A stretch of DNA of 64,000 nucleotides from Buttiauxella gaviniae (GTDB taxonomy: Bacteria > Pseudomonadota > Gammaproteobacteria > Enterobacterales > Enterobacteriaceae), in assembly GCF_040786275.1 (NCBI RefSeq), contig NZ_JBFMVT010000002.1, positions 310,001-374,000 on the forward strand, given 5' to 3'. The position numbers and the translations under genes are program-made. Within the stretch, counting starts at the first letter, position 1. Each line of letters starts with the position of its first letter. This document shows positions 1 to 64,000 of the stretch, piece after piece. The notes under the pieces are model-generated. The model searched no databases, had not been told where the DNA came from, and saw only the letters and a list, made by a program, of their open reading frames with translations.

Positions 1-475
1 TGCTAATGATCACATCGTTAAATGGCATCTCGTTTTTGAGCTGTTTAAAGCGCTCGCGATAGGCATTCATCAATTCATCGTGTAAATCATTCACGCTCAG
101 GGTACGAACCAGGGCGTAATCCTTTTCGGTTAATAGTGCGACGGTGGCCCCGCGAATCGCCGGGATCATCATCTCAGTTTGTTTTACCGCGTCCTCGGTG
201 GCAGCCGTTAAGGCCAGTTCGAGCAACATGTAGCGCTCTTTGCCACCGTCATTTTTCAGGGTGATCATGATGTTGTTAATTTCAACAAACAGCACCTGAG
301 TCTCTTCTTCTGACGAAGAAAACATCTCTTTGACTTTTTGCCAGGATGACGGCGCGGGTACCGCTTCAGGTTCAGCGGCTTGCGTCGGTTGTGCAAAGTG
401 CATCGTTCCCATCACGGCCAGCACAGAAGAGATAAGGGCGATTGCCAAAGCCATCGAAAAGGTTTTAATCGTCAT
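1..475 (-). CDS. fliL: FliL-type flagellar basal-body protein (LafF), 3' end outside window
   Basis: About 158 codons are visible on the reverse strand, from ATG at 475 to the window edge, so the last few residues are missing. An N-terminal membrane helix (about residues 7-24) is followed by a short acidic linker and a FliL-like periplasmic domain with the pattern 'EINNIMITLKND...RYMLLELALTA'. FliL surrounds the stator at the inner membrane and affects motor torque. It is last in the fliD-S-T-K-L run, 16 bases after fliK. In lateral systems the sigma-28 and stator genes usually follow, which here would be beyond position 1. Identification rests on domain pattern and position; the family is divergent. 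Confidence 0.8.
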   Translation of the reverse strand, partial: MTIKTFSMALAIALISSVLAVMGTMHFAQPTQAAEPEAVPAPSSWQKVKEMFSSSEEETQVLFVEINNIMITLKNDGGKERYMLLELALTAATEDAVKQTEMMIPAIRGATVALLTEKDYALVRTLSVNDLHDELMNAYRERFKQLKNEMPFNDVIIS

Positions 476-491
476 AGTGTTAGTCAACTTC

Positions 492-1550
492 TTATACTGT
501 CATCAAAATAGATTTATCATCCCGCGAGCGCGTATCGCGCGCGGTGTCCTGCTGTTCATTCGCCAGAATCATTTCACTTTCGCGGCCGGATTGTTGCTGG
601 CGCTGGCCCGGCTGTTGCTGCTGCGTTTGGTTTGATAAATGGACATCCACATCAACAAAATGCTGCTCGGTTAACGCCTGGCGCAGTTCGTTGCTCACCT
701 GCTGTAACGCGCGGTAAACATCCCCCTGCCCGGCATTGATTTGTACCTGGATTTTCCCGGCTTCGATCTGCACGGCAATTTCAATGCGCCCCATATCAGG
801 TGGATCAAGACGGATCGTCGCGTGTTGAATTTGGTTATTGATCTGCAAATTCAGGCGCTCGCCGAGTGCGTGTTGAAGCTGAGTGGAAAGCTCCTGCCCG
901 CTGCGGTCTGCACGAATCGGGGCGTTGACCTGAACATGTGGCTGCCCGGCCGAGATCACCGGCACATTTCCCGCGGGCGTGGCGTTTATCCCGGCGATGC
1001 GCAGTGAATCTGCCGTAGCCGGTTTCAGCGTTGTTTTCGGGAGCGCTAACTCAGCGTGTTCAGGCGCAGGCGCCTCAGTATGCCGATTCGCCACCACTGA
1101 CGGCGGCACCACGCCTGATGTTTCAGGCGCAGAACGTTCCGCTTTTTCCGTCAAAGCAAGGGCATGTGCCTTATGGGATACAGGCACTTCAACGGCAACC
1201 GCTTCAACCGCAACGGGCGCTGCAGAACTTATCAGCACCGGGACATCTCTGTTTACCAGGGAAGCCAAAAATTGCTGTGCCATCTGTTGCACCTGCTCTT
1301 CGGGCAGCTCAGGCAACAGCGCTTCAAATGCGCTCTCTTCTTGCGCGATATCCACCGGTTCTTGCGGCGTGAGAGACGCAGACCCGGTGGCTACCAGCAG
1401 TTCTTCAAACAGCATTTCGCTGGTATTTGCACCCGCCGTTTCATCGACAACCTGCAACGTAGCCGTCGCCGGAGCCACCAGCGTATGCAACTGCGTTGAC
1501 TGCGGTAAATTGCCCGAATCCGAGGCGGAAAAAGCGAGGAAGTCACTCAT
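492..1550 (-). CDS. fliK: Flagellar hook-length control protein FliK (LafE)
   Basis: 352 residues from ATG at 1550. An in-frame ATG at 1589 exists but lies well inside the upstream gene. The N-terminal two thirds is low-complexity and rich in Ala, Pro, Glu and Val, as expected for the exported ruler portion. The C-terminal third (about residues 220-305) is the conserved hook-length domain with 'LDPPDMGRIEIAVQI' and 'INAGQGDVYRALQ', followed by a Gln-rich tail. FliK measures the growing hook and switches the export gate FlhB from hook to filament substrates. The start overlaps the end of the upstream FliT-like gene by 8 bases, suggesting translational coupling. Confidence 0.88.
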   Translation of the reverse strand: MSDFLAFSASDSGNLPQSTQLHTLVAPATATLQVVDETAGANTSEMLFEELLVATGSASLTPQEPVDIAQEESAFEALLPELPEEQVQQMAQQFLASLVNRDVPVLISSAAPVAVEAVAVEVPVSHKAHALALTEKAERSAPETSGVVPPSVVANRHTEAPAPEHAELALPKTTLKPATADSLRIAGINATPAGNVPVISAGQPHVQVNAPIRADRSGQELSTQLQHALGERLNLQINNQIQHATIRLDPPDMGRIEIAVQIEAGKIQVQINAGQGDVYRALQQVSNELRQALTEQHFVDVDVHLSNQTQQQQPGQRQQQSGRESEMILANEQQDTARDTRSRDDKSILMTV

Positions 1551-1860
1551 TAACCACCTGCCCCTCTTCCTGGTCCATAAACACGGCATAGGAGAGTGCC
1601 CCTTCGCGCTGATTGCGCTGCTGGAGCATCTCTTTGCTTAATTCATCCCGTTTATGGCGCACCATTTGATGGACGTAGCTATGAACTTGCTGAAGCGTTC
1701 TCATCGCTTCACGCTTTTGATCAGAGATCTCACGTCCATGCATGCTGACCAGCGAGGCGGCAATGTCGCTATCCAACTGTTGGATTCTTTCCCAGTCTTG
1801 ACGCTTGCCCGCCGCGGCGAGCGCCCGCGTCTGCCAGTCAAGTAACTGCAAATCATCCAT
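1543..1860 (-). CDS. FliT-like flagellar chaperone (LafD)
   Basis: A 105-residue, charged and probably all-helical protein between fliS and fliK, the position of FliT/LafD in lateral flagellar loci. FliT chaperones the cap protein FliD and in peritrichous systems also modulates class-2 activation. There is no strong motif, so the call rests on size, helical character and context. It overlaps fliS by 8 bases upstream and fliK by 8 bases downstream, so the three genes are probably translated as a coupled set. Confidence 0.6.
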   Translation of the reverse strand: MDDLQLLDWQTRALAAAGKRQDWERIQQLDSDIAASLVSMHGREISDQKREAMRTLQQVHSYVHQMVRHKRDELSKEMLQQRNQREGALSYAVFMDQEEGQVVNE

Positions 1861-2248
1861 GGCGTTTACCCATTTCGTCCCAGCCTTCGCGCAGTTCGGT
1901 CAGAATGGTTTCCACTTCTTCAATGGCGGCGACGGACAAATTATTGCTGCCGTCATACAGGCGATAGACGCAGTAGTCGTACAAATTGGCGAGATTTTTT
2001 GCCAGTTCGCCGCCTTTTTCGTAGTCCAGCGCGCTGGTCAAGGCATTGAGAATATCGATGCACTTATTGATGCTTTGCGCCTTGCGCTCATAGCGTTTCG
2101 CTTCGATATGGCTTTTGGCTCGTACCAGTTCGTCGGTTAAGCCGTTGAACAGCATAAGCACCAACTGATGCGGCGTTGCTGCCGCCACCTGCGCTGCCAT
2201 ATCTGACTCATAAAAGTCGCCGAACCCTTCCTGGGTGTTTCCGTACAT
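1853..2248 (-). CDS. fliS: Flagellin export chaperone FliS (LafC)
   Basis: 131 residues, the normal FliS length. The N-terminus carries the FliS hallmark 'YESDMAAQVAAATPHQLVLMLFNGLTDELVRAKSHIE', followed by helices containing 'LTSALDYEKGGELAKNLANLYDYC'. FliS binds the C-terminal D0 helix of flagellin in the cytoplasm, prevents premature polymerisation and delivers it to FlhA. It lies 13 bases after fliD and overlaps the FliT-like gene. A single FliS presumably serves all five flagellins, whose last 69 residues are identical. Confidence 0.93.
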   Translation of the reverse strand: MYGNTQEGFGDFYESDMAAQVAAATPHQLVLMLFNGLTDELVRAKSHIEAKRYERKAQSINKCIDILNALTSALDYEKGGELAKNLANLYDYCVYRLYDGSNNLSVAAIEEVETILTELREGWDEMGKRHG

Positions 2249-2261
2249 AGAGATTTCTTCC

Positions 2262-3563
2262 TTAAACTAAGCCAAACATACTGGCGGTGTTGTTCATCTG
2301 CTGTAATACGCTCTGCATGCGGGTGAACTGCTGCAAATAGCGGTTGTAAGCCGTGTCATAGCGGGTACTGATTTTGTCGCTGCGATCGCTTAATTCCGTT
2401 TCGCGGCGGCGGTTGGTTTCTTCGCGGCTTTTGATTTCCCCGTTGAGTCCCACATACTTATCCAGAGATTTGTCCATTTTGCGCAACAATCCATTACTGC
2501 CATTGAACAGCGTGTTCAGCTTGCCCGGATCCTCAGTAAGCTTCTCTTTAAGCTTGTCATTATCAAGCTTTAGCTTGCCGTCTTTATCCGCGCTAACGCC
2601 GAATTGCGTAATATCCAACCCTTCAATAGATGTACGTAACATTTCGTTGAGTTCACGACGCAATGAGCTAATTCCTGCATCACCAGCAAAGGCTCCGCGA
2701 TCGCTACTGCTAGAACCTGAAGCAGTCAGTTCATTTAATGAACTCAACATTGTGTTATAGGCTTCAACAAAGCTATTAACCTGGGATGTCGTCTCACTGA
2801 CATCGATCCCAATATTAATACGCAACGGGCTATCGCCTGCTTTGTGAGTCTGATTAAGGTCAATCGTGACCCCATCGATCAAATCTTTTAGGGTGTTTGT
2901 GGTGCCAGTTATACGCAGGCCACTACCCGATTCACCTAACCAGACTACAGAATCCTGTGCCTGAGTAAGCGTGCTGACTCCCCCTTGCGTAATCTCTGGC
3001 GGGGCAGTCAACTTAATTTCATTCTCAGCTCCGCTGTTATCACTGCTCAGCATAAGGCGAACTTCACCTCCGCTACGCACTAATGACGCAGTCACACCAG
3101 GATTATCATCTGAACCATTAATGGCCTTTGCCAGGCTGGAGAGGCTATCAACCTTATCCATATCAATGGTCAGCGTTTTATTATTAATTGTGATATCTAG
3201 ATTGCCGGTGGCGCTTGCGATTGTGCTGTCATCTAGTTTGTCGAATGCAACCTGATGCGCAGACGCAAGTTGCTCAATAAAAAGGTTATAAGTGCCTTTA
3301 CGTGCATCGGAAGTGGTCGTCGCAGAGACCATATTTTCCACACTCATCGTGGCGCTGGTTTTCAGCATTCCGGCATTGGTTTTATTTAAATTGCTCAGTG
3401 CCGTGCGAAACGTACTTAATCCACTTTTGAGCGATTTAAGTGCTGTTTGTTGAGCGGTTAATCTCGCCTGCTGTGTTTTTAACTGACTTTTTAGCGCCTG
3501 CACGTCATAGCCAGCTAACTGTGTAGCCATTGACTGAGGGTCAATACTGCTGAAATCGCTCAT
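2262..3563 (-). CDS. fliD: Flagellar filament cap protein FliD (LafB)
   Basis: 433 residues. The FliD N-terminal helical region ('ALKSQLKTQQARLTAQQTALKSLKSGLSTFRTAL') is followed by a central beta region and a C-terminal region with 'FGVSADKDGKLKLDNDKLKEKL' and the terminal coiled coil ending 'MQSVLQQMNNTASMFGLV'. FliD caps the filament tip and catalyses flagellin folding. It is first in the fliD-S-T-K-L run. A Shine-Dalgarno GGGAG lies 5 bases before the ATG. The central third has lower GC than the flanks, as is common for surface-exposed filament parts. Confidence 0.93.
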   Translation of the reverse strand: MSDFSSIDPQSMATQLAGYDVQALKSQLKTQQARLTAQQTALKSLKSGLSTFRTALSNLNKTNAGMLKTSATMSVENMVSATTTSDARKGTYNLFIEQLASAHQVAFDKLDDSTIASATGNLDITINNKTLTIDMDKVDSLSSLAKAINGSDDNPGVTASLVRSGGEVRLMLSSDNSGAENEIKLTAPPEITQGGVSTLTQAQDSVVWLGESGSGLRITGTTNTLKDLIDGVTIDLNQTHKAGDSPLRINIGIDVSETTSQVNSFVEAYNTMLSSLNELTASGSSSSDRGAFAGDAGISSLRRELNEMLRTSIEGLDITQFGVSADKDGKLKLDNDKLKEKLTEDPGKLNTLFNGSNGLLRKMDKSLDKYVGLNGEIKSREETNRRRETELSDRSDKISTRYDTAYNRYLQQFTRMQSVLQQMNNTASMFGLV

Positions 3564-3597
3564 CCATTCTCCCTGGCGCTGTGCTAATCCTTTTTAT

Positions 3598-3625
3598 GAA
3601 TTAGCAATATTCATGCCAAAATTAA
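3598..3625 (-). promoter_or_regulatory. Candidate lateral sigma-28 promoter of fliD (weak match)
   Basis: Reading leftward, TTAATTTT, 12 bases, GCTAATTC. The -35-like half is identical to that of the flagellin genes and has the same spacing. The -10-like half differs from the GTCGCTTT seen there. It lies about 35 bases before fliD. Confidence 0.4.
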
Positions 3626-3689
3626 ATTTTAAGTATTTCAAGTGGTTAGAAACCATAAGGAAGGATTATTTCCGCCCACCGGAAATAAA

Positions 3690-3715
3690 GAGGAAAACAC
3701 CGCCGGAGCGGTGTT
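3690..3715 (-). terminator. Rho-independent terminator of flagellin copy 1
   Basis: An inverted repeat AACACCGC/GCGGTGTT with a 4-base loop (3696-3715) is followed, reading leftward, by TTTTCCTCTTT. A second hairpin, TTATTTCCG/CGGAAATAA (3666-3688), lies immediately downstream. Together they separate the flagellin array from fliD. Confidence 0.75.
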
Positions 3716-3723
3716 ATGAGACG

Positions 3724-4632
3724 TTAACCTAGCAGGGACATCACCATGCCTGACATGCTGTTGGCTTGTTTCAGCATCGACATGCTGGTCTGCGCCAGCA
3801 TCTGGTTACGGGTCATGTTGGTTGCTTCGGAAGCAAAGTCAGCATCACGAATATTGCCCAGGGCCAGGGTAGTGTTATCTTTCATATTCGCGAGGTTAGC
3901 GGAGGTATGGCCCAGGCGGTTGATATTGGCACCTAATGTTGAGCGAACTGTGCCGACAGTATCCAGAGCTGTGGTAATAGTATCAATAGCAGCCCCACTC
4001 CCTGTACTGAGATTGATTGCAGCAACCCCCGCTGTTGTTGTTGTAAATCCAAATGCCTTATCAAGTTTATCCATAAGGTCAGTGGTACCACCTGTACCCT
4101 GTTTTGTGAGATCTAATTTGAGTGATTCAGATTTATCAGCACCAATCTGAAAAGCCATTTCTTTACCTAGCTTTCCGCCATCTACAGTGAATGTTGTACC
4201 ATTCGTCCCCATTGAAAAAATCAGACTTTCTCCACCAAATTTGGTTTGCGTCAGAATGTTTTTCAATTCTTTATTCAGCTCATCTGACTCTGCCTGCAAT
4301 GCATCGCGCTCGTTAGTACCGTTAGTATCGTTTGCCGCCTGAGTAGCCAGATCCTTCATGCGGTACAGGATGTTGGTGACTTCATCAAAAGCGCCTTCTG
4401 CACTCTGCAACATCGCAGTCGCATCAGAGACGTTACGCTGGGCAACACCCATGCCATTAACCTGGCCCTGTAAACGAGTCGCAATCTGCAGGCCTGCCGC
4501 ATCATCAGCCGCAGAGTTAATACGCTTGCCCGTTCCCAGACGCTCCATGGCTGTAGACAGAATTGAGTTGGACTTATTCAGCGCATTGGTGGAAGACATC
4601 GCTGCACCGCTGGTGAAAATAGATAAAGCCAT
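3724..4632 (-). CDS. lafA: Lateral flagellin, copy 1 of 5 (central class C)
   Basis: 302 residues, the longest of the array and last in transcription order. Residues 1-104 and the last 69 residues form the D0/D1 helical core and match the other four copies almost exactly. The middle (about 105-233) belongs to no other copy's class: it begins 'GTNERDALQAESDELNKEL' and continues 'TKFGGESLIF'. Flagellin polymerises into the filament; the central region faces outward. Short length means a small D2 region and no D3. It is preceded by the shared promoter (4683-4710) and followed by its own terminator. Confidence 0.95.
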   Translation of the reverse strand: MALSIFTSGAAMSSTNALNKSNSILSTAMERLGTGKRINSAADDAAGLQIATRLQGQVNGMGVAQRNVSDATAMLQSAEGAFDEVTNILYRMKDLATQAANDTNGTNERDALQAESDELNKELKNILTQTKFGGESLIFSMGTNGTTFTVDGGKLGKEMAFQIGADKSESLKLDLTKQGTGGTTDLMDKLDKAFGFTTTTAGVAAINLSTGSGAAIDTITTALDTVGTVRSTLGANINRLGHTSANLANMKDNTTLALGNIRDADFASEATNMTRNQMLAQTSMSMLKQANSMSGMVMSLLG

Positions 4633-4682
4633 ATACTGCTCCTTGTGATTTCGGGTAACGCCTGTGCGCCCTGTACCTCCTT

Positions 4683-4710
4683 AAAGCGACATTGCCCACG
4701 ATAAAATTAA
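4683..4710 (-). promoter_or_regulatory. Shared sigma-28-like promoter, flagellin copy 1
   Basis: Reading leftward, TTAATTTT, 12 bases, GTCGCTTT, about 50 bases before the ATG. The same element precedes all flagellin copies and flgM, where the first half reads TAAAGTTT, the textbook sigma-28 -35. Confidence 0.65.
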
Positions 4711-4741
4711 ACCCTGATTTGTATTTCATCGCCCGGAAAAC

Positions 4742-4771
4742 AAAAAAAGCCCCCGTACAACGGGAGCTTTT
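4742..4771 (-). terminator. Rho-independent terminator of flagellin copy 2
   Basis: Reading leftward, a stem AAAGCTCCCG/CGGGGGCTTT with a 4-base loop, followed by a run of T. Confidence 0.85.
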
Positions 4772-4800
4772 GCGTAATACAACAGAACGTGCCGGCGAAA

Positions 4801-5682
4801 TTAGCCCAGCAGGGACATCACCATGCCTGACATGCTGTTGGCCTGTTTCAGCATCGACATACTGGTCTGCGCCAGCATCTGGTTACGGGTCATGTTGGTT
4901 GCTTCGGAAGCAAAGTCAGCATCACGAATATTGCCCAGGGCCAGGGTGGTGTTGTCTTTCATATTCGCGAGGTTAGCGGAGGTATGACCCAGACGGTTGA
5001 TGTTGGCACCTAATGCAGAACGAACACCACCTACATTATCGAGTGCAGTCTGTACATTATCCATGAGCGTGGTTATCTTACCGAGATCGGCAGTTCCCGT
5101 ACCGGTAGCAATATCCAGGTCAAAACCAGTTAAAGAAGTAACTGTTGTTTCCAATGCTTTTCCAGCACCAGCATTTAGATCCAATTCTAATTTTTCGCTT
5201 GCCCCTGCACCAATCTGAAAATTTAATTTCCCAGCTAATCTTCCACCTGTCGCTGCAGTACCATCTCCAAATAACACATCACCAGCATATTTAGTATTGG
5301 TCATAATATTGGTTAACTCGGCCTGCAACTCGGTCAACTCAGCTTTGACCGCTGTACGATCATTTTTGCTGTTAGTGTCATTCGCTGCCTGAGTAGCAAG
5401 GTCTTTCATGCGGTATAGAACATTGGTGACTTCATCAAAGGCGCCTTCCGCCGTCTGCAACATCGCAGTCGCATCAGAGACGTTACGCTGCGCGACACCC
5501 ATACCATTAACCTGACCCTGTAAACGAGTCGCAATCTGCAGACCTGCCGCATCATCAGCCGCAGAGTTAATACGCTTGCCCGTTCCCAGACGCTCCATGG
5601 CTGTAGACAGAATTGAGTTGGACTTATTCAGCGCATTGGTGGAAGACATCGCTGCACCGCTGGTGAAAATAGATAAAGCCAT
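4801..5682 (-). CDS. lafA: Lateral flagellin, copy 2 of 5 (central class A)
   Basis: 293 residues. The conserved D0/D1 ends carry one change within 1-104 (Val88 in 'VTNVLYRMKDL'). The central region, beginning 'SKNDRTAVKAELTELQAELTN' and continuing 'TKYAGDVLFGDG', is clearly the same class as copy 4 but differs at many positions over the last two thirds. The residues that in enteric FliC contact TLR5 (Arg, Leu and Gln of the 'RMKDLATQ' segment) are kept. It is bounded by two identical 168-base intergenic repeats, so it is probably a monocistronic unit. Confidence 0.95.
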   Translation of the reverse strand: MALSIFTSGAAMSSTNALNKSNSILSTAMERLGTGKRINSAADDAAGLQIATRLQGQVNGMGVAQRNVSDATAMLQTAEGAFDEVTNVLYRMKDLATQAANDTNSKNDRTAVKAELTELQAELTNIMTNTKYAGDVLFGDGTAATGGRLAGKLNFQIGAGASEKLELDLNAGAGKALETTVTSLTGFDLDIATGTGTADLGKITTLMDNVQTALDNVGGVRSALGANINRLGHTSANLANMKDNTTLALGNIRDADFASEATNMTRNQMLAQTSMSMLKQANSMSGMVMSLLG

Positions 5683-5732
5683 ATACTGCTCCTTGTGATT
5701 TCGGGTAACGCCTGTGCGCCCTGTACCTCCTT

Positions 5733-5760
5733 AAAGCGACATTGCCCACGATAAAATTAA
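5733..5760 (-). promoter_or_regulatory. Shared sigma-28-like promoter, flagellin copy 2
   Basis: Reading leftward, TTAATTTT, 12 bases, GTCGCTTT. The spacer is identical to that of copies 1 and 4. Confidence 0.65.
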
Positions 5761-5791
5761 ACCCTGATTTGTATTTCATCGCCCGGAAAAC

Positions 5792-5821
5792 AAAAAAAGC
5801 CCCCGTACAACGGGAGCTTTT
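5792..5821 (-). terminator. Rho-independent terminator of flagellin copy 3
   Basis: A GC-rich stem with 4-base loop and T-run, identical to the element at 4742-4771. Confidence 0.85.
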
Positions 5822-5850
5822 GCGTAATACAACAGAACGTGCCGGCGAAA

Positions 5851-6729
5851 TTAGCCCAGCAGGGACATCACCATGCCTGACATGCTGTTGGCCTGTTTCA
5901 GCATCGACATACTGGTCTGCGCCAGCATCTGGTTACGGGTCATGTTGGTTGCTTCGGAAGCAAAGTCAGCATCACGAATATTGCCCAGGGCCAGGGTGGT
6001 GTTGTCTTTCATATTCGCGAGGTTAGCGGAGGTATGACCCAGACGGTTGATGTTGGCACCCAGCGATGAGCGCATAGTCCCTACCTTATCAAGAGCAGTG
6101 CCTACGTTTGTTATCAATGTTCCGGCATCAGCAGCATTGGTTAAGGCAACCGCAGGTGTCGAAGCTGTACCAAACTTTACAAGTTCAGTCATCACAGCAC
6201 CTTGAGCAGTAGAAAGATCTAATGCCAGTTTCTCATCTTTGCCCGCACCAATTTGGAAATTGATAGCGGCGCCAAGCTTACCTCCGCTTGCAAAAGTGGT
6301 CGCAGCTGCATCAGTAAACAGCGTTTCCCCGGCATAACTGGTTTTAGTCATTATGTTACCCAGTTCTTTAACCAGTTCATTAACTTCCGCACCAATGGCC
6401 GTACGTTCATTGGTCCCATTGGTATCGTTCGCTGCCTGAGTCGCCAGATCCTTCATGCGGTACAAAATGTTGGTGACTTCATCAAAGGCACCTTCCGCCG
6501 TCTGCAACATGGCTGTCGCATCAGAGACGTTACGCTGGGCAACGCCCATACCGTTAACCTGGCCCTGCAGACGCGTAGCGATTTGCAGACCTGCTGCATC
6601 ATCGGCCGCGGAATTGATACGCTTACCCGTTCCCAGACGCTCCATGGCGGTGGACAGGATGCTGTTAGATTTGTTCAGCGCATTGGTGGAAGACATTGCC
6701 GCACCGCTGGTGAAAATAGATAAAGCCAT
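5851..6729 (-). CDS. lafA: Lateral flagellin, copy 3 of 5 (central class B)
   Basis: 292 residues. The ends match the array consensus. The centre, with 'GTNERTAIGAEVNELVKEL' and 'TSYAGETLF', is of the class also found in copy 5. The 5' part of the gene uses more synonymous variants than copies 1, 2 and 4 (for example over 6540-6700), and its upstream spacer is the diverged one, so this 5' end has escaped recent homogenisation. Its 3' end is nearly identical to that of copies 2 and 5. Confidence 0.95.
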   Translation of the reverse strand: MALSIFTSGAAMSSTNALNKSNSILSTAMERLGTGKRINSAADDAAGLQIATRLQGQVNGMGVAQRNVSDATAMLQTAEGAFDEVTNILYRMKDLATQAANDTNGTNERTAIGAEVNELVKELGNIMTKTSYAGETLFTDAAATTFASGGKLGAAINFQIGAGKDEKLALDLSTAQGAVMTELVKFGTASTPAVALTNAADAGTLITNVGTALDKVGTMRSSLGANINRLGHTSANLANMKDNTTLALGNIRDADFASEATNMTRNQMLAQTSMSMLKQANSMSGMVMSLLG

Positions 6730-6897
6730 ATACTGCTCCTTGTGATTTTGGGTAACGCCTTTGCGCCCTGTACTTCCTTAAAGCGACACCACCGAAAATA
6801 AAATTAAATCCTTTTTTGGAATTATCCATCTGATATATACAAAGAGCGCCCGTATAAATGGAACTCTTTCGTAACACAAACGAACGATTTGTTGAGA
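6730..6897. repeat. Diverged 168-base spacer between flagellin copies 4 and 3
   Basis: It has the same length as the other three spacers, and the promoter and ribosome site are conserved, but the middle has drifted. The terminator hairpin of copy 4 (about 6841-6870) retains only an AAAGAG/CTCTTT outer stem with mismatches inside. Transcription may therefore read through from copy 4 into copy 3. Confidence 0.85.
6780..6807 (-). promoter_or_regulatory. Shared sigma-28-like promoter, flagellin copy 3
   Basis: Reading leftward, TTAATTTT, 12 bases, GTCGCTTT. The two boxes are conserved while the 12-base spacer differs from its neighbours, which supports functional selection on the boxes. Confidence 0.68.
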
Positions 6898-7785
6898 TTA
6901 GCCCAGTAGGGACATCACCATGCCTGACATACTGTTAGCCTGCTTCAGCATCGACATACTGGTCTGCGCCAGCATCTGGTTACGGGTCATGTTGGTGGCT
7001 TCGGAAGCAAAGTCAGCATCACGAATATTGCCCAGGGCCAGGGTGGTGTTGTCTTTCATATTCGCGAGGTTGGCGGAGGTGTGACCCAGGCGGTTGATAT
7101 TTGCACCTAAGGCGGATCGAATACTTCCAACATTATCCAATGCAGTTTGTACATCACCCATTAATTTCTGCGTAGCTGTCACATCTGTAGCCGCAACACC
7201 AGTATCAATTCCCAACTCGAGAGCAGTGCCTGTGAAAGAAGACACGGCTGTACTTAATTTATTACCCGTATTCAATGCAAGTGTCAGAGTTTCTGATGAG
7301 GCTGAACCAATCTGAAAATTCAATGAACCGCCTAATTTTCCTCCAGTTGTTGCATTGTTTGTCCCATCACCAAATAGCGTTTCACCAGCATATTTTGTAT
7401 TTGTCATAATGTTGGTTAATTCTGACTTTAGCTCAGTCAGTTCGGCTTTTACTGCCGTACGATCATCTTTACCATTAGTATCATTCGATGCTTGGGTCGC
7501 CAAGTCCTTCATGCGGTACAGGATGTTGGTGACTTCATCAAAGGCGCCTTCCGCCGTCTGCAGCATAGCGGTCGCATCAGAGACGTTACGCTGGGCAACA
7601 CCCATGCCATTAACCTGGCCCTGTAAACGAGTCGCAATCTGCAGGCCTGCCGCATCATCAGCCGCAGAGTTAATACGCTTGCCCGTTCCCAGACGCTCCA
7701 TGGCTGTAGACAGAATTGAGTTGGACTTATTCAGCGCATTGGTGGAAGACATCGCTGCACCGCTGGTGAAAATAGATAAAGCCAT
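6898..7785 (-). CDS. lafA: Lateral flagellin, copy 4 of 5 (central class A)
   Basis: 295 residues. The conserved ends carry Ser100 instead of Ala. The central region, with 'GKDDRTAVKAELTELKSELTN' and 'TKYAGETLFGDG', is class A like copy 2. It then diverges in the exposed part, which is rich in Thr, Ser and Gly. The 5' end and leader are nearly identical to those of copies 1 and 2. The likely monomer export signal and FliS-binding tail are unchanged. Confidence 0.95.
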   Translation of the reverse strand: MALSIFTSGAAMSSTNALNKSNSILSTAMERLGTGKRINSAADDAAGLQIATRLQGQVNGMGVAQRNVSDATAMLQTAEGAFDEVTNILYRMKDLATQASNDTNGKDDRTAVKAELTELKSELTNIMTNTKYAGETLFGDGTNNATTGGKLGGSLNFQIGSASSETLTLALNTGNKLSTAVSSFTGTALELGIDTGVAATDVTATQKLMGDVQTALDNVGSIRSALGANINRLGHTSANLANMKDNTTLALGNIRDADFASEATNMTRNQMLAQTSMSMLKQANSMSGMVMSLLG

Positions 7786-7835
7786 ATACTGCTCCTTGTG
7801 ATTTCGGGTAACGCCTGTGCGCCCTGTACCTCCTT

Positions 7836-7863
7836 AAAGCGACATTGCCCACGATAAAATTAA
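7836..7863 (-). promoter_or_regulatory. Shared sigma-28-like promoter, flagellin copy 4
   Basis: Reading leftward, TTAATTTT, 12 bases, GTCGCTTT, with the ATG about 50 bases downstream. Confidence 0.65.
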
Positions 7864-7894
7864 ACCCTGATTTGTATTTCATCGCCCGGAAAAC

Positions 7895-7924
7895 AAAAAA
7901 AGCCCCCGAACAACGGGAGCTTTT
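7895..7924 (-). terminator. Rho-independent terminator of flagellin copy 5
   Basis: Same hairpin as at 4742-4771 with one loop substitution, followed by a T-run. Confidence 0.85.
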
Positions 7925-7953
7925 GCGTAATACAACAGAACGTGCCGGCGAAA

Positions 7954-8835
7954 TTAGCCCAGCAGGGACATCACCATGCCTGACATGCTGTTGGCCTGTT
8001 TCAGCATCGACATACTGGTCTGCGCCAGCATCTGGTTACGGGTCATGTTGGTTGCTTCGGAAGCAAAGTCAGCATCACGAATATTGCCCAGCGCCAGGGT
8101 GGTGTTATCTTTCATATTCGCGAGGTTAGCGGAGGTATGACCCAGACGGTTGATGTTGGCACCCAGCGATGAGCGCATAGTCCCTACACTATCAAGAGCA
8201 GCCCCAACGTTTGTCAGTAATGTTCCTGCTTTAGTCGCATCAGTAACATCTGTAGCTGGAGTTCCCGGGTTACCAACCGCTGAAAGTTTAGTCATTACGT
8301 CGCCCAATTGGGTCGCTACGTTTAGAGTCAGTTTCTCATCTTTACTCGCACCGATCTGGAAGTTCATCCCTGCTGCAACTGAAAATTTTCCAGCTGCGGT
8401 AAAAGCAGTGCCATTAGCCGCAAAAAGATTTTCTCCCGCATAGCTGGTGTTACCCATGATATTTCCGAGCTCTTTAACCAGCTCATTAACTTCCGCACCG
8501 ATGGCCGTACGTTCATTAGTACCATTGGTATCGTTCGCCGCCTGAGTCGCCAAGTCTTTCACACGATAAAGAATATTGGTCACTTCATCAAAAGCCCCTT
8601 CCGCCGTCTGCAACATCGCGGTCGCATCTGAAACGTTACGCTGGGCAACACTCATGCCATTAACCTGGCCCTGTAAACGAGTCGCAATCTGTAGACCAGC
8701 CGCATCATCAGCCGCAGAGTTAATGCGTTTCCCGGTACCCAGGCGCTCCATCGCGGTGGACAGGATACTGTTAGATTTGTTGAGAGCGTTAGTGGAAGAC
8801 ATTGCCGCGCCGCTGGTAAAAATTGAAAGTGCCAT
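7954..8835 (-). CDS. lafA: Lateral flagellin, copy 5 of 5 (central class B, promoter-proximal)
   Basis: 293 residues, first of the array in transcription order. The ends carry two private changes: Ser62 for Gly and Val92 for Met in the 'LYRVKDLATQ' segment. The centre, with 'GTNERTAIGAEVNELVKEL' and 'TSYAGENLFAANG', matches the class of copy 3. Its 5' leader is unique, unlike the spacers in front of the other four, so it probably preserves the ancestral lafA control region next to lafZ. Confidence 0.95.
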   Translation of the reverse strand: MALSIFTSGAAMSSTNALNKSNSILSTAMERLGTGKRINSAADDAAGLQIATRLQGQVNGMSVAQRNVSDATAMLQTAEGAFDEVTNILYRVKDLATQAANDTNGTNERTAIGAEVNELVKELGNIMGNTSYAGENLFAANGTAFTAAGKFSVAAGMNFQIGASKDEKLTLNVATQLGDVMTKLSAVGNPGTPATDVTDATKAGTLLTNVGAALDSVGTMRSSLGANINRLGHTSANLANMKDNTTLALGNIRDADFASEATNMTRNQMLAQTSMSMLKQANSMSGMVMSLLG

Positions 8836-8890
8836 TTGTTCTCTCCTTGAGAATTATGCTGTGAGACAGGGTTTGCCTATGTACTAAGCA

Positions 8891-8918
8891 AAAACGACAC
8901 TATTGATAAAAAAATTAA
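8891..8918 (-). promoter_or_regulatory. Shared sigma-28-like promoter, flagellin copy 5
   Basis: Reading leftward, TTAATTTT, 12 bases, GTCGTTTT. It lies in otherwise unique sequence, so conservation here is independent of the array repeats. Confidence 0.68.
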
Positions 8919-9377
8919 GTACTGATGAAAAAAATACTCACCTGTAAATAATTCTCTTTCAACCAAAAAATCTAAATCATTGGCACGATTAATTTCCACA
9001 AAAATGGACATTGTTAATCAATGAGCATTAAAAATAACAATGCGACAATTTATTTCACCAACTTAAATCCCAATTAATAAAAAATTTGTACAAAATAATA
9101 TAAAAGCTATCATATCAATTAACCGTAAGTGCCCATGCAATTAAAATCATTTAATTATTTGATTTTATTGTATTTTTTATTTTGATGCATATTTTTAGCG
9201 CATCCAATATAATAACCAAATAAAAATAAACCCATTCTCAATGGTTGAAGAATTTTACCATCATAAAATTAAACACTTTCGTTACACTCGCCTTGTACAA
9301 CCTTAACCTGAAGCAGTGAAATCTGTTTTTCCCATTTTTTTGTGATTGATTCAATACACCTTTAATTTTGAAATATT
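8919..9377. other. AT-rich divergent control region between flagellin copy 5 and lafZ
   Basis: About 460 bases without a credible gene, markedly richer in A and T than its surroundings, especially 8930-9300. It must hold the lafZ promoter and any upstream control of flagellin copy 5. I see no confident operator. The composition is of the kind bound by H-NS, which is inference. Confidence 0.6.
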
Positions 9378-10292
9378 ATGAACAAATCGCGTTGTTCTGT
9401 TAATAATTGGTTGCTGGATTATGCCTCCGGCGCCATCGTTCATCGTCACTCCGGGGAAGTTCGCCGGCTGGGTGAATACCAACTCAAACTGCTGGATTGT
9501 CTTATTCAGCACGCAGGTCAAACGTTATCCCGGAATGAACTAACGAGCCTTGTGTGGGAGCGCCGGGTCATTGGCGATAACAGCCTGTCGAATGCGATTC
9601 ATGCCCTGCGTTCGGCGCTGGAAGATGACGGTAAGCAGCAGCGGGTGATCAAAACCATTCCCAAAAAAGGTTACCTGCTCGACCCTGAGTTTTGCCAGCC
9701 CATTGAGCCTGAAGAGGTAACCGCGCCGGAACCCGCGCCCGCGGTGCAGGCTGTACAGGTTTCTTTGCCCGCGCTGGAATTACCCGAACCCATGCCGACT
9801 CAGCACAAACCCGCCGAGCAAATCAACGATCCCCCAACTCCACGCAGGTCATTTGCCATTTTTGGTTGGCCGATGCTGGCCACGTTACTGCTAACGTGTT
9901 TGATTCTATCCTCTGGCTGGTTTTTCCTGTTCCATACCGCTTGTGATGAGATGCGTGCACAGGAGCAGGTGAAAAATCAGTACAGCAATATTCGTGTTTT
10001 CCGCATTGCCGCCGCCGTGGATGAGATAAACGATGAGGACATCGTGAAATTGAAATCCCTTCTCAAGACGTTAAATCAAGAACTTATCGCTCATGATGCC
10101 TGGATGACGGTGTATTACCGCACCGACGAACAGGTGCTGAATTACACCTTTTCCATCGAAACCGCCTGCGCAAGCCAGCAGTTGGCAATGACGCTTTATC
10201 ACTGGCGGGTTGATAACCAGAAGCTCACTAAAATCATTAATGACGAGACCGAGAGAAAATTAAATGAACTGGCTCAGTGTAAGAAATCTTAA
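9378..10292 (+). CDS. lafZ: ToxR/CadC-like membrane-bound transcriptional regulator (LafZ)
   Basis: 304 residues. The N-terminal winged-helix domain of the OmpR/ToxR type spans about residues 20-112 ('LGEYQLKLLDCLIQHAG', 'SLSNAIHALRSALEDD', wing 'RVIKTIPKKGYLL'). A Pro/Glu-rich linker (115-155) leads to a single membrane helix (about 158-182) and a periplasmic domain of about 120 residues with three cysteines, possible disulfide partners. Such proteins sense periplasmic or membrane cues and bind DNA directly. The gene faces away from the flagellins and overlaps a small downstream membrane-protein gene by 29 bases. In Flag-2 loci lafZ has this same position. The regulated promoters are unknown; the flagellin array is the obvious candidate. 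Confidence 0.85.
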   Translation: MNKSRCSVNNWLLDYASGAIVHRHSGEVRRLGEYQLKLLDCLIQHAGQTLSRNELTSLVWERRVIGDNSLSNAIHALRSALEDDGKQQRVIKTIPKKGYLLDPEFCQPIEPEEVTAPEPAPAVQAVQVSLPALELPEPMPTQHKPAEQINDPPTPRRSFAIFGWPMLATLLLTCLILSSGWFFLFHTACDEMRAQEQVKNQYSNIRVFRIAAAVDEINDEDIVKLKSLLKTLNQELIAHDAWMTVYYRTDEQVLNYTFSIETACASQQLAMTLYHWRVDNQKLTKIINDETERKLNELAQCKKS

Positions 10293-10725
10293 TATTAGCC
10301 TTACTGCCATTCTGGTTGTTTTTCTTGGCGTGATGCATCTGCACACCTCTTCGGCAAATGCCAAAAGCGGGCCGATCAAGGGCAGAATGGAGATTGGGTT
10401 TTACGATTTAATGTCCGATCAGCGGGAAGTTTATAATGCGCAGATTATGGATATGGATGAGGCATTGCTGTTTACGCTCACACGCACTGAGGACCCCATG
10501 TTTGTGCTGCGTGGCAGGCTTGATGAAACTCGCCGCAAGCATGGGCGCGTGTTTTATGACTATGTGCCGATTCGTTATAGCAACCCGGAAAACTACAAAC
10601 TGGTGTTCAGTTTTATCGATTTCCTGCGCCACAACACGGTGTGGGTCTACCCAATGACCGTCAATAAAAAACCCCTGGTCATTGGGCAGAGCGGAATGAT
10701 GTTTTTATTTCCGCTGAACGCGTAA
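10264..10725 (+). CDS. Small single-pass membrane/periplasmic protein paired with LafZ
   Basis: 153 residues. One N-terminal hydrophobic segment (about 10-28, uncleaved anchor or signal) is followed by a soluble periplasmic-type domain without cysteine, with 'MEIGFYDLMSDQREVYNAQI' and 'RVFYDYVPIRYSNPENYKL'. I do not recognise the family. The start overlaps the 3' end of lafZ by 29 bases and is preceded by GAGAGA, so the two are co-translated. This layout resembles ToxR-ToxS and TcpP-TcpH pairs, where the second protein stabilises or tunes the regulator's periplasmic domain. That role is inferred from context only. Confidence 0.8.
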   Translation: MNWLSVRNLNISLTAILVVFLGVMHLHTSSANAKSGPIKGRMEIGFYDLMSDQREVYNAQIMDMDEALLFTLTRTEDPMFVLRGRLDETRRKHGRVFYDYVPIRYSNPENYKLVFSFIDFLRHNTVWVYPMTVNKKPLVIGQSGMMFLFPLNA

Positions 10726-10731
10726 CCGCCC

Positions 10732-11754
10732 TTAGCGCAGCAGGTTACTCACCGTGCCCTGCTGCAAATTCGCCTGGCCGCCTAATGCACGGGCGGTGGC
10801 CGCATAATCCTGATGGCTATTTTGCAGATGCGTTCTGAGCGCTCGGGCGTGTTCCAGCGCCTGCTCAGGCTGATACTGGGTCGCCATTTCATTGATTCGA
10901 CGACGAACATTATCCTGGTGGCTGTATAGCTGACCGCGCTGTTGGGTCAGTTGCTCCAGGGCTTGCTGAACCTCGCCCTGAAATTCGCGGATCATCCCCG
11001 GCTGCTGTGCCAGTTGGCTGAGCGTATCAGTCACCGCAGGCTCCGGGCGCGCCAACAGAGCGGTAAATTCATTCCCGGAAAAACGCTTTCCTTCCCCACG
11101 CACGCTAAGCTGGCTGCTGACCTGCGGCCAGTTGGCTTCATCCACGCTAAATACCAGCCCCTGCTGTTTATCCACACTGGCATGCACGCCAAAACGCCCT
11201 AACCCCTGATTCAGGCGCATCACGTCCTGGCGCGGCGTGGCTCCGGCCTCGAACGATACCGCTACCATTTCGCGTCGCGGTCCCGCCAGGGAAAAAATCA
11301 GCGTTTCGCTTTCATCGTTTTGCAGTAAACGCTGTGCGGCGGGAAGCGTAAAATGCACCTGCGCGGTTTGTTCAGGATCGACCGACAAATGCCGGTCTAC
11401 CGTGCCCGCGCTCAACTGTGGGCGCTGATTTAACAGCGTTGAAAGAGAACGCGCCGCATCCTGAGTCAGTTCGCCGCGTCGTGCGCCATGATTTGCGGCA
11501 TAGCGCAGTTGCAAAAGCTGGCTTTCAACCTGGGATAAATAGTTATCCGCCTGCTGGACCGAGGTAAGCTGCTGATTCAACTGAACGTTGTAGCGCAGCG
11601 GGCGCGTGGAGATGAGCGGCGATTCCGGGAAGCGGTTATCGCCCTGACGAATGCGCGGAGCCTCCGGCTGGCGCACCGCTTGTGTATTCTTCACTCCCCC
11701 GCTATTGAGAGGAGTGGTTAAGGAGAGTCCTGCCTGGTTTAATCCAACCTGCAT
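10732..11754 (-). CDS. lafW: LafW, hook-associated-type protein of lateral flagella
   Basis: 340 residues, 5 bases downstream of flgL and convergent with the lafZ operon. The N-terminus has no signal peptide and is polar, fitting export through the flagellar type III apparatus. The middle (about 130-225) has a pattern like flagellin-hook inserts: 'MRLNQGLGRFGVHASVDKQQGLVFSVDEANW'. The C-terminal 100 residues are Gln-rich and helical, with coiled-coil character. Position beside flgL and the name LafW match Flag-2 loci; its exact place in the filament-hook junction is not established. Confidence 0.7.
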   Translation of the reverse strand: MQVGLNQAGLSLTTPLNSGGVKNTQAVRQPEAPRIRQGDNRFPESPLISTRPLRYNVQLNQQLTSVQQADNYLSQVESQLLQLRYAANHGARRGELTQDAARSLSTLLNQRPQLSAGTVDRHLSVDPEQTAQVHFTLPAAQRLLQNDESETLIFSLAGPRREMVAVSFEAGATPRQDVMRLNQGLGRFGVHASVDKQQGLVFSVDEANWPQVSSQLSVRGEGKRFSGNEFTALLARPEPAVTDTLSQLAQQPGMIREFQGEVQQALEQLTQQRGQLYSHQDNVRRRINEMATQYQPEQALEHARALRTHLQNSHQDYAATARALGGQANLQQGTVSNLLR

Positions 11755-11759
11755 AATGA

Positions 11760-12668
11760 TTACATCTGATTAAAGAGAGAGAGTTGGCTTATCATCATGA
11801 ACGATTTGTTCGATGCCTGAACCGCCTGCGTGTAGAGCTGGATATTCACGTAACTGGTCGCGGCATCCACGGCGGAAAGTTCCTGAACCACCTGGTCGTG
11901 GGAGATTTTAATATCCTCATGAGCATCGCTGATTAACGACAGGCGATTTTGTTTGCCGCCCAGTTCGGTATAGACCGAGGCGATTTTATCGCTGGAGGTT
12001 TTCACTTCGCCGAGCAGTTGTTTGAGGTCATCGCGGTAATCCCCGCCCGGCGTCGCCATTTTGTCGCTGACGCTTTTCAGCAAATTCAGCATGCTCAGGT
12101 CGTTATTGCTGCCGGAAAACGCCTGGCTAATCGCGGTGTTTTCCGCAATCTCAATGCCGTTTGCCACGGTCGTTAACCGTGATGCATCGTTCCCCGCGTA
12201 GCTGTATGTTCCGGTGGTTTTATCAAACGTTACCGGCTGAGTGTTGGTTTTGGTACCGGAAAAAATGTAGTGCCCATCTTCGTTTTTCGCATTCATCGAT
12301 GAGACCAGCGATTCCAGCATCTGGGAGATTTCCGCTGAGAATCCGGCCATATCTTTTTCGCTGTGCGTGTCATTGCTGGCGGCGAGAAGTTTGTCGCTCA
12401 GCGCCAGGAGTTGGTCGCTCATGGCGGTGACGTGAGATTCCTGGATCGACAGGTTGCCGGAGAGCCGCGTAATGTTGCTTTGATACTGAGCGATTGCCGA
12501 TTGTTCGCGGTTTAACTGCACCAGGCGGCTGCTGGCAACCGGATCATCAGAAGGCACGTTAACGCGTTTTTGCGTTGCCATCTGCTCCATCAGTTTGCTC
12601 AGGCGCCCACCATTCTGGTTCATCTGGTGGAGCATGGCGGAAGAGTGATACAGGCTACTGATACGCAT
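11760..12668 (-). CDS. flgL: Hook-filament junction protein FlgL
   Basis: 302 residues. The flagellin-like N-terminal D0/D1 helices contain 'MRISSLYHSSAMLHQMNQNGGRLSKLMEQMATQKRVNVPSDDPVASSR' in separate conserved blocks. The C-terminal helix ends 'VNIQLYTQAVQASNKSFMMISQLSLFNQM'. FlgL (HAP3) joins the hook-associated FlgK to the flagellin filament. It lies 21 bases after flgK. Confidence 0.93.
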   Translation of the reverse strand: MRISSLYHSSAMLHQMNQNGGRLSKLMEQMATQKRVNVPSDDPVASSRLVQLNREQSAIAQYQSNITRLSGNLSIQESHVTAMSDQLLALSDKLLAASNDTHSEKDMAGFSAEISQMLESLVSSMNAKNEDGHYIFSGTKTNTQPVTFDKTTGTYSYAGNDASRLTTVANGIEIAENTAISQAFSGSNNDLSMLNLLKSVSDKMATPGGDYRDDLKQLLGEVKTSSDKIASVYTELGGKQNRLSLISDAHEDIKISHDQVVQELSAVDAATSYVNIQLYTQAVQASNKSFMMISQLSLFNQM

Positions 12669-12689
12669 GATAAATTCCTTTTTCCGTTA

Positions 12690-14057
12690 TCAGAAGAGAG
12701 TCAGCAGATCGCTGAAAATTTGGTTGCCGGTGGCGATCACTTTCAGGTTGGACTGATAAGCCTGCATATAGACCTGGAGGTTCATCGCCTCCTCGTCCTG
12801 GTTCACCGCACTCAAGTTATCGCGCTGGGTTTGCGCTTCATAACGCACCGCCTCGGCGGCATCCAATTCAGTTTTGTTCTGGCGGCTGGCGATCCCGACG
12901 CTGCTGATAATCGCGGCGGCGGCTTCGTTCACGCTCATGTTGCCCATATTGCCGATGGCGAGGTCTTTGTTTTTAAGCTCGATAAGCGCCTTCAGGTTGG
13001 TGCCGTTGCCGCTCTCATCGGCTTTATCGGAGAGCGCAAGTTCATCGGGCTTCAGATCGGTCACCTGCAACATCCCTTTGCCGCTGGTGAGATCGAAAAC
13101 AAACAGCGGCTTACCCGGCTGGCCGTTAAGATCAAAACCTTTCGCCAACTGGTCGTTGAACTCTTTTGCAAACTGCTCGGCCATATCGCGCACCGTGCTT
13201 TGCATGGTTTTCAGGGTGCCCTGCTCGTAATCATTGAGCGCGCCCATCTGCCCGCCAATCGCCGATGAAACGCCGAAAGTGGTGTTGTGGAACTCAAGGG
13301 AAATATCCTGCTCGCCCTGCTGATTCATGCTGGATTTGAGCTGACCAAAATGGCGACCGTTCACCAGAGGTTGGCCGTCACTTAAAGAGACGTTATAGCG
13401 CCCGGAAGCATCTTCCGAGACTTTCACGCTCACCATGCTACTGAGCTGTTTAACCAGCTCGTCGCGCTGATCGCGCAGCACGCTGGCATTGCCGCCGGTC
13501 GCTTCCTGGTCGGCAATTTGCTGGTTATAGCTGGCGATATTGCTGCTGATAACATTGACGTTGCTGACTAACGCCTCGCGCTGGGTGTTAATCGACACTT
13601 TCTGGCTGCTGATAAAGCTGTCAACGTTGTTAAAGCGGGTCGCCATCGACTGCCCTTCGTTGAGCAACTGCTGGCGCAGCGCGGGAGAATCCGGCTGGGT
13701 GGTCAACGCATTGAGTGCGGCGAAGAATTTATCCAGCCCGCCGCCGAGGCTTGTGCTGTCGGTGCCGATGACGCTTTCCAGCGCGCCGAGGTATTTTTGC
13801 CCGGCGGAGTAATATTCAGCCCGCGTATTGCTGTGCCAGACCTGGTTGACCAGGTACTGATCGGAAATACGGCGAATGCTGTCCACCCGCACGCCATTGC
13901 CCGCAGAAAAGCTATCGCCGTTGGTGCCGATAGCGCTCTGAATAATCCCCTGACGGCTATAGCCCGGCGTGAGGTAGTTGGCCACGTTCATTGACGTGGT
14001 ACTCATTCCCTGTCGCGCAGCCTGCGCGCCGGTAAAAGCGATATTAATTATGTTCAT
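12690..14057 (-). CDS. flgK: Hook-associated protein FlgK
   Basis: 455 residues, shorter than the about 547 of E. coli FlgK, so an outer domain is reduced. The N-terminal rod/hook motif ('AFTGAQAARQGMSTTSMNVANYLTPGYSRQ') and C-terminal 'YEAQTQRDNLSAVNQDEEAMNLQVYMQAYQSNLKVI' are intact. FlgK (HAP1) forms the first hook-filament junction ring. It follows flgJ by 36 bases. Confidence 0.93.
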   Translation of the reverse strand: MNIINIAFTGAQAARQGMSTTSMNVANYLTPGYSRQGIIQSAIGTNGDSFSAGNGVRVDSIRRISDQYLVNQVWHSNTRAEYYSAGQKYLGALESVIGTDSTSLGGGLDKFFAALNALTTQPDSPALRQQLLNEGQSMATRFNNVDSFISSQKVSINTQREALVSNVNVISSNIASYNQQIADQEATGGNASVLRDQRDELVKQLSSMVSVKVSEDASGRYNVSLSDGQPLVNGRHFGQLKSSMNQQGEQDISLEFHNTTFGVSSAIGGQMGALNDYEQGTLKTMQSTVRDMAEQFAKEFNDQLAKGFDLNGQPGKPLFVFDLTSGKGMLQVTDLKPDELALSDKADESGNGTNLKALIELKNKDLAIGNMGNMSVNEAAAAIISSVGIASRQNKTELDAAEAVRYEAQTQRDNLSAVNQDEEAMNLQVYMQAYQSNLKVIATGNQIFSDLLTLF

Positions 14058-14093
14058 TACAACAATCCTTGCACATGCGCGTCATGGGAGTGT

Positions 14094-14456
14094 TTACCCG
14101 GCTTCTTTATCAGCTAAAGCGACCGGATTTCCCGTTAACTTAACCGCGCGTTCCATGCCCTCGACCTGGGGCCCAAGTTGCTTGATGATGAGCGAGGCAA
14201 TGCCGCTGCTGCGCTGAGAGGCGAGCATCGAAGCGAGCTTATCGTCATAAAAGTCGCGCATCATCGTCTCCTGCTTGCTGGAAAAGGGATTATCCCCGTC
14301 AGACAACGCATCGGCGGCTTTGCGCATCTGTTGTAGCATCGAGCGCAAAAACATCCCTTCGAACTGCTCTGCCGCCTGCTCAAGATTTTGCGCTTTTTGT
14401 GTCCCGGTGAAATCTCCTGGAACGACGTTGGAGCGCCTGCTCAGCGAATCAATCAT
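14094..14456 (-). CDS. flgJ: Rod-capping protein FlgJ, single-domain form
   Basis: 120 residues only. It contains the N-terminal rod-scaffold domain ('AAEQFEGMFLRSMLQQMRKAADALSD', 'MMRDFYDDKLASMLASQRSSGIASLIIKQL'). The roughly 150-residue C-terminal glucosaminidase domain of peritrichous FlgJ is absent, and the following gene begins only 36 bases later, so this is not a recent frameshift. A peptidoglycan hydrolase must act from elsewhere to open the wall for the rod. It lies 9 bases after flgI. Confidence 0.88.
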   Translation of the reverse strand: MIDSLSRRSNVVPGDFTGTQKAQNLEQAAEQFEGMFLRSMLQQMRKAADALSDGDNPFSSKQETMMRDFYDDKLASMLASQRSSGIASLIIKQLGPQVEGMERAVKLTGNPVALADKEAG

Positions 14457-14465
14457 GCTCTCTCC

Positions 14466-15560
14466 TTAAATGACGACCAGCTCGGCATCCATTGCACCGG
14501 CTTCGCTCAGCGCCTGTAAAATCGCCATCGTGTCATCCGGCGAGGCACCCAGGCTATTTAACGTGTTGACGATATTTCTCAGGCTGGTTCCCGCAGGCAC
14601 CATCACCATCTGTCCGCGCTCACGATTCACGTTGATATTGGAATTTGGCGTCACGGTGGTGTTTCCCTGGCCGAATGGCGCAGGCTGGCTAACCTGTGGC
14701 GTCTCCTGAATGGTGACCGTCAGGTTGCCGTGTGAAACGGCGGCGGCACGCACTACCACGCCATCACCAATCACGATCGTCCCGGTGCGAGCGTTAAACA
14801 CCACGCGTGGCTGCTGCCTGCCGCTGGTGATCTGCAAATCCTCAAGGCTCGACATAAACGCCACGCGCGCGCCCGGCTGTTCCGGGGCACGCACCATCAC
14901 GTTAGTCGCACTTTGCGCGGTGGCAATCGAGCCGAACGCCTGATTAATCGCCATCGCTACGTTGTTGGCGGTTTTAAAACTAGGCCGTTTCAGGTTGAGA
15001 ACCACCTGGCTGTTGGCCTGAAAATCGGTAGGGATTTCGCGCTCAACGGTGGCGCCGTTTGGCACTCGCCCGACGGTTGGGGTGTTCATGGTGATGCTTG
15101 AGCCGCTGTCGCCCTCGGCTTTAAAGCCGCCCACCACCACATTCCCCTGCGCCAGGGCATACACTTCGCCGTCTGCCCCGCGAAGCTGCGTCAGTAGCAA
15201 GGTACCGCCGCGCAGGCTTTTCGCATCGCCAATGGATGAAACCGTAATATCGATGGACTGCCCGCGGGCGTACATCGGTGGCAGAGTGGCGCTGATCGCC
15301 ACCGCCGCCACGTTTTTCACTTTGGGATCGATTTTGGCAGGCATCTGCACGCCAAACTGACGCAGCATATTGGTCACCGACTGGCTGGTGAATTTGACCT
15401 GGTTTTTATCCCCGGTGCCGTCAAGGCCCACCACCAGGCTGTAGCCCACCAGTTGGTTGCCGCGCACGCCCTGAATATCAACGATATTGCCTAACCGCTC
15501 CGCACTGGCCTGTCCGATAACGGCCAGCAGGAGCAAAAAACCTGACATCAGGTTACGCAT
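14466..15560 (-). CDS. flgI: Flagellar P-ring protein FlgI
   Basis: 364 residues with a Sec signal peptide cleaved after 'IGQASA'. The mature start '[31 protein letters not shown]' is the standard FlgI opening, and the C-terminus ends '[18 protein letters not shown]'. FlgI builds the periplasmic P ring around the rod and needs the chaperone FlgA, present at 20687. Length is normal. Confidence 0.96.
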
Positions 15561-15573
15561 GAGATTCTCCTGC

Positions 15574-16245
15574 TTAAATCGGGAACAGTGGATGGTTAAA
15601 GAAACGCGTGAGCCACCCAGCCGCGTTCGAGTCGCTCAGGGCTCCGCGTCCGGCGTACGAAATGCGCGCGTTGGCGATTCGCTGGGAGGAAACCGTGTTG
15701 CCCAGGGAAATATCTTCCGGCCTGACTAACCCCGTCACGCGCATATATTCGTCGCCCTGGTTGAGCGTCAGCCACTTCTCGCCGCGAATTTCCATCACGC
15801 CGTTAGGCAGAACTTTATGCACCGCAACGGTAATCGACCCGCGCAACATATTTTGCTGGGCGGAGTTAGCGGCCCCTTTGAAGTTACGATCGCCGCTGAT
15901 CGACGCGCTGGCTTTATCCAGCGTTTTGCCGAACACCTCCGGCACGCCAATCGTCACGTCGTTCTCTTTGCCGAAGTTGGTGGTGGCCTGTTTACTGGAC
16001 TGCGTGGACTCATCCAGGTTGACGGTCAAAATATCCCCTACGCGATAGGCGCGGCGATCCTGAACTAAAGACCAGCTATAGCTGTTGCTGTACAACCCGC
16101 CGCCGGAGACAGCAGGCGTTGCCGCCGCCAGATCTTCCGGTGGCGCGTAGGCGGCATCATCTTTTTTGACAAACAGCGTCTGGCTTTCACAGCCGGTCAA
16201 CGCCAGGGCCAGCAGCCCCATGAGCATTTTCTTTTTCATATCCAT
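15574..16245 (-). CDS. flgH: Flagellar L-ring lipoprotein FlgH
   Basis: 223 residues with lipobox 'LALTGC' and acylated Cys at about residue 19. Conserved blocks include '[27 protein letters not shown]' and '[30 protein letters not shown]', ending '[15 protein letters not shown]'. It forms the outer-membrane L ring. Confidence 0.96.
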
Positions 16246-16272
16246 TTACTTCTCAAGCGCAATCCCTGCGTT

Positions 16273-17058
16273 TTACAGCGTTTGTGTGATGAACTTCAGC
16301 ATGTCATCGGCTGCGGAAACCATTTTGGCGTTCATTTCGTAAGCACGCTGAACGGTGATCATATCGACCATCTCTTCCACCACCTGCACGTTGGAACCTT
16401 CCAGTGTTCCCTGCTCCAGTTGGCCCAGCGCCTCTTCACCCGGCACGCCTTCCACCGGCGCACCGCTGGCTGCGGTTTCACGGTAAACGTTGCCGCCCAC
16501 CGCCGACAGACCGGCTGGATTGACAAAGTTCACCAGCGTGATTTGCCCCAGTTCGACGGGATCCACTTCATCCGCCACCAGCGCAGAAACGGTGCCATCT
16601 TTGGCGATGTTCAGCTCTTTGGTATTGCCCGGTAGTTCAATCTGCGGGACCAGCGGTTGGCCCTGTGCCGTGGTGACCACCCCTTCGCTGTTCACTTGCA
16701 GGTTGCCAGAGCGCGTATAGCCCACGGTGCCGTCGGGCATTTCAATCTGGAAGAAACCTTGTCCGGCAATCGCCACATCCATTTTCTGGTTAGTGACCTG
16801 CATGCTGCCCACGGTGAACGCTTTCTGCGTGCCGACCACTTTTACGCCGCTGCCGTACTGCATGCCGCCAGGTGTGGCGTTATTCTGGTTCGCCTGCACG
16901 CCAGGGGCGCGCATGTTCTGATAGAACAGATCTTCAAAGACCACGCGGTCGCGTTTAAACCCGGTGGTATTTACGTTCGCGAGGTTATTGGAAACCGCGT
17001 TCATTTTGGCATCCTGCGCCGCAAGACCGGTTTTACTGATCCATAATGCTGGATTCAT
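16273..17058 (-). CDS. flgG: Distal rod protein FlgG
   Basis: 261 residues, standard length, with the rod motif 'AQDAKMNAVSNNLANVNTTGFKRDR' near the N-terminus and 'EEMVDMITVQRAYEMNAKMVSAADDML' at the C-terminus. It polymerises into the distal rod that crosses the P and L rings. Confidence 0.96.
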   Translation of the reverse strand: MNPALWISKTGLAAQDAKMNAVSNNLANVNTTGFKRDRVVFEDLFYQNMRAPGVQANQNNATPGGMQYGSGVKVVGTQKAFTVGSMQVTNQKMDVAIAGQGFFQIEMPDGTVGYTRSGNLQVNSEGVVTTAQGQPLVPQIELPGNTKELNIAKDGTVSALVADEVDPVELGQITLVNFVNPAGLSAVGGNVYRETAASGAPVEGVPGEEALGQLEQGTLEGSNVQVVEEMVDMITVQRAYEMNAKMVSAADDMLKFITQTL

Positions 17059-17081
17059 ACTTTATTCCCTTAATAGTCAAA

Positions 17082-17813
17082 TCAGGTATTGCGGATCACG
17101 CGGTTACCGGCCTGAGCGAGATCTTCCGCCACTTTCATCATCTTAATCTGCGCTTCAAAGCTGCGATTAAGAGAGAGGCTGGAGACCATTTCGCTGATGG
17201 CAGAAACGTTGCTGCTTTCCAGATGTTTGCTGGCAAGCGTTATCTCTTCGCTGCGCGGTTCGGTGCGGTTATTGGTCACCAGAAAACCGTTGTTATCTTT
17301 GTTTAGTTGGCTGGTTGCCACGTCCACCAGCTTGATGCGATCGACATCCATCAGGGCGTTAATATCGCCATCCTGGGGAACGATGGAGATCGTGCCGTCA
17401 TTGGCGATAGAGACCTGGGAAAACGGCGGCAGCACGATAGGCCCGCCCTCGCCCATCACCGGCTGGCCGCTGATGGTCAGGTCGCCGTCTTCGCTGACGT
17501 TGATATGCCCGTTACGGGTGTAGACTTCTTTCCCGCCCATTTGCAGGGCAATCAGGCCGCTGCCGATTATCCCCACGTCCAGGTCACGCCCGGTTTCTTC
17601 CAGCGAGCCCGGCGTCATATCCACGCCGCCGGTGGCGTTTTGCACCATGTAACGGGAGTCGTAGCCGCTGCCCTGCACCTGGGTTGAGAGCGCTTTATCC
17701 AGGTCACCACGAAAACCGCTGGTGTTCACGTTGGAGAGGTTATTGGAGTGAACCTGCTGCTGCATCAGGCTGCGGCTGGCTCCGCTCATGGCGGTATAAA
17801 TTAAGTGGTCCAT
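17082..17813 (-). CDS. flgF: Proximal rod protein FlgF
   Basis: 243 residues. It shows the rod-family N-terminus 'MSGASRSLMQQQVHSNNLSNVNTSGFRGDL' and C-terminus 'ISEMVSSLSLNRSFEAQIKMMKVAEDLAQ'. The start codon overlaps the flgE stop by one base (TAATG), giving tight coupling. Confidence 0.95.
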   Translation of the reverse strand: MDHLIYTAMSGASRSLMQQQVHSNNLSNVNTSGFRGDLDKALSTQVQGSGYDSRYMVQNATGGVDMTPGSLEETGRDLDVGIIGSGLIALQMGGKEVYTRNGHINVSEDGDLTISGQPVMGEGGPIVLPPFSQVSIANDGTISIVPQDGDINALMDVDRIKLVDVATSQLNKDNNGFLVTNNRTEPRSEEITLASKHLESSNVSAISEMVSSLSLNRSFEAQIKMMKVAEDLAQAGNRVIRNT

Positions 17814-19033
17814 TACACAGCCTGCATCAACGCGTTCATCATGTTGTCGTTGGTGCTAATCACTTTGGTGTTAGCCTGGTAGTTACGCTGGGCGCTCATT
17901 AAGCCTACAAGTTCGGAGGTTAAATCCACGTTGGACTCTTCAAGCGCGTTGGATTTGATATAGCCCAGCAGGCCGCTGCCTGGCGCGCCGATCAATGGCG
18001 CACCGGATGAACCGGTTTGTGCCCAGGTGGTGCCATCTTGTGATTGCAGGCCGTTCGGGTTCGCAAAGTTTGCGATGATCAACTGGCCCTGCAACATGCG
18101 CTCGCCGTTGGAGAAGGTGGCATAGACGTTGCCTTTTTCATCAACCTGCTGGCCGGTGCGCTCACCGGAGGCGTAACCGTCGCCCTGGTTGCGGCTGACG
18201 GAGAAGTCAGAGCCATACTGTGTTGAGCCTGTATAGCTCATCTCAATCTTCAATGGATCCGCGCCATTAATATCAACGCTGAGATCGGTCATCCCACCAG
18301 GAACGGCAAGAATCCCTGAATTACTAAATTGGACTGCTATTTTTGAATCTGCTGGATCCGTAAGTTTCTGCCCATCGAGACGCAGATGTACCGTCCAGTT
18401 ATTATCACTATCTTTAACGAAATATTGCGTCAGGGTATGTTCCCGGCCTAACGAATCAAAAATTTGAGTGGTGTAAGTATTGTTGTAGGTCGAATCATCT
18501 TTCTCATTGAAATCGATTGGATTATTGTTTCCATCAACTTTAGGAATAGCTTTGGCATTGGCGTCAAAGTTAGCGGTGAACCCGACATTGGTTGTCGCTT
18601 TCGCGGGAATAGAACCACTCTTAATACTCAAATTCGATACCGTACCCACCTGCAAATTACCCTTGGAATCTACAGGATAACCCTGCATGTTCATGCCGAG
18701 GTTATTGACCAGGTTGCCGTCTTTGTCGGTACCGAAATAACCGGCGCGGGTATAAGAGGTGGTGCCGGTGGTATCGCGTACCACAAAAAAGCCGTTGCCG
18801 GAAATCGCCAGATCCAGCGAGTTGCTGGAGCTAATAATATTGCCCCCGCGCGTAATGCTTTGTGTTACCCCGGTGACGCCCACGCCCAAAGGCTGAGACT
18901 GTGCATACAGGGCAGAAAACTCCGCGCGACCGGATTTGTATCCTACGGTTCCGGTGTTGGCGATATTGTTACTGATGGCCCCCAGCTGCTGGCTGATAGC
19001 GTTAAGACCTGAGGTTGCGATACTAAAACTCAT
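17813..19033 (-). CDS. flgE: Flagellar hook protein FlgE
   Basis: 406 residues from ATG at 19033 (start 'MSFSIATSGLNAISQQLGAI'). An upstream in-frame start at 19093 runs into flgD and is not used. It has the hook-family N-terminus and the C-terminal 'EESNVDLTSELVGLMSAQRNYQANTKVIS', with D1/D2 beta domains between. The exposed centre (about 18240-18670) has lower GC than its flanks. It forms the universal-joint hook whose length is set by FliK. Confidence 0.95.
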   Translation of the reverse strand: MSFSIATSGLNAISQQLGAISNNIANTGTVGYKSGRAEFSALYAQSQPLGVGVTGVTQSITRGGNIISSSNSLDLAISGNGFFVVRDTTGTTSYTRAGYFGTDKDGNLVNNLGMNMQGYPVDSKGNLQVGTVSNLSIKSGSIPAKATTNVGFTANFDANAKAIPKVDGNNNPIDFNEKDDSTYNNTYTTQIFDSLGREHTLTQYFVKDSDNNWTVHLRLDGQKLTDPADSKIAVQFSNSGILAVPGGMTDLSVDINGADPLKIEMSYTGSTQYGSDFSVSRNQGDGYASGERTGQQVDEKGNVYATFSNGERMLQGQLIIANFANPNGLQSQDGTTWAQTGSSGAPLIGAPGSGLLGYIKSNALEESNVDLTSELVGLMSAQRNYQANTKVISTNDNMMNALMQAV

Positions 19034-19058
19034 GATTTCATCCTGATTACAAAAGTTG

Positions 19059-19739
19059 TTACGTCCGACGCGTGCCGGAAGCCTGTCCACCAAATTGACT
19101 AATACTGCTGTAAGGCACTTCCCCGAGCCCGGCGATTTTGAGCATCGTGACGCCGCCTTTTAGCGGAATGCGCACATTGCTGACGGTGCCGCCAATTTCC
19201 ACGGGAATCGACTGCTCGGCGGTGTCCGTCACCACGCTCAGCGTGTATTTACCTTCCGGTAATCCCATTTTTTTCGCATCGAGGGTGAAGTCCACCAGAC
19301 CCGCCTGCTGACGGCCCAGATCGATCTTATGTTCGTTGCCGACCGCATCTTTCACGTGAACCGTTACCGATGACGCCGGGTGTTCCAGGGTTAAACGGCC
19401 ATTGAGCACCGAATCGTCCTGCACTTCCACGCGGTCGGTTTGTACCATCACGTTTTGGCCGACCAGATTTGCCGTGGTCAGCGTCTGGAGGTTATCCATC
19501 ATGATGCTGCTGTTTTGCATCAGACTTGCGACGCGTTCCATAGACTGCACCTGGGAAAGCTGCGCCAGTTGGCCCACGTATTCCGTGCCATCGGTCGGGT
19601 TCAGCGGGTCCTGGTTTTGCACCTGCGCCACCAGCAATTTCAGGAACATATCGTTCATGCCTGAAACGGACTGCCCGTTTGCGGAAACAGAACTTCCGCC
19701 GGTCTCCTGGGTGTATTTAGCCGTATCTGTCACATTCAT
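19059..19739 (-). CDS. flgD: Hook scaffold (cap) protein FlgD
   Basis: 226 residues. The conserved N-terminal motif 'MFLKLLVAQVQNQDPLNPTDGTEYVGQLAQLSQVQSMERV' is followed by an Ig-like and tudor-like C-terminal half. FlgD caps the growing hook and is later shed. It starts 3 bases after the flgC stop. Confidence 0.95.
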   Translation of the reverse strand: MNVTDTAKYTQETGGSSVSANGQSVSGMNDMFLKLLVAQVQNQDPLNPTDGTEYVGQLAQLSQVQSMERVASLMQNSSIMMDNLQTLTTANLVGQNVMVQTDRVEVQDDSVLNGRLTLEHPASSVTVHVKDAVGNEHKIDLGRQQAGLVDFTLDAKKMGLPEGKYTLSVVTDTAEQSIPVEIGGTVSNVRIPLKGGVTMLKIAGLGEVPYSSISQFGGQASGTRRT

Positions 19740-19742
19740 AAA

Positions 19743-20168
19743 TTACACCTCGCCCAGGCGCAGCAGGCTTTGCTGCATACTTTTGACGCTGCTCAGCACT
19801 TCCGCGCTGGTTTCAAACCCGCGAGAGGCAGACATCATGTCGGCCATCTCTTCCACGACGTTAATATCCGGGTAATAGACATAACCCTGATTGTTGGCCA
19901 TCGGATGGTTGGGTTCATAGCGTTGGGTTGCCTGGCCGGTTTCTACCACGTCCATAATCTGTACGCGGGCACCCGCCATAGCGTTGTTCCCGGCCAGTTG
20001 GCTGTTCTGGTAGATGGAGGCGAAAACCGGACGGCGCGCTTTATACACCGTCTCTTCGCTTGCCGATGCGGCATCGGCGTTGGCCATATTACTGGCGATG
20101 GTGTTCAGCCTGACGGTTTGCGCCGTCATTGCAGAACTGGAAACTCGATAGATGTCCGTAAAAGCCAT
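19743..20168 (-). CDS. flgC: Proximal rod protein FlgC
   Basis: 141 residues, near the usual 134, with 'SSAMTAQTVRLNTIASNMANADAAS' at the N-terminus and 'PDINVVEEMADMMSASRGFETSAEVLSSVKSM' at the C-terminus. Confidence 0.95.
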   Translation of the reverse strand: MAFTDIYRVSSSAMTAQTVRLNTIASNMANADAASASEETVYKARRPVFASIYQNSQLAGNNAMAGARVQIMDVVETGQATQRYEPNHPMANNQGYVYYPDINVVEEMADMMSASRGFETSAEVLSSVKSMQQSLLRLGEV

Positions 20169-20186
20169 ACTTTCTTCCTGAACGAA

Positions 20187-20537
20187 TTATTTGCCTTCGA
20201 TGGCAGCCCGTAATCCTGAAAATTTCATTTTCAGAAATGTCAGGCTCATTTGGTAATCCATGCTGTTCTTTGCGAATGCGGCTTGCTCCACATCCAGCGC
20301 CACCGTATTGCCATCCGTAGACGGTTGATACGGCAGGCGATATTTCACTTCTGCCCCGCTGTTTTGAAACAACGCCTGCTTCGAACGTTGCATCTGCGCG
20401 GCAAAATCAATATCTTTAGCCTTGAAATTAGGGGTATCCACGTTGGCGAGGTTGGTGGATAACAGCTCTGCCCTGGTCAGTCTGAGCTGCAACGCCTGTG
20501 GATGAACGCCTAATGCCTTGTCAAAACTAATGCTCAC
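20187..20537 (-). CDS. flgB: Proximal rod protein FlgB
   Basis: 116 residues, slightly short of the 138 of E. coli. It retains 'LRLTRAELLSTNLANVDTPNFKAKDIDF' and C-terminal 'KNSMDYQMSLTFLKMKFSGLRAAI'. First gene of the flgBCDEFGHIJKL-lafW run, about 85 bases downstream of a sigma-54 promoter. Confidence 0.94.
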   Translation of the reverse strand: MSISFDKALGVHPQALQLRLTRAELLSTNLANVDTPNFKAKDIDFAAQMQRSKQALFQNSGAEVKYRLPYQPSTDGNTVALDVEQAAFAKNSMDYQMSLTFLKMKFSGLRAAIEGK

Positions 20538-20621
20538 TGTCTCTCCTTACAGTCTTGCGTCCTCTCTGGCGCACCTTGCTTCGATTTCTCTCACAAGACG
20601 CTTGCCATCAACAACGACTAA

Positions 20622-20637
20622 AGCAATTTTTATGCCA
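20622..20637 (-). promoter_or_regulatory. Sigma-54 (-24/-12) promoter of the flgB operon
   Basis: Reading leftward, TGGCATAAAAATTGCT: GG, exactly 10 bases, GC, with the flanking T, TTG and W positions of the consensus. It fits control by the sigma-54 activator LafK encoded in the same locus. Confidence 0.8.
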
Positions 20638-20686
20638 GGTTTATAAAACTATGATTTTCAAACGAATAGAGAGAAACCGCCCCCTG

Positions 20687-21418
20687 ATGCGGAAAAACAT
20701 CTTCCGCCTGATTTTTGTCGGGCTGAGTATGGCTTGCGTTAGCGCACAGGCTACGGTGGATTCCAGTAAGCAGATTGACACCGGGGTGCGAAAAGCCGCT
20801 CAGAAAGAGATTAGCGAAATAGCGCAGCATCAGGGCTTCGGGAAATACGCCCTGCAACTGGACGTGGTGATCCCCCCGGAAGCCGCATCGCTCGCGCCTT
20901 GCCCTAAAACCCCTGCCGTTGCACCTGGCGCTAACAGCAAACGCACGCTGTACCGCCTGCGGTATGAAGTCACCTGCCCCGGCGTTCAGGACTGGAAGCT
21001 CAACGTCGCGGTCAAAACGGCGATTACCCTGCCGGTGATTACCGCTGTAAATGCTCTGGAACGCGGGCGGGTGATTGATGCTCAGGATGTGGTGTTACGC
21101 CCGCAGGATATTGCCCCGCTTAACGGGCAGTTTTTCACCGCGCCGCAAGAGGTCATCGGCCAAATCGTCAAGCGCCGAGTCTCTGAATCGCAAATTATTA
21201 CCGGCAGCCTGTTAGAACAGCCGGTGATGGTAGAGCGCGGGCAAAGTGTGCTGATGGTTGCCAGCCATCAGGGCATTGAGGCCAGTACTACGGGAGAGGC
21301 GATGAAACAGGGGCGCAAAGGGGAAGTGATTCGCGTGCGTAATATCAGCAGCCAGCGTACCGTCGACGCCATTGTCGTCGCCCCTGGCGAAGTGCGGATT
21401 CTGACGCCAACCCGCTGA
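20687..21418 (+). CDS. flgA: P-ring assembly chaperone FlgA
   Basis: 243 residues from ATG at 20687, which opens a signal peptide ending 'VSAQA'; an ATG at 20651 would only lengthen its N region. The C-terminal SAF/chaperone domain shows 'VNALERGRVIDAQDVVLRPQDIAPLNGQF', 'IGQIVKRRVSESQIITGSLLEQPVMVERGQSVLM' and 'QGRKGEVIRVRNISSQRTVDAIVVAPGEVRI'. It assists FlgI assembly in the periplasm. Divergent from flgB. Confidence 0.9.
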   Translation: MRKNIFRLIFVGLSMACVSAQATVDSSKQIDTGVRKAAQKEISEIAQHQGFGKYALQLDVVIPPEAASLAPCPKTPAVAPGANSKRTLYRLRYEVTCPGVQDWKLNVAVKTAITLPVITAVNALERGRVIDAQDVVLRPQDIAPLNGQFFTAPQEVIGQIVKRRVSESQIITGSLLEQPVMVERGQSVLMVASHQGIEASTTGEAMKQGRKGEVIRVRNISSQRTVDAIVVAPGEVRILTPTR

Positions 21419-21440
21419 TTGGCATTTTTGCGACGGGAAT

Positions 21441-21468
21441 TAAAGTTTTCCCCCGTTCACGTCGCTTT
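21441..21468 (+). promoter_or_regulatory. Sigma-28-like promoter of flgM
   Basis: TAAAGTTT, 12 bases, GTCGCTTT, about 42 bases before flgM. The first box is the perfect sigma-28 -35. The second box and spacing are the same as in front of the flagellin genes. The first box lies only about 22 bases after the flgA stop. Confidence 0.75.
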
Positions 21469-21510
21469 ATACAGACAGCAGACGAATTTGGGTTTATCTC
21501 GGGAGAGAAT

Positions 21511-21786
21511 ATGAAAATTAACCAAAACCATTACGCGCCGATCCAGTCGACTCAGGCAAGCCAGGCCACCAAAGAGCTTTCTGAAACCAAAGCCTCTGCG
21601 CCGTTGCGTAGCGCGCCGATTGCCGCGGTAGATCCGGTGCTGGGCGATGCGCAAAAAGCGCTGCAAAACCTGCCAGAAATCGACATGGATCGTGTCGCCG
21701 AAATGAAACAGGCGCTCAGCAACGGGCAGTTGCACGTCAATCTTGATGACCTGACGCTCTCCATTCAAAAATATTTTCAACGGTAA
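21511..21786 (+). CDS. flgM: Anti-sigma-28 factor FlgM
   Basis: 91 residues. The N-terminal half is unstructured; the C-terminal half has the helical sigma-binding pattern 'DAQKALQNLPEIDMDRVAEMKQALSNGQLHVNLDDLTLSIQKYF' in consecutive conserved blocks. FlgM holds sigma-28 inactive until it is secreted on hook completion. RBS GGGAGAG precedes the ATG. Its own sigma-28-type promoter indicates negative feedback. Confidence 0.93.
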   Translation: MKINQNHYAPIQSTQASQATKELSETKASAPLRSAPIAAVDPVLGDAQKALQNLPEIDMDRVAEMKQALSNGQLHVNLDDLTLSIQKYFQR

Positions 21787-21791
21787 ACATA

Positions 21792-22220
21792 ATGATGACA
21801 GCAGGCCAACGGATGACCGCTTTGTTACAGGATATGGTGCAGGACAGGCAGCGCTATATCACGCTGAAAAACTTGCTCGAAGAGCAACGCACGCTATTAC
21901 TGGAGCGTAATAGTGAGCAACTAAGCCGCGTAAATCTGGAGTTAATGGAAATTTATCAGCAACTGACGGATTGCGCTGCAACGCGCCAACAATCTTTGCA
22001 AACGCTGGGATTTAGCGCAGATAAAGCCGGTTTACAGCAGTTTATTGAGCGCCTGCCCCAGCAGCATCAAGGGAAAATCAGCGCGCTTTGGGAAGATTTG
22101 CAGCGCAATGCAGAACTGTGCCAACAATTAAATGAACGTAACGGCATGGTTCTGCATATGCAGCGGCAGATTATGGAAAACGTCAGCCAGGCGAGTGAGC
22201 CGGCTGACTGGATATACTGA
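21792..22220 (+). CDS. flgN: Export chaperone FlgN for FlgK and FlgL
   Basis: 142 residues, helical, with the FlgN pattern 'LKNLLEEQRTLLLERNSEQLSRVNLELMEIYQQL'. It follows flgM by 5 bases, the usual arrangement, and converges with fliJ, whose stop lies 3 bases away. Two consecutive ATG codons are present; the first is used here. Confidence 0.88.
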   Translation: MMTAGQRMTALLQDMVQDRQRYITLKNLLEEQRTLLLERNSEQLSRVNLELMEIYQQLTDCAATRQQSLQTLGFSADKAGLQQFIERLPQQHQGKISALWEDLQRNAELCQQLNERNGMVLHMQRQIMENVSQASEPADWIY

Positions 22221-22222
22221 GA

Positions 22223-22657
22223 TTACCCGCCGCGCCTGTTACGCATCCAGCTTTGAGCGGACATCGCGTCGGTGGTTTTCTGATCTTTTCTCGCCTCTTC
22301 CACGGCAAATTTATCTTGCCGCTGCTCCAGCACCAGTTGATACCCCCGTTCACGCCGCGCTTCATGCAATAAATTCTGTTGCAGCTCCTGCATTTTCATA
22401 TCCGCAAGCGCCTGCTCCTGCTTTTGCCAGTTGATGATGCGCTGAATATTTTTCTTGTAGTGCGCCTGGTTGGTCATCATCGCCGCGTGGGTATTTCCGC
22501 TACCGCCAGGGGCAATCGCCAGGTTATTGAGCGCCTGAATGTTATTTTCATAGCGCTGGCAGAGCTGGCGTTGAGTTGAGACTTTCCCGGTGAGATCTTT
22601 CACCGTGCGGGCGCGCATCTGGACCAGTTGTTCAAGCGTTCTGATGGTTTTTGGCAT
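22223..22657 (-). CDS. fliJ: Flagellar export component FliJ
   Basis: 144 residues, entirely helical and coiled-coil-like, rich in Arg and Gln ('LEQLVQMRARTVKDLTGKVSTQRQLCQRYENNIQALN'). FliJ is the central stalk of the FliI ATPase ring and recycles export chaperones. It lies 17 bases after fliI, the standard order. Confidence 0.88.
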   Translation of the reverse strand: MPKTIRTLEQLVQMRARTVKDLTGKVSTQRQLCQRYENNIQALNNLAIAPGGSGNTHAAMMTNQAHYKKNIQRIINWQKQEQALADMKMQELQQNLLHEARRERGYQLVLEQRQDKFAVEEARKDQKTTDAMSAQSWMRNRRGG

Positions 22658-22674
22658 CCTTTACCTCATCTTTT

Positions 22675-23991
22675 TTACCGGGCGACAAGCGTCTGCAAAT
22701 CCTCGAGGGTATTTTCAAGCGTTGCCGCGAGGCTAACTTCCTGTTGTAAAAAATGGTGGATGGCGGGCGCCATTCCTACGGCACGATCCACCAGCGGATC
22801 GCTTCCGGCGACGTAGCCCCCAAGGGGTAACATCGGCTTAATATTCATATATTCGCCGTAGAGCTGTTTTAGGGTGCGGGCATCACGCTGGTGATCGCGG
22901 CTGGTTACCAGCGACATACAGCGGCTAATCGACTGGGAAATATCGATGGCCGGATAGTGCCCCGCTTCTGCAAGATGCCGGGACAACACAATGTGCCCGT
23001 CCAGCACCGCACGCGCGCAGTCAACGATCGGATCTTGTTGATCGTCACCTTCAGCCAGAACGGTATAAATGGCCGTCATCGTGCCCTGCCCTTCGCTATT
23101 TCCCGCGCTTTCCACAAGCTTTGGGATCAGCCCGAACGCAGAAGGCGGATAGCCTTTGGTGGCCGGAGGTTCGCCGAGGGAGAGCGCAATTTCACGCTGC
23201 GCCATCGCGTAACGCGTCAGGGAATCGACCAGGAGCAAAACATCTAATCCCCGGTCACGGTAATAGCTGGCAATCGCGTGGCACAGTTCGGTGGCTTTCA
23301 GGCGCATCAGCGGAGATTCATCCGCCGGAGCGGCAACAATCACCGATTTCGCCAGGCCGCTTTCGCCCAGCGAGTGTTCGATAAACTCTTTTACTTCGCG
23401 GCCACGCTCGCCGATAAGCCCGACCACAACCACATCGGCGCGGGTATAGCGAGTGACCATGCCGAGCAGGACGCTTTTCCCGACGCCGCTGCCCGCCATC
23501 AGCCCCACGCGCTGGCCTTTGCCGATGGTGAGCAAGCCGTTAATGGCGCGCACGCCAACGTCTAAAGGTTCGTCAACGGAGCGTCGGGTCAGCGGGTGAA
23601 TCTGGGCGATATTGCGGGCAAGGGGTGTGTCGCCCTGCAGTTTGCCTTTTTGATCGAGCGGTTCGCCCAGGCCGTTAACCACCCGCCCCAGCCACTGCAT
23701 ACCGATCAGCACCGACTCTTCTTTTTCCACCGGATAAACTTTCGCTCCGGCGATTAAACCCACGGGGTGCTTAAACGGCATCAGGCAGGTAATTTCGCGA
23801 TCAAAACCCACCACCTGAGCATCCATCAGGCTGCCGTCAACGCTCTCTATCTGGCAATACTGGCCGATAGCCAACACGCAGCCGACGCATTCCAGCAGCA
23901 GGCCGTTGACCCGCACCAGGCGCCCGGCGACACGCGCGAGGTTAATATTGTCAATGGATTTAAGGGCTTGTTCAAAATCGAGCTTATGCAT
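22675..23991 (-). CDS. fliI: Flagellar export ATPase FliI
   Basis: 438 residues. Walker A 'GLMAGSGVGKSVLL' (near residue 165), Walker B-like 'DVLLLVDSLTRYAMAQREIALSLGEPPATKGYPPS' and the F1-beta-like C-terminus are present. FliI forms the cytoplasmic hexamer that, with FliH and FliJ, delivers substrates to FlhA and FlhB. It overlaps fliH by 8 bases. Confidence 0.97.
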   Translation of the reverse strand: MHKLDFEQALKSIDNINLARVAGRLVRVNGLLLECVGCVLAIGQYCQIESVDGSLMDAQVVGFDREITCLMPFKHPVGLIAGAKVYPVEKEESVLIGMQWLGRVVNGLGEPLDQKGKLQGDTPLARNIAQIHPLTRRSVDEPLDVGVRAINGLLTIGKGQRVGLMAGSGVGKSVLLGMVTRYTRADVVVVGLIGERGREVKEFIEHSLGESGLAKSVIVAAPADESPLMRLKATELCHAIASYYRDRGLDVLLLVDSLTRYAMAQREIALSLGEPPATKGYPPSAFGLIPKLVESAGNSEGQGTMTAIYTVLAEGDDQQDPIVDCARAVLDGHIVLSRHLAEAGHYPAIDISQSISRCMSLVTSRDHQRDARTLKQLYGEYMNIKPMLPLGGYVAGSDPLVDRAVGMAPAIHHFLQQEVSLAATLENTLEDLQTLVAR

Positions 23992-24739
23992 CCTGCGCGT
24001 CCGGCAACAGCGTCTCTTTCAGAACATCTACGCACTGTTGCAGGCGATGCTGGCAACCGATGTCCATTTCCGTGGTTTCCGTTATCACGCGGCATTCACC
24101 CGGCAGCATCTGCGGGTCGGCGCTCAGACCCCATTCACGGGCACGTTCGGGTTCCGCCTCGCTGATGCGACGAAACTCTTCTGCATTCAGGCAGACTTTT
24201 ATCTGTTCCGGCGTTTTCGCAAGGCTGCCGATCGCCTCTTCTACCAGCGTCAGCAATTGCGTTGGGTGCAGCGTCAGTTCGCAGCGAATCACCTGGCGGG
24301 AGACTTTTTCCACCAGTTGAAGCAGCTCATCGCGCCGACGGGTTTCATAGTCGGCGAGGTACTGTTTAAGCTCGCCGGTCACGCCGTCCAGCGGTTGCGC
24401 GGCATCAATAAACAATTGCCGCCCCGCCAGTTTGCCTTCGTCGTGGCCTTTGCGTAGCCCTTCATCAAAACCTAAACGCACGCCTTCCTGGTACCCTTCG
24501 CCGCGCCCTTCTTCCAGCCCCTGCTCAAACCCCTGTTTCATGCCTTCCTGAAAACCATCAGCAAGCTGTTGTTGCAGGCTGGCGTTATCCATAAACGGCG
24601 CGGCAAAACCGGCATCGCCCTGCCCACCGTCAAGCATGTGGCGGTTGCGATGAAGCGGCGGGAATTTATGCACCCGTGGGCGTGCCGTGGCGTTTGCGGC
24701 AAGCGGTTTGGCAAAAAGTGATTTGCTCTGCTGACTCAT
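23984..24739 (-). CDS. fliH: FliI regulator FliH with long GxxxG repeat
   Basis: 251 residues. Residues about 62-102 have glycine at every fourth position, eleven in a row, a run of GxxxG units typical of FliH dimerisation helices. The C-terminal half is related to the F1 delta/V-ATPase stator family ('LVEKVSRQVIRCELTLHPTQLLTLVEEAIGSL'). FliH anchors FliI to the C ring. Confidence 0.92.
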   Translation of the reverse strand: MSQQSKSLFAKPLAANATARPRVHKFPPLHRNRHMLDGGQGDAGFAAPFMDNASLQQQLADGFQEGMKQGFEQGLEEGRGEGYQEGVRLGFDEGLRKGHDEGKLAGRQLFIDAAQPLDGVTGELKQYLADYETRRRDELLQLVEKVSRQVIRCELTLHPTQLLTLVEEAIGSLAKTPEQIKVCLNAEEFRRISEAEPERAREWGLSADPQMLPGECRVITETTEMDIGCQHRLQQCVDVLKETLLPDAQDA

Positions 24740-24742
24740 GGG

Positions 24743-25801
24743 TTACTCCATCGTCAGTTCAGAGAAGAGACGCACCTGAATCTCACCCTCTTCGGCCAGT
24801 TCACGCACGGTCGCCATAATCTCTTTGCGCACCTGCTCGACGCGGCTTGCAGGCACCGGGCCTAAACGCGTGCCGGTGCTTTGCAGCAGTTGAACCTGGC
24901 GTTTTGGCATCGCGCTGTAAATCGCCTGGCGCAGAACCGGCTCGGTGCCTTTCAGCGCCACCGCCCAGTCCTCGATAGGGATTTCGTCCATCAGACGTTG
25001 CAGCACCGCTGGCGTCTGGCGGCTCAGAATAAAGAATTCGTACATCTGATCTTTGAGTTCGTTTACCACGTCTTCATCGCGAATGCGCAGTTGCTCAAGC
25101 AGTTCCTGCTGATTGGATGGAATGCGGTTCACGATGTCCGCCGCGTGTTTAATTCCCACCAGTTTGGAACCGTGCTCGGAAAGCACCGCCACGCCGCGTT
25201 CGATAATGCGATCCAGCTCGTCAATCACGTCGCGGTTCACATCATCCAGACGCGCGATGCGGTAGATGATTTCATCCCGGCGGGACGCTTCCAGGCAGCT
25301 TAATACGCCCGCCGCCACGTCAGGCGGCAGGAACGCCAGGAAAACGGCCTGAAGCTGTAAGTGCTCCTGGTCAATCAGGCTTGCGAGCTGCGGGGTATCG
25401 ACCCATTGCAGCCGCGCCATGCGGTAACGCACTTCGTCCCCATAAATACCGTTGATCACGCTGCGGGAGATTTCGCTCCCCAGCGCTTTATCGAGGATAT
25501 TTTTCAGGTAATTACGTGACGCGCCGTTAATGCCGCTCTGCTCACGGTAATCCTGAAAGAAATTATTCATGGCATTACGGGCGTGGGTGACTTTAATCCC
25601 GTGCAGGCGCGCCATGGTTTCACTGACGCGCACCACTTCTTCGCGGCTTAATTTCGCCATCACCGTTGCCGCCGCTTCTTCGCCCACGCTCAGCAGTAAA
25701 ATCGCGGCCTGCTCGAGACGGCTGCGCCCGCTGTTAGCCCCATTTGCCGGGCTGCGATTAGTCTTGTTTGGTTGCGGCTGTGGCTGCGTTATTTCGCTCA
25801 T
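24743..25801 (-). CDS. fliG: Flagellar motor switch protein FliG
   Basis: 352 residues, about 20 longer than E. coli FliG through a low-complexity N-terminal tail (Pro, Gln, Asn). Armadillo-type domains and the C-terminal torque helix with charged residues ('DWAVALKGTEPVLRQAIYSAMPKRQVQLLQ') are present, as is the EHPQ-region equivalent 'DQEHLQLQAVFLAFLP'. FliG couples rotor to stator and binds FliF. The start overlaps the fliF end by 44 bases. Confidence 0.95.
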   Translation of the reverse strand: MSEITQPQPQPNKTNRSPANGANSGRSRLEQAAILLLSVGEEAAATVMAKLSREEVVRVSETMARLHGIKVTHARNAMNNFFQDYREQSGINGASRNYLKNILDKALGSEISRSVINGIYGDEVRYRMARLQWVDTPQLASLIDQEHLQLQAVFLAFLPPDVAAGVLSCLEASRRDEIIYRIARLDDVNRDVIDELDRIIERGVAVLSEHGSKLVGIKHAADIVNRIPSNQQELLEQLRIRDEDVVNELKDQMYEFFILSRQTPAVLQRLMDEIPIEDWAVALKGTEPVLRQAIYSAMPKRQVQLLQSTGTRLGPVPASRVEQVRKEIMATVRELAEEGEIQVRLFSELTME

Positions 25802-27452
25802 TGCTGTTTATCCATTGTTTTAACACTTCAGCCACGCGCTCGGTTTCGCTTTGCGCCAGCGTCTGTAAGAATTCCACTTTCGTTTCAAGCCCTGAACTTT
25901 GCGGCGGGAGATTATCCTCAACCTGGAAGGAGGACTTCGGCAATGCCTGCACCAGAGAGTCGTCGTCGCTGGAGGTATCGCCTTCCAGTAATACGCCGCT
26001 GTTTTCTGCTTCCAGAGCGGAAATCTGCCGCTCCGGGGAGGTGCTGTAACGACGCGCCAGAGGGCGCACGCCGAGCAGCAATAACAGCAGCGCCAGGAAG
26101 CCGATCCCGCCCATCTGACCCCAATCGCGAATATCCGGGTCCTGCCACCATTTGATTAACGGCGTATCCAGGGCATTCGTTGGGGTAAAGACCATCCGAT
26201 CAATGGTCAGGGAGTCCCCACGTTTCGCGTCCACTCCGGCGGCATCGGCAATCAATTTATTCAGCGCGGTAAATTGTTCCGGCGTCCACTTCGCAAGCGC
26301 CGGGGCATCCTGGTTTAGCACCACGGCGATGCTCATTTTTTCAAGCGTGTAAGACGGATGGCGGATATGGCGAACGTCGCGATCGTAAGCGTATTTACGC
26401 TGCGTCTGGCTGCGGCTGGAGAGCGCTTGCGGGTTCGTTGTGGAGGTTGTCGATGCGGCTGGCGCTGCCCCAGGCTGGCCCGCAGCAGCAGGCGCAGCGG
26501 TTGGCGCGCGGTTGCTCAGCGAACCCGGAATGCCCATCGCCATTTCGTCGGTGGTGTTTTCCTGATTCACGCTTTCGTCGCTAATGCGCGGATCGCCTGC
26601 ATAGCGCTCCTGCGTCTCTTCGATGGCGCTAAAATCTACCTTCGGCACAACACTTGTGCGGAAATTACCCTGCCCGACTAACGAGTTGAGCAGGTTAGCA
26701 ATGTTCTTTTCGGTTTCGCCTTTGATCTGCTGGCTGATGTCGCGAACTTTGCTGATACCCGCAATCTGGCTGCTGCCGGTTTCAACCCCTTCGGACAAGA
26801 GATTGCCGTTTTGATCGACAACGCGCACTTCGCCTGCATTCAGGCCCGGCACGCTTCCGGCGACCAGTTGCACAATCGCCAGCACCTGCTGGTCGTTAAG
26901 CTGTTTGCCAGGACGCAGGCGCACCATAACCGAGCCGCTGCTTTCCGGTTGGTTGGTCAGCACGAATGAGCTGGACTCCATCAGCCCCAAATGCACCCGC
27001 GCGGATTCCACCGGGTCGAGCCCCATGATGCTTTGCGCCAGTTCGCCTTCGATGCTGCGTTTGTAACGTACGTTCTGGATGAACTGGCTGCTGCCGAGAA
27101 GCTCGTCTTTATCCATAAGCTCATAGCCGCCAGGCATGATCGCGGTCACGCCCTGCTCCGCCAGCGCCATGCGCGCTTTCGCCAGTTTGCCGTTGTCCAC
27201 CATGATGATGCCGCTGGCAGGGTCGATTCGATAATCAATCGCCTGGCTGCCGAGCACATCAACAACTTGTTTTACCGGAATATTTTCCTGAGAACCAAAC
27301 AGAGCGACATAGTTGTGGTTGGTCATCCACAACGAGGTGACGATGGCGCTGGCGAGGACCAGCCCCGCCGCCCCCAGGAGCATGTTTTTTTTATTTCCCG
27401 TTAACCCTGTTTCGAAGTTCATCGGGAATTTTTGTTTTAATTTATCAATCAC
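25758..27452 (-). CDS. fliF: MS-ring protein FliF
   Basis: 564 residues. It has two membrane helices (about 25-45, and about 445-465 within 'MGGIGFLALLLLLLGVRPL'), a ring-building YscJ/FliF domain between them ('VDVLGSQAIDYRIDPASGIIMV', 'ALAEQGVTAIMPGGYELMD'), and a cytoplasmic C-terminal tail that binds FliG. Ala/Pro/Thr linker at about residues 320-350. Confidence 0.96.
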   Translation of the reverse strand: MIDKLKQKFPMNFETGLTGNKKNMLLGAAGLVLASAIVTSLWMTNHNYVALFGSQENIPVKQVVDVLGSQAIDYRIDPASGIIMVDNGKLAKARMALAEQGVTAIMPGGYELMDKDELLGSSQFIQNVRYKRSIEGELAQSIMGLDPVESARVHLGLMESSSFVLTNQPESSGSVMVRLRPGKQLNDQQVLAIVQLVAGSVPGLNAGEVRVVDQNGNLLSEGVETGSSQIAGISKVRDISQQIKGETEKNIANLLNSLVGQGNFRTSVVPKVDFSAIEETQERYAGDPRISDESVNQENTTDEMAMGIPGSLSNRAPTAAPAAAGQPGAAPAASTTSTTNPQALSSRSQTQRKYAYDRDVRHIRHPSYTLEKMSIAVVLNQDAPALAKWTPEQFTALNKLIADAAGVDAKRGDSLTIDRMVFTPTNALDTPLIKWWQDPDIRDWGQMGGIGFLALLLLLLGVRPLARRYSTSPERQISALEAENSGVLLEGDTSSDDDSLVQALPKSSFQVEDNLPPQSSGLETKVEFLQTLAQSETERVAEVLKQWINSNERNNAATAATKQD

Positions 27453-27461
27453 ATTGCAACC

Positions 27462-27824
27462 TTACACAGCCATGTTCAGCACTTCGTCGAGGGCAGAAGT
27501 GAGCTTATTGCGCACCTGCACCATCGCCGAAAAAGCAACGCCGGCTTTTTGGCTTTCCACCATCGCACCGGTTAAATCATCGCTGTAGCCCATTTCGACC
27601 GCGGTCTGTTTCGCCGCAGCCGTATGCTGCATGGCATCCACACCGTTTACGGCTTCATTCATCATTTGGCTAAAAGAACCCGATGCGGAGGAGACAGACA
27701 TTGCGCCCCCGAGGTGTTGCGCGGGCGCAATGATCCCTTGTGAGGCCACCATGGCGCTTTGCTGCAGTTGTTGCAGCATCGAAAGTTGTGCAGGGGAAAC
27801 GGCAAGCGCCTGAATTTTATCCAT
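27462..27824 (-). CDS. fliE: Basal-body protein FliE
   Basis: 120 residues. The C-terminal FliE motif 'FSQMMNEAVNGVDAMQHTAAAKQTAVEMGYSDDLTGAMVESQKAGVAFSAMVQVRNKLTSALDEVLNMAV' is complete. FliE joins the MS ring to the rod. It follows lafK by 31 bases and precedes fliF by 9. Confidence 0.94.
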   Translation of the reverse strand: MDKIQALAVSPAQLSMLQQLQQSAMVASQGIIAPAQHLGGAMSVSSASGSFSQMMNEAVNGVDAMQHTAAAKQTAVEMGYSDDLTGAMVESQKAGVAFSAMVQVRNKLTSALDEVLNMAV

Positions 27825-27855
27825 TTAGTCTTTCTTCCTTTGAAACTTTATGAGG

Positions 27856-28896
27856 TCAGGCGTAGCAGCCCATATCAATTCCATCGCCGCGCATGGAGGC
27901 CAGGCGATAACGCAATGCCCGTGGCGTGATGCCCAGCGATTGCGCGGTTTGTGATTTATTGCCGTTGTGTTGTTTAAGTAAATCAATGATGTACTGATAT
28001 TCAGCCAATCGACCGTGGACTTTCACGCCGCGAATGGCATCCGTCACGGGAGTCACAGGTTTGACATTCTCGACCCATGAATTAAGCGCAGGCGGTTCAA
28101 TATGATTCACCGTCAGGGCTAAATCACAGGCGTGAATGACTTCCCCGCCGCTCAGAATAAGCCCGCGCTGGATGACGTTTTCCAGTTCTCGGATATTTCC
28201 CGGCCATGAATATTTTAATAATGCAAAGCGTGCATCGTCGCTGAGCGTTTTATTGACAGCATGCCCCGCCTGGTATTTCTTTATAAAATTCAAAGCCAGC
28301 GGGATGATATCTTCTGGTCGCTCGCGCAGGGGGGAAACATGAATAGGCACCACGGCCAGACGATAGTATAAATCCTGGCGAAAACGGCCTTCCGCAATTT
28401 CGGTAAGCAAGTCTTTATTGGTAGAGGCGATAATACGAATATCGAGAGGGATTTTTTTATGGCTTCCCAGGCGTTCCACTTCTTGCTCTTGCAATACGCG
28501 CAGTAATTTAGCCTGCAGGCTAAGCGGCATATCGCCAATTTCATCAAGCAATAATACGCCGTTATTTGCCAGCTCAAATTTACCCGGCATGCTGCTCACG
28601 GCCCCGGTAAAAGCGCCTTTAACGTGGCCGAATAAAATAGATTCCAGCATCGTCTCAGGAATTGCCGCGCAGTTTACCGCAACATAGGGCGCATTTTTAC
28701 CCACGCTATAATGATGAATGGTGCGGGCAATACACTCTTTACCGGTTCCTGTTTCACCGGTAATAATCGTCGCAACATTAAATTCGGCAACGCGCCGCGC
28801 CAGATTAAAGGCATTTACACTCGCAGGCGCATGGGCGATAAAGCTGTGGTTATCTGAGAAGTTATCCTGAGTGACGCTATCCATATCTGTGCCCAC
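27856..28896 (-). CDS. lafK: Sigma-54 activator LafK, AAA+ and HTH part
   Basis: About 340 residues are readable in this frame. AAA+ domain: Walker A 'ITGETGTGKE', sigma-54 contact loop 'GAFTGAVS', Walker B 'LLLDEIGDMP', arginine finger region 'RFRQDLYYRL'. The C-terminal Fis-type HTH is 'GNKSQTAQSLGITPRALRYRL'. The only starts are GTG at 28896 and ATG at 28884. Neither has a Shine-Dalgarno sequence, and the frame opens from a TAA at 28912-28914. Coding-like sequence continues upstream in the neighbouring frame (see 28908-29057), so the N-terminal domain has probably been split off by a one-base loss. LafK activates the early lateral flagellar operons; the flgB sigma-54 promoter fits. Confidence 0.88.
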   Translation of the reverse strand: MGTDMDSVTQDNFSDNHSFIAHAPASVNAFNLARRVAEFNVATIITGETGTGKECIARTIHHYSVGKNAPYVAVNCAAIPETMLESILFGHVKGAFTGAVSSMPGKFELANNGVLLLDEIGDMPLSLQAKLLRVLQEQEVERLGSHKKIPLDIRIIASTNKDLLTEIAEGRFRQDLYYRLAVVPIHVSPLRERPEDIIPLALNFIKKYQAGHAVNKTLSDDARFALLKYSWPGNIRELENVIQRGLILSGGEVIHACDLALTVNHIEPPALNSWVENVKPVTPVTDAIRGVKVHGRLAEYQYIIDLLKQHNGNKSQTAQSLGITPRALRYRLASMRGDGIDMGCYA

Positions 28897-28907
28897 AAGT
28901 ATTTCGT

Positions 28908-29057
28908 CGTATTAATGAAGACCTGAATAACCGGTCGACCTTCCTGGTCACTTAATACGCAAGTAATCAAAAGAATGTTGGATTCAAAATCCTGATAAGA
29001 ATTTTCCTGACTGAAGTATACCCATTTGCTTAAACTTGTATCCTCATTAATCCACAT
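28908..29057 (-). pseudogene. Probable N-terminal segment of LafK in a shifted frame
   Basis: From ATG at 29057 a frame runs with normal-looking protein sequence, including 'WVYFSQENSYQDFESN' and 'LLITCVLSDQEGRPVIQVF'. It then stays open to 28815 as implausible sequence inside lafK. Adding one base near 28912 would join it to 'YDEILVGTDMDS' in the lafK frame, making a protein of about 390 residues. No slippery heptamer is apparent, so a mutation or sequencing error is more likely than programmed shifting. Confidence 0.5.
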
Positions 29058-29108
29058 TAAAGAACAATTAACAAAACCAAGAATAAATACATTACAAATC
29101 ATCAAGTT

Positions 29109-29125
29109 AACAATTAATTTACCAA
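29109..29125 (-). promoter_or_regulatory. Weak sigma-54-like site upstream of lafK
   Basis: Reading leftward, TTGGTAAATTAATTGTT: GG, 10 bases, GT where the consensus has GC. It lies about 50 bases before the ATG at 29057. The spacing is right but one key base is wrong. Confidence 0.3.
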
Positions 29126-29355
29126 GATTAATCAACAAAAAACTTAAATAATTAATGCATTAATAAGCCCCTTTCACTTGAACTCAACATACGCTAACGA
29201 CATACTTTACGACCGTAATATTATGCTCAATACGTAAACTGGCGACGGTGTCACACGCTAATCATGATGCCCGGAATGCACTATTTAATTGCCAGAAGAA
29301 CACCAAATTTTAACGAAGTGTTTACGTAAGCACACTGAATGATAATGGATAGATC
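29126..29355. other. AT-rich intergenic region between lafK and fliM
   Basis: About 230 bases without a gene, separating divergent operons. I found no -24/-12 element for fliM on the forward strand, although GG and GC dinucleotides occur at other spacings. Confidence 0.5.
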
Positions 29356-30234
29356 ATGCAGAATGCATCGCAAAGAATTCGTGTTTATCAGGCAAATGAT
29401 TGCCCTGAACTCACGCGACTGGACGTCAGCAAACTAGGCCGGGCTTATCATAAGATACCCAAAATTATCAGCGCTCAATTTGATAACATTGAAGCCAGGC
29501 TGGGTATTTTCTTTCTAAAGAAATACCGCCTCAATGCCCTGCTGCATAACATGACATTTGATATTGATTGTCATTGCAAAAATGCACAAATTTTTTCCAC
29601 GCCGCATGGCAGTATTGGCTTCGATATTAATCGAAAGTTTTTACTGAGCATTCTGCATACCTATTACGGGCTGAGCAAAGAAGGCAATCCTGTCTCTTTA
29701 GATCTCACTCAATCGGTAACCAAAACAGAAGAGCGTTTAAAAATAAAACTTGGCCATGAGCTGTTACAGCTAATCATGGTAAAGGAGATATTAAATGAAA
29801 CGCTGGAGCTGAAAAACGATTATACCTCCGTCATTCATCAGTGGCCTTATACGGTTCGCTTTTGGCTGGAAGGTTATGATGAATATTGTTTTTCAATTTT
29901 GTTGGATGCCCATCATGTTGATTTGCTGCTCGCCAGTTCGCGTGCAGAAAATGAAAGCAATGAGCCGCAGGTAAAAAACCTCTCTTCTGAACAGATTGAG
30001 CATATGTTTACCAATATGCCGTTGACCTTAACGGGCCGCCTGGTATCCATCAACCTGACCGTTGCTCAACTTTTAAATATCGGACCGGGGGACATTATTC
30101 CCGTTTCGCTAAATGAACCGTTGCCGGTTTTTATTGAAAATGAACAGATTTTTAGCTCAGTCGTCGCTGAAGAACGAGGACGGTTATATCTATCTGAATT
30201 TAATGATAAGACGCCAGAGATGAAGTATGAGTAA
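29356..30234 (+). CDS. fliM: Motor switch protein FliM, without CheY-binding peptide
   Basis: 292 residues versus about 334 in E. coli. The middle CheC-like domain and C-terminal SpoA domain ('MPLTLTGRLVSINLTVAQLLNIGPGDIIPVSLNEPLPVFIEN') are present, and it pairs with fliN by an 8-base overlap. The N-terminus lacks the LSQxEIDALL peptide that binds phosphorylated CheY, and a TAG lies two codons before the ATG in frame, so no longer start exists. The lateral rotor may therefore not switch in response to CheY. Confidence 0.9.
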   Translation: MQNASQRIRVYQANDCPELTRLDVSKLGRAYHKIPKIISAQFDNIEARLGIFFLKKYRLNALLHNMTFDIDCHCKNAQIFSTPHGSIGFDINRKFLLSILHTYYGLSKEGNPVSLDLTQSVTKTEERLKIKLGHELLQLIMVKEILNETLELKNDYTSVIHQWPYTVRFWLEGYDEYCFSILLDAHHVDLLLASSRAENESNEPQVKNLSSEQIEHMFTNMPLTLTGRLVSINLTVAQLLNIGPGDIIPVSLNEPLPVFIENEQIFSSVVAEERGRLYLSEFNDKTPEMKYE

Positions 30235-30619
30235 TCAAAATGACCTGTCCATTGATTTTAATCTGGACGAAATCGATTTACCGGAAGCTGCGGGACAAGA
30301 AGCTGAAGTTGCCGCCCCCAAACCTGCTGAACAGGCGGCGACCGAAAGCCGCAGCGAACAACTGCGCAAAATGGCGCTGTTTAGCCGCATTCCTGTCAAT
30401 CTGACGCTGGAAGTGGCGTCGGTCAGTATTTCATTGGCTGAGCTGATGACCATCACCAACGATAGCGTGATTGAGCTGGATAAAATGGCGGGTGAGCCGC
30501 TGGATCTCAAGGTCAACGGCATTCAGTTCGGTAAAGCCGAAGTGGTGGTGCTTAACGATAAGTACGGCCTGCGTATTATTGAATTTAGCAACCATGATTT
30601 AGGCAAACTGACGCAATGA
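30227..30619 (+). CDS. fliN: Motor switch protein FliN
   Basis: 130 residues. An acidic, Ala-rich N-terminal third is followed by the SpoA domain ('LFSRIPVNLTLEVASVSISLAELMTITNDSVIELDKMAGEPLDLKVNGIQFGKAEVVVLNDKYGLRI'). It forms the lower C ring and docks FliH. It overlaps fliM by 8 bases and fliP by 4. Confidence 0.95.
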   Translation: MSNQNDLSIDFNLDEIDLPEAAGQEAEVAAPKPAEQAATESRSEQLRKMALFSRIPVNLTLEVASVSISLAELMTITNDSVIELDKMAGEPLDLKVNGIQFGKAEVVVLNDKYGLRIIEFSNHDLGKLTQ

Positions 30620-31377
30620 GCCGTATTTTTCGCGGTGGTAGCCTGGGGTTACTGCTATTAACCGGGCTGCTTATTTCACCGCACCTGCTGGCGGCAAACG
30701 GGGATATTACCCTGCTGAGCACCACCAGCAACGGCACGGGCCAGGATTACAGCGTCAAGATTGAGATTTTGATTCTGATGACCCTGCTCGGCTTGCTGCC
30801 GATCATGGTGCTGATGATGACCTGCTTTACCCGCTTTATTATTGTGCTGGCGATTTTGCGCCAGGCGCTGGGTTTACAGCAGAGTCCGCCGAACAAAATC
30901 CTCACGGGTATTGCGCTGGCGCTCACCATGCTGGTTATGCGCCCGGTCTGGACCACGGTTTATGACCAGGCCATTGTGCCGTATCAGAATGATGCTATTA
31001 CGCTAAAACAAGCGCTGAGCACCGCCGAGCAGCCGCTGAAGAAATATATGCTCGCCCAGACCAGCAAGACCTCGATGGCGCAAATCATGACTATCGCGGG
31101 GGAGAAAGGCGATCCGAATGAAATGGATCTCAGCATTGTGGTTCCCGCTTTTGTGCTGAGCGAGCTGAAAACGGCGTTCCAGATTGGCTTTATGATTTAT
31201 ATCCCGTTCCTGATTATTGACCTTATCGTGGCCAGTATTCTGATGGCGATGGGGATGATGATGCTTTCGCCGCTGATCGTTTCGCTGCCGTTCAAGCTGA
31301 TGCTCTTTGTGCTGTGCGACGGCTGGAATCTGATTGTTAGTACGCTCACAACCAGCGTACAGGGAGTGTCAGGATGA
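30616..31377 (+). CDS. fliP: Flagellar export gate protein FliP
   Basis: 253 residues. A cleavable signal peptide ends 'HLLA'. Conserved 'LMMTCFTRFIIVLAILRQALGLQQSPPNKILTGIALALTML' and further helices follow. With FliQ and FliR it forms the core export channel. There is no FliO gene between fliN and fliP, as in other lateral systems of this type. Confidence 0.96.
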   Translation: MSRIFRGGSLGLLLLTGLLISPHLLAANGDITLLSTTSNGTGQDYSVKIEILILMTLLGLLPIMVLMMTCFTRFIIVLAILRQALGLQQSPPNKILTGIALALTMLVMRPVWTTVYDQAIVPYQNDAITLKQALSTAEQPLKKYMLAQTSKTSMAQIMTIAGEKGDPNEMDLSIVVPAFVLSELKTAFQIGFMIYIPFLIIDLIVASILMAMGMMMLSPLIVSLPFKLMLFVLCDGWNLIVSTLTTSVQGVSG

Positions 31378-31646
31378 TGACCATGGATACCGCCGGCGAA
31401 ATTATGTCCGGCGCGATTATGCTGGTGCTGGTCATCTCCGTGGTGGCGATTATCCCTAGCCTGTTGGTCGGGTTGGTGGTGAGTATTTTCCAGGCAACCA
31501 CGCAAATTAACGAACAAACGCTGAGTTTTTTGCCGCGCCTGGTGGTCACACTGTTGGTTCTGGTGGTGGCGGGAAAATGGATGTTAGTGAAACTGTCTGA
31601 TTTCACGATTGAGATTTTTCACCAGGCCGCGCGGTTGGTTGGCTAA
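31374..31646 (+). CDS. fliQ: Flagellar export gate protein FliQ
   Basis: 90 residues with two membrane helices. 'AIIPSLLVGLVVSIFQATTQINEQTLSFLPRLV' is the FliQ signature. The first ATG overlaps the fliP stop; ATG codons one and three codons later are alternatives. Confidence 0.95.
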   Translation: MMTMDTAGEIMSGAIMLVLVISVVAIIPSLLVGLVVSIFQATTQINEQTLSFLPRLVVTLLVLVVAGKWMLVKLSDFTIEIFHQAARLVG

Positions 31647-31651
31647 ACCCT

Positions 31652-32425
31652 ATGGGCTTTGACATTCCGACGTTGATCGCTCCATTGATGGCTGCTTTCC
31701 TGCCGTTTGTGCGCATTCTTTCATTTATCCATTTCAGCCCGGTATTCGATCAACGTTCCATTTCGCGACGGATAAAGATTGGTCTTGCCCTCGTGCTGAC
31801 GATGGTGATCTCCCCGATGCTGCACAATCCTGTGGTGCTAACGGAGCTGCTTTCCATGCGCAGCCTGTTGCTTATCGGGGAGCAGATCCTGTGGGGCTTT
31901 CTGTTTGGCGCGATGCTGCAACTGGTGTTTGTCGCGTTGCAGACCGCGGGACATATTCTTTCGATGAATATGGGGCTGGGGATGGCGGTGATGAATGACC
32001 CGAGCAACGGCAACTCCACAACGGTGATTTCACAAATTATCTTTGTTTACAGCGTGCTGCTGTTCTTCACCATGGATGGGCATTTGCTGCTGGTGACAAT
32101 CCTGTTTAAAAGTTTTACCTACTGGCCGATGGGCCAGGCGATCACCACGCTTACGCTACAAACCCTGGTGCAAAGTCTGGGCTGGCTTATCTCTTCGGCG
32201 GTGTTAATCGCGCTGCCAACCGGCTTTGTGATGCTCATGGTGCAAGGTTCGTTTGGCTTGCTTAACCGCATCTCCCCTACTCTTAACCTGTTTTCATTAG
32301 GCTTTCCCATCAGCATGTTATTCGGCCTGCTGTGTCTTGGATTGATGGTAAGCAATATTCCCGATCACTATCTCAGCCTGACGAATTATATTCTCGGCAA
32401 ACTTGATGCCATACGGATTTACTGA
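31652..32425 (+). CDS. fliR: Flagellar export gate protein FliR
   Basis: 257 residues with about six hydrophobic helices and the FliR pattern 'LVFVALQTAGHILSMNMGLGMAVMNDPSNGNSTTVISQI'. It overlaps flhB by one base. Confidence 0.95.
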   Translation: MGFDIPTLIAPLMAAFLPFVRILSFIHFSPVFDQRSISRRIKIGLALVLTMVISPMLHNPVVLTELLSMRSLLLIGEQILWGFLFGAMLQLVFVALQTAGHILSMNMGLGMAVMNDPSNGNSTTVISQIIFVYSVLLFFTMDGHLLLVTILFKSFTYWPMGQAITTLTLQTLVQSLGWLISSAVLIALPTGFVMLMVQGSFGLLNRISPTLNLFSLGFPISMLFGLLCLGLMVSNIPDHYLSLTNYILGKLDAIRIY

Positions 32426-33558
32426 TGTCTGGCTCAGGAGATAAAAGCGAAAAGGCCACGCAGGGGAAACTGCGCAAAGCCCGTGAAAAAGGCGATATTC
32501 CCCGTTCGAAAGATCTCACCATGGCGGCAGGGTTAATCACCTCCCTGATTGTCCTGATGATGTTTTTCCCGTTCTATCGCAGCCTGGTGCAGGACTCTTT
32601 TGTCTCCGTCACTATCGTTGCGGGCAAACTGAATGACGATGCTGCGCTCGAGCATTTTCTGATGCACCACGTCTGGCTGCTGCTGAAGTTTATTTTGACG
32701 CTGGTCCCTATTCCGGTGGTCTGCATCATCTCAACCTTCGTGCCGGGCGGGTGGATCTTTACGCCAAACAAACTGCTGCCCGATTTCAAAAAGATAAGCC
32801 CAATTAGCGGCCTGAAACGCATGTTCTCCAGCAGCCACTATGTTGATGTCCTGAAAATGCTGTTGAAATGCAGCGTGTTAATGGCGGTTTTATGGTCGCT
32901 CATTCAGGACAATTTGACCTCATTATTGGCTTTGCAACATCTGTGGCTGGTGCAAGGGATTGAAGAAGGGCTGGTGATTTTACGCCAGTCATTCTGGTGG
33001 CTGTTGGGCGTTATCGTGGTTTTCGCTTTTATAGATGTGCCGTTATCCATTTTTATGTTTATGAAAAAGATGCGTATGACCAAGCAGGAAGTGCGCGATG
33101 AGCATAAAAACAACGACGGTAACCCGCAGATCAAAGGGCGTATCCGCCAGTTACAACGGCAAATGGCGCAGGGGCAGATTAATAAAGTCGTGCCTACTGC
33201 AGACGTGATTCTGGTTAACCCGACCCATTACGCCGTGGCGCTGAAATATGACCCCAATAAAGCGCAAGCGCCTTTTATTATCGCCAAAGGTATCGATGAT
33301 ATTGCGCTTTATATTCGTGAAGTCGCCGCCCAGCATCAAATTGAAGTGGTGGAGTTCCCGCCGCTCGCCCGCGCAATTTATTACAGCACGCGTGTTAACC
33401 AGCAAATTCCTTCCCAGTTATTTCGCGCCATCGCTCACGTCCTCACCTACGTGATGCAGATTAAAGAGTGGCGTAATGGACGCAGCGATTATAAGCCGCA
33501 ACTGAATAAGCATATGGACATCCCAAAAGAGGTAATCAAAACAGATGGCAAACGGTAA
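32425..33558 (+). CDS. flhB: Flagellar export switch protein FlhB
   Basis: 377 residues. Four membrane helices are followed by the cytoplasmic domain with the autocleavage motif NPTH (in 'VILVNPTHYAVALKYDP', near residue 265). FlhB switches substrate class on a signal from FliK. It opens with the charged 'EKATQGKLRKAREKGDIPRSKDL'. It overlaps flhA by 14 bases. Confidence 0.97.
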   Translation: MSGSGDKSEKATQGKLRKAREKGDIPRSKDLTMAAGLITSLIVLMMFFPFYRSLVQDSFVSVTIVAGKLNDDAALEHFLMHHVWLLLKFILTLVPIPVVCIISTFVPGGWIFTPNKLLPDFKKISPISGLKRMFSSSHYVDVLKMLLKCSVLMAVLWSLIQDNLTSLLALQHLWLVQGIEEGLVILRQSFWWLLGVIVVFAFIDVPLSIFMFMKKMRMTKQEVRDEHKNNDGNPQIKGRIRQLQRQMAQGQINKVVPTADVILVNPTHYAVALKYDPNKAQAPFIIAKGIDDIALYIREVAAQHQIEVVEFPPLARAIYYSTRVNQQIPSQLFRAIAHVLTYVMQIKEWRNGRSDYKPQLNKHMDIPKEVIKTDGKR

Positions 33559-35641
33559 ATTTATGGGTTATTTCAACCTGATACGGCGAAGCAATGTGGG
33601 GATTCCTCTGCTATTGCTGTGCGTGCTGGCGATGGTGATGTTGCCGTTATCTCCGCTGATCCTGGATATTTTATTCACCTTTAATATCGTGCTGGCGGTC
33701 ATTGTTTTACTGGTTTCGGTGAACAGTAAGCGCCCGCTCGATTTCGCTATTTTCCCGACCATCTTGCTTATTACTACGCTGATGCGCCTGACGCTAAACG
33801 TGGCATCGACCCGCGTAGTGTTACTTCACGGTCACGAAGGTGAAGGCGCCGCCGGTAAAGTTATCGAAGCGTTTGGCCAGGTGGTGATTGGCGGTAACTT
33901 TGTGGTGGGCTTCGTGGTGTTCGTCATCCTGATGATCATCAACTTTGTGGTGGTCACCAAAGGTGCGGAGCGTATTTCTGAAGTTTCCGCGCGCTTCACC
34001 CTTGATGCACTGCCTGGCAAGCAGATGGCCATTGATGCCGACTTGAATGCCGGTTTGATAAACCAGGAACAGGCGCGTATCCGGCGTAAAGATGTGTCCG
34101 GCGAAGCGGATTTTTATGGCGCGATGGACGGTGCCTCGAAATTTGTGCGCGGCGATGCGATTGCCGGGATCATGATCCTGATAATCAACATTATTGGCGG
34201 GATTTGCATCGGCATCTTTGCGCATAATCTTGACGTTGGCCACGCGTTTGAGCAGTACGTTTTACTGTCAATCGGTGACGGCCTGGTCGCGCAAATTCCT
34301 TCCCTGCTACTCTCTACCGCCGCGGCTATCATCGTGACGCGCGTGGGCGATGGCAACGACATCAGCACAGAAATTAACACCCAACTGCTGGCGCGCCCGT
34401 CTATTCTCTACACCGCCGCCTTCGTGATGTTTGTGCTGGCTATCGTGCCAGGAATGCCGCACATCGCTTTCCTGAGCTTTACCGCCCTGTTGATTTTTGC
34501 TGCCTGGAAGCAGAGTAAACGGGTAGCAGCCCCGCAGCCGGAAGTTGAAATTGAAGCCATCAATGAGGCAATTTCCCACGATAACCCGCCGGTTATCGAC
34601 TGGGATAGCATTCCGCAGGTGGAACCGATTGGCCTGAACCTCGGCTATAAACTGGTGACGCTGGTCGATGCGACTCGTGGGAGCCCGCTATCACAGCGTA
34701 TTCGCGGCGTGCGGCAGGTGATCTCTGAGACGTGCGGCGTGCTGTTACCGGAAATTCGTATTCGGGAAAACTTCCGCCTGAAACCTTCGCAATATGCCAT
34801 TCATATCAACGGGATTCGCATTGCCACCGGTGAAGTGCATGCGGATAAATTAATGGCGATTCCGGGGGCGGAGCTGTATGGGGAAATCGACGGCGTGCTG
34901 GATACCGACCCCGCGTATGGCATGGCTATCACGTGGATTTTACCGGAACAGAAAGCGAAGGCGCTAAATCTGGGCTATCAGGTGGTGGATTGCGCGAGCG
35001 TCGTTGCCACTCATGTGAATAAAATCGCCCGTAATTATTTACCCGAACTGTTTAATTACGATGACATCACTCACCTGCACCATCGTCTGGGCCAGCAGGC
35101 ACCCAAGCTGGCAGAAGATTTAATCGGGCAACTTAATTACAGCCTGCTGCTGCGTGTTTATCGCCAGTTATTGCTTGAGCAGATTTCCCTGAAAGATATT
35201 AATACGATTGCGGCCACGCTGCTGGAAAGCGCCGCCCTCACTAAAGACCCGATTCTGTTAACCTCAGATGTGCGTTTCGCCCTGCGCCGTGCCATTATTC
35301 ACAATATTAATGGCGAGAAGCGAAGCCTCCAGGCGTATACCCTGGATAACGAGCTGGAAAATCTCCTGCTAACTGCGCTCAACCATGCGCAGCAAAGCGG
35401 TAAAGTCGGCCTGGATAATTTCCCGGTGGACCCGAACATTCTGACGCAATTACAAAATACTATGCCGATGATTCAGGAGCATATGAAAGCCCAGGGAATG
35501 GCGCCGTTATTATTAGTCACACCGCAGCTACGCCCGTTGATTTCCCGCTACGGACGCCTGTTTGCTGCCGGTTTGCATGTGCTTTCGTATAACGAAGTGC
35601 CGGATGAAGCAGATTTGAATATTGTGGGAACGTTAGCCTGA
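33545..35641 (+). CDS. flhA: Flagellar export gate protein FlhA
   Basis: 698 residues, the usual length. Eight predicted membrane helices in the N-terminal half include the FHIPEP signature region 'FVVVTKGAERISEVSARFTLDALPGKQMAIDADLNAGLI'. The C-terminal cytoplasmic ring domain docks chaperone-substrate complexes. Last gene of the fliM-to-flhA run; a strong terminator follows. Confidence 0.97.
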   Translation: MANGKFMGYFNLIRRSNVGIPLLLLCVLAMVMLPLSPLILDILFTFNIVLAVIVLLVSVNSKRPLDFAIFPTILLITTLMRLTLNVASTRVVLLHGHEGEGAAGKVIEAFGQVVIGGNFVVGFVVFVILMIINFVVVTKGAERISEVSARFTLDALPGKQMAIDADLNAGLINQEQARIRRKDVSGEADFYGAMDGASKFVRGDAIAGIMILIINIIGGICIGIFAHNLDVGHAFEQYVLLSIGDGLVAQIPSLLLSTAAAIIVTRVGDGNDISTEINTQLLARPSILYTAAFVMFVLAIVPGMPHIAFLSFTALLIFAAWKQSKRVAAPQPEVEIEAINEAISHDNPPVIDWDSIPQVEPIGLNLGYKLVTLVDATRGSPLSQRIRGVRQVISETCGVLLPEIRIRENFRLKPSQYAIHINGIRIATGEVHADKLMAIPGAELYGEIDGVLDTDPAYGMAITWILPEQKAKALNLGYQVVDCASVVATHVNKIARNYLPELFNYDDITHLHHRLGQQAPKLAEDLIGQLNYSLLLRVYRQLLLEQISLKDINTIAATLLESAALTKDPILLTSDVRFALRRAIIHNINGEKRSLQAYTLDNELENLLLTALNHAQQSGKVGLDNFPVDPNILTQLQNTMPMIQEHMKAQGMAPLLLVTPQLRPLISRYGRLFAAGLHVLSYNEVPDEADLNIVGTLA

Positions 35642-35647
35642 TAAACC

Positions 35648-35683
35648 GCCCAACGTCTGGCATCATCAGGCGTTGGGCTTTTA
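35648..35683. terminator. Bidirectional terminator between flhA and the EAL gene
   Basis: An 8-base perfect stem GCCCAACG/CGTTGGGC (35648-35655 with 35671-35678) is followed by TTTTA on the forward strand. It closes the flagellar operon and probably the convergent EAL gene. Confidence 0.8.
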
Positions 35684-36445
35684 GTGAATGTAGTTTTGCA
35701 GGAAATCTAATTTTTTAATCGGACGTGAAAACAGGAACCCCTGAGCCAGCACGACATTATGCTTTAATAGCATTGACGTTTGCCCCATGGTTTCCACCCC
35801 TTCGGCAATAATGGCAGCATTACTTTTCTGCGCTTCGCAGATAATCTCATACGTTTTCTCGCTATTACCGTTTCTCAGGCATTCGCGATCGAGTTTGATA
35901 AATTCACATTCGGCCTGCGCCATCTTATTTTGCACATCATCAAGAGTGCCAATGTCATCCCAGGCAAAAGAGAAACCGGCATTTCGCAGCCGCTGAATAT
36001 TCTCCTCGCCGCTCTGCGCTAATTCTTCCGCCGAACGCGTAATTTCAAAAATGACGGATGCAGCCGGAATGCCATATTCGCTCTGGAGTTGGATGATGTA
36101 TTCAGAAAAGCTTTCGTCGTTTAGCTGATGAGGCGCAAGATTGATGGTTAAGAAGAAGTCGGGTTTCTTCGGCAAGACATCGTGCTGCATAAACTCAAAG
36201 GCTTTCCCGACAATGTATTTTCCTACATTGATAATTCCTTCATTTTCCTCAAGCTGTTGTAAAAATTCCGTCGGCTTTATGATGCTGTGACGGTGCACGC
36301 CCCGTAACAGCACTTCGGCCCCAACACACTGAAAGGTCGATAAATTAAAAATGGGTTGCACGAAGAAATCGACCACCGAAGAAAAATTAAGGTGGGTGAT
36401 TTTTTTTAGAATAATAGTTGAACTCATATCGCTCACGTTGCTCAT
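35681..36445 (-). CDS. EAL-domain cyclic-di-GMP phosphodiesterase (first)
   Basis: 254 residues, a stand-alone EAL domain with no membrane segment. The metal and catalytic positions are present: E in 'AEVLLRG' (EVL variant of EAL), N in 'INLAP', E in 'FEITR', DD in 'WDDIGT', K in 'IKLDRE', E in 'AEGVET', and Q in 'AQGFLFSRP'. The loop-6 motif is DIGTLDD instead of DFGTGYS, as in many free-standing enteric EAL proteins, so activity is likely but not certain. Convergent with flhA and 41 bases downstream of a second EAL gene in the same direction. Confidence 0.85.
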
Positions 36446-36486
36446 TCCTTATAACGCTAACTCTTTTCCACTGCGAAAAGCGGGGA

Positions 36487-37269
36487 TTAATGACTGGTTT
36501 CTTCGGAAGAATACCGATAACGTTGTGCGAAAGTGCGGGACTCAACCGGGGGAGAATAAAAATACCCCTGGCAGGTGGTGACATCCTGCTCAAGCAGCCA
36601 TTCTCGCTGCCAGAGATATTCAACCCCTTCGGCAACCAGTTGTAATTTATTGCGCTTGCACGCCTGGATAATCTCTTTTGCCAGCGGCAAACTCTCTTTA
36701 TTGAGCAGGCTACGGTCGAGTTTAATCACGTTGCTGCAAAATTCGTGACCGTTTTTATTTAAATCATCAGGGTGACTAATATCATCCCACGCCAGCACAA
36801 AGCCATTTTGTTGTAACCAACGGGCATTTTCCCGGCCTTGTGCACTCAGAGGGATTTTTGTTTCAGTAATTTCAATCGTGATTTTATTGACTGGATAACC
36901 GCATGCCTCGGCAACCTTTTTTATTTTCTCAACCGTAGTGCGGTCGTTTATTTCGACCGGGGAGAAATTACTGCTGAGCATAAAATGCCGCTCCTGATGA
37001 AGCCCGTGCTCTTTAGCAAAAAGGAGCGCGCTTTGCAGAACATAAACGCCCACCTTGCAAATATCGCTGTTTTGCTCAAGTTCTGCGATAAAGCGATCCG
37101 GTGGGATCACTTTACCTTCCACAAGGCCGCGTACCAGGGCCTCGGCCCCCAGGCAGCGGCCATTCGTCATGTCCATAATCGGCTGCAAATAGACCGTGAG
37201 GACGCGCTCCGGGTAACCCGCAGAGATGTGTTCTACTATTTTTCTGGCATCCTCATGTTTAGTCGTCAT
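36487..37269 (-). CDS. EAL-domain cyclic-di-GMP phosphodiesterase (second)
   Basis: 260 residues, cytosolic, EAL domain only. It carries canonical 'EALVRG', 'NFSP', 'IEITETK', 'WDDISH', 'IKLDRSLL', 'AEGVEY' and 'CQGYFYSPP', so all catalytic positions are kept. It is clearly distinct in sequence from the first EAL protein and not a recent duplicate. It lies between the first EAL gene and the GGDEF gene, all on the same strand with short gaps. Confidence 0.86.
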   Translation of the reverse strand: MTTKHEDARKIVEHISAGYPERVLTVYLQPIMDMTNGRCLGAEALVRGLVEGKVIPPDRFIAELEQNSDICKVGVYVLQSALLFAKEHGLHQERHFMLSSNFSPVEINDRTTVEKIKKVAEACGYPVNKITIEITETKIPLSAQGRENARWLQQNGFVLAWDDISHPDDLNKNGHEFCSNVIKLDRSLLNKESLPLAKEIIQACKRNKLQLVAEGVEYLWQREWLLEQDVTTCQGYFYSPPVESRTFAQRYRYSSEETSH

Positions 37270-37333
37270 TTTTTTCCCTTTTGTGATTAATGTAAAATAC
37301 GAAACTGTTGCTGTGCATCACTCATTCCATTGC

Positions 37334-38938
37334 TTAATCACAAGAACTTAAAATCACATTTTTACCGGACTGTTTAGCCGCGTATAAAGTCTTATCCGCT
37401 TTTATTATGACGTCCTGGGCTGTCTCGCCCTCTTTCCATTTGGCAATGCCGCAACTGAATGTGACGCTCAGGGTTGTCTCGCGCCATTGACGTTGAGAGA
37501 TGACCTGTCGCCAGGTTTCCATCAGATTAAAATACTCCTCGTAGTCGTTACCCGGGAATAAAGCCACCAGTTCTTCACCGCCAAAGCGATAAATATGATA
37601 TTTCGGCTCAAGAATCGCCTTCCCGGCATTGCTTACATATTTCAGCACAGAGTCACCGACAACATGACCGAAGGCATCGTTAATACTTTTAAAGTTATCC
37701 AGATCCAAAATCGCCAGATAAAACGGTTCATTATGAGCAATTAACTCATCGAGTCTTGTATCGAAATTGCGGCGTGAGCCAACGCCGGTTAACGCATCTT
37801 CCCCTGAAATTTTTCGCGCTTCCTCAAGCTCAAGGTGGCTCTTTTTAATGTTGTTATAAACCCGCTCCAGGTTGTGTTCTTGCTCTTCAACATTAATGCC
37901 ATTAACCCCCATATAGAGTCGGCTGATAATACTTTTTATATAGACACGGCACAGGCATACCAGAACGGTATAAATCACCAGACACAGGGAAATAATAATA
38001 ATTAATGTTTGTGGCGCTTTACCAATATAATCATCATACATTTCTTTATCGACGATGGTAAAAGCGACCCAATAGGGATCGGAAAACGAGTGATAAAATA
38101 TAAATTTTTCTGTTTCGGCATCATAAAAATTGCCTTCTAAATCTATCGCTTTATCAATCCATCTTTGGGGTATTTTCTGATGGAAAATCTCGCGGAAATT
38201 AGAATGCATAATGACGGTACCGTCTTGTGCGGCAACCAGGAATTTCCCTTCAAACGGCGTAACGATATCTTGTAGAGGTGTACTCATGGAGTACAGATCA
38301 AGATCGAAAGCGATATTCCCGTACTTCAAAAGCTCTTCATCAAAAAGATCCATACTGACCGTAATCGTAACGGAATGGTTATTCGAGTTATGCAGGTCGG
38401 GTAACAGATCGTTGTAAGGCTCTGAATAATGGATTCCATTCTTTTGTTTTACCCCTGGGTACCAGGGACGTTGGCTTGGTACGAACCCCTTTAATTGTAT
38501 TTTGGGGTAGATGCGATAGTGGTCATGGATGTCAGAGATTATCGCTGCATCAAAAAATGTTAGCGTATTGACAATCGATGCCAAAATAGCGTTAAGCGTA
38601 TCATGATCTTCCTCAATAAAACCCTTGGCACCATTCGGCGTAATTCGGCTATTGAGAATCTGAAATACAATGCCAATCTCTTCCAGTTGGCGATTAACAC
38701 TTTCCATTGCGGTGTTATGCGTAAAGCGGGAAAGATTATTTTCAAAGGTGTTTATATTGTCTTTTTGAATATAATCAAATGACCATAGCGACACTAACAT
38801 AAACGGCAACAGCATGACAAAAAACAACAGACTTAATAGCCTGTTAACCGTGAATACTTTTTTGCTTCCTTTCATTTCCTGATTCCATTCTGAATATGGC
38901 GTTACGTGAAACTGATGCCCTCGACGCCAGATCTTCAC
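37334..38938 (-). CDS. Membrane diguanylate cyclase with extracytoplasmic sensor
   Basis: Up to 534 residues from GTG at 38938; ATG at 38875 (513 residues, start 'MKGSKKVFTVNRLL') is an alternative with a typical membrane-anchor N-terminus. A helix at about 30-52 is followed by a Cache-like periplasmic sensor region ('FVPSQRPWYPGVKQKNGIHYSEPYND'), a second membrane helix (about 310-335) and a GGDEF domain with active 'RFGGEELVALFPG'. No RxxD inhibitory site precedes it. It makes cyclic-di-GMP in response to an external cue. Facing the flagellar locus and beside two phosphodiesterases, it may set the swim/stick decision for this flagellum. Confidence 0.88.
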   Translation of the reverse strand: MKIWRRGHQFHVTPYSEWNQEMKGSKKVFTVNRLLSLLFFVMLLPFMLVSLWSFDYIQKDNINTFENNLSRFTHNTAMESVNRQLEEIGIVFQILNSRITPNGAKGFIEEDHDTLNAILASIVNTLTFFDAAIISDIHDHYRIYPKIQLKGFVPSQRPWYPGVKQKNGIHYSEPYNDLLPDLHNSNNHSVTITVSMDLFDEELLKYGNIAFDLDLYSMSTPLQDIVTPFEGKFLVAAQDGTVIMHSNFREIFHQKIPQRWIDKAIDLEGNFYDAETEKFIFYHSFSDPYWVAFTIVDKEMYDDYIGKAPQTLIIIISLCLVIYTVLVCLCRVYIKSIISRLYMGVNGINVEEQEHNLERVYNNIKKSHLELEEARKISGEDALTGVGSRRNFDTRLDELIAHNEPFYLAILDLDNFKSINDAFGHVVGDSVLKYVSNAGKAILEPKYHIYRFGGEELVALFPGNDYEEYFNLMETWRQVISQRQWRETTLSVTFSCGIAKWKEGETAQDVIIKADKTLYAAKQSGKNVILSSCD

Positions 38939-38951
38939 ACTTCATCACAGT

Positions 38952-38979
38952 AGAGCGACCTGCACACAACCATTCTTAA
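38952..38979 (-). promoter_or_regulatory. Possible lateral sigma-28 promoter of the GGDEF gene
   Basis: Reading leftward, TTAAGAAT, 12 bases, GTCGCTCT. The second box differs from the flagellin/flgM box at one of eight bases and the spacing is the same; the first box is weaker. If real, translation from the ATG at 38875 is favoured, because the GTG at 38938 would have almost no leader. Confidence 0.4.
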
Positions 38980-39272
38980 ATCGTGAGAGGTAAATCTGTT
39001 CAGCAAATCTGTCCCAGGGTTGCCGTCGTGGGGACATTTCTTCCGGATAGCCGCTCATTAATCGAGCAAGCCAAAACAACATCATTACATCTGACCAACA
39101 AAAATAAAACAATCATTTTGAAACAACATTTCACAATTTGAATAACGTTGTTTCTTTTGTGATGCGCGTATCAGATAACTCTAAAGTGTGAGTGATAACA
39201 TGATGTCGCTTTAATCTTTATCATTAATAACCCCCTTATTGCGAAATAATATAGAGACGACAGGGTAAACAA
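38980..39272. other. Intergenic region upstream of the UlaA-like gene
   Basis: About 290 AT-rich bases. TGTGATGCGCGTATCA near 39158 has one good CRP half-site (TGTGA) and a poor second half, so I call it only a possible CRP site. No gene is seen. Confidence 0.35.
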
Positions 39273-40550
39273 ATGGACATCTTATTAGGGTTAGTAAAAA
39301 CGCCCGCAGTAATCATTGCGATCGTGGCATTTCTGGGTTTACTATTTCAAAAAGCATCAGTTTCCAGATTAATAACAGGCACGGCACTTTCTTTTATCGG
39401 CTTTACGATGATAAAAGTGGGTGGAAGTATTTTAATGAAAGTGCTTACGGCGTTTAGTTCTCTCTTCTCCAAAGCATTTGATATTATCGGGGTGGTGCCA
39501 AGCAACGAAGCCATTATGGCGGCAACCATCGATAAACTGGGGGCTACAGCGGCACTAATCCTGCTGTTTTCGATGATTTTGAACATTCTGATTGCACGTT
39601 TTACCCGTTTCAAATTCATCTACCTGTCTTTGCATCTGGTGTTATTTATGGCCTTTGCGCTAACAGCCGTTCTGATGCAGTTCGGATTTAGCAATTACCA
39701 GATGGTCATTATATGCTCCATTCTTATTGGTTCGTATATGGCAGTCTCGCCTTACATTCTTAACCGCTTTAGCCGTGAAATTATTGGTTCGAATGAATAT
39801 GCGATTTCTCACGCCGCCATCTCCTCATATATTATTGGTTCCTATATGGGTAAATGGTTCGGTAATAAAAATACCGATACTGAGCATCTGAATATCAGCA
39901 GTAAATTTGATTTTATCCGAGAACCTAACATTGCGACGCTTTTAACCATGCTGGTTCTGTTGCTTATCTCTTGTATCTTTGCCACGCAGCCGCAGGTTAA
40001 AGATGCTATGACCATGGTATACGGTGCAGGTGCCGGTGATAAAAACGTAGTGATTTTCGTTCTTGAACAGTCAGCCATTTTTGCCTGTGGCCTGTATCTT
40101 GCGAAAGCTGGCGTTAACCTGTTTACGGCTGAAATCGTGCCCGCGTTTAAAGGTTTTGCTCGTGTGTTTGCCCCAGGTGCGGTGCCCGCTGTGGACGTTA
40201 TGGTGCTGTTTACCAAGGCGCCTAATGCAACCTTAATCGGCTTCCTGGTGAGTTTCGCCGTTGAGTTGGTGTGTATCTTAATCTTCCCGTTTATTGGCTT
40301 ACCGATTATTGTCCCGGGGATCATGGCAAGCTTTATTACCGGCGGTGCGGCAGCCATCTTTGGTAATGCGACCGGTGGTTTCCGCGGAGCGATTATCGCC
40401 AGTGGTATTAACGGGTTGTTGTTGTGCGTTCTGCCTGCTCTGACCTTGCCGATTTTCTCCCAGCTCGGCGCACAAGGCGTAACCTTTGCAGACCCTGACT
40501 TTACTATTCCGTCGTTGATTCTCGACTATATTCTGCGAATCTTCTATTAA
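39273..40550 (+). CDS. UlaA/SgaT-family PTS EIIC-type permease, orphan
   Basis: 425 residues with ten or more hydrophobic helices throughout and the UlaA-family patterns 'VSPYILNRFSREIIGSNEYAISHAAISSYIIGSYMGKWFGN', 'SKFDFIREPNIATLLTML' and 'GLPIIVPGIMASFITGGAAAIFGNATGGFRG'. The family transports L-ascorbate or related sugars by phosphotransfer. No EIIA, EIIB, catabolic or regulator gene is adjacent, so either it borrows partners or its substrate and mode differ. RBS AGGG precedes the ATG. Confidence 0.88.
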   Translation: MDILLGLVKTPAVIIAIVAFLGLLFQKASVSRLITGTALSFIGFTMIKVGGSILMKVLTAFSSLFSKAFDIIGVVPSNEAIMAATIDKLGATAALILLFSMILNILIARFTRFKFIYLSLHLVLFMAFALTAVLMQFGFSNYQMVIICSILIGSYMAVSPYILNRFSREIIGSNEYAISHAAISSYIIGSYMGKWFGNKNTDTEHLNISSKFDFIREPNIATLLTMLVLLLISCIFATQPQVKDAMTMVYGAGAGDKNVVIFVLEQSAIFACGLYLAKAGVNLFTAEIVPAFKGFARVFAPGAVPAVDVMVLFTKAPNATLIGFLVSFAVELVCILIFPFIGLPIIVPGIMASFITGGAAAIFGNATGGFRGAIIASGINGLLLCVLPALTLPIFSQLGAQGVTFADPDFTIPSLILDYILRIFY

Positions 40551-40644
40551 CCGACTCTAAAGCAAGGTACTCGCCAGGATTTACGAGAAGTTAAACAAGA
40601 GTACTGCGAAGATTTATTCGGGAATGCCGTAGAAGTTTAGGAAA

Positions 40645-40672
40645 CCAGCCCCTGTAGAGCTACAGGGGCTGG
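40645..40672. terminator. Palindromic terminator-like hairpin after the UlaA-like gene
   Basis: A perfect 13-base inverted repeat CCAGCCCCTGTAG/CTACAGGGGCTGG with a 2-base centre. There is no T-run, so termination is probable but not certain. Confidence 0.55.
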
Positions 40673-40723
40673 GATATCGAACAGATTCTTGCTTAAACGA
40701 TAGATAGACCAACGATAGAAACG

Positions 40724-40756
40724 AAAAAGCCCCAGCCTATTTCTAAGCTGGGGCTT
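40724..40756 (-). terminator. Terminator of tRNA-Ser copy 1
   Basis: Reading leftward, AAGCCCCAGC and GCTGGGGCTT arms around a short loop, then TTTTCG. The same hairpin follows copy 2. Confidence 0.8.
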
Positions 40757-40762
40757 AAATGT

Positions 40763-40850
40763 TGGCGGAAGCGCAGAGATTCGAACTCTGGAACCCTTTC
40801 GGGTCGCCGGTTTTCAAGACCGGTGCCTTCAACCGCTCGGCCACACTTCC
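40763..40850 (-). tRNA. serT: tRNA-Ser(UGA), copy 1
   Basis: 88 bases including the encoded CCA. The anticodon complement is at 40814-40816, in loop CTTGAAA. The long variable arm (CGACCCGAAAGGGTT) is typical of serine tRNAs. It closely resembles E. coli serT. It lies on the reverse strand with its 3' end pointing toward the flagellar region. Confidence 0.97.
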
Positions 40851-40860
40851 AACGAGGCGA

Positions 40861-40889
40861 ACTATAAACATCCCCCCACTTCATGTAAA
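40861..40889 (-). promoter_or_regulatory. Sigma-70 promoter of tRNA-Ser copy 1
   Basis: Reading leftward, TTTACA, 17 bases, TATAGT, then a GC-rich discriminator (TCGCC), as expected of a stringently controlled tRNA promoter. Confidence 0.82.
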
Positions 40890-40963
40890 GCCTGTTTAGG
40901 TTCGTTCGCCTGAAAAATCATCAAATTTGTGTTATTTGAGTGAAACGTCAACAAACTAAAACG

Positions 40964-40996
40964 AAAAAGCCCCAGCTTATTTCTAAGCTGGGGCTT
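40964..40996 (-). terminator. Terminator of tRNA-Ser copy 2
   Basis: Same GC stem as at 40724-40756, better paired (AAGCCCCAGCTTA), followed by TTTTCG. Confidence 0.8.
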
Positions 40997-41003
40997 CAAA
41001 TGT

Positions 41004-41091
41004 TGGCGGAAGCGTAGAGATTCGAACTCTAGAACCCTTTCGGGTCGCCGGTTTTCAAGACCGGTGCCTTCAACCACTCGGCCACACTTCC
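41004..41091 (-). tRNA. serT: tRNA-Ser(UGA), copy 2
   Basis: 88 bases with anticodon complement at 41055-41057. It differs from copy 1 at three positions. Two are a compensating pair in the T stem (C-G becomes U-A), and one is a C-to-T in the D loop (GAGTGG). The pairing-preserving change shows the copy is still under selection. Confidence 0.97.
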
Positions 41092-41101
41092 AACGAGGCG
41101 A

Positions 41102-41130
41102 ACTATAAACATACCCATACTTCATGTAAA
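41102..41130 (-). promoter_or_regulatory. Sigma-70 promoter of tRNA-Ser copy 2
   Basis: Reading leftward, TTTACA, 17 bases, TATAGT, TCGCC. Boxes are identical to copy 1 while the spacer differs at several bases. Confidence 0.82.
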
Positions 41131-41252
41131 GCCTGTTTTTGTTCGTTCGCCTGATAAATCATCAAATCTGCGCTAATTGAGTGAAACACCAACAATTTGA
41201 TTGGTTTAACAACAGGATCCGTTGCAAGTTTTTGCCTGCAACGGATTTAGCA

Positions 41253-42881
41253 TCAATGTTTTTTGATGAACATATCTTTGGTGAAGTAGAAACCGAGGTT
41301 GTTAGGCGCATATCCCCCAACATAAGGTTTCACTAACTGGACTAAAACATAGTGATAAACCGGGATGGCTGGTACGTCTTCCGCCAGTTTATCTTCAGCC
41401 TGCTGGTAGAACTTACCGCGTTCGGCAACATTGTCAGCTTTGGCCGCATTTTTTAGGGCCTCATCAAAAGCCGTGCTGCTGTATTTCGACGTGTTTTCAC
41501 TATCGCCGGTGCGGAAGTTATTCAGGAAAGTGGCAGCATCATCGTAATCGGCAATCCATGCATAGCGCACCACATCAAATGTGCCGTTGTGCATGGTATC
41601 AAGCATCGTTTTCCATTCCTGGTTTTGCAGCTTCGCTTCAACGCCCAGATTTTTCTTCCACATTGAGCTGGCGGCAATCGCGATACGTTGATGTGATTCA
41701 GATGTGTTGTACAAAAGATTAAAGCTCAAAGGATGCGAAGCGTTATATCCCGCAGCTTCAAGTAATTTTTTCGCCTCTGCTACGCGCTTTTCATGACTCC
41801 AGCTTGCGTAATCAGGGGATTTTATTTCTACACCACCAATAGTCTTTTGGCTAATAACCCAGGCTGGGATCTGCCCCTGCCCTAACACTTTCTCTGCAAT
41901 AATGTCTTTATCCAACGCCATATTCAGCGCTCGGCGAACACGAGCATCGTTGAACGGTGCTTTGGTGGTATTGAACTGATAGTAGTAGGTCGCAAGTTTT
42001 GGTGTGACATGAACCTGGTCCGGGATAGATTTTTTTAACGACGCAAACTGCGTCTGCGGGACCGTTAAAACAATATCAATTTCACCGGCTTTATAACGAT
42101 TGATATCTGCGGTCTCAGAAGCAATTGGGAGATAAGTCACTTTATTAATGACCGTATGGCTATCGTCCCAGTACTGCTTATTGCGTACGCCAACTAACTT
42201 TTCATTCACCACCCATTCTGAAAGCGTATAAGCCCCGCTGCTGACGAAATTACCCGGCTGCGTCCACTTGTCTCCAAGTTTCTCAATCACCGCTTTATCT
42301 ACCGGCACTAAAGAGGTGTGCGCCAACATTGAGAGGAACGCGGCGGTTGGCTGCGTGAGCGTAATCTGGAGTGTCTTATCATCCAACGCTTTTACACCAA
42401 GTGTATCGGGGGCTTTTTTGCCATCAGCTATTTCCGCAGCATTTTCTACATGCATATTGCCGAGGTAGCTGGCATAGGGAGAAACTGTTTTAGGATCAAC
42501 TAAACGTTGCCAACTCCAGACCACGTCTTCGGCTGTTATCGGTTCTCCATTTGACCATTTAATGCCAGGACGAAGATGGAATATCCAGACAGTATTGTTT
42601 TTTTCTTCCCATTTTTCAGCAAGCCTTGGTTCAATTGAGCCATCGTTGCGAACCTCTACCAACCCTTCAAAAAAGTCACTGATAATGCTCGACTCCACAC
42701 TACTTTCGACTTTATGAGGATCAAGAGAAGCAGGCTCGCTGCCATTATTCCGTACCAGCTCTTGTTTCGCGGCCAGCTCTGTTCCTGCGGGGACGTTAGC
42801 CGCCCAGGCGCCAGAAATAGCGCTTGCCAGGCCAATAGCGATAAACGATTTAATAAATGTGTTGTGGTTGGTTACTTTCAT
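41253..42881 (-). CDS. OppA-like oligopeptide-binding lipid-free periplasmic protein, orphan
   Basis: 542 residues from ATG at 42881, which opens a signal peptide cleaved after 'ISGAWA'; an earlier in-frame start at 42953 adds an implausible extension. It belongs to the SBP family 5: 'NNGSEPASLDPHKVESSVESSIISDFFEGLV', 'WIFHLRPGIKWSNGEPITAEDVVWSWQRLVDP', 'DARVRRALNMALDKDIIAEKVLGQGQIPAW'. It binds peptides, resembling OppA and MppA. No permease or ATPase genes are adjacent, so it probably feeds an Opp transporter encoded elsewhere, as MppA does. It sits between serT and yccA, which are neighbours in E. coli. Confidence 0.9.
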   Translation of the reverse strand: MKVTNHNTFIKSFIAIGLASAISGAWAANVPAGTELAAKQELVRNNGSEPASLDPHKVESSVESSIISDFFEGLVEVRNDGSIEPRLAEKWEEKNNTVWIFHLRPGIKWSNGEPITAEDVVWSWQRLVDPKTVSPYASYLGNMHVENAAEIADGKKAPDTLGVKALDDKTLQITLTQPTAAFLSMLAHTSLVPVDKAVIEKLGDKWTQPGNFVSSGAYTLSEWVVNEKLVGVRNKQYWDDSHTVINKVTYLPIASETADINRYKAGEIDIVLTVPQTQFASLKKSIPDQVHVTPKLATYYYQFNTTKAPFNDARVRRALNMALDKDIIAEKVLGQGQIPAWVISQKTIGGVEIKSPDYASWSHEKRVAEAKKLLEAAGYNASHPLSFNLLYNTSESHQRIAIAASSMWKKNLGVEAKLQNQEWKTMLDTMHNGTFDVVRYAWIADYDDAATFLNNFRTGDSENTSKYSSTAFDEALKNAAKADNVAERGKFYQQAEDKLAEDVPAIPVYHYVLVQLVKPYVGGYAPNNLGFYFTKDMFIKKH

Positions 42882-43109
42882 TACATACGCCTTATTTGAA
42901 TTATTAATGACGGTACGACAACCACTCTTAACGTTGGTATATGAATAACGCAATAATTTTCAGCCACATATAAGTCGTTTTTATGACACGGCTCAGGTCT
43001 GTTATTAAAATGTGAGCAAGGTAAAGATGGGTAAAAAGGCTTCCTTGCAATAAAGGAGGCCATTATTCTCAGTCACCATATACACCTGCAATTAAGAGAG
43101 AGTTGCTGA

Positions 43110-43769
43110 ATGGATCGCATAATTACTTCCTCGCGTGACCGTTCGTCACTGCTAAGTACCCACAAGGTACTGCGTAATACCTATTTCCTGCTCAGCCTTA
43201 CGCTGGCGTTTTCTGCGATAACCGCAACCGCCAGCACCGTGTTGATGCTGCCATCTCCGGGGCTGATTCTGACGCTGGTCGGCATGTATGGCCTGATGTT
43301 TTTGACCTACCGTCTGGCAGATAAACCTACCGGTATTCTTGCTGCTTTTGCTTTCACCGGTTTCCTGGGGTATATCCTGGGCCCAATGCTAAATTCCTAT
43401 ATCTCAGCGGGTATGGGCGATGTGATTGGCATGGCGTTGGGCGGCACCGCGCTGGTGTTCTTTAGCTGCTCCGCTTACGTGCTGACGACCCGCAAGGACA
43501 TGTCCTTCCTGGGCGGTATGCTGATGGCAGGTGTGGTGGTCGTGCTGATTGGTATGGTCGCGAACATCTTCCTACAGTTGCCTGCTTTGCATCTGGCAAT
43601 CAGCGCCGTGTTTATTCTTATTTCCTCCGGTGCCATTTTGTTTGAAACCAGCAACATCATCCGTGGCGGTGAAACCAACTACATCCGCGCGACGGTGAGC
43701 TTGTACGTTTCTCTGTACAATATCTTCATCAGCCTGTTGAGCATTCTGGGCTTCGCAAGCCGCGATTAA
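43110..43769 (+). CDS. yccA: Inner-membrane BI-1 family protein YccA, FtsH modulator
   Basis: 219 residues, seven hydrophobic helices, nearly identical over long stretches to E. coli YccA ('[27 protein letters not shown]', '[27 protein letters not shown]'). In E. coli it is a substrate and modulator of the FtsH-HflKC protease. First gene of the conserved core block. A terminator hairpin lies at 43791-43813. Confidence 0.97.
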
Positions 43770-43790
43770 TCGCTTGCCAGTAAACGCATC

Positions 43791-43822
43791 AAAGCCTCGC
43801 ATCCGCGGGGCTTTGTTTTTTA
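43791..43822 (+). terminator. Terminator of yccA
   Basis: AAAGCCTCGC/GCGGGGCTTT hairpin with ATCC loop, followed by GTTTTTT. Confidence 0.8.
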
Positions 43823-43877
43823 TGACACGGTAAAATTTGCTACACTGCGGCCAGTTTGTCTGGAGCAAAGAATAATG

Positions 43878-44207
43878 ATGTTGATGTTTGAAGGCCGAGA
43901 AATAGAAACCGATGCCGATGGTTATCTGAAAAATAGCCAGGAGTGGAGCGAGCCACTTGCGGAAATTATTGCTGAAAAAGAAGGAATTACGCTCGCCGTT
44001 GAGCACTGGGAAGTGGTGAAGTTCGTGCGCGAATTTTATCTGGAATTTAATACTTCCCCGGCAATTCGTATGTTGGTCAAAGCAATGGCAAACAAATTCG
44101 GTGAAGAAAAAGGCAATAGCCGCTATCTGTACCGCTTATTTCCAAAAGGGCCGGCCAAGCAGGCAACAAAAATTGCAGGTCTGCCAAAGCCGGTTAAGTG
44201 CATTTAG
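43878..44207 (+). CDS. tusE: Sulfurtransferase TusE
   Basis: 109 residues from the second of two tandem ATG codons, matching E. coli TusE length. The sulfur-accepting cysteine is the penultimate residue (ending 'KPVKCI'). It takes sulfur from TusBCD for 2-thiouridine formation by MnmA. The 3' end overlaps convergent acyP by 4 bases. Confidence 0.96.
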
Positions 44208-44485
44208 TAGCGAATACTAAAATCTGACCAGTTATGATCGGGTTGATGAGGTTCAGTCAGCACTTTATCAACCCGAGCACTGCGCGGCCCGCCTGCTTTT
44301 AACCAGGCAATAAGCTTTTCAACCTGCTGCGCTTCACCGCAGGCCAATACTTCAACGCTACCATCATCCATGTTACGGGCATAACCGGTTAAACCCAGTT
44401 TTAACCCCTCACGCTGGGTGCTGTAGCGAAACCCAACCCCCTGAACCAGGCCGTGGACCCAGGCGAGTGTACATACTGTGGCCAT
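44204..44485 (-). CDS. acyP: Acylphosphatase
   Basis: 93 residues with the catalytic motif '[18 protein letters not shown]' (Arg of GFR) and the second motif '[13 protein letters not shown]' (Asn). It hydrolyses acyl phosphates. Known as yccX in E. coli, in the same place and orientation. Confidence 0.96.
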
Positions 44486-44575
44486 AACTTCCTCCGTTTC
44501 GAGTTCTTGCGTTGCATTTAGCCGGTGTTAACCGGAAAATGACGCCCAATTCTTAGCAAGAAAGCATAGCAAATT

Positions 44576-45766
44576 ATGAGTGTACGTTTAGTGTTAACCA
44601 AAGGGCGCGAAAAATCGTTACTGCGCCGTCATCCGTGGGTGTTTTCTGGTGCCGTTGCACGCATGGAAGGCAAAGCCAATCTCGGCGAAACTATTGATGT
44701 TGTCGACAGCCAGGGTAAATGGTTGGCACGCGCAGCTTATTCCCCGTCGTCTCAAATCCGTGCACGCGTCTGGACTTTCGATGCCAATGAAAGCATCGAT
44801 ATCGCCTTTTTCACTCGTCGTTTGCAGCAGGCACAACAGTGGCGCGAATGGCTGGCGAAGCGTGATGGCCTGGACAGCTACCGCCTGATTGCAGGGGAAT
44901 CTGATGGCTTGCCTGGTGTAACGATTGACCGCTTCGGCAATTTCCTGGTGCTGCAACTGCTTTCTGCGGGTGCAGAATATCAACGCCCTGCTCTGGTTGC
45001 CGCGCTGCAAAACCTCTATCCGGAATGCGCGATTTACGATCGTTCTGATGTCGCGGTACGTAAGAAAGAAGGCATGGAACTGACGCAAGGCCCGGTCAGC
45101 GGTGAACTGCCTCCAGATTTATTGCCAATCGAAGAGCACGGCATGAAGCTGCTCGTCGATATTAAAGGCGGCCATAAAACCGGTTACTATCTCGATCAGC
45201 GCGACAGCCGCTTTGCGACTCGTCAGTATGTGAACGATAAGCGGGTTTTGAACTGCTTCTCCTATACCGGTGGCTTTGCCGTTTCCGCGCTGATGGGCGG
45301 TTGCCGTCAGGTGGTTAGCGTTGATACCTCTCAGGATGCGCTTGATGTTGCGAAGCAAAACGTTGAGCTGAATAAACTTGATTTGAGCAAAGCCGAGTTC
45401 CTGCGTGACGACGTATTCAAACTGTTGCGTAAATACCGCGATCAGGGTGAGAAATTTGACGTTATCGTGATGGACCCTCCGAAATTCGTCGAAAACAAGA
45501 ACCAGCTTATGGGCGCGTGTCGTGGCTATAAAGACATCAATATGCTGGCGATTCAGCTGTTGAACCCGGGCGGCATTCTGATGACGTTCTCATGCTCAGG
45601 GCTGATGACGACGGATTTATTCCAGAAAATCATTGCTGATGCCGCCGTAGATGCCGGGCGTGATGTACAATTTATAGAGCAGTTCCGTCAGGCCGCCGAT
45701 CACCCGGTGATCGCCACCTACCCGGAAGGGCTGTATTTGAAAGGGTTTGCCTGTCGCGTCATGTAA
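44576..45766 (+). CDS. rlmI: 23S rRNA m5C1962 methyltransferase RlmI
   Basis: 396 residues. An N-terminal PUA domain (to about 75) is followed by a Rossmann methyltransferase with SAM loop '[17 protein letters not shown]', motif IV '[14 protein letters not shown]' and catalytic cysteine in 'FSCSGLM'. Divergent from acyP, as in E. coli (yccW). Confidence 0.97.
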
Positions 45767-45825
45767 CTTGAAAAGTAGAAACTTGCCCGCACATTAGTTG
45801 CAGTAACGTTTCTCAGGAGGTGACT

Positions 45826-46143
45826 ATGATTGCCAGCAAATTCGGCATTGGCCAGCAGGTTCGACATTCGCTGTTGGGGTATCTGGGAGTGGTGGTCGAT
45901 ATCGATCCGGAATACTCGCTCGATGAGCCCGCAGACGATGAACTGGCCGACAACGATGCCCTCCGTCGTGCGCCCTGGTATCATGTAGTGATGGAAGATG
46001 ATGATGGCCAGGCTGTTCACACCTATCTTGCTGAAGCCCAGTTAAGTGGGGAGTCACAAGACGAGCATCCCGAACAACCGTCGATGGATGAATTGGCGGC
46101 TTCGATACGGCAACAGCTTCAGGCACCTCGCCTGCGTAATTAG
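45826..46143 (+). CDS. hspQ: Heat-shock protein HspQ
   Basis: 105 residues, starting '[31 protein letters not shown]'. ATG at 45826 has an AGGAGG 6 bases upstream; the in-frame GTG at 45820 overlaps that site and is rejected. In E. coli it binds hemimethylated oriC DNA, promotes degradation of DnaA mutants and modulates Lon. Confidence 0.96.
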
Positions 46144-46172
46144 CAAAAACCCCGCGCTGCGGGGTTTTTTAT
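46144..46172 (+). terminator. Bidirectional terminator between hspQ and yccU
   Basis: AAAAACCCCGC/GCGGGGTTTTTT hairpin with a 2-base centre. Confidence 0.85.
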
Positions 46173-46588
46173 TATTTAGCCAGGCCTAAGCGGGGAATTT
46201 CAATCGCCGGGCATTTATCCATCACCACGTTTAAACCGGCATCCTGCGCAAGCACAGCGGCTTGTTCATTGATAACGCCTAACTGCATCCACAGCGTTTT
46301 TGCGCCGATAGCAATCGCTTCACGCGCCACTTCCCATGCTGCTTCTGAATTTCTGAATACGTCGACCATATCGACTTTTTTGGGAATATCAGCAAGCGAG
46401 CCATAGCCTTGCTGCCCCAACAACGTTTTGCCGGCCACTTTAGGTGATACAGGTATCACTTCGTACCCTTGATCCAGCAAATATGCCATCACCCGATAGC
46501 TTGGGCGATCGGGCTTATCACTGGCTCCCACCAGCGCAATAGTTTTGGTGCTTTTTAGAATAGTTTCGATATCTGCCTGTTTCATCAC
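46172..46588 (-). CDS. yccU: CoA-binding domain protein YccU
   Basis: 138 residues, one Rossmann-like CoA-binding domain ('[35 protein letters not shown]', '[12 protein letters not shown]'). The function in E. coli is not defined. Conserved neighbour of hspQ. Confidence 0.93.
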
Positions 46589-46771
46589 ATTCTCCGCCGG
46601 GACTCAGTAATCAAAAGTGTATGCCATACGTTACTGACTCACCATCTTTCCCATACGCAGGTAGTAGAGCAATTTCCGAGAATATGTCTATATGTTAATG
46701 AACCGCTTGACTGAAAAATTTTGATACATTCAGCAAGGAATGGTTCCACTTACCCAAGGCAGGAGAAATTG

Positions 46772-47437
46772 ATGAGAACTGCGTTCTTAATCGCAATATG
46801 TTGGCTCCTTCTTTTGCCGCACAATTCGTGGGCGACGACCTTGCGTCTGTCCACAGATATAGATTTATTGATACTCGACGGAAAAAAAGTTTCCAGTTCT
46901 TTATTAAGAGGCGCAGATAGCCTGGAGTTGGATAACGGCCCGCATCAGTTGGTGTTTCGCGTAGAAAAAAATATTCGCACCAGCACACGTGAACAGCGTC
47001 TATATATCTCCCCACCTTTGATTGTGAGTTTCGATACCAAAGATGTCAGTCAGGTCAATTTTAATTTGCCACGAATTGACAGCGATAAAGAGAGCGATGA
47101 GTTTGATCATGCCCCTCATCTTCAGTTGCTGGATGGTGACTCGGTCGTCATTCCGCTGAAAATGGATATTTTGCCGGTCAAAGCAACGCCTCAGGGAATA
47201 AATTACGAGCAGGATACTCAGAACTACAACAAATCGGGGAAAACGGCGTCAATTCTGAAATTCGCGACGAAGATAGCAGATGACAGCGCGTTACTGTCGA
47301 ATGTTTCTGAGCTTGACGCCCCACCCCGCCAGTCTGAAACCTTAACGGAGCAACGTTTACGTTACTGGTTTCTACAGGCTGATAAACCGACCCGCGAGCG
47401 CTTCTTACAATGGGTGAAAGAAAACCCTGCACAATAA
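46772..47437 (+). CDS. yccT: Periplasmic protein YccT (CsgI-type curli modulator)
   Basis: 221 residues from ATG at 46772 (RBS AGGAGA). A signal peptide ends 'HNSWA'. The mature start '[41 protein letters not shown]' is the DUF2057 signature. In enterics YccT/CsgI inhibits curli subunit polymerisation. An upstream in-frame start at 46721 lacks an RBS and would bury the signal peptide. Confidence 0.94.
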
Positions 47438-47532
47438 TTGCCTTTCAAAGCGCGTATTTTTGACTCCCTTCTCTTGCAGCAACAATCACTTCCAGTAAGC
47501 TGTAGCCAAGACAAATCAATCAGGATTAACCG

Positions 47533-47991
47533 ATGGAATTAACCACCCGCACCCTGGCGGAACAAAAGCATATTGCGCTGGTTGCGCATGACCACTGCAA
47601 AGACGCGCTATTGAAATGGGTCGAGCGTCATAAAGCTATTCTCGCCCATCATGTGTTGTATGCCACCGGCACCACCGGAAATCTCATTCATCGCGGCAGC
47701 GGCCTTGAGGTCAATGCCATGCTGAGCGGCCCAATGGGCGGCGATCAACAAGTTGGCGCATTGATTTCTGAAGGGAAAATAGATGTGCTGATTTTCTTCT
47801 GGGATCCGCTTAACGCTGTTCCACACGATCCGGACGTCAAAGCATTGCTACGCCTGGCAACGGTGTGGAACATTCCTGTAGCCACAAACTTATCGACCGC
47901 TGATTTTATTATTCAGTCTCCGGGCTTTGATCGCCCGGTCGAAATATTGATCCCCGATTACGCACGTTATATGGCGGATCGCCTGAAGTAA
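47533..47991 (+). CDS. mgsA: Methylglyoxal synthase
   Basis: 152 residues, the E. coli length. Active-site residues are His19-region '[11 protein letters not shown]', catalytic Asp in '[12 protein letters not shown]' and His in '[12 protein letters not shown]'. It converts dihydroxyacetone phosphate to methylglyoxal. Convergent with helD; the stop codons abut. Confidence 0.97.
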
Positions 47992-50046
47992 TTACGGTCG
48001 ATTTGCCGCGGGCACGCCAAGCTGTTTCAGTATCTCGACAAAACTGGACGGTTCCTGTTTATTAAACAATAACCAGACACGATGACGGGCCCGCGTCATT
48101 GCCACATAGAGTAATCGCCGCTCCTCGGCATCCGGAAATGCTTCCGGCTGCGGCAACAATGCCTCTTCCATGACCGACTCCCTCGCCACCGCCGGGAAAC
48201 CCTCTTTACCCTGCTGTAGCCCGAGCACGATCACGTAATCGGCCTGCTGGCCTTTGCTGGCATGAATGGTCATAAAATCGATCGCCAGTTTCGGCCAGCG
48301 CGTTGCGGCTTTTTCCAGAATCGCGGGGCCTAAATGATGATACCGAGCGAGAACCAGAATGCTTTGCTCCGGCTTTACATATCCGCTCATTTTATCTAGC
48401 AACGCTTCTAACTGATCGTCAGCCAGTAAGGTCACCGATTTTTTGTCGCCTTTAGACAGGCTGTTCAATGGCTTAGCAAGCTGATGTGGATTCTGCTGCA
48501 CAAAGCGGTTGGCAATTTCACCAATGCGATCGTTAAACCGGTAGGTTGTATCTAACGCGCACTGATCTGCATCGCCAAAGTGATGAGCAAACGCGGTGGT
48601 GAGCGTCATTTCAGCGCCGCTGAAACGATAAATTGCCTGCCAGTCGTCTCCGACCGCATAGAGCGAGGTGCGCGAGTTTTGTTTTCTTAATGCCGCCAGC
48701 AGAGCTGCACGCTGCGGTGAAATGTCCTGAAACTCATCCACCAGAATATGCTTCCACGGGCTGATAAATCGCCCCTTTTCCAGCACATTAATGGCCTGAT
48801 GAATTAACCCTGAAAAATCGACAGCTTCTTCGGCTTTCAGGGCTGTTTTCCAGCTTTTTAACAGCGGAGCCATTAACTTGACGCGTTTCGCAAAGAGGTC
48901 GCGAACGTCAGGCGGTGCAGAAGCGATCATTTCAGCCTGCGAGCCACCCTGCATGCGCATCAGTCCCAGCCATCTGTCTAACCGGCTTGCCAGGCGTTTG
49001 GCTAAACGCTCATCTTTCCAGTATTCGCCTTCGGGAACATCCCATTGTAGTTCGTCACTTAACCATTCACGCCAGCCTTTTGCCTGCGCTTTTTTCTCGC
49101 GGCACTGTTGTTGCCAGCTTTCAATGAGCAACTGGTGGCGGGCGCGGGTATCGGATTCCAGATCGCTTACACGCGGTACTTTTTTGCTCCCTTGCTGAAT
49201 AATATGCAGGGCAAGCGCGTGAAACGTACGGGCTGAAATAGCGTCGGTATGTAAGCGTTCAGCGATGCGCTGATCCATCTCCTGTGCGGCTTTACGCCCG
49301 AATGCCAGCAATAAAATTTGATCTTCACTGGCCTCGCCGCGTTGCAGAAGCCAACCCGCACGCGCCACCAGAACAGATGTTTTACCGCTCCCCGCCCCCG
49401 CCAGCACCAGCAGCGAATCTTCACCATTGACGACGGCACGAGCCTGGGAGATGTTTAGCGGGGAGCTCTCAATTTGCTGGAAGAAATCCGCATATTTATC
49501 AAGCATGTGATTGGTGAAAGCCGTATTGCGTTGGTGGCGACGCTGTTCACCCTGCTCAAGCCAGGCTTTACAGTGCAACCAGACTTCACGGCAATTATCA
49601 AAATCTTCGAGTCGAGCCTGCGGCAGAGGTAAAGCCGAAAACGCAGCGCGCACGTCTTGCTGCAAGGCCTGCATATCACTGCGTTTGAACCATTTTTCTT
49701 GCTGAACGCGGCGCATTATCTCTGCATATTGCTGGTGCAGCACTTGTGCCGCTACCTCACTCATTTCCGCACTCCAGCGCTGCCATAAATCATTCAAGTG
49801 ATGATAAAAGCGCTGCGTTTCGCCCCATTCAGTGCCGTGTAGACGGACCACTTTATTATCGGGCAGGACAAATTCCAGCTCCCCCCAAACCAGACCGCGC
49901 TTGCAATTAATGGCTATTAACTGATTGAATGGAATAAGGTATTCATGGCGTTCTCCCTTTACTTCTACCCCCGCAGTCAGCAGTTTCACACGATTGTAGG
50001 GATGTTGCGCCAAATGTTTACCCAGGGAGGTCGCTTTCAGTTCCAT
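47992..50046 (-). CDS. helD: DNA helicase IV
   Basis: 684 residues, equal to E. coli HelD. UvrD/Rep superfamily 1: Q-motif and Walker A 'VLAGAGSGKTSVLVARA', Walker B 'ILVDEFQDISPQR', motif 'YAVGDDWQAIYRFSGAE', C-terminal 'FMTIHASKGQQADYVIVLGLQ' and 'LLYVAMTRARHRVWLLFN'. A 3'-5' helicase involved in recombination. Confidence 0.97.
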   Translation of the reverse strand: MELKATSLGKHLAQHPYNRVKLLTAGVEVKGERHEYLIPFNQLIAINCKRGLVWGELEFVLPDNKVVRLHGTEWGETQRFYHHLNDLWQRWSAEMSEVAAQVLHQQYAEIMRRVQQEKWFKRSDMQALQQDVRAAFSALPLPQARLEDFDNCREVWLHCKAWLEQGEQRRHQRNTAFTNHMLDKYADFFQQIESSPLNISQARAVVNGEDSLLVLAGAGSGKTSVLVARAGWLLQRGEASEDQILLLAFGRKAAQEMDQRIAERLHTDAISARTFHALALHIIQQGSKKVPRVSDLESDTRARHQLLIESWQQQCREKKAQAKGWREWLSDELQWDVPEGEYWKDERLAKRLASRLDRWLGLMRMQGGSQAEMIASAPPDVRDLFAKRVKLMAPLLKSWKTALKAEEAVDFSGLIHQAINVLEKGRFISPWKHILVDEFQDISPQRAALLAALRKQNSRTSLYAVGDDWQAIYRFSGAEMTLTTAFAHHFGDADQCALDTTYRFNDRIGEIANRFVQQNPHQLAKPLNSLSKGDKKSVTLLADDQLEALLDKMSGYVKPEQSILVLARYHHLGPAILEKAATRWPKLAIDFMTIHASKGQQADYVIVLGLQQGKEGFPAVARESVMEEALLPQPEAFPDAEERRLLYVAMTRARHRVWLLFNKQEPSSFVEILKQLGVPAANRP

Positions 50047-50178
50047 TACGCTTTGCCCGATCCAAAATAGTGGTTGTGGTTAAGTTTACCCGCCGAAGGA
50101 ATGACGCTCCAGAGTAAAAACGCGTTACAATTGCTGCGGTTATTCATTTGTCCAAACTCAAGCCAACGAAGAGTGATT

Positions 50179-50625
50179 ATGCGTACAGTCCTTAATATTT
50201 TGAACTTTGTACTGGGCGGGTTTCTTACCACCCTCTCCTGGCTGCTGGCCACTCTTGTCAGTATCATTTTTATTTTCACGCTCCCGCTGACTCGTTCCTG
50301 CTGGGAAATTACCAAACTCTCGTTCGTGCCTTATGGTAACGAAGCTATTCATGTGGACGAGCTAAATCCGCAGGGCAAAAGCGCCATTATGAATACGGGT
50401 GGAACGCTGCTGAACATTGTGTGGCTGGTCTTTTTTGGCTGGTGGCTTTGTGTGCTGCACATCTTCACCGGTATCGCCCAGTGCATTACGATTATCGGCA
50501 TTCCTGTGGGCATCGCTAACTTCAAAATTGCCGCGATTGCGCTTTGGCCCGTAGGCCGTCGTGTCGTTTCTGTTGAAACCGCGCAGGCTGCTCGTGTTGC
50601 CAATGCAAGCCGACGTTTCCAGTAA
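50179..50625 (+). CDS. yccF: Inner-membrane protein YccF
   Basis: 148 residues from ATG at 50179; earlier in-frame starts lie in the helD-yccF gap. It has three to four hydrophobic helices and the duplicated YccF pattern ('VPYGNEAIHVDELNP', 'LWPVGRRVV'). Function unknown. It precedes yccS by 24 bases, so they form an operon. Confidence 0.93.
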   Translation: MRTVLNILNFVLGGFLTTLSWLLATLVSIIFIFTLPLTRSCWEITKLSFVPYGNEAIHVDELNPQGKSAIMNTGGTLLNIVWLVFFGWWLCVLHIFTGIAQCITIIGIPVGIANFKIAAIALWPVGRRVVSVETAQAARVANASRRFQ

Positions 50626-50649
50626 ATCTGACAAGAGTAGTGAGAATTA

Positions 50650-52785
50650 ATGCTTAGTCCAATTCTGCGGCGCTATACCTGGAACAGTACCTGGCTCTAT
50701 AACTTACGCATTTTCATTGCGCTTACGGGAACCGCAGCGTTCCCATGGTGGTTGGGTGAAGTCAAACTGACCATTCCCTTAACGCTCGGTGTGGTTGCCG
50801 CAGCGCTTGCAGATTTAGATGACAGACTCGCCGGGCGTTTACGCAACTTACTGATTACGCTGATTAGCTTTTTTATCGCTTCAGCTTCAGTAGAGTTGTT
50901 GTTCCCCTGGCCCGTGCTGTTTGGCATTGGGCTTATGGTCTCCACCAGCGGGTTTATTCTTCTTGGCGGATTAGGCCAGCGTTACGCCACTATCGCCTTT
51001 GGTGCGCTGCTTATTGCTATCTATACCATGCTCGGTATTTCTCTGTACGATCACTGGTATCAGCAGCCTATTCTCCTGCTGGCAGGCGCCATCTGGTACA
51101 ACTTATTGACGCTTGCCGGGCATCTCATTTTCCCGATTCGCCCGCTGCAAGATAACCTGGCTCGCTGTTACGAGAGCCTTGCACGCTATCTGGAAATCAA
51201 AGCCACGCTGTTCGATCCTGATATTGAAGACGAAAGTCAGGCACCAATGCTTGAACTTGCGATGGCCAATAGCCAGCTTGTGACAATGCTGAACCAAACT
51301 AAAGGTTCATTACTCACACGCTTACGCGGGGATCGTGGTCAGCGCGGCACGCGCCGTACGCTGCATTACTACTTTGTTGCGCAGGATATTCACGAACGCG
51401 CCAGCTCCTCACACATTCAGTACCAGGCCCTGCGTGATAAATTCCGCTACAGCGATATCATGTTCCGCTTTCAACGTCTGTTAACTATGCAGTCCCAGGC
51501 CTGTTTGCAGCTTTCGCGCTCCGTGCTATTGCGTGAAAAATATCAGCACGATCCCCGTTTTGAGCGCGCGTTTACGCATCTTGAAGCCGCCATTGAAAGG
51601 CTGAAAGCCGACCCGACGCAGGACGTCGAATTAAAAGCACTTGGCTTCCTGGTGAGCAATTTGCGCGCTATAGATGCCCAATTAGCAACCATTGAATCTG
51701 AACAGGCCCTTGCTGCTCCTGAGCGTGATATTGAAAACCGTCTGGCCGATGACCGCTTAACGGGCCTGGATGATATTTGGCTGCGTCTGAAACGCAACCT
51801 TACACCGGAATCTGCACTGTTTCGCCATGCGGTGCGTATGTCCGTTGTGTTATGCATCGGCTATGCATTTATCCAGTTTACCGGGCTAAAACACGGCTAC
51901 TGGATATTGCTGACCAGCCTTTTCGTATGCCAACCAAACTATAGCGCCACTCGCCGCCGCCTGGCTTTGCGAATTATCGGCACACTGGTGGGCGTGGCGA
52001 TCGGGCTACCCGTTCTGTACTTCGTTCCCTCGCTTGAAGGGCAGTTGGTTTTAATCGTTATTACCGGTGTGCTCTTTTTTGCTTTCCGGAATGTGCAATA
52101 TGCGCATGCCACGATGTTTATCACCTTGCTGGTATTGCTTTGCTTTAACCTGTTGGGCGAAGGGTTTGAAGTCGCGATGCCGCGAATTTTCGATACCTTG
52201 TTAGGGTGTGCGATTGCCTGGGCTGCGGTGAGCTTTATTTGGCCTGACTGGCGTTTCCGGCGATTACCGCTGGTTGTTGAGCGGGCATTTAACGCGAACT
52301 GCCGCTATTTAGATGCCATTCTTGAGCAGTACCACCAGGGCCGGGATAACCGGCTCGAGTACCGTATTGCACGTCGGGATGCGCATAACAAAGATGCTGA
52401 ACTGGCATCTGTGGTCTCAAATATGTCATCTGAACCGCGTGTTTCATCTGAGATGCAAGAAACCGCATTTCGCTTACTGTGCCTGAACCACACCTTTAAC
52501 AGTTATATCTCGGCCTTAGGTGCACACCGCGAAAAACTCACTAACGACGATATTTTGCTGCTGCTTGATGATGCAGTGTGTTACGTCGATGATGCGTTAC
52601 ATCATTTGCCCGCAGATGAAATTCGCGTTCAAAAAGCTTTGCAGGGGTTGTCCCAGCGAATAACTTCTCTTGAGCCGCAACCAGACACCAAAGAGCCATT
52701 AGTCCTTCAGCAAGTTGGTTTGCTGGTTGCGCTACTGCCGGAAATATCGCGTCTCCAGCAACTTATGTCACAGCAGCACGATTAA
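50650..52785 (+). CDS. yccS: Fusaric-acid-resistance-type inner-membrane protein YccS
   Basis: 711 residues. Two blocks of membrane helices (about 20-165 and 395-530) are separated and followed by cytoplasmic helical regions, the FUSC/YccS layout. It is presumed to be an efflux component; the substrate is unknown. Its stop overlaps the convergent sxy stop by 4 bases. Confidence 0.94.
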   Translation: MLSPILRRYTWNSTWLYNLRIFIALTGTAAFPWWLGEVKLTIPLTLGVVAAALADLDDRLAGRLRNLLITLISFFIASASVELLFPWPVLFGIGLMVSTSGFILLGGLGQRYATIAFGALLIAIYTMLGISLYDHWYQQPILLLAGAIWYNLLTLAGHLIFPIRPLQDNLARCYESLARYLEIKATLFDPDIEDESQAPMLELAMANSQLVTMLNQTKGSLLTRLRGDRGQRGTRRTLHYYFVAQDIHERASSSHIQYQALRDKFRYSDIMFRFQRLLTMQSQACLQLSRSVLLREKYQHDPRFERAFTHLEAAIERLKADPTQDVELKALGFLVSNLRAIDAQLATIESEQALAAPERDIENRLADDRLTGLDDIWLRLKRNLTPESALFRHAVRMSVVLCIGYAFIQFTGLKHGYWILLTSLFVCQPNYSATRRRLALRIIGTLVGVAIGLPVLYFVPSLEGQLVLIVITGVLFFAFRNVQYAHATMFITLLVLLCFNLLGEGFEVAMPRIFDTLLGCAIAWAAVSFIWPDWRFRRLPLVVERAFNANCRYLDAILEQYHQGRDNRLEYRIARRDAHNKDAELASVVSNMSSEPRVSSEMQETAFRLLCLNHTFNSYISALGAHREKLTNDDILLLLDDAVCYVDDALHHLPADEIRVQKALQGLSQRITSLEPQPDTKEPLVLQQVGLLVALLPEISRLQQLMSQQHD

Positions 52786-53396
52786 CGAGTGTGACGTCGC
52801 TGGTAAAGATGCCCCCACTCCACCAACTCCCGGCGTGTTGCTGCCGGGAGAGCCGCTTCATGAATACCGCAAATCGCCCCCTCTAAAGCCAATAGCACTC
52901 TGACACCAAGCGCTTTGTTCACATTCCTTAGCTTTATCCATGAACGTTTCGCTCCATAAGCATGAAGGGCGCGCACATCCGCAATACCAGCCTCCCAAAG
53001 CATCATTTCCAGGCTGTGCGTTAAATTAGGCAAATCTTTAAGCCGTTGTTGTGTTTTCTGGCGAGACTTTTCACGCCGGGCGCTAAACAAAGCATCCGTT
53101 GAAAGCTGCAATAACTTTTCTCTATCGCACCATAACCCCTCATCGACATGATAATAATTCAGCGCAATAGCTCGACCCCGTTTGTTATAAACCAGCGATT
53201 CTGCCGCTTTTTTGACAAAGTAAACTTCTGATTGTTCGCATGCGCGCAGGTAGAGTTCCCCCTCAGAAACCATTGCAAAAACGACATTATCAATTGTTAA
53301 GCTATACCCGCCAAACAGTGAGCGGTAGTTAATTTCACCCAGTGAAGATAGACATTCTTTTGATTGATGAATCCTTGCATATGACCGCTTTTTCAT
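52782..53396 (-). CDS. sxy: Competence regulator Sxy (TfoX)
   Basis: 204 residues from ATG at 53396, preceded by AAGGA; an ATG at 53417 adds 7 residues without an RBS. N-terminal TfoX domain 'INYRSLFGGYSLTIDNVVFAMVSEGELYLRACEQS' and C-terminal domain 'RLKDLPNLTHSLEMMLWEAGIADVRALHAYGAKRSW', 'LLALEGAICGIHEAALPAATRRELVEW'. Sxy works with CRP at CRP-S sites of DNA-uptake genes. The middle diverges considerably from E. coli. Confidence 0.93.
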   Translation of the reverse strand: MKKRSYARIHQSKECLSSLGEINYRSLFGGYSLTIDNVVFAMVSEGELYLRACEQSEVYFVKKAAESLVYNKRGRAIALNYYHVDEGLWCDREKLLQLSTDALFSARREKSRQKTQQRLKDLPNLTHSLEMMLWEAGIADVRALHAYGAKRSWIKLRNVNKALGVRVLLALEGAICGIHEAALPAATRRELVEWGHLYQRRHTR

Positions 53397-53577
53397 GAAT
53401 ATATCCTTAAATATCATGCCATAACATAATAAAACGGCTTATTACCGTTTCTAGTTACGTGAAAATAATTAACCCAAGGGCTGGCGGCAATCACATTCTC
53501 TCTTTCCGCAGAATTACGTGATGAAATTGCGATATGCTTTCCGAAATTTAGATTGATCTTTGGCCTGACAGGCATTA

Positions 53578-53593
53578 CTGTATATTCATACAG
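53578..53593. promoter_or_regulatory. LexA operator of sulA
   Basis: CTGTATATTCATACAG is a near-perfect SOS box (CTGT-N8-ACAG), 24 bases before the sulA start. Confidence 0.92.
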
Positions 53594-53616
53594 TAACCCA
53601 TCAGGCGGGATTAACT

Positions 53617-54117
53617 ATGCATTCACATAACGTTCTAACTCACGTTGCCACTGTTCCAGGTTCTACGGCTCAGCCATCAGCAGGTAACAACATAAAAGGG
53701 TTGATCAGTGAAGTGATCTACAGCGAAGATCAGCCATGGATTACGCAGTTGGTGTTATTGCCATTACTTCAGCAGCTTGGTCAGCAATCACGCTGGCAGT
53801 TGTGGTTAACGCCGCAGCAGAAATTGAGTCGTCAGTGGGTGCAATCGGCGGGGCTTCCATTAGCGAAAGTGATGCAAGTGAGTCAACTCGATCCACTTTT
53901 TACCGTTGATGCTATGGTAAAAGCGTTGCAGACAGGAAATTACAGTGTTGTTATCGGTTGGTTACCAGAAGAATTGACTGATGAAGAACATTTGCAGCTA
54001 TCCTCTGCCGCAGAAATGGGTAATGCTCTTGGCTTCATTATGCGTCCAATGCGCACCTCGGAAACAGGTCGTCGACCACGAAGTGGGCTAAAAATTCATT
54101 CTAGTTTGTATCATTAA
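53617..54117 (+). CDS. sulA: SOS cell-division inhibitor SulA
   Basis: 166 residues. Conserved SulA blocks include '[49 protein letters not shown]' and '[32 protein letters not shown]'. It blocks FtsZ polymerisation during DNA damage and is degraded by Lon. Directly under the LexA box. Confidence 0.96.
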
Positions 54118-54477
54118 GTAAATTTAAGAGAAATCCTGGAACTTTTTCTTAGTTCTGTACAATTGATTGTGAATTATCAAGAATCCGCGTCTCAAGCCGC
54201 TCCAGACGGCCTTCTACCGAATTTTGAGCGAGTGAATTTCAGGCAAACTTGTTAGAAAATGTGTACACAAGTCGTTTTTTTTCATATGCCTGACGGACTT
54301 CACACTTGTAAGTTTTCAACTACGTTGTAGACTTTAGCTCGCCAGGGTTGCTCTTCCATAACACCGACTAATCGGTAGAGTAACAAGTGAGCATAAACTC
54401 GGGCGAAGGATTTAACCCTGGGCTTTAGAGCGATTTTAAAGCTCATGGCCTTTTTGGATGATAATGAGGCGCAAAAA
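54118..54477 (+). promoter_or_regulatory. ompA promoter and long untranslated leader
   Basis: 360 bases without a gene. The stretch around 54280-54335 (CATATGCCTGACGG, CACTTGTAAGTTTTCAACTA) matches the conserved enteric ompA promoter region, and the leader retains GAAGGATTTAACC. The GATGATAATGAGGCGC segment before the ATG is the site where the sRNA MicA pairs in E. coli, with one base changed there. Confidence 0.65.
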
Positions 54478-55557
54478 ATGAAAAAGACAGCTATCGCGAT
54501 TGCAGTGGCACTGGCTGGCTTCGCTACCGTAGCGCAGGCCGCACCGAAAGATAACACCTGGTATGCAGGTGGCAAACTGGGTTGGTCCCAGTTCCATGAT
54601 ACCGGTTTCTCTGACCAGAACGGCTATGATAGCGGCATCGGTAATGGCCCAACTCATGAAAGCCAGCTGGGTGCAGGTGCTTTCGGTGGTTACCAGGTTA
54701 ACCCGTATGTTGGTTTTGAAATGGGTTACGACTGGTTAGGTCGTATGCCATACAAAGGCAGCGTTGAAAACGGTGCTTTCAAAGCGCAAGGCGTTCAACT
54801 GACTACCAAACTGAGCTACCCAATCAATGACGACCTGGACATCTATACTCGTCTGGGTGGTATGGTATGGCGTGCAGACTCTACAGCTCTGAATGCTGCT
54901 GGTAACCGTGTAAGCGATCACGACACTGGCGTATCTCCTCTGGCAGCTGGTGGTATCGAGTGGGCTGTTACCCGCGATATCGCTACTCGCCTGGAATACC
55001 AGTGGACCAACAACATCGGTGACGCTGCTACCGTTGGTACTCGTCCAGACAACGGCATGCTGAGTGTTGGTGTTTCTTACCGTTTCGGTCAGTACGATGC
55101 TCCAGCTCCAGTTGTAGCTCCGGCTCCAGCTCCAGCTCCAGAAGTACAGACCAAGCACTTCACTCTGAAGTCTGACGTTCTGTTCAACTTCAACAAAGCG
55201 ACTCTGAAACCAGAAGGTCAGCAGGCACTGGATCAACTGTATACTCAGTTGAGCAACCTGGATCCTAAAGACGGTTCAGTTGTCGTTCTGGGCTTCACAG
55301 ACCGTATCGGTTCTGACGAATACAACCAGAAACTGTCTGAAAAACGTGCACAGTCTGTTGTTGATTACCTGATCTCTAAAGGTATCCCAGCTAACAAGAT
55401 CTCCCCACGCGGTATGGGCGAATCTAACCCAGTTACTGGCAACACCTGTGATAACGTAGCTCCTAAAGCTAAACTGATTGATTGCCTGGCTCCAGATCGT
55501 CGCGTAGAGATCGAAGTTAAAGGTATCAAAGACGTTGTAACTCAGCCTGCTGCATAA
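54478..55557 (+). CDS. ompA: Outer-membrane porin OmpA
   Basis: 359 residues from ATG at 54478. A signal peptide ends 'TVAQA'. An eight-stranded beta-barrel (mature 1-170) is followed by an Ala-Pro hinge ('[16 protein letters not shown]') and an OmpA-family peptidoglycan-binding domain ('[33 protein letters not shown]') with the paired cysteines around '[26 protein letters not shown]'. Highly biased, high-expression codon use. An earlier in-frame ATG at 54445 lies in the leader. Confidence 0.98.
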
Positions 55558-55576
55558 GCTAACTAAGTTACCGTTA

Positions 55577-55607
55577 TAAAAAACCCCGCTTCGGCGGGGT
55601 TTTTGTT
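55577..55607 (+). terminator. Terminator of ompA
   Basis: AAAACCCCGC/GCGGGGTTTTT with TTCG loop, then GTTTTT. Confidence 0.92.
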
Positions 55608-55648
55608 TTTCTGTTCTCTGAAGGGAAAGCAACAGCTCTGCTTAAGCA

Positions 55649-56101
55649 TTACTTTTTGCCAAGCATGGCCTGGAGATCTTGTTTTAGAGTAGACATCTGA
55701 TTCGCGTATTGCTCTTTACGTTCTGCATCTTCAATCAGTTGCACAATAGTTTCTGAGAGTGTGCACCCTCGACGATGAGCAAGCCCCGCTAACCGCTGCC
55801 AGACCAGATATTCAAGGTCAATGGACTTCTTACGCGTATGCTGATGTTCAGCATTAAAATGCCGTTTACGCCGAGCACGGATAGTTTGCTTCATGCGGTT
55901 ATGGAGTTCTGGATTCATATGCTGCTCTATCCAGCTCAACACATGCACAGGCTCATTCTCAAAACGCAGCAGTTCATCAACGGCTTCTTGTGCCGCGCTG
56001 GTTTCGATATAACGTGTGATTAACTCGCCTTCGCGGTGCTTTTTAACCAGATACGTCCACTTCCAGCCGCTCTCGAGATTTTCCAACTGTTGGTATTTCA
56101 T
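55649..56101 (-). CDS. matP: Ter macrodomain organiser MatP
   Basis: 150 residues, E. coli length. The N-terminal four-helix region ('[32 protein letters not shown]') and ribbon-helix-helix region ('[34 protein letters not shown]') are followed by the C-terminal coiled coil used for tetramer bridging. It binds matS sites in the terminus region. Confidence 0.97.
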
Positions 56102-56276
56102 TGTGATCTCAGTGTGACCGTGTAACTCATTTCAGAATAACAGTTTTTTTTATTTTCGCTTACCTGAAAAATGAAAGCTGTGAGCTAAGTAAACCTACCG
56201 GTCCGCATAATCCGTGTGCTGCCCTGCCTATTCTTGTATAATCGCGCCTTTGACATCTAATTAATAAATAGCGACT

Positions 56277-58031
56277 TTGACGACTAATCGACTTGAATGG
56301 CGTGCTCTTGTACCTGATACCGAAAGCTATCAGGAAATTTTCGCACAGCCTTATGATTCCGAAACTGCCCCTTTCTCCGCTGTGCAACCGCGTCTGTCGT
56401 ACGGACTGGTACAACTCAGCCAACCGGTAGCCTCGGCCGATCTGATGCTGGTAAAAGCCGCTGAAGAAGCCGAATACCTTAATCTTATTGCTAACGCCGC
56501 ACGTGAATGCTGGTCGCAAGACAGCGCTCTGACCGGCGGGCATTATCAAATCGAAGGTCAACGCGTCACGCTACGCCCGGCAGAATCCGCTGCAGACAAT
56601 TTTGCAGGGCTGTCCGAGGTCGTTGCGGCTGACTGGATTGAAGCAGAACAGTTATTTGGCTGTGTTCGTCAGTTTGCCGGGGAAATCACCCTGACTCCTG
56701 GCCTGGTTCATCGTGCGAACGGCGGCATTCTGGTTCTGTCATTGCGCAGTGTCTTAGCCCAGCCGCTATTATGGCTGCGTCTCAAACAAATGGTGATTCA
56801 GGGCCGCTTCGATTGGATTTCCCCTGATGAAACGCGCCCGTTACCGGTAAGCATTCCTTCACTACCATTGAACCTGAAACTGGTTCTGGTGGGTGAACGT
56901 GAATCGCTGGCAGATTTCCAGGAAATGGAGCCGGAGCTTGCAACATCCGCCATTTACAGCGAATTCGAAGACAATCTGCAAATCGCCTCTGCCGATGATA
57001 TGGCGCTATGGTGCCAGTGGATTTACGCAGTAGCAAAATCTAAAACACTTCCAGCGCCTGCAACGGACGCGTGGCAGGTATTGATTCGTGAAGCAGTACG
57101 TTATACCGGCGATCAAGAAACACTGCCGCTCTGCCCTTCATGGATTGGCCGTCAGCTTCGCGAAGTCGCCGCCTTTACCGAAGAGGAAACCTTTGGGGCC
57201 GAAGAGCTGACGCAAATGCTGACGCAGCGTGAATGGCGCGAAGGCTATCTCGCAGAACGTATGCAGGATGAAATTCTGCTTGAGCAGATTCTGATTGAAA
57301 CTGAAGGTGAAATGGTCGGCCAGATCAATGCCCTGTCAGTGATTGAATTCCCGGGCCACCCACGCGCTTTTGGAGAACCTTCGCGAATCAGTTGCGTGGT
57401 GCACGTAGGCGACGGTGAATTTACCGACGTTGAACGTAAGGCAGAGCTGGGCGGCAATATTCATGCGAAAGGCATGATGATCATGCAGGCATTTTTGATG
57501 TCTGAATTGCAGCTTGATCAACAAATTCCCTTCTCCGCATCGCTGACATTTGAACAATCTTATAGCGAAGTGGATGGCGATAGCGCCTCAATGGCCGAAC
57601 TTTGCGCATTAATCAGTGCCCTGGCAAATGTGCCGATTTATCAGCACATCGCGGTGACGGGTTCTGTCGACCAGTTTGGTCGGGTGCAACCGGTTGGCGG
57701 CCTGAATGAGAAGATTGAAGGTTTCTTCCGTATTTGCCAGCAGCGCGAATTTACCGGCAAGCAAGGCGTTATTATCCCGGTGGCTAACGTACGTCACCTG
57801 TGCCTGCATCAGGATGTTCTGGATGCGGTAGAACAAGGGCAGTTCACCATTTGGGCGATCGACGATGTCACGGATGCGCTACCCTTATTGACGAATCTGC
57901 CATGGGATGGCGAAGGGCAAAATACACTCATGCGTGCGGTACAAGAGCGAATCGCTCAGGCATCCGCACAAGATATTCGGCACCGTTATCCTTGGCCACT
58001 ACGTTGGCTCAGCTGGTTCACACCGAACTGA
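56277..58031 (+). CDS. lonH: Lon-like protease LonH (YcbZ)
   Basis: 584 residues from TTG at 56277, aligned with the E. coli start ('..RLEWRALVPDTESYQEIFAQP'). The C-terminal Lon protease domain has the catalytic Ser in 'EVDGDSASMAELCAL' and Lys in 'VGGLNEKIEGFF'. The N-terminal and central part is related to the AAA region but has no clear Walker A. Divergent from matP. Confidence 0.95.
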   Translation: MTTNRLEWRALVPDTESYQEIFAQPYDSETAPFSAVQPRLSYGLVQLSQPVASADLMLVKAAEEAEYLNLIANAARECWSQDSALTGGHYQIEGQRVTLRPAESAADNFAGLSEVVAADWIEAEQLFGCVRQFAGEITLTPGLVHRANGGILVLSLRSVLAQPLLWLRLKQMVIQGRFDWISPDETRPLPVSIPSLPLNLKLVLVGERESLADFQEMEPELATSAIYSEFEDNLQIASADDMALWCQWIYAVAKSKTLPAPATDAWQVLIREAVRYTGDQETLPLCPSWIGRQLREVAAFTEEETFGAEELTQMLTQREWREGYLAERMQDEILLEQILIETEGEMVGQINALSVIEFPGHPRAFGEPSRISCVVHVGDGEFTDVERKAELGGNIHAKGMMIMQAFLMSELQLDQQIPFSASLTFEQSYSEVDGDSASMAELCALISALANVPIYQHIAVTGSVDQFGRVQPVGGLNEKIEGFFRICQQREFTGKQGVIIPVANVRHLCLHQDVLDAVEQGQFTIWAIDDVTDALPLLTNLPWDGEGQNTLMRAVQERIAQASAQDIRHRYPWPLRWLSWFTPN

Positions 58032-58099
58032 TCGGACTTGTTGAGCGTACACGTGTTAGCTAACATGCGTGCTTCATTATAAAAAGGCTTACTGTAAAC

Positions 58100-58618
58100 A
58101 TGGTAGATAAACGCGAATCCTATACAAAAGAAGATCTTCTTGCCTCTGGTCGTGGCGAACTGTTTGGTGCTGAAGGCCCACGTTTGCCTGCACCATCCAT
58201 GCTGATGATGGACCGCGTGGTCAAAATGACCGAAGACGGTGGCAACTTCGATAAAGGTTACGTTGAAGCAGAGTTGGATATTAATCCTGATCTGTGGTTC
58301 TTCGGTTGCCACTTTATCGGCGATCCAGTGATGCCTGGTTGTCTGGGTCTGGATGCAATGTGGCAGTTAGTCGGCTTCTACCTCGGCTGGTTAGGCGGTG
58401 AAGGTAAAGGCCGTGCGCTGGGCGTGGGTGAAGTTAAGCTCGCGGGTCAGATCCTGCCTACAGCGAAAAAAGTAACCTACCGTATTCACTTCAAACGCGT
58501 TATCAATCGCCGCCTGATTATGGGCCTGGCAGATGGTGAAGTGCTGGTTGATGGCCGTGTTATCTACACCGCTACTGACCTGAAAGTAGGTCTTTTCAAA
58601 GACACCTCTGCTTTCTAA
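58100..58618 (+). CDS. fabA: 3-hydroxydecanoyl-ACP dehydratase/isomerase FabA
   Basis: 172 residues. Active-site His in '[27 protein letters not shown]' and the adjacent Asp are present. It introduces the cis double bond in unsaturated fatty-acid synthesis. Length and sequence are close to E. coli. Confidence 0.98.
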
Positions 58619-58630
58619 TCCTCTGAAACG

Positions 58631-58659
58631 CGAAACCTCCGCTAGCGGAGGTTTCTTTT
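58631..58659 (+). terminator. Terminator of fabA
   Basis: GAAACCTCCGC/GCGGAGGTTTC hairpin, then TTTTA. Confidence 0.88.
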
Positions 58660-58676
58660 ATCTAAAGAGACAGTGA

Positions 58677-58844
58677 TTACGCGGTAACCGCCCTGTCTTC
58701 CATGGCTTCTCGCCAGCCTCCCATCCAGTACGACCTTTGATTCAGTGTCTGATAAGGACACATCTCTTTGGAGCGTCCGACGATACCTGCTTGATAACCA
58801 CGTTGATGAGCCCGTTCCAGGCGATCTCGTTTTTGTCTCTTCAT
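58677..58844 (-). CDS. rmf: Ribosome modulation factor
   Basis: 55 residues. It reads 'MKRQKRDRLERAHQRGYQAG' at the start and ends 'GGWREAMEDRAVTA', almost the same as E. coli RMF. It binds 30S subunits and makes hibernating 100S ribosomes in stationary phase. Convergent with fabA. Confidence 0.97.
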   Translation of the reverse strand: MKRQKRDRLERAHQRGYQAGIVGRSKEMCPYQTLNQRSYWMGGWREAMEDRAVTA

Positions 58845-59049
58845 GCCTCGTTTCCCTCATTTCTTGATCAATCAAATGGATCTGGTGGAAAGAAAACAGT
58901 GGCTACAAAACGTGCAACCACATATAACGAATACCCTCAAAAACAGTTATCGTCAATGCGCAAAATTCACGCCAATGTCATAAAGATGAGCTACGAAAAA
59001 GATATTTTCTGTAAAAAATGAGAGATTAGACGGGTAACGAACTAATGGA

Positions 59050-59098
59050 AAAAGAAAAGCTGCGCTCCGCTTTGATGACAGATGACGCAGCTTTTTTG
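59050..59098. terminator. Hairpin downstream of pqiC
   Basis: AAAAGCTGCG and CGCAGCTTTTTT arms separated by about 20 bases. It probably terminates the pqiABC operon reading leftward and may act both ways. The rest of 58845-59112 holds no gene I can support. Confidence 0.65.
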
Positions 59099-59112
59099 TG
59101 CTAATGAGAAGA

Positions 59113-59679
59113 TTAATTAATGCGTGTTAGCTGGCTTGCGATGCTTTGCGCTTCTTGCTGCCACGCCTGAGCTAAGGTTTTCACCATAGCATCATAGCCA
59201 TCGGCTTCCTGCTTCAGCTCAACATGAAACGGACGTTTAATCAATTGACCCTGGTGATTAAGAAGCCATTCACCACTGACAATGACCTTCCCGTCATAAC
59301 GTCCATGGAAGCCCGTCACATTAACATTCAGAGTATCCTGAGTACTGCCGAGCGGTTGCGACGCCACAACCCAGCCCGGTAATGCGCTACTCAAATTGCT
59401 CACCAGTGTATTACGCAACTGCTGATCCAACGGGCTTGCCCACAAATTACTGTTGGCAATAACGTACTGCACATCGCTGGTCTGATAAACCACGCCGTTT
59501 CCAGCGAGGTAATCAGGAACAGCAACCTGCTCTACCCATAACAAATGGGTGCCAGGCTGGCTCACAGCCTGCATAGCAGGCGCTGTGCTTTGAGGCAGCT
59601 GGTAATACGTTTTTCCATCCTCGCTGCTGCTACAGGCCGTTAGCGCTAAGGCAGCAAATATCAGGAGCCATTTTTTCAT
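59113..59679 (-). CDS. pqiC: Lipoprotein PqiC (YmbA)
   Basis: 188 residues with lipobox 'ALTAC' (Cys16) and an ABC-type auxiliary-transport lipoprotein domain ('YYQLPQ', 'HLLWVEQVAVPDYLAGNGVVYQTSDVQYVIANSNLWASPLDQQL'). It is the outer-membrane anchor of the PqiB tunnel. It overlaps pqiB by 4 bases. Confidence 0.95.
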   Translation of the reverse strand: MKKWLLIFAALALTACSSSEDGKTYYQLPQSTAPAMQAVSQPGTHLLWVEQVAVPDYLAGNGVVYQTSDVQYVIANSNLWASPLDQQLRNTLVSNLSSALPGWVVASQPLGSTQDTLNVNVTGFHGRYDGKVIVSGEWLLNHQGQLIKRPFHVELKQEADGYDAMVKTLAQAWQQEAQSIASQLTRIN

Positions 59680-61316
59680 TCTTTTGCCCTCTTCGGCTGG
59701 GGATCTTTTTTATCCTTCGCTTCAAAGATCAGCGAATTGCTCTTATCGTTCAACGTTCGCAGCACAGGCTGCAGTTCACGCAGAACCTGATCAAGACGCT
59801 GCATATCGGCCACCATCTTGTTGTACGCCGCAGATCCCGGCTGGAAGCCCTGCATACTGCGATTCAGTTCACGCAATGTGGATTGCATATCATCTGGCAA
59901 AGATTGCATCGACTTGTTCGACGTAATTTTGTTCAGATTATCGATCGTCTGCTGCAAGTGCTTCATCGTACGCTGACTTTCGGCAAGCGAATTGGTCGCC
60001 TGGTCAATCATCGGATTGAGCGGCAGGTTATTAATTTTATCCAGCGTTTCCAGCAGGCGTTGCTGAATTTGCGCAAGGCCACCGCTCATGGTTGGAATAA
60101 TTGGATAACCACCGAACGTTGTCATACCCGTCACCGGCGGCGCTTTAGGATAGAAATCGAGATCGACATACAGCGCACCCGTCACCAGGTTGCCGGTTTT
60201 CATCGATGCTCGTAAACCGCGCTTGAGCAGGGAATCCATGTTCCCCTCAACGTCGGTATCATCCCCGATGATATTTTGTAAACGCTCAGGTTCTATCCGA
60301 ATCAGAACCGGAATACGGAAATCATCGTTTAATGCCTGGCGCATACCCGGCGTAAAGAAAGGCACGCGAGCCACGGTTCCTAAACGAATCCCGCGGAATT
60401 CTATAGGTGCGCCCGGCTGCAAACCACGCACCGAATCTTTGAAGAACATCAGATAATCGATGTGCCTGGTATAGAGCGAGTCCTGAATACTTTTTTGATC
60501 ATCGAAAAGTTTGAACTCGCTACCGGCCTGAACCGGCTGGCCGATATCCAGACTTTCAGGAACGTCGAAACTGACGCCACCGCTGAACAACGTGGTCAGC
60601 GAGCCCATCTCCACACGCATGCCCTGCGATGACAAATCGACCGCAACACCGCTATCTTTCCAGAAGCGTACATTACTGGTGACCAGACGATCGTTTGGTG
60701 CACTGATAAAGAGCTGATAGCTGATACTACGTTTAGTCGCATCAAAGCTGCTGGTTTCAACCGAACCGACGCGATACCCACGGAACAACACCGGGTCCCC
60801 TGGAGAGAGCTGCCCCGCTTTGTTGCTGTCCAACGTGATGCGAATCCCCTTGGCATCCGGTGGCGCTAAAGGCGGGGCATCCAGCAAATCGTAACGCTCG
60901 GGTTGCGCCCCCTTCGTCCCCGGTTGCAATTCAATATAAGCCCCGGATAACAACGTTCCCAGGCCCGAAATACCTTCCCGACCAACTTGCGGTTTCACTA
61001 CCCAAAACACCGAGTCTTTATGCAGTAATTTCTCCATGCCGGAGTGCATACGGGCGGTAATTTCCACATGGTGCAAGTCATCGGAAAGCACAGCACTCTC
61101 AACGACACCCACATCAACACTGCGGCTTTTTATCGTGGTTTTGCCACCTTCAATACCTTCAGCATTGGTTGTGATGAGCGTGACTTCCGGCCCTTGATGG
61201 CTGTAGTGGTAAAAAAGGATCCATGCCCCGATAAGCACGGTAACGATAGGGAAAATCCATACCGGGGACCAGTTTTTTACCTTTGCTACTTTTGCTTCCC
61301 CGCTTTTATTTTCCAT
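59676..61316 (-). CDS. pqiB: MCE-domain membrane-bridging protein PqiB
   Basis: 546 residues from ATG at 61316, the E. coli length; an in-frame start at 61376 lies inside pqiA. One N-terminal membrane helix, three MCE domains (opening 'GPEVTLITTNAEGIEGGKTTIKSRSVDVG', 'KGIRITLDSNKAGQLSPGDPVLFRGYRVG', 'FKDSVRGLQPGAPIEFRGIRLG'), and a long C-terminal coiled coil that forms the needle. It moves lipids between inner and outer membranes. Confidence 0.97.
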   Translation of the reverse strand: MENKSGEAKVAKVKNWSPVWIFPIVTVLIGAWILFYHYSHQGPEVTLITTNAEGIEGGKTTIKSRSVDVGVVESAVLSDDLHHVEITARMHSGMEKLLHKDSVFWVVKPQVGREGISGLGTLLSGAYIELQPGTKGAQPERYDLLDAPPLAPPDAKGIRITLDSNKAGQLSPGDPVLFRGYRVGSVETSSFDATKRSISYQLFISAPNDRLVTSNVRFWKDSGVAVDLSSQGMRVEMGSLTTLFSGGVSFDVPESLDIGQPVQAGSEFKLFDDQKSIQDSLYTRHIDYLMFFKDSVRGLQPGAPIEFRGIRLGTVARVPFFTPGMRQALNDDFRIPVLIRIEPERLQNIIGDDTDVEGNMDSLLKRGLRASMKTGNLVTGALYVDLDFYPKAPPVTGMTTFGGYPIIPTMSGGLAQIQQRLLETLDKINNLPLNPMIDQATNSLAESQRTMKHLQQTIDNLNKITSNKSMQSLPDDMQSTLRELNRSMQGFQPGSAAYNKMVADMQRLDQVLRELQPVLRTLNDKSNSLIFEAKDKKDPQPKRAKE

Positions 61317-62574
61317 GCTCAGACGACTCCTCATGAGTTGAATCCGGTGCGCGATCCCAGGACAAGCGAGGGTCAAAGGTCATCGCCGCAAACATTGTCA
61401 AAATAACCACTAATGCAAACATAACGGCACCGATAGCGGGATAGATACTCATCAATCCACCCATGCGCACCAGCGCCGATAAAACCGCAATCACAAATAC
61501 ATCAATCATCGACCAGCGCCCGACAAACTCGACCACTTCGTAGATCAAATGCATTCTTTCACTGTCACGACGTCCGTGGCCGTTTGCATCCCAACACAGC
61601 CAGGCAATCGCCAACATTTTAAGCGTCGGCACCAGAATACTGGCGACGAAGATCACCATCGCAACCGGATAGGAGCCTTCGCTCCATAGCAAGATAACCC
61701 CGGCAAGAATCGTCGAGGGAATTTTACTGCCCAGGACTTCGGTTATCATGATAGGCAAGATGTTCGCTGGTAGATAAAGCATAATGGACGTCAGCAACAG
61801 CGCGAGCGTCCATTGCAAACTGTGACGACGGCGGGCATAGCCTTTGGTTTCACAGCGCGGGCAGATTTCCGTGCCTGAAGGCACGATAGCCGTACAGCAC
61901 GAACAAGACCGCAGCCCCTGGCGAATACCGGACACACCGACTTTTAGAGGGGCGTTAATAACCGGTTCGGGGGCAATATCATCCCAGAGCCAGCGGCGGT
62001 CAACGCACTGAAACGCGCGCAGTTGTAGCACGCAAAACAGGCACCACGGAATAAAGCTGCTGCCTACTCCAATGTCGCCATAAGCCATCAATTTGACAAA
62101 ACTGACCAGCACACCGGCGAGAAAAATCTCTGCCATCCCCCAGGAACGCAGTTGAAAGAGGATCCGCGCTAAACGCTTTTTCAGCAATAACGGCATCGAC
62201 GCCTGATTAACCAGTAATAAAATCGTGATTAAACAAAACGCGGGAACGGCCTGCACAAATGCCATGAAAAAGGTGCCGAGGCTTGCGTAGTCTTCGCTAA
62301 AAAGCACGCCTGGAATTTCAAGCAGCGTAACCTCGCTGTTGATACCCGCGACATTCATATTGATAAAAGGGAAAAGGTTGGCCAGCAGGAGCATAAATAG
62401 CGCGGCCAACGCATAAGCGGTAGGACGTTGCCGTGGCAACGCCCACTGGGTCAGAAGGGTTGTTCCACAACGTGGACAGACGGCCTTGTGGCCGTCTTCT
62501 AAGTCTGGCAGAGCAACCAGTAAATCACATTGTGAACACAATATGTGTGAACGATGTTGATGCGTGGCACACAT
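61306..62574 (-). CDS. pqiA: Inner-membrane protein PqiA
   Basis: 422 residues. Two zinc-ribbon modules (CxxC pairs 'CSQC/CPRC' near 14-37 and 'CSCC/CPRC' near 225-245), each followed by about four membrane helices, the duplicated PqiA/LetA layout. It is paraquat-inducible in E. coli through SoxRS. It overlaps pqiB by 11 bases. Confidence 0.97.
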   Translation of the reverse strand: MCATHQHRSHILCSQCDLLVALPDLEDGHKAVCPRCGTTLLTQWALPRQRPTAYALAALFMLLLANLFPFINMNVAGINSEVTLLEIPGVLFSEDYASLGTFFMAFVQAVPAFCLITILLLVNQASMPLLLKKRLARILFQLRSWGMAEIFLAGVLVSFVKLMAYGDIGVGSSFIPWCLFCVLQLRAFQCVDRRWLWDDIAPEPVINAPLKVGVSGIRQGLRSCSCCTAIVPSGTEICPRCETKGYARRRHSLQWTLALLLTSIMLYLPANILPIMITEVLGSKIPSTILAGVILLWSEGSYPVAMVIFVASILVPTLKMLAIAWLCWDANGHGRRDSERMHLIYEVVEFVGRWSMIDVFVIAVLSALVRMGGLMSIYPAIGAVMFALVVILTMFAAMTFDPRLSWDRAPDSTHEESSEHGK

Positions 62575-62590
62575 ATCGTATCTCCTTGCG

Positions 62591-64000
62591 TTACGCGCCG
62601 TTTTTCAGAGCTTCCAGATATTCCCAGCGCTCAAAAGCCTCTTCCAGTGCTTTTTCTGCTGTACTCAGGTCGCTCAATGTTTTTTGCGTGACATCGTGAG
62701 GCTGGTTAAAGAACTCAGCATCGCCGACTTTGGCCTGTAGCGCTTCAAGCTCCGCCTCAAGTTGTTCAAGACGTTGTGGTAATTGCTCTAATTCGCGTTG
62801 CAAGTTATAGCTTAGCTTGCTACTTGCGCGTTTAACAACTTCCGCTTTTGCTGCAGGGGTGTTTTGCGCTTTATCTGCTACAGGCTGGCGCAAAGATTGA
62901 ACTGATGCCTGCTGGCCTTTGGCATCGTGGTAGCCGCCCACGTAGCGACCAATTTTACCTTCGCCTTCAAAAATCCAGCATTCGGTAACCGTGTTATCCA
63001 CAAATTGACGATCGTGGCTCACCAACATTACGGTGCCCTGGTAGCCGTCAATCAGCTCTTCAAGCAGTTCGAGCGTTTCGACATCCAGGTCGTTGGTCGG
63101 TTCATCGAGAATCATTAAGTTACTTGGTTTCAGGAACAAACGCGCTAACAGCAGACGGTTTCGTTCCCCACCTGACAGCGCACGCACCGGCGTCATCGCA
63201 CGTTTTGGATGGAACAAGAAGTCCTGCAGATAACCCAGCACATGGCGCGGCTTACCGTTTACCATCACTTCCTGTTTACCTTCAGCCAGGTTGTCCATTA
63301 CCGTACGGTCTGGGTCAAGCTCTGCACGGTGCTGGTCAAAGTACGCCACTTCCAGTTTTGTGCCGCAATGGACGCGCCCGCTATCCGCTTTCAACTGATC
63401 TAGCATCAGTTTCAGCAGCGTCGTTTTGCCACAGCCGTTTGGCCCTACCAACGCAATTTTGTCGCTGCGTTGAACCTGGGCTGAGAAGTCTTTCACCAGC
63501 GCACGTTGGCCGATGCTGTAGCAAACATCTTCCATTTCAAAGACAATTTTACCTGAGCGAGCCGCTTCTTCGACCTGCATTTTGGCGCTGCCCAACACTT
63601 CACGGCGTGCGCTACGCTCGTTACGCATCGCTTTTAACGCACGCACGCGGCCTTCATTACGCGTACGGCGAGCCTTGATGCCCTGGCGAATCCAGACTTC
63701 TTCCTGCGCCAGCTTGCGATCGAACTCGGCGTTTTGCAGGTCTTCAACGCGCAGCGCTTCTTCTTTTGCCAGCAAATACTGATCGTAATCGCCCGGATAA
63801 GAAACCAGTTTGCCACGGTCAAGATCGACAATACGGGTCGCCATATTGCGGATGAATGAACGGTCGTGGGAAATAAAGACGATGCTGCCCTGGAACTCCT
63901 TCAGGAAGCCTTCCAGCCAGTCAATCGCTTCAATATCCAGGTGGTTCGTCGGTTCATCAAGCAGCAGTACGCGCGGCGAACTGACCAGCGCGCGGCCCAG
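62591..64000 (-). CDS. uup: ABC-F ATPase Uup, 5' end outside window
   Basis: 469 codons are visible and the reading frame stays open to the right edge, so the N-terminal portion of the first nucleotide-binding domain is missing. Visible: first-domain Walker B 'VLLLDEPTNHLD', the linker, second-domain Walker A 'GPNGCGKTTLLKL', signature 'LSGGERNRLLLARL', Walker B 'LMILDEPTNDLD', and the C-terminal coiled coil that binds DNA or ribosome. It affects transposon excision and ribosome function in E. coli. Confidence 0.97.
   Translation of the reverse strand: MGRALVSSPRVLLLDEPTNHLDIEAIDWLEGFLKEFQGSIVFISHDRSFIRNMATRIVDLDRGKLVSYPGDYDQYLLAKEEALRVEDLQNAEFDRKLAQEEVWIRQGIKARRTRNEGRVRALKAMRNERSARREVLGSAKMQVEEAARSGKIVFEMEDVCYSIGQRALVKDFSAQVQRSDKIALVGPNGCGKTTLLKLMLDQLKADSGRVHCGTKLEVAYFDQHRAELDPDRTVMDNLAEGKQEVMVNGKPRHVLGYLQDFLFHPKRAMTPVRALSGGERNRLLLARLFLKPSNLMILDEPTNDLDVETLELLEELIDGYQGTVMLVSHDRQFVDNTVTECWIFEGEGKIGRYVGGYHDAKGQQASVQSLRQPVADKAQNTPAAKAEVVKRASSKLSYNLQRELEQLPQRLEQLEAELEALQAKVGDAEFFNQPHDVTQKTLSDLSTAEKALEEAFERWEYLEALKNGA

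Follow-up and report, generated by a model that had tools for sequence, protein, structure and literature searches.

The lafA array and its locus

Five flagellin genes stand side by side on the chromosome of Buttiauxella gaviniae and are the lafA genes of a second (lateral) flagellum, the Flag-2 locus. They were studied within a 64,000-nucleotide stretch of DNA, here called the window, whose positions are used throughout. All five lie on the minus strand. Copy 5 (7954..8835; 293 aa, class B middle) is transcribed first, followed by copy 4 (6898..7785; 295 aa, class A), copy 3 (5851..6729; 292 aa, class B), copy 2 (4801..5682; 293 aa, class A) and, last, copy 1 (3724..4632; 302 aa, class C). 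The open reading frames confirmed the first-pass annotation of five complete flagellins with starts 1047-1056 bases apart: start-to-start distances are 1050, 1056, 1047 and 1050 bases, and all four spacers measure 168 nt. Every copy has a start codon and an intact, full-length frame, and matches Pfam Flagellin_N (PF00669) and Flagellin_C (PF00700). An AlphaFold2 model of copy 3 (mean pLDDT 80, pTM 0.62), used for this point alone, predicts a short D0/D1-type flagellin.

The array is flanked by genes for the filament cap (FliD/LafB, 2262..3563, minus strand; Pfam FliD_N and FliD_C) and the flagellin chaperone (FliS/LafC, 1853..2248, minus strand; Pfam FliS). On the other side lies a divergent DNA-binding regulator (9378..10292, plus strand; Pfam PF00486 Trans_reg_C), a candidate LafZ named after the description in passages of PMC6993521. 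Open-frame sigma28-type, MotA and MotB genes are found just left of the window and an open-frame FliL at its edge. Cap, chaperone, sigma28 and motor genes thus adjoin the five flagellins, the arrangement by which lafA is assigned to a second cluster. Further Pfam matches within the window comprise FlgA, FlgD, FlgE, FlgH, FlgI, FlgK, FlgN, FliE to FliJ, two FliM/N types, FliP, FliR, FlhB, FlhA and FliK; FliQ, FlgB/C and FlgM were not individually identified among the Pfam matches at the locus. The lateral system that holds the five genes is apparently intact. A more distant flagellin is encoded elsewhere in the genome (G000:C2:3758814). Megablast of positions 3400-9400 gave no match to E. coli genomes. 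The array-bearing contig spans 4,640,089 bases of a two-contig, 4.76-Mb assembly, and, given this large contig and five middles that all differ, the five copies are unlikely to result from collapse or false duplication during assembly.

A sigma28-like promoter motif, TTAATTT-N11-RTGTCGYTTT, precedes each gene on the minus strand, as located by a motif search of the genome (copy 5, 8891..8918; copy 4, 7836..7863; copy 3, 6780..6807; copy 2, 5733..5760; copy 1, 4683..4710). Because visual inspection of this array and of nine relatives supplied the motif, its counts are partly circular: without mismatch it has exactly five sites in 4.76 Mb, one ahead of each lafA, and at 13 or more of 17 positions it lies upstream of 50 of 74 other lafA genes versus 2.2 expected. 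Upstream regions were taken from 79 of 80 genes (copy 3 of L099 was left out for masked bases), 74 of them outside the window. When up to two mismatches are allowed, the genome holds 12 sites versus 16 for a reversed control pattern, and only the five perfect ones stand out. Copies 1, 2 and 4 share identical motifs, leaders and gene starts; the leader of copy 5 is different and that of copy 3 slightly so. A sigma70 promoter scan returned 6 sites, fewer than the 9.9 found in shuffles.

Intrinsic-terminator-like hairpins follow copy 5 (7898..7924), copy 3 (5795..5821), copy 2 (4745..4771) and copy 1 (3696..3715), all on the minus strand. These are the four sites counted from a terminator scan that gave 11 versus 5.9 in shuffles, the other seven being plus-strand sites inside genes. 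The scan found no terminator in the spacer between copies 4 and 3, so these two genes could be co-transcribed.

Homogenised junctions and old central classes

Three of the four junctions have been made alike by recombination between the copies, whether through gene conversion or through unequal crossing-over. The unit of homogenisation is a junction module, consisting of a gene end, the 168-bp spacer carrying a terminator-like hairpin and a promoter motif, and the next gene start. Module J32 (5543..6060, minus strand; the last 210 nt of copy 3, the spacer and the first 140 nt of copy 2) and module J21 (4493..5010, minus strand; the corresponding parts of copies 2 and 1) are identical over 518 bp, the sum of the identical end lengths, 210 and 140, and a 100% identical spacer. 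Module J54 (7571..8091, minus strand) extends over 521 nt relative to J21 with one mismatch, at 7909, which leaves identical blocks of 182 and 338 nt. The three non-coding spacers are therefore 99-100% identical, whereas the J43 spacer (6730..6897, minus strand) is diverged, at 74% to the other three.

Silent sites tell the same story at the gene ends. The dS of the C end is 0-0.42 among the five copies, and 0-0.04 among copies 2, 3 and 5, compared with 0.63-1.90 to six copies from five other genomes. The C ends of the five copies form one clade (SH-aLRT 96 in a tree of 38 of the 80 genes; 0.94 with all 80). A runs test on 130 polymorphic junction sites gave p of about 1e-4 for J54/J32, J54/J21 and J32/J21; it takes sites as exchangeable although constraint varies along the gene, a problem lessened by the spacer and silent sites. 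Breakpoints are sharp, with identical tracts ending inside genes, in agreement with the gene conversion proposed in the first-pass annotation. Its claim of identical C-terminal residues in all five was also borne out, over 70 residues rather than 69.

The gene starts behave differently. Residues 1-104, described earlier as nearly identical, are so in protein, with five differing positions, but not in DNA: at synonymous sites the starts of copies 5 and 3 have diverged from those of the other copies (dS 0.77-1.40), so here the likeness holds at the protein level only and mainly reflects purifying selection. Three other Buttiauxella carry a single lafA, and the N end of copy 5 is closer to these genes (dS 0.71-0.75) than to its paralogs in the array (1.22-1.40); its leader is 74-83% identical to theirs versus 45-51% to the internal leaders. 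Copy 5 thus lacks the within-genome likeness at its start, and its start region and leader are of the Buttiauxella single-lafA type. The earlier proposal of concerted evolution of the ends therefore stands for silent sites and spacers, also when compared with between-genome pairs of equal middle divergence, with the junction module at three of the four junctions as its unit and the starts of copies 5 and 3 set apart.

The middles have stayed in old classes. In the middle-region tree (38 of 80 genes), copies 2 and 4 pair (SH-aLRT 98), copies 3 and 5 form a group that also takes in the first copy of strain RIT714 (94; branching order within the group not fixed), and copy 1 of the array sits by itself at the tip of a long branch, having no close relative in the set; the B-A-B-A-C classes assigned from the sequence alone are thereby recovered. 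A link between class A and copy 2 of RIT714 is weak, being absent from the best tree though not rejected (lnL difference 0.56, p-AU 0.47). Middles are 46-54% identical between classes. Within the A and B pairs, dN/dS is 0.29/1.51 and 0.23/1.19, i.e. near 0.2, and the middles of class mates are under purifying selection. Middles are also lower in G+C (0.41-0.48) than ends (0.52-0.54). Duplication of a B-A pair, previously suggested from the alternating order, is compatible with the class order and would be an old event because middle dS is 1.19 and 1.51. Tree tests did not reject a monophyletic grouping of all five copies, either for the start (p-AU 0.087) or for the middle (p 0.32), so the conflict between region trees is suggestive only.

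Lateral flagellin arrays in other genomes

Three of 11 congeners examined carry one comparable lafA and eight none, giving one, one, one and five copies in the four Flag-2-bearing Buttiauxella genomes. Tandem lafA, defined as hits within 1.4 kb, occurred in at least 12 of 53 matching genomes in one search and at least 12 of 39 in another; both scored up to six hits per genome with an E value no higher than 1e-60, and would miss larger arrays or more distant copies. Aeromonas caviae has two lateral flagellin genes, lafA1 and lafA2, versus the five here. De Maayer et al. 2020 (PMC6993521), in the passages available, report multi-copy lafA at the same locus in 156 of 592 strains, with up to five copies, and give Flag-2 for 38% of 8 Buttiauxella strains. 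Up to five lafA genes per locus are thus already published, and the present array is a larger example of a known phenomenon. The recombination, spacers and promoters of the copies, analysed here, are not treated in those passages, and the three other Flag-2-bearing Buttiauxella are single-copy in our set. The earlier remark that most lateral systems carry one or two flagellins is consistent with these published counts and with our tandem counts.

For a wider comparison, 80 of 86 flagellins found were kept, of which 54 belong to 24 multi-copy arrays and 26 are single genes. The six left out were five genes of genomes taken as duplicates, namely L032, L035, L036 (by identity) and L041 (by matching lengths of gene and contig), and the gene of L116, shortened by a stop; loci L047 and L110 yielded no gene under the ORF filter. 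Trees of the start, C end and middle were built for 38 of the 80 genes and assessed by SH-aLRT and p-AU. In 21 of the 24 arrays, the middle has accumulated more silent divergence than either end (the exceptions being L080, L084 and L089), which makes the pattern a general one. C ends are also less diverged within genomes than between them when pairs are matched for middle divergence (p 9e-5, 4e-9 and 9e-9 in the three bins with middle pS of at least 0.5), p-values that are optimistic because arrays from one genus are not independent. At middle pS below 0.3, within- and between-genome pairs are alike. For arrays L079 and L088, the tree joins middles from different genomes (92 and 92), whereas starts and ends group by genome.

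A blended filament and its alternatives

Taken together, we consider it rather probable that the five separately promoted lafA genes, their junctions homogenised and their middles kept different, are expressed together as a blended filament. Each gene would be its own transcription unit, activated by the sigma28-type factor of the locus once the hook is complete. With common assembly ends, chaperone and cap, the five subunits would enter one filament as a mixture, which is probably a blend of several proteins. Copies 1, 2 and 4 should agree in timing and rate of synthesis because their motifs, leaders and gene starts are identical, which would favour a blend over a strictly ordered filament; copies 5 and 3, with differing leaders, may differ in timing or amount. 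The middles may be kept different because a mixed surface adjusts the mechanics of the filament or makes it harder for a phage, predator or host to recognise.

Known systems offer partial parallels, as described in passages of the papers cited. In Stenotrophomonas maltophilia, the tandem genes fliC1-fliC2-fliC3 likewise have near-identical ends and different centres, and all three contribute to the filament; however, they form one operon driven from upstream of fliC1, unlike the motif per gene seen here (PMC8998449). Shewanella putrefaciens combines FlaA and FlaB in a filament via separate promoters, as proposed here, but one of its promoters is FliA-independent and yields a basal segment, whereas the five motifs here are of one type (PMC6299084). 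In Alteromonadales, another order, flagellin (fla) is listed as one of the genes that have evolved in concert within genomes, recurrently and over a long time (PMC6053082); in the present array, homogenisation affects ends and spacers but spares the middles. Phase variation by a Hin/FljBA-type invertase finds no invertible promoter segment in 3400-9400, where inverted repeats are short and imperfect (none sizeable, the longest 20 nt at 80%), and silent-cassette antigenic variation finds no silent copy, since each of the five is full length and has both a start codon and a promoter motif.

The array might instead be a reservoir for surface variation, in which one copy dominates and recombination at junctions or gene ends puts other middles behind its promoter or alters copy number. 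Near-identical modules of ~520 bp are good substrates for homologous recombination, between-class middles are highly diverged, and copy number differs among the Flag-2-bearing genomes of the genus. Against this, none of the five copies lacks an intact frame or a promoter motif, no sizeable inverted repeat exists in 3400-9400, and middle dS above 1 within classes implies slow turnover; with one genome to represent the species, we regard a reservoir as unlikely. Between the two options raised in the first-pass annotation, a mixed-composition filament thus appears to fit better than an antigenic reservoir, given a promoter motif and intact frame per copy, the purifying selection on class-mate middles and the lack of sizeable inverted repeats. 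Gene dosage, with copies kept for the large flagellin demand of lateral flagella and middle differences incidental, would agree with the identical leaders of copies 1, 2 and 4 and with the frequency of tandem lafA. However, dosage alone should homogenise whole genes, contrary to the divergence of middles between classes and the purifying selection within them, and three congeners with the locus manage with a single copy, making this account quite improbable.

It is very improbable that one gene was recently amplified five-fold and then received foreign middles from other bacteria. The lower G+C of the middles and the isolation of the copy 1 middle would suit such imports, but class mates recur in a repeated B-A order and RIT714 carries a B-like first copy and possibly an A-like second one (the A link being weak), which fits old resident classes; moreover, homogenisation has reached neither junction 4-3 nor the copy 5 start. 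Hardly credible is strong protein-level constraint on flagellin ends alone, with no recombination. It largely accounts for the starts of copies 5 and 3, yet it is already contradicted at three of four junctions, by the near-identity of three non-coding spacers and by C-end dS among copies 2, 3 and 5 far below that between genomes.

Returning to the blended filament, a broader model may be put forward tentatively. Flag-2 arrays across Enterobacterales might evolve at two speeds: junction modules, each with terminator, sigma28 promoter, leader and assembly ends, would recombine, while the surface cassettes that alternate with them would rarely do so and would be maintained as distinct lineages from species to species. 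Such modules would keep any cassette expressible and assembly-ready, and the array would be a built-in device for multi-surface filaments and copy-number change. The array is a clean natural case of recombination and selection acting on different parts of one gene, and the boundary can be placed to the base. Comparing 24 arrays suggests a common mode of upkeep for enterobacterial lateral flagellin families, so that the question of why bacteria keep several flagellins can be put to the test in a non-model bacterium related to common enterobacteria.

Array anatomy and genomic setting

The minus strand of the window carries a head-to-tail array of five complete flagellin genes: lafA copy 5 (7954-8835), transcribed first, followed by copy 4 (6898-7785), copy 3 (5851-6729), copy 2 (4801-5682) and copy 1 (3724-4632). 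Gene starts follow one another at intervals of 1047-1056 bases, with 168 nt in each spacer, and all five copies carry Pfam Flagellin_N and Flagellin_C domains. The ORF coordinates and domains bear out the tandem array described in the first-pass annotation. Its common protein ends are also real: the C-terminal 70 residues are the same in all five proteins, and residues 1-104 vary at five positions.

The array sits in a second flagellar cluster (Flag-2) that, judged by gene content, is apparently intact. The window holds hook, rod, ring and export genes, a sigma54-type activator, the FliD cap, the FliS chaperone and FliK. FliL marks its left edge; directly beyond that edge come MotA, MotB and a sigma28-type factor. 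In this cluster no ORF was individually assigned to FliQ, FlgB/C or FlgM, no Pfam glycosyltransferase was matched among the window proteins scanned, and ORFs 1543-1860, 10264-10725 and 10732-11754 of the Flag-2 stretch have no Pfam match. The host assembly consists of two contigs (4.76 Mb), the window falling within the 4,640,089-base contig. Divergent from the flagellins, overlapping ORFs at 9378-10725 (+) encode a 304-aa Trans_reg_C DNA-binding protein and a 153-aa protein without a Pfam match, possibly a ToxR-like regulator pair of the lateral system. Two adjacent EAL-domain proteins and a GGDEF protein, encoded at 35681-38938 (-), directly adjoin the locus, which suggests cyclic-di-GMP control next door.

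Homogenised junctions and diverged middles

The proposed homogenisation of gene ends holds at three of the four junctions, each comprising the end of one gene, the spacer and the start of the next. J54 (between copies 5 and 4), J32 and J21 are nearly alike, spacers included, whereas J43 has diverged and its spacer has 74% identity to the others. J32 and J21 are identical over 210 + 168 + 140 = 518 nt, and J54 has a single mismatch to J21 in 521 nt. Over 130 polymorphic junction sites, a runs test gave p about 1e-4 for J54/J32, J54/J21 and J32/J21; no run in a pair with J43 was longer than 4-5 sites (p 0.009-0.086). Silent-site runs, tested over 112 codons, point the same way, with common starts in copies 1, 2 and 4 and common ends in copies 2 and 3 (p about 1e-4 each); none linked copy 3 to copies 1 and 4 (p 0.80 and 0.59). 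Smaller silent runs join copy 5 to copies 1 (p 0.0009) and 4 (p 0.0002) at codons 49-64, to copy 3 at codons 228-251 (p 0.001) and to copy 2 at codons 276-308 (p 0.007).

Near-identity of the starts, also claimed earlier, holds at protein level, but in copies 5 and 3 it does not extend to silent sites. Taken whole, the start regions of these two are at dS 0.77-1.40 to the other copies, so protein identity there reflects mainly purifying selection. The start of copy 5 is at dS 0.71-0.75 to the single lafA of three other Buttiauxella versus 1.22-1.40 to its own neighbours, and its leader, the stretch upstream of the gene start, has 74-83% versus 45-51% identity. The leaders of copies 1, 2 and 4 are identical. 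Monophyly of all five starts was not rejected by a tree test (p 0.087), nor was that of all five middles (p 0.32).

Middle identity is 46-54% between classes A (copies 2 and 4), B (3 and 5) and C (1), rising within class to 66% for the A pair and 70% for the B pair. Within-class dN/dS is about 0.19 in both pairs, so the middles are functional protein and not decaying. The proposed classes are recovered by the middle tree, where copies 2 and 4 form a clade (support 98), copies 3 and 5 cluster with copy 1 of strain RIT714 (support 94), and copy 1 of the window stands alone. This grouping fits the suggested duplication of a B-A pair as the source of the alternating order, but the event would be old, middle dS being at least 1.19 in every copy pair. 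A B-A order common to the array and RIT714 is suggested for its B part and unproven for its A part.

Lateral flagellin arrays in relatives

A lafA match at E 1e-60 or better was found in 4/12 Buttiauxella genomes, with more than one only in the present genome; the loci of G001, G003 and G004 from this genus are 100% identical to B. warmboldiae, B. noackiae and B. massiliensis records. At least two matches within 1.4 kb occurred in 12 of 53 matching genomes in the family sample (392 searched) and 12 of 39 in the order sample (394 searched), the present genome included in both. Among the matches listed, the family's second-largest array, after the present five, has three copies, and the order sample holds one four-copy array.

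Several loci stand out individually. L099 (G611:C20:136500-146000), a four-copy array from another family, has an N run in its second spacer and a GGGGGGCATATGCCCCCC palindrome common to the 3' flanks of copies 2 and 3. One relative has a single lateral flagellin gene, L116 (G229:C7:150589-151425), that is broken by one in-frame TAG stop. Flagellin-like matches number 23 in the 2.2-Mb genome G037 of the order and 14 in the 5.3-Mb G055, some in tandem; the halves of one gene can score separately, so gene numbers are lower, though still large for a genome as small as that of G037. The two lateral flagellins of G364 (L093 and L094) each lie within 300 bases of the end of a different contig, as expected where a homogenised array broke assembly; draft assemblies may understate copy number.

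The window and relatives' loci supplied 24 multi-copy arrays (54 genes) within a tree set of 80 genes. They show that the pattern is not special to this genome. Uncorrected silent divergence averaged 0.48 for middles, against 0.27 for starts and 0.16 for ends, and both ends fell below the middle in 21/24 arrays. Between-genome pairs matched for middle silent divergence (pS) served as the control for within-array pairs. C-end divergence was 0.19 within arrays (n=11) versus 0.60 between genomes (n=1309, p 8.7e-9) at middle pS 0.7-1, 0.19 (n=12) versus 0.56 (n=1131, p 3.6e-9) at 0.6-0.7, 0.13 (n=5) versus 0.48 (n=580, p 9e-5) at 0.5-0.6, and 0.21 (n=5) versus 0.32 (n=88, p 0.026) at 0.3-0.5; below 0.3 the pairs (n=7 and n=12) were alike. 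The nearest relative was an array-mate for 38/54 ends, 32/54 starts and 19/54 middles, and arrays were monophyletic in 15/24, 11/24 and 6/24 cases, respectively. In L079 and L088, middles pair between the two genomes (support 92 each) and ends cluster by genome (94 L088, 83 L079).

Multi-copy lafA is already known, from 156/592 strains and, as here, with up to five copies (De Maayer 2020, PMC6993521). Concerted evolution of flagellins is reported in Alteromonadales (PMC6053082), and flagellins in general are well known to combine conserved ends with centres that are hypervariable and recombine (PMC7018530). Stenotrophomonas tandem flagellins have similar ends and different centres, and all are used in the filament (PMC8998449). 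The anatomy of the array is clearer here than in the available text of these papers. A literature search, with most subscription journals outside its reach, found no study that analyses how the junctions of Flag-2 arrays are homogenised.

Expression and the filament

All five copies are preceded by TTAATTT-N11-RTGTCGYTTT, beginning 78-83 nt before the ATG. The motif was picked on inspection of this array together with nine relatives, which makes its counts partly circular: exactly five genome-wide sites with zero mismatches, 12 with up to two mismatches versus 16 for a reversed control, and at least 13/17 core positions matched upstream of 50/74 other lafA genes versus 2.2 in shuffles. In more distant arrays it shifts to TCAAGT/TAAAGT...GYCG, near the sigma28 consensus, TAAAGTTT-N11-GCCGATAA. 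Terminator-like hairpins lie 3' of copies 5, 3, 2 and 1, and the terminator scan found none after copy 4. With its own motif before each gene and these hairpins, the array looks like separate sigma28 units, the pair 4-3 being uncertain, and all five copies are apparently expressed.

Copy 3 is predicted to fold as a short flagellin, with helices at 6-33, 41-100, 106-129, 173-186 and a long one at 199-291, and strands at 156-159 and 167-170. In structural comparison the model matched best with flagellins from the filaments of Shewanella oneidensis and Roseburia hominis. This layout places the variable stretch (about 105-222) in the predicted second outer-domain helix, strands and loop, parts that point outward in solved flagellar filaments. 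Subunits of five kinds that share their assembly surfaces and differ in their outer ones would build one blended filament, which we infer to be the best reading of the five lafA copies.
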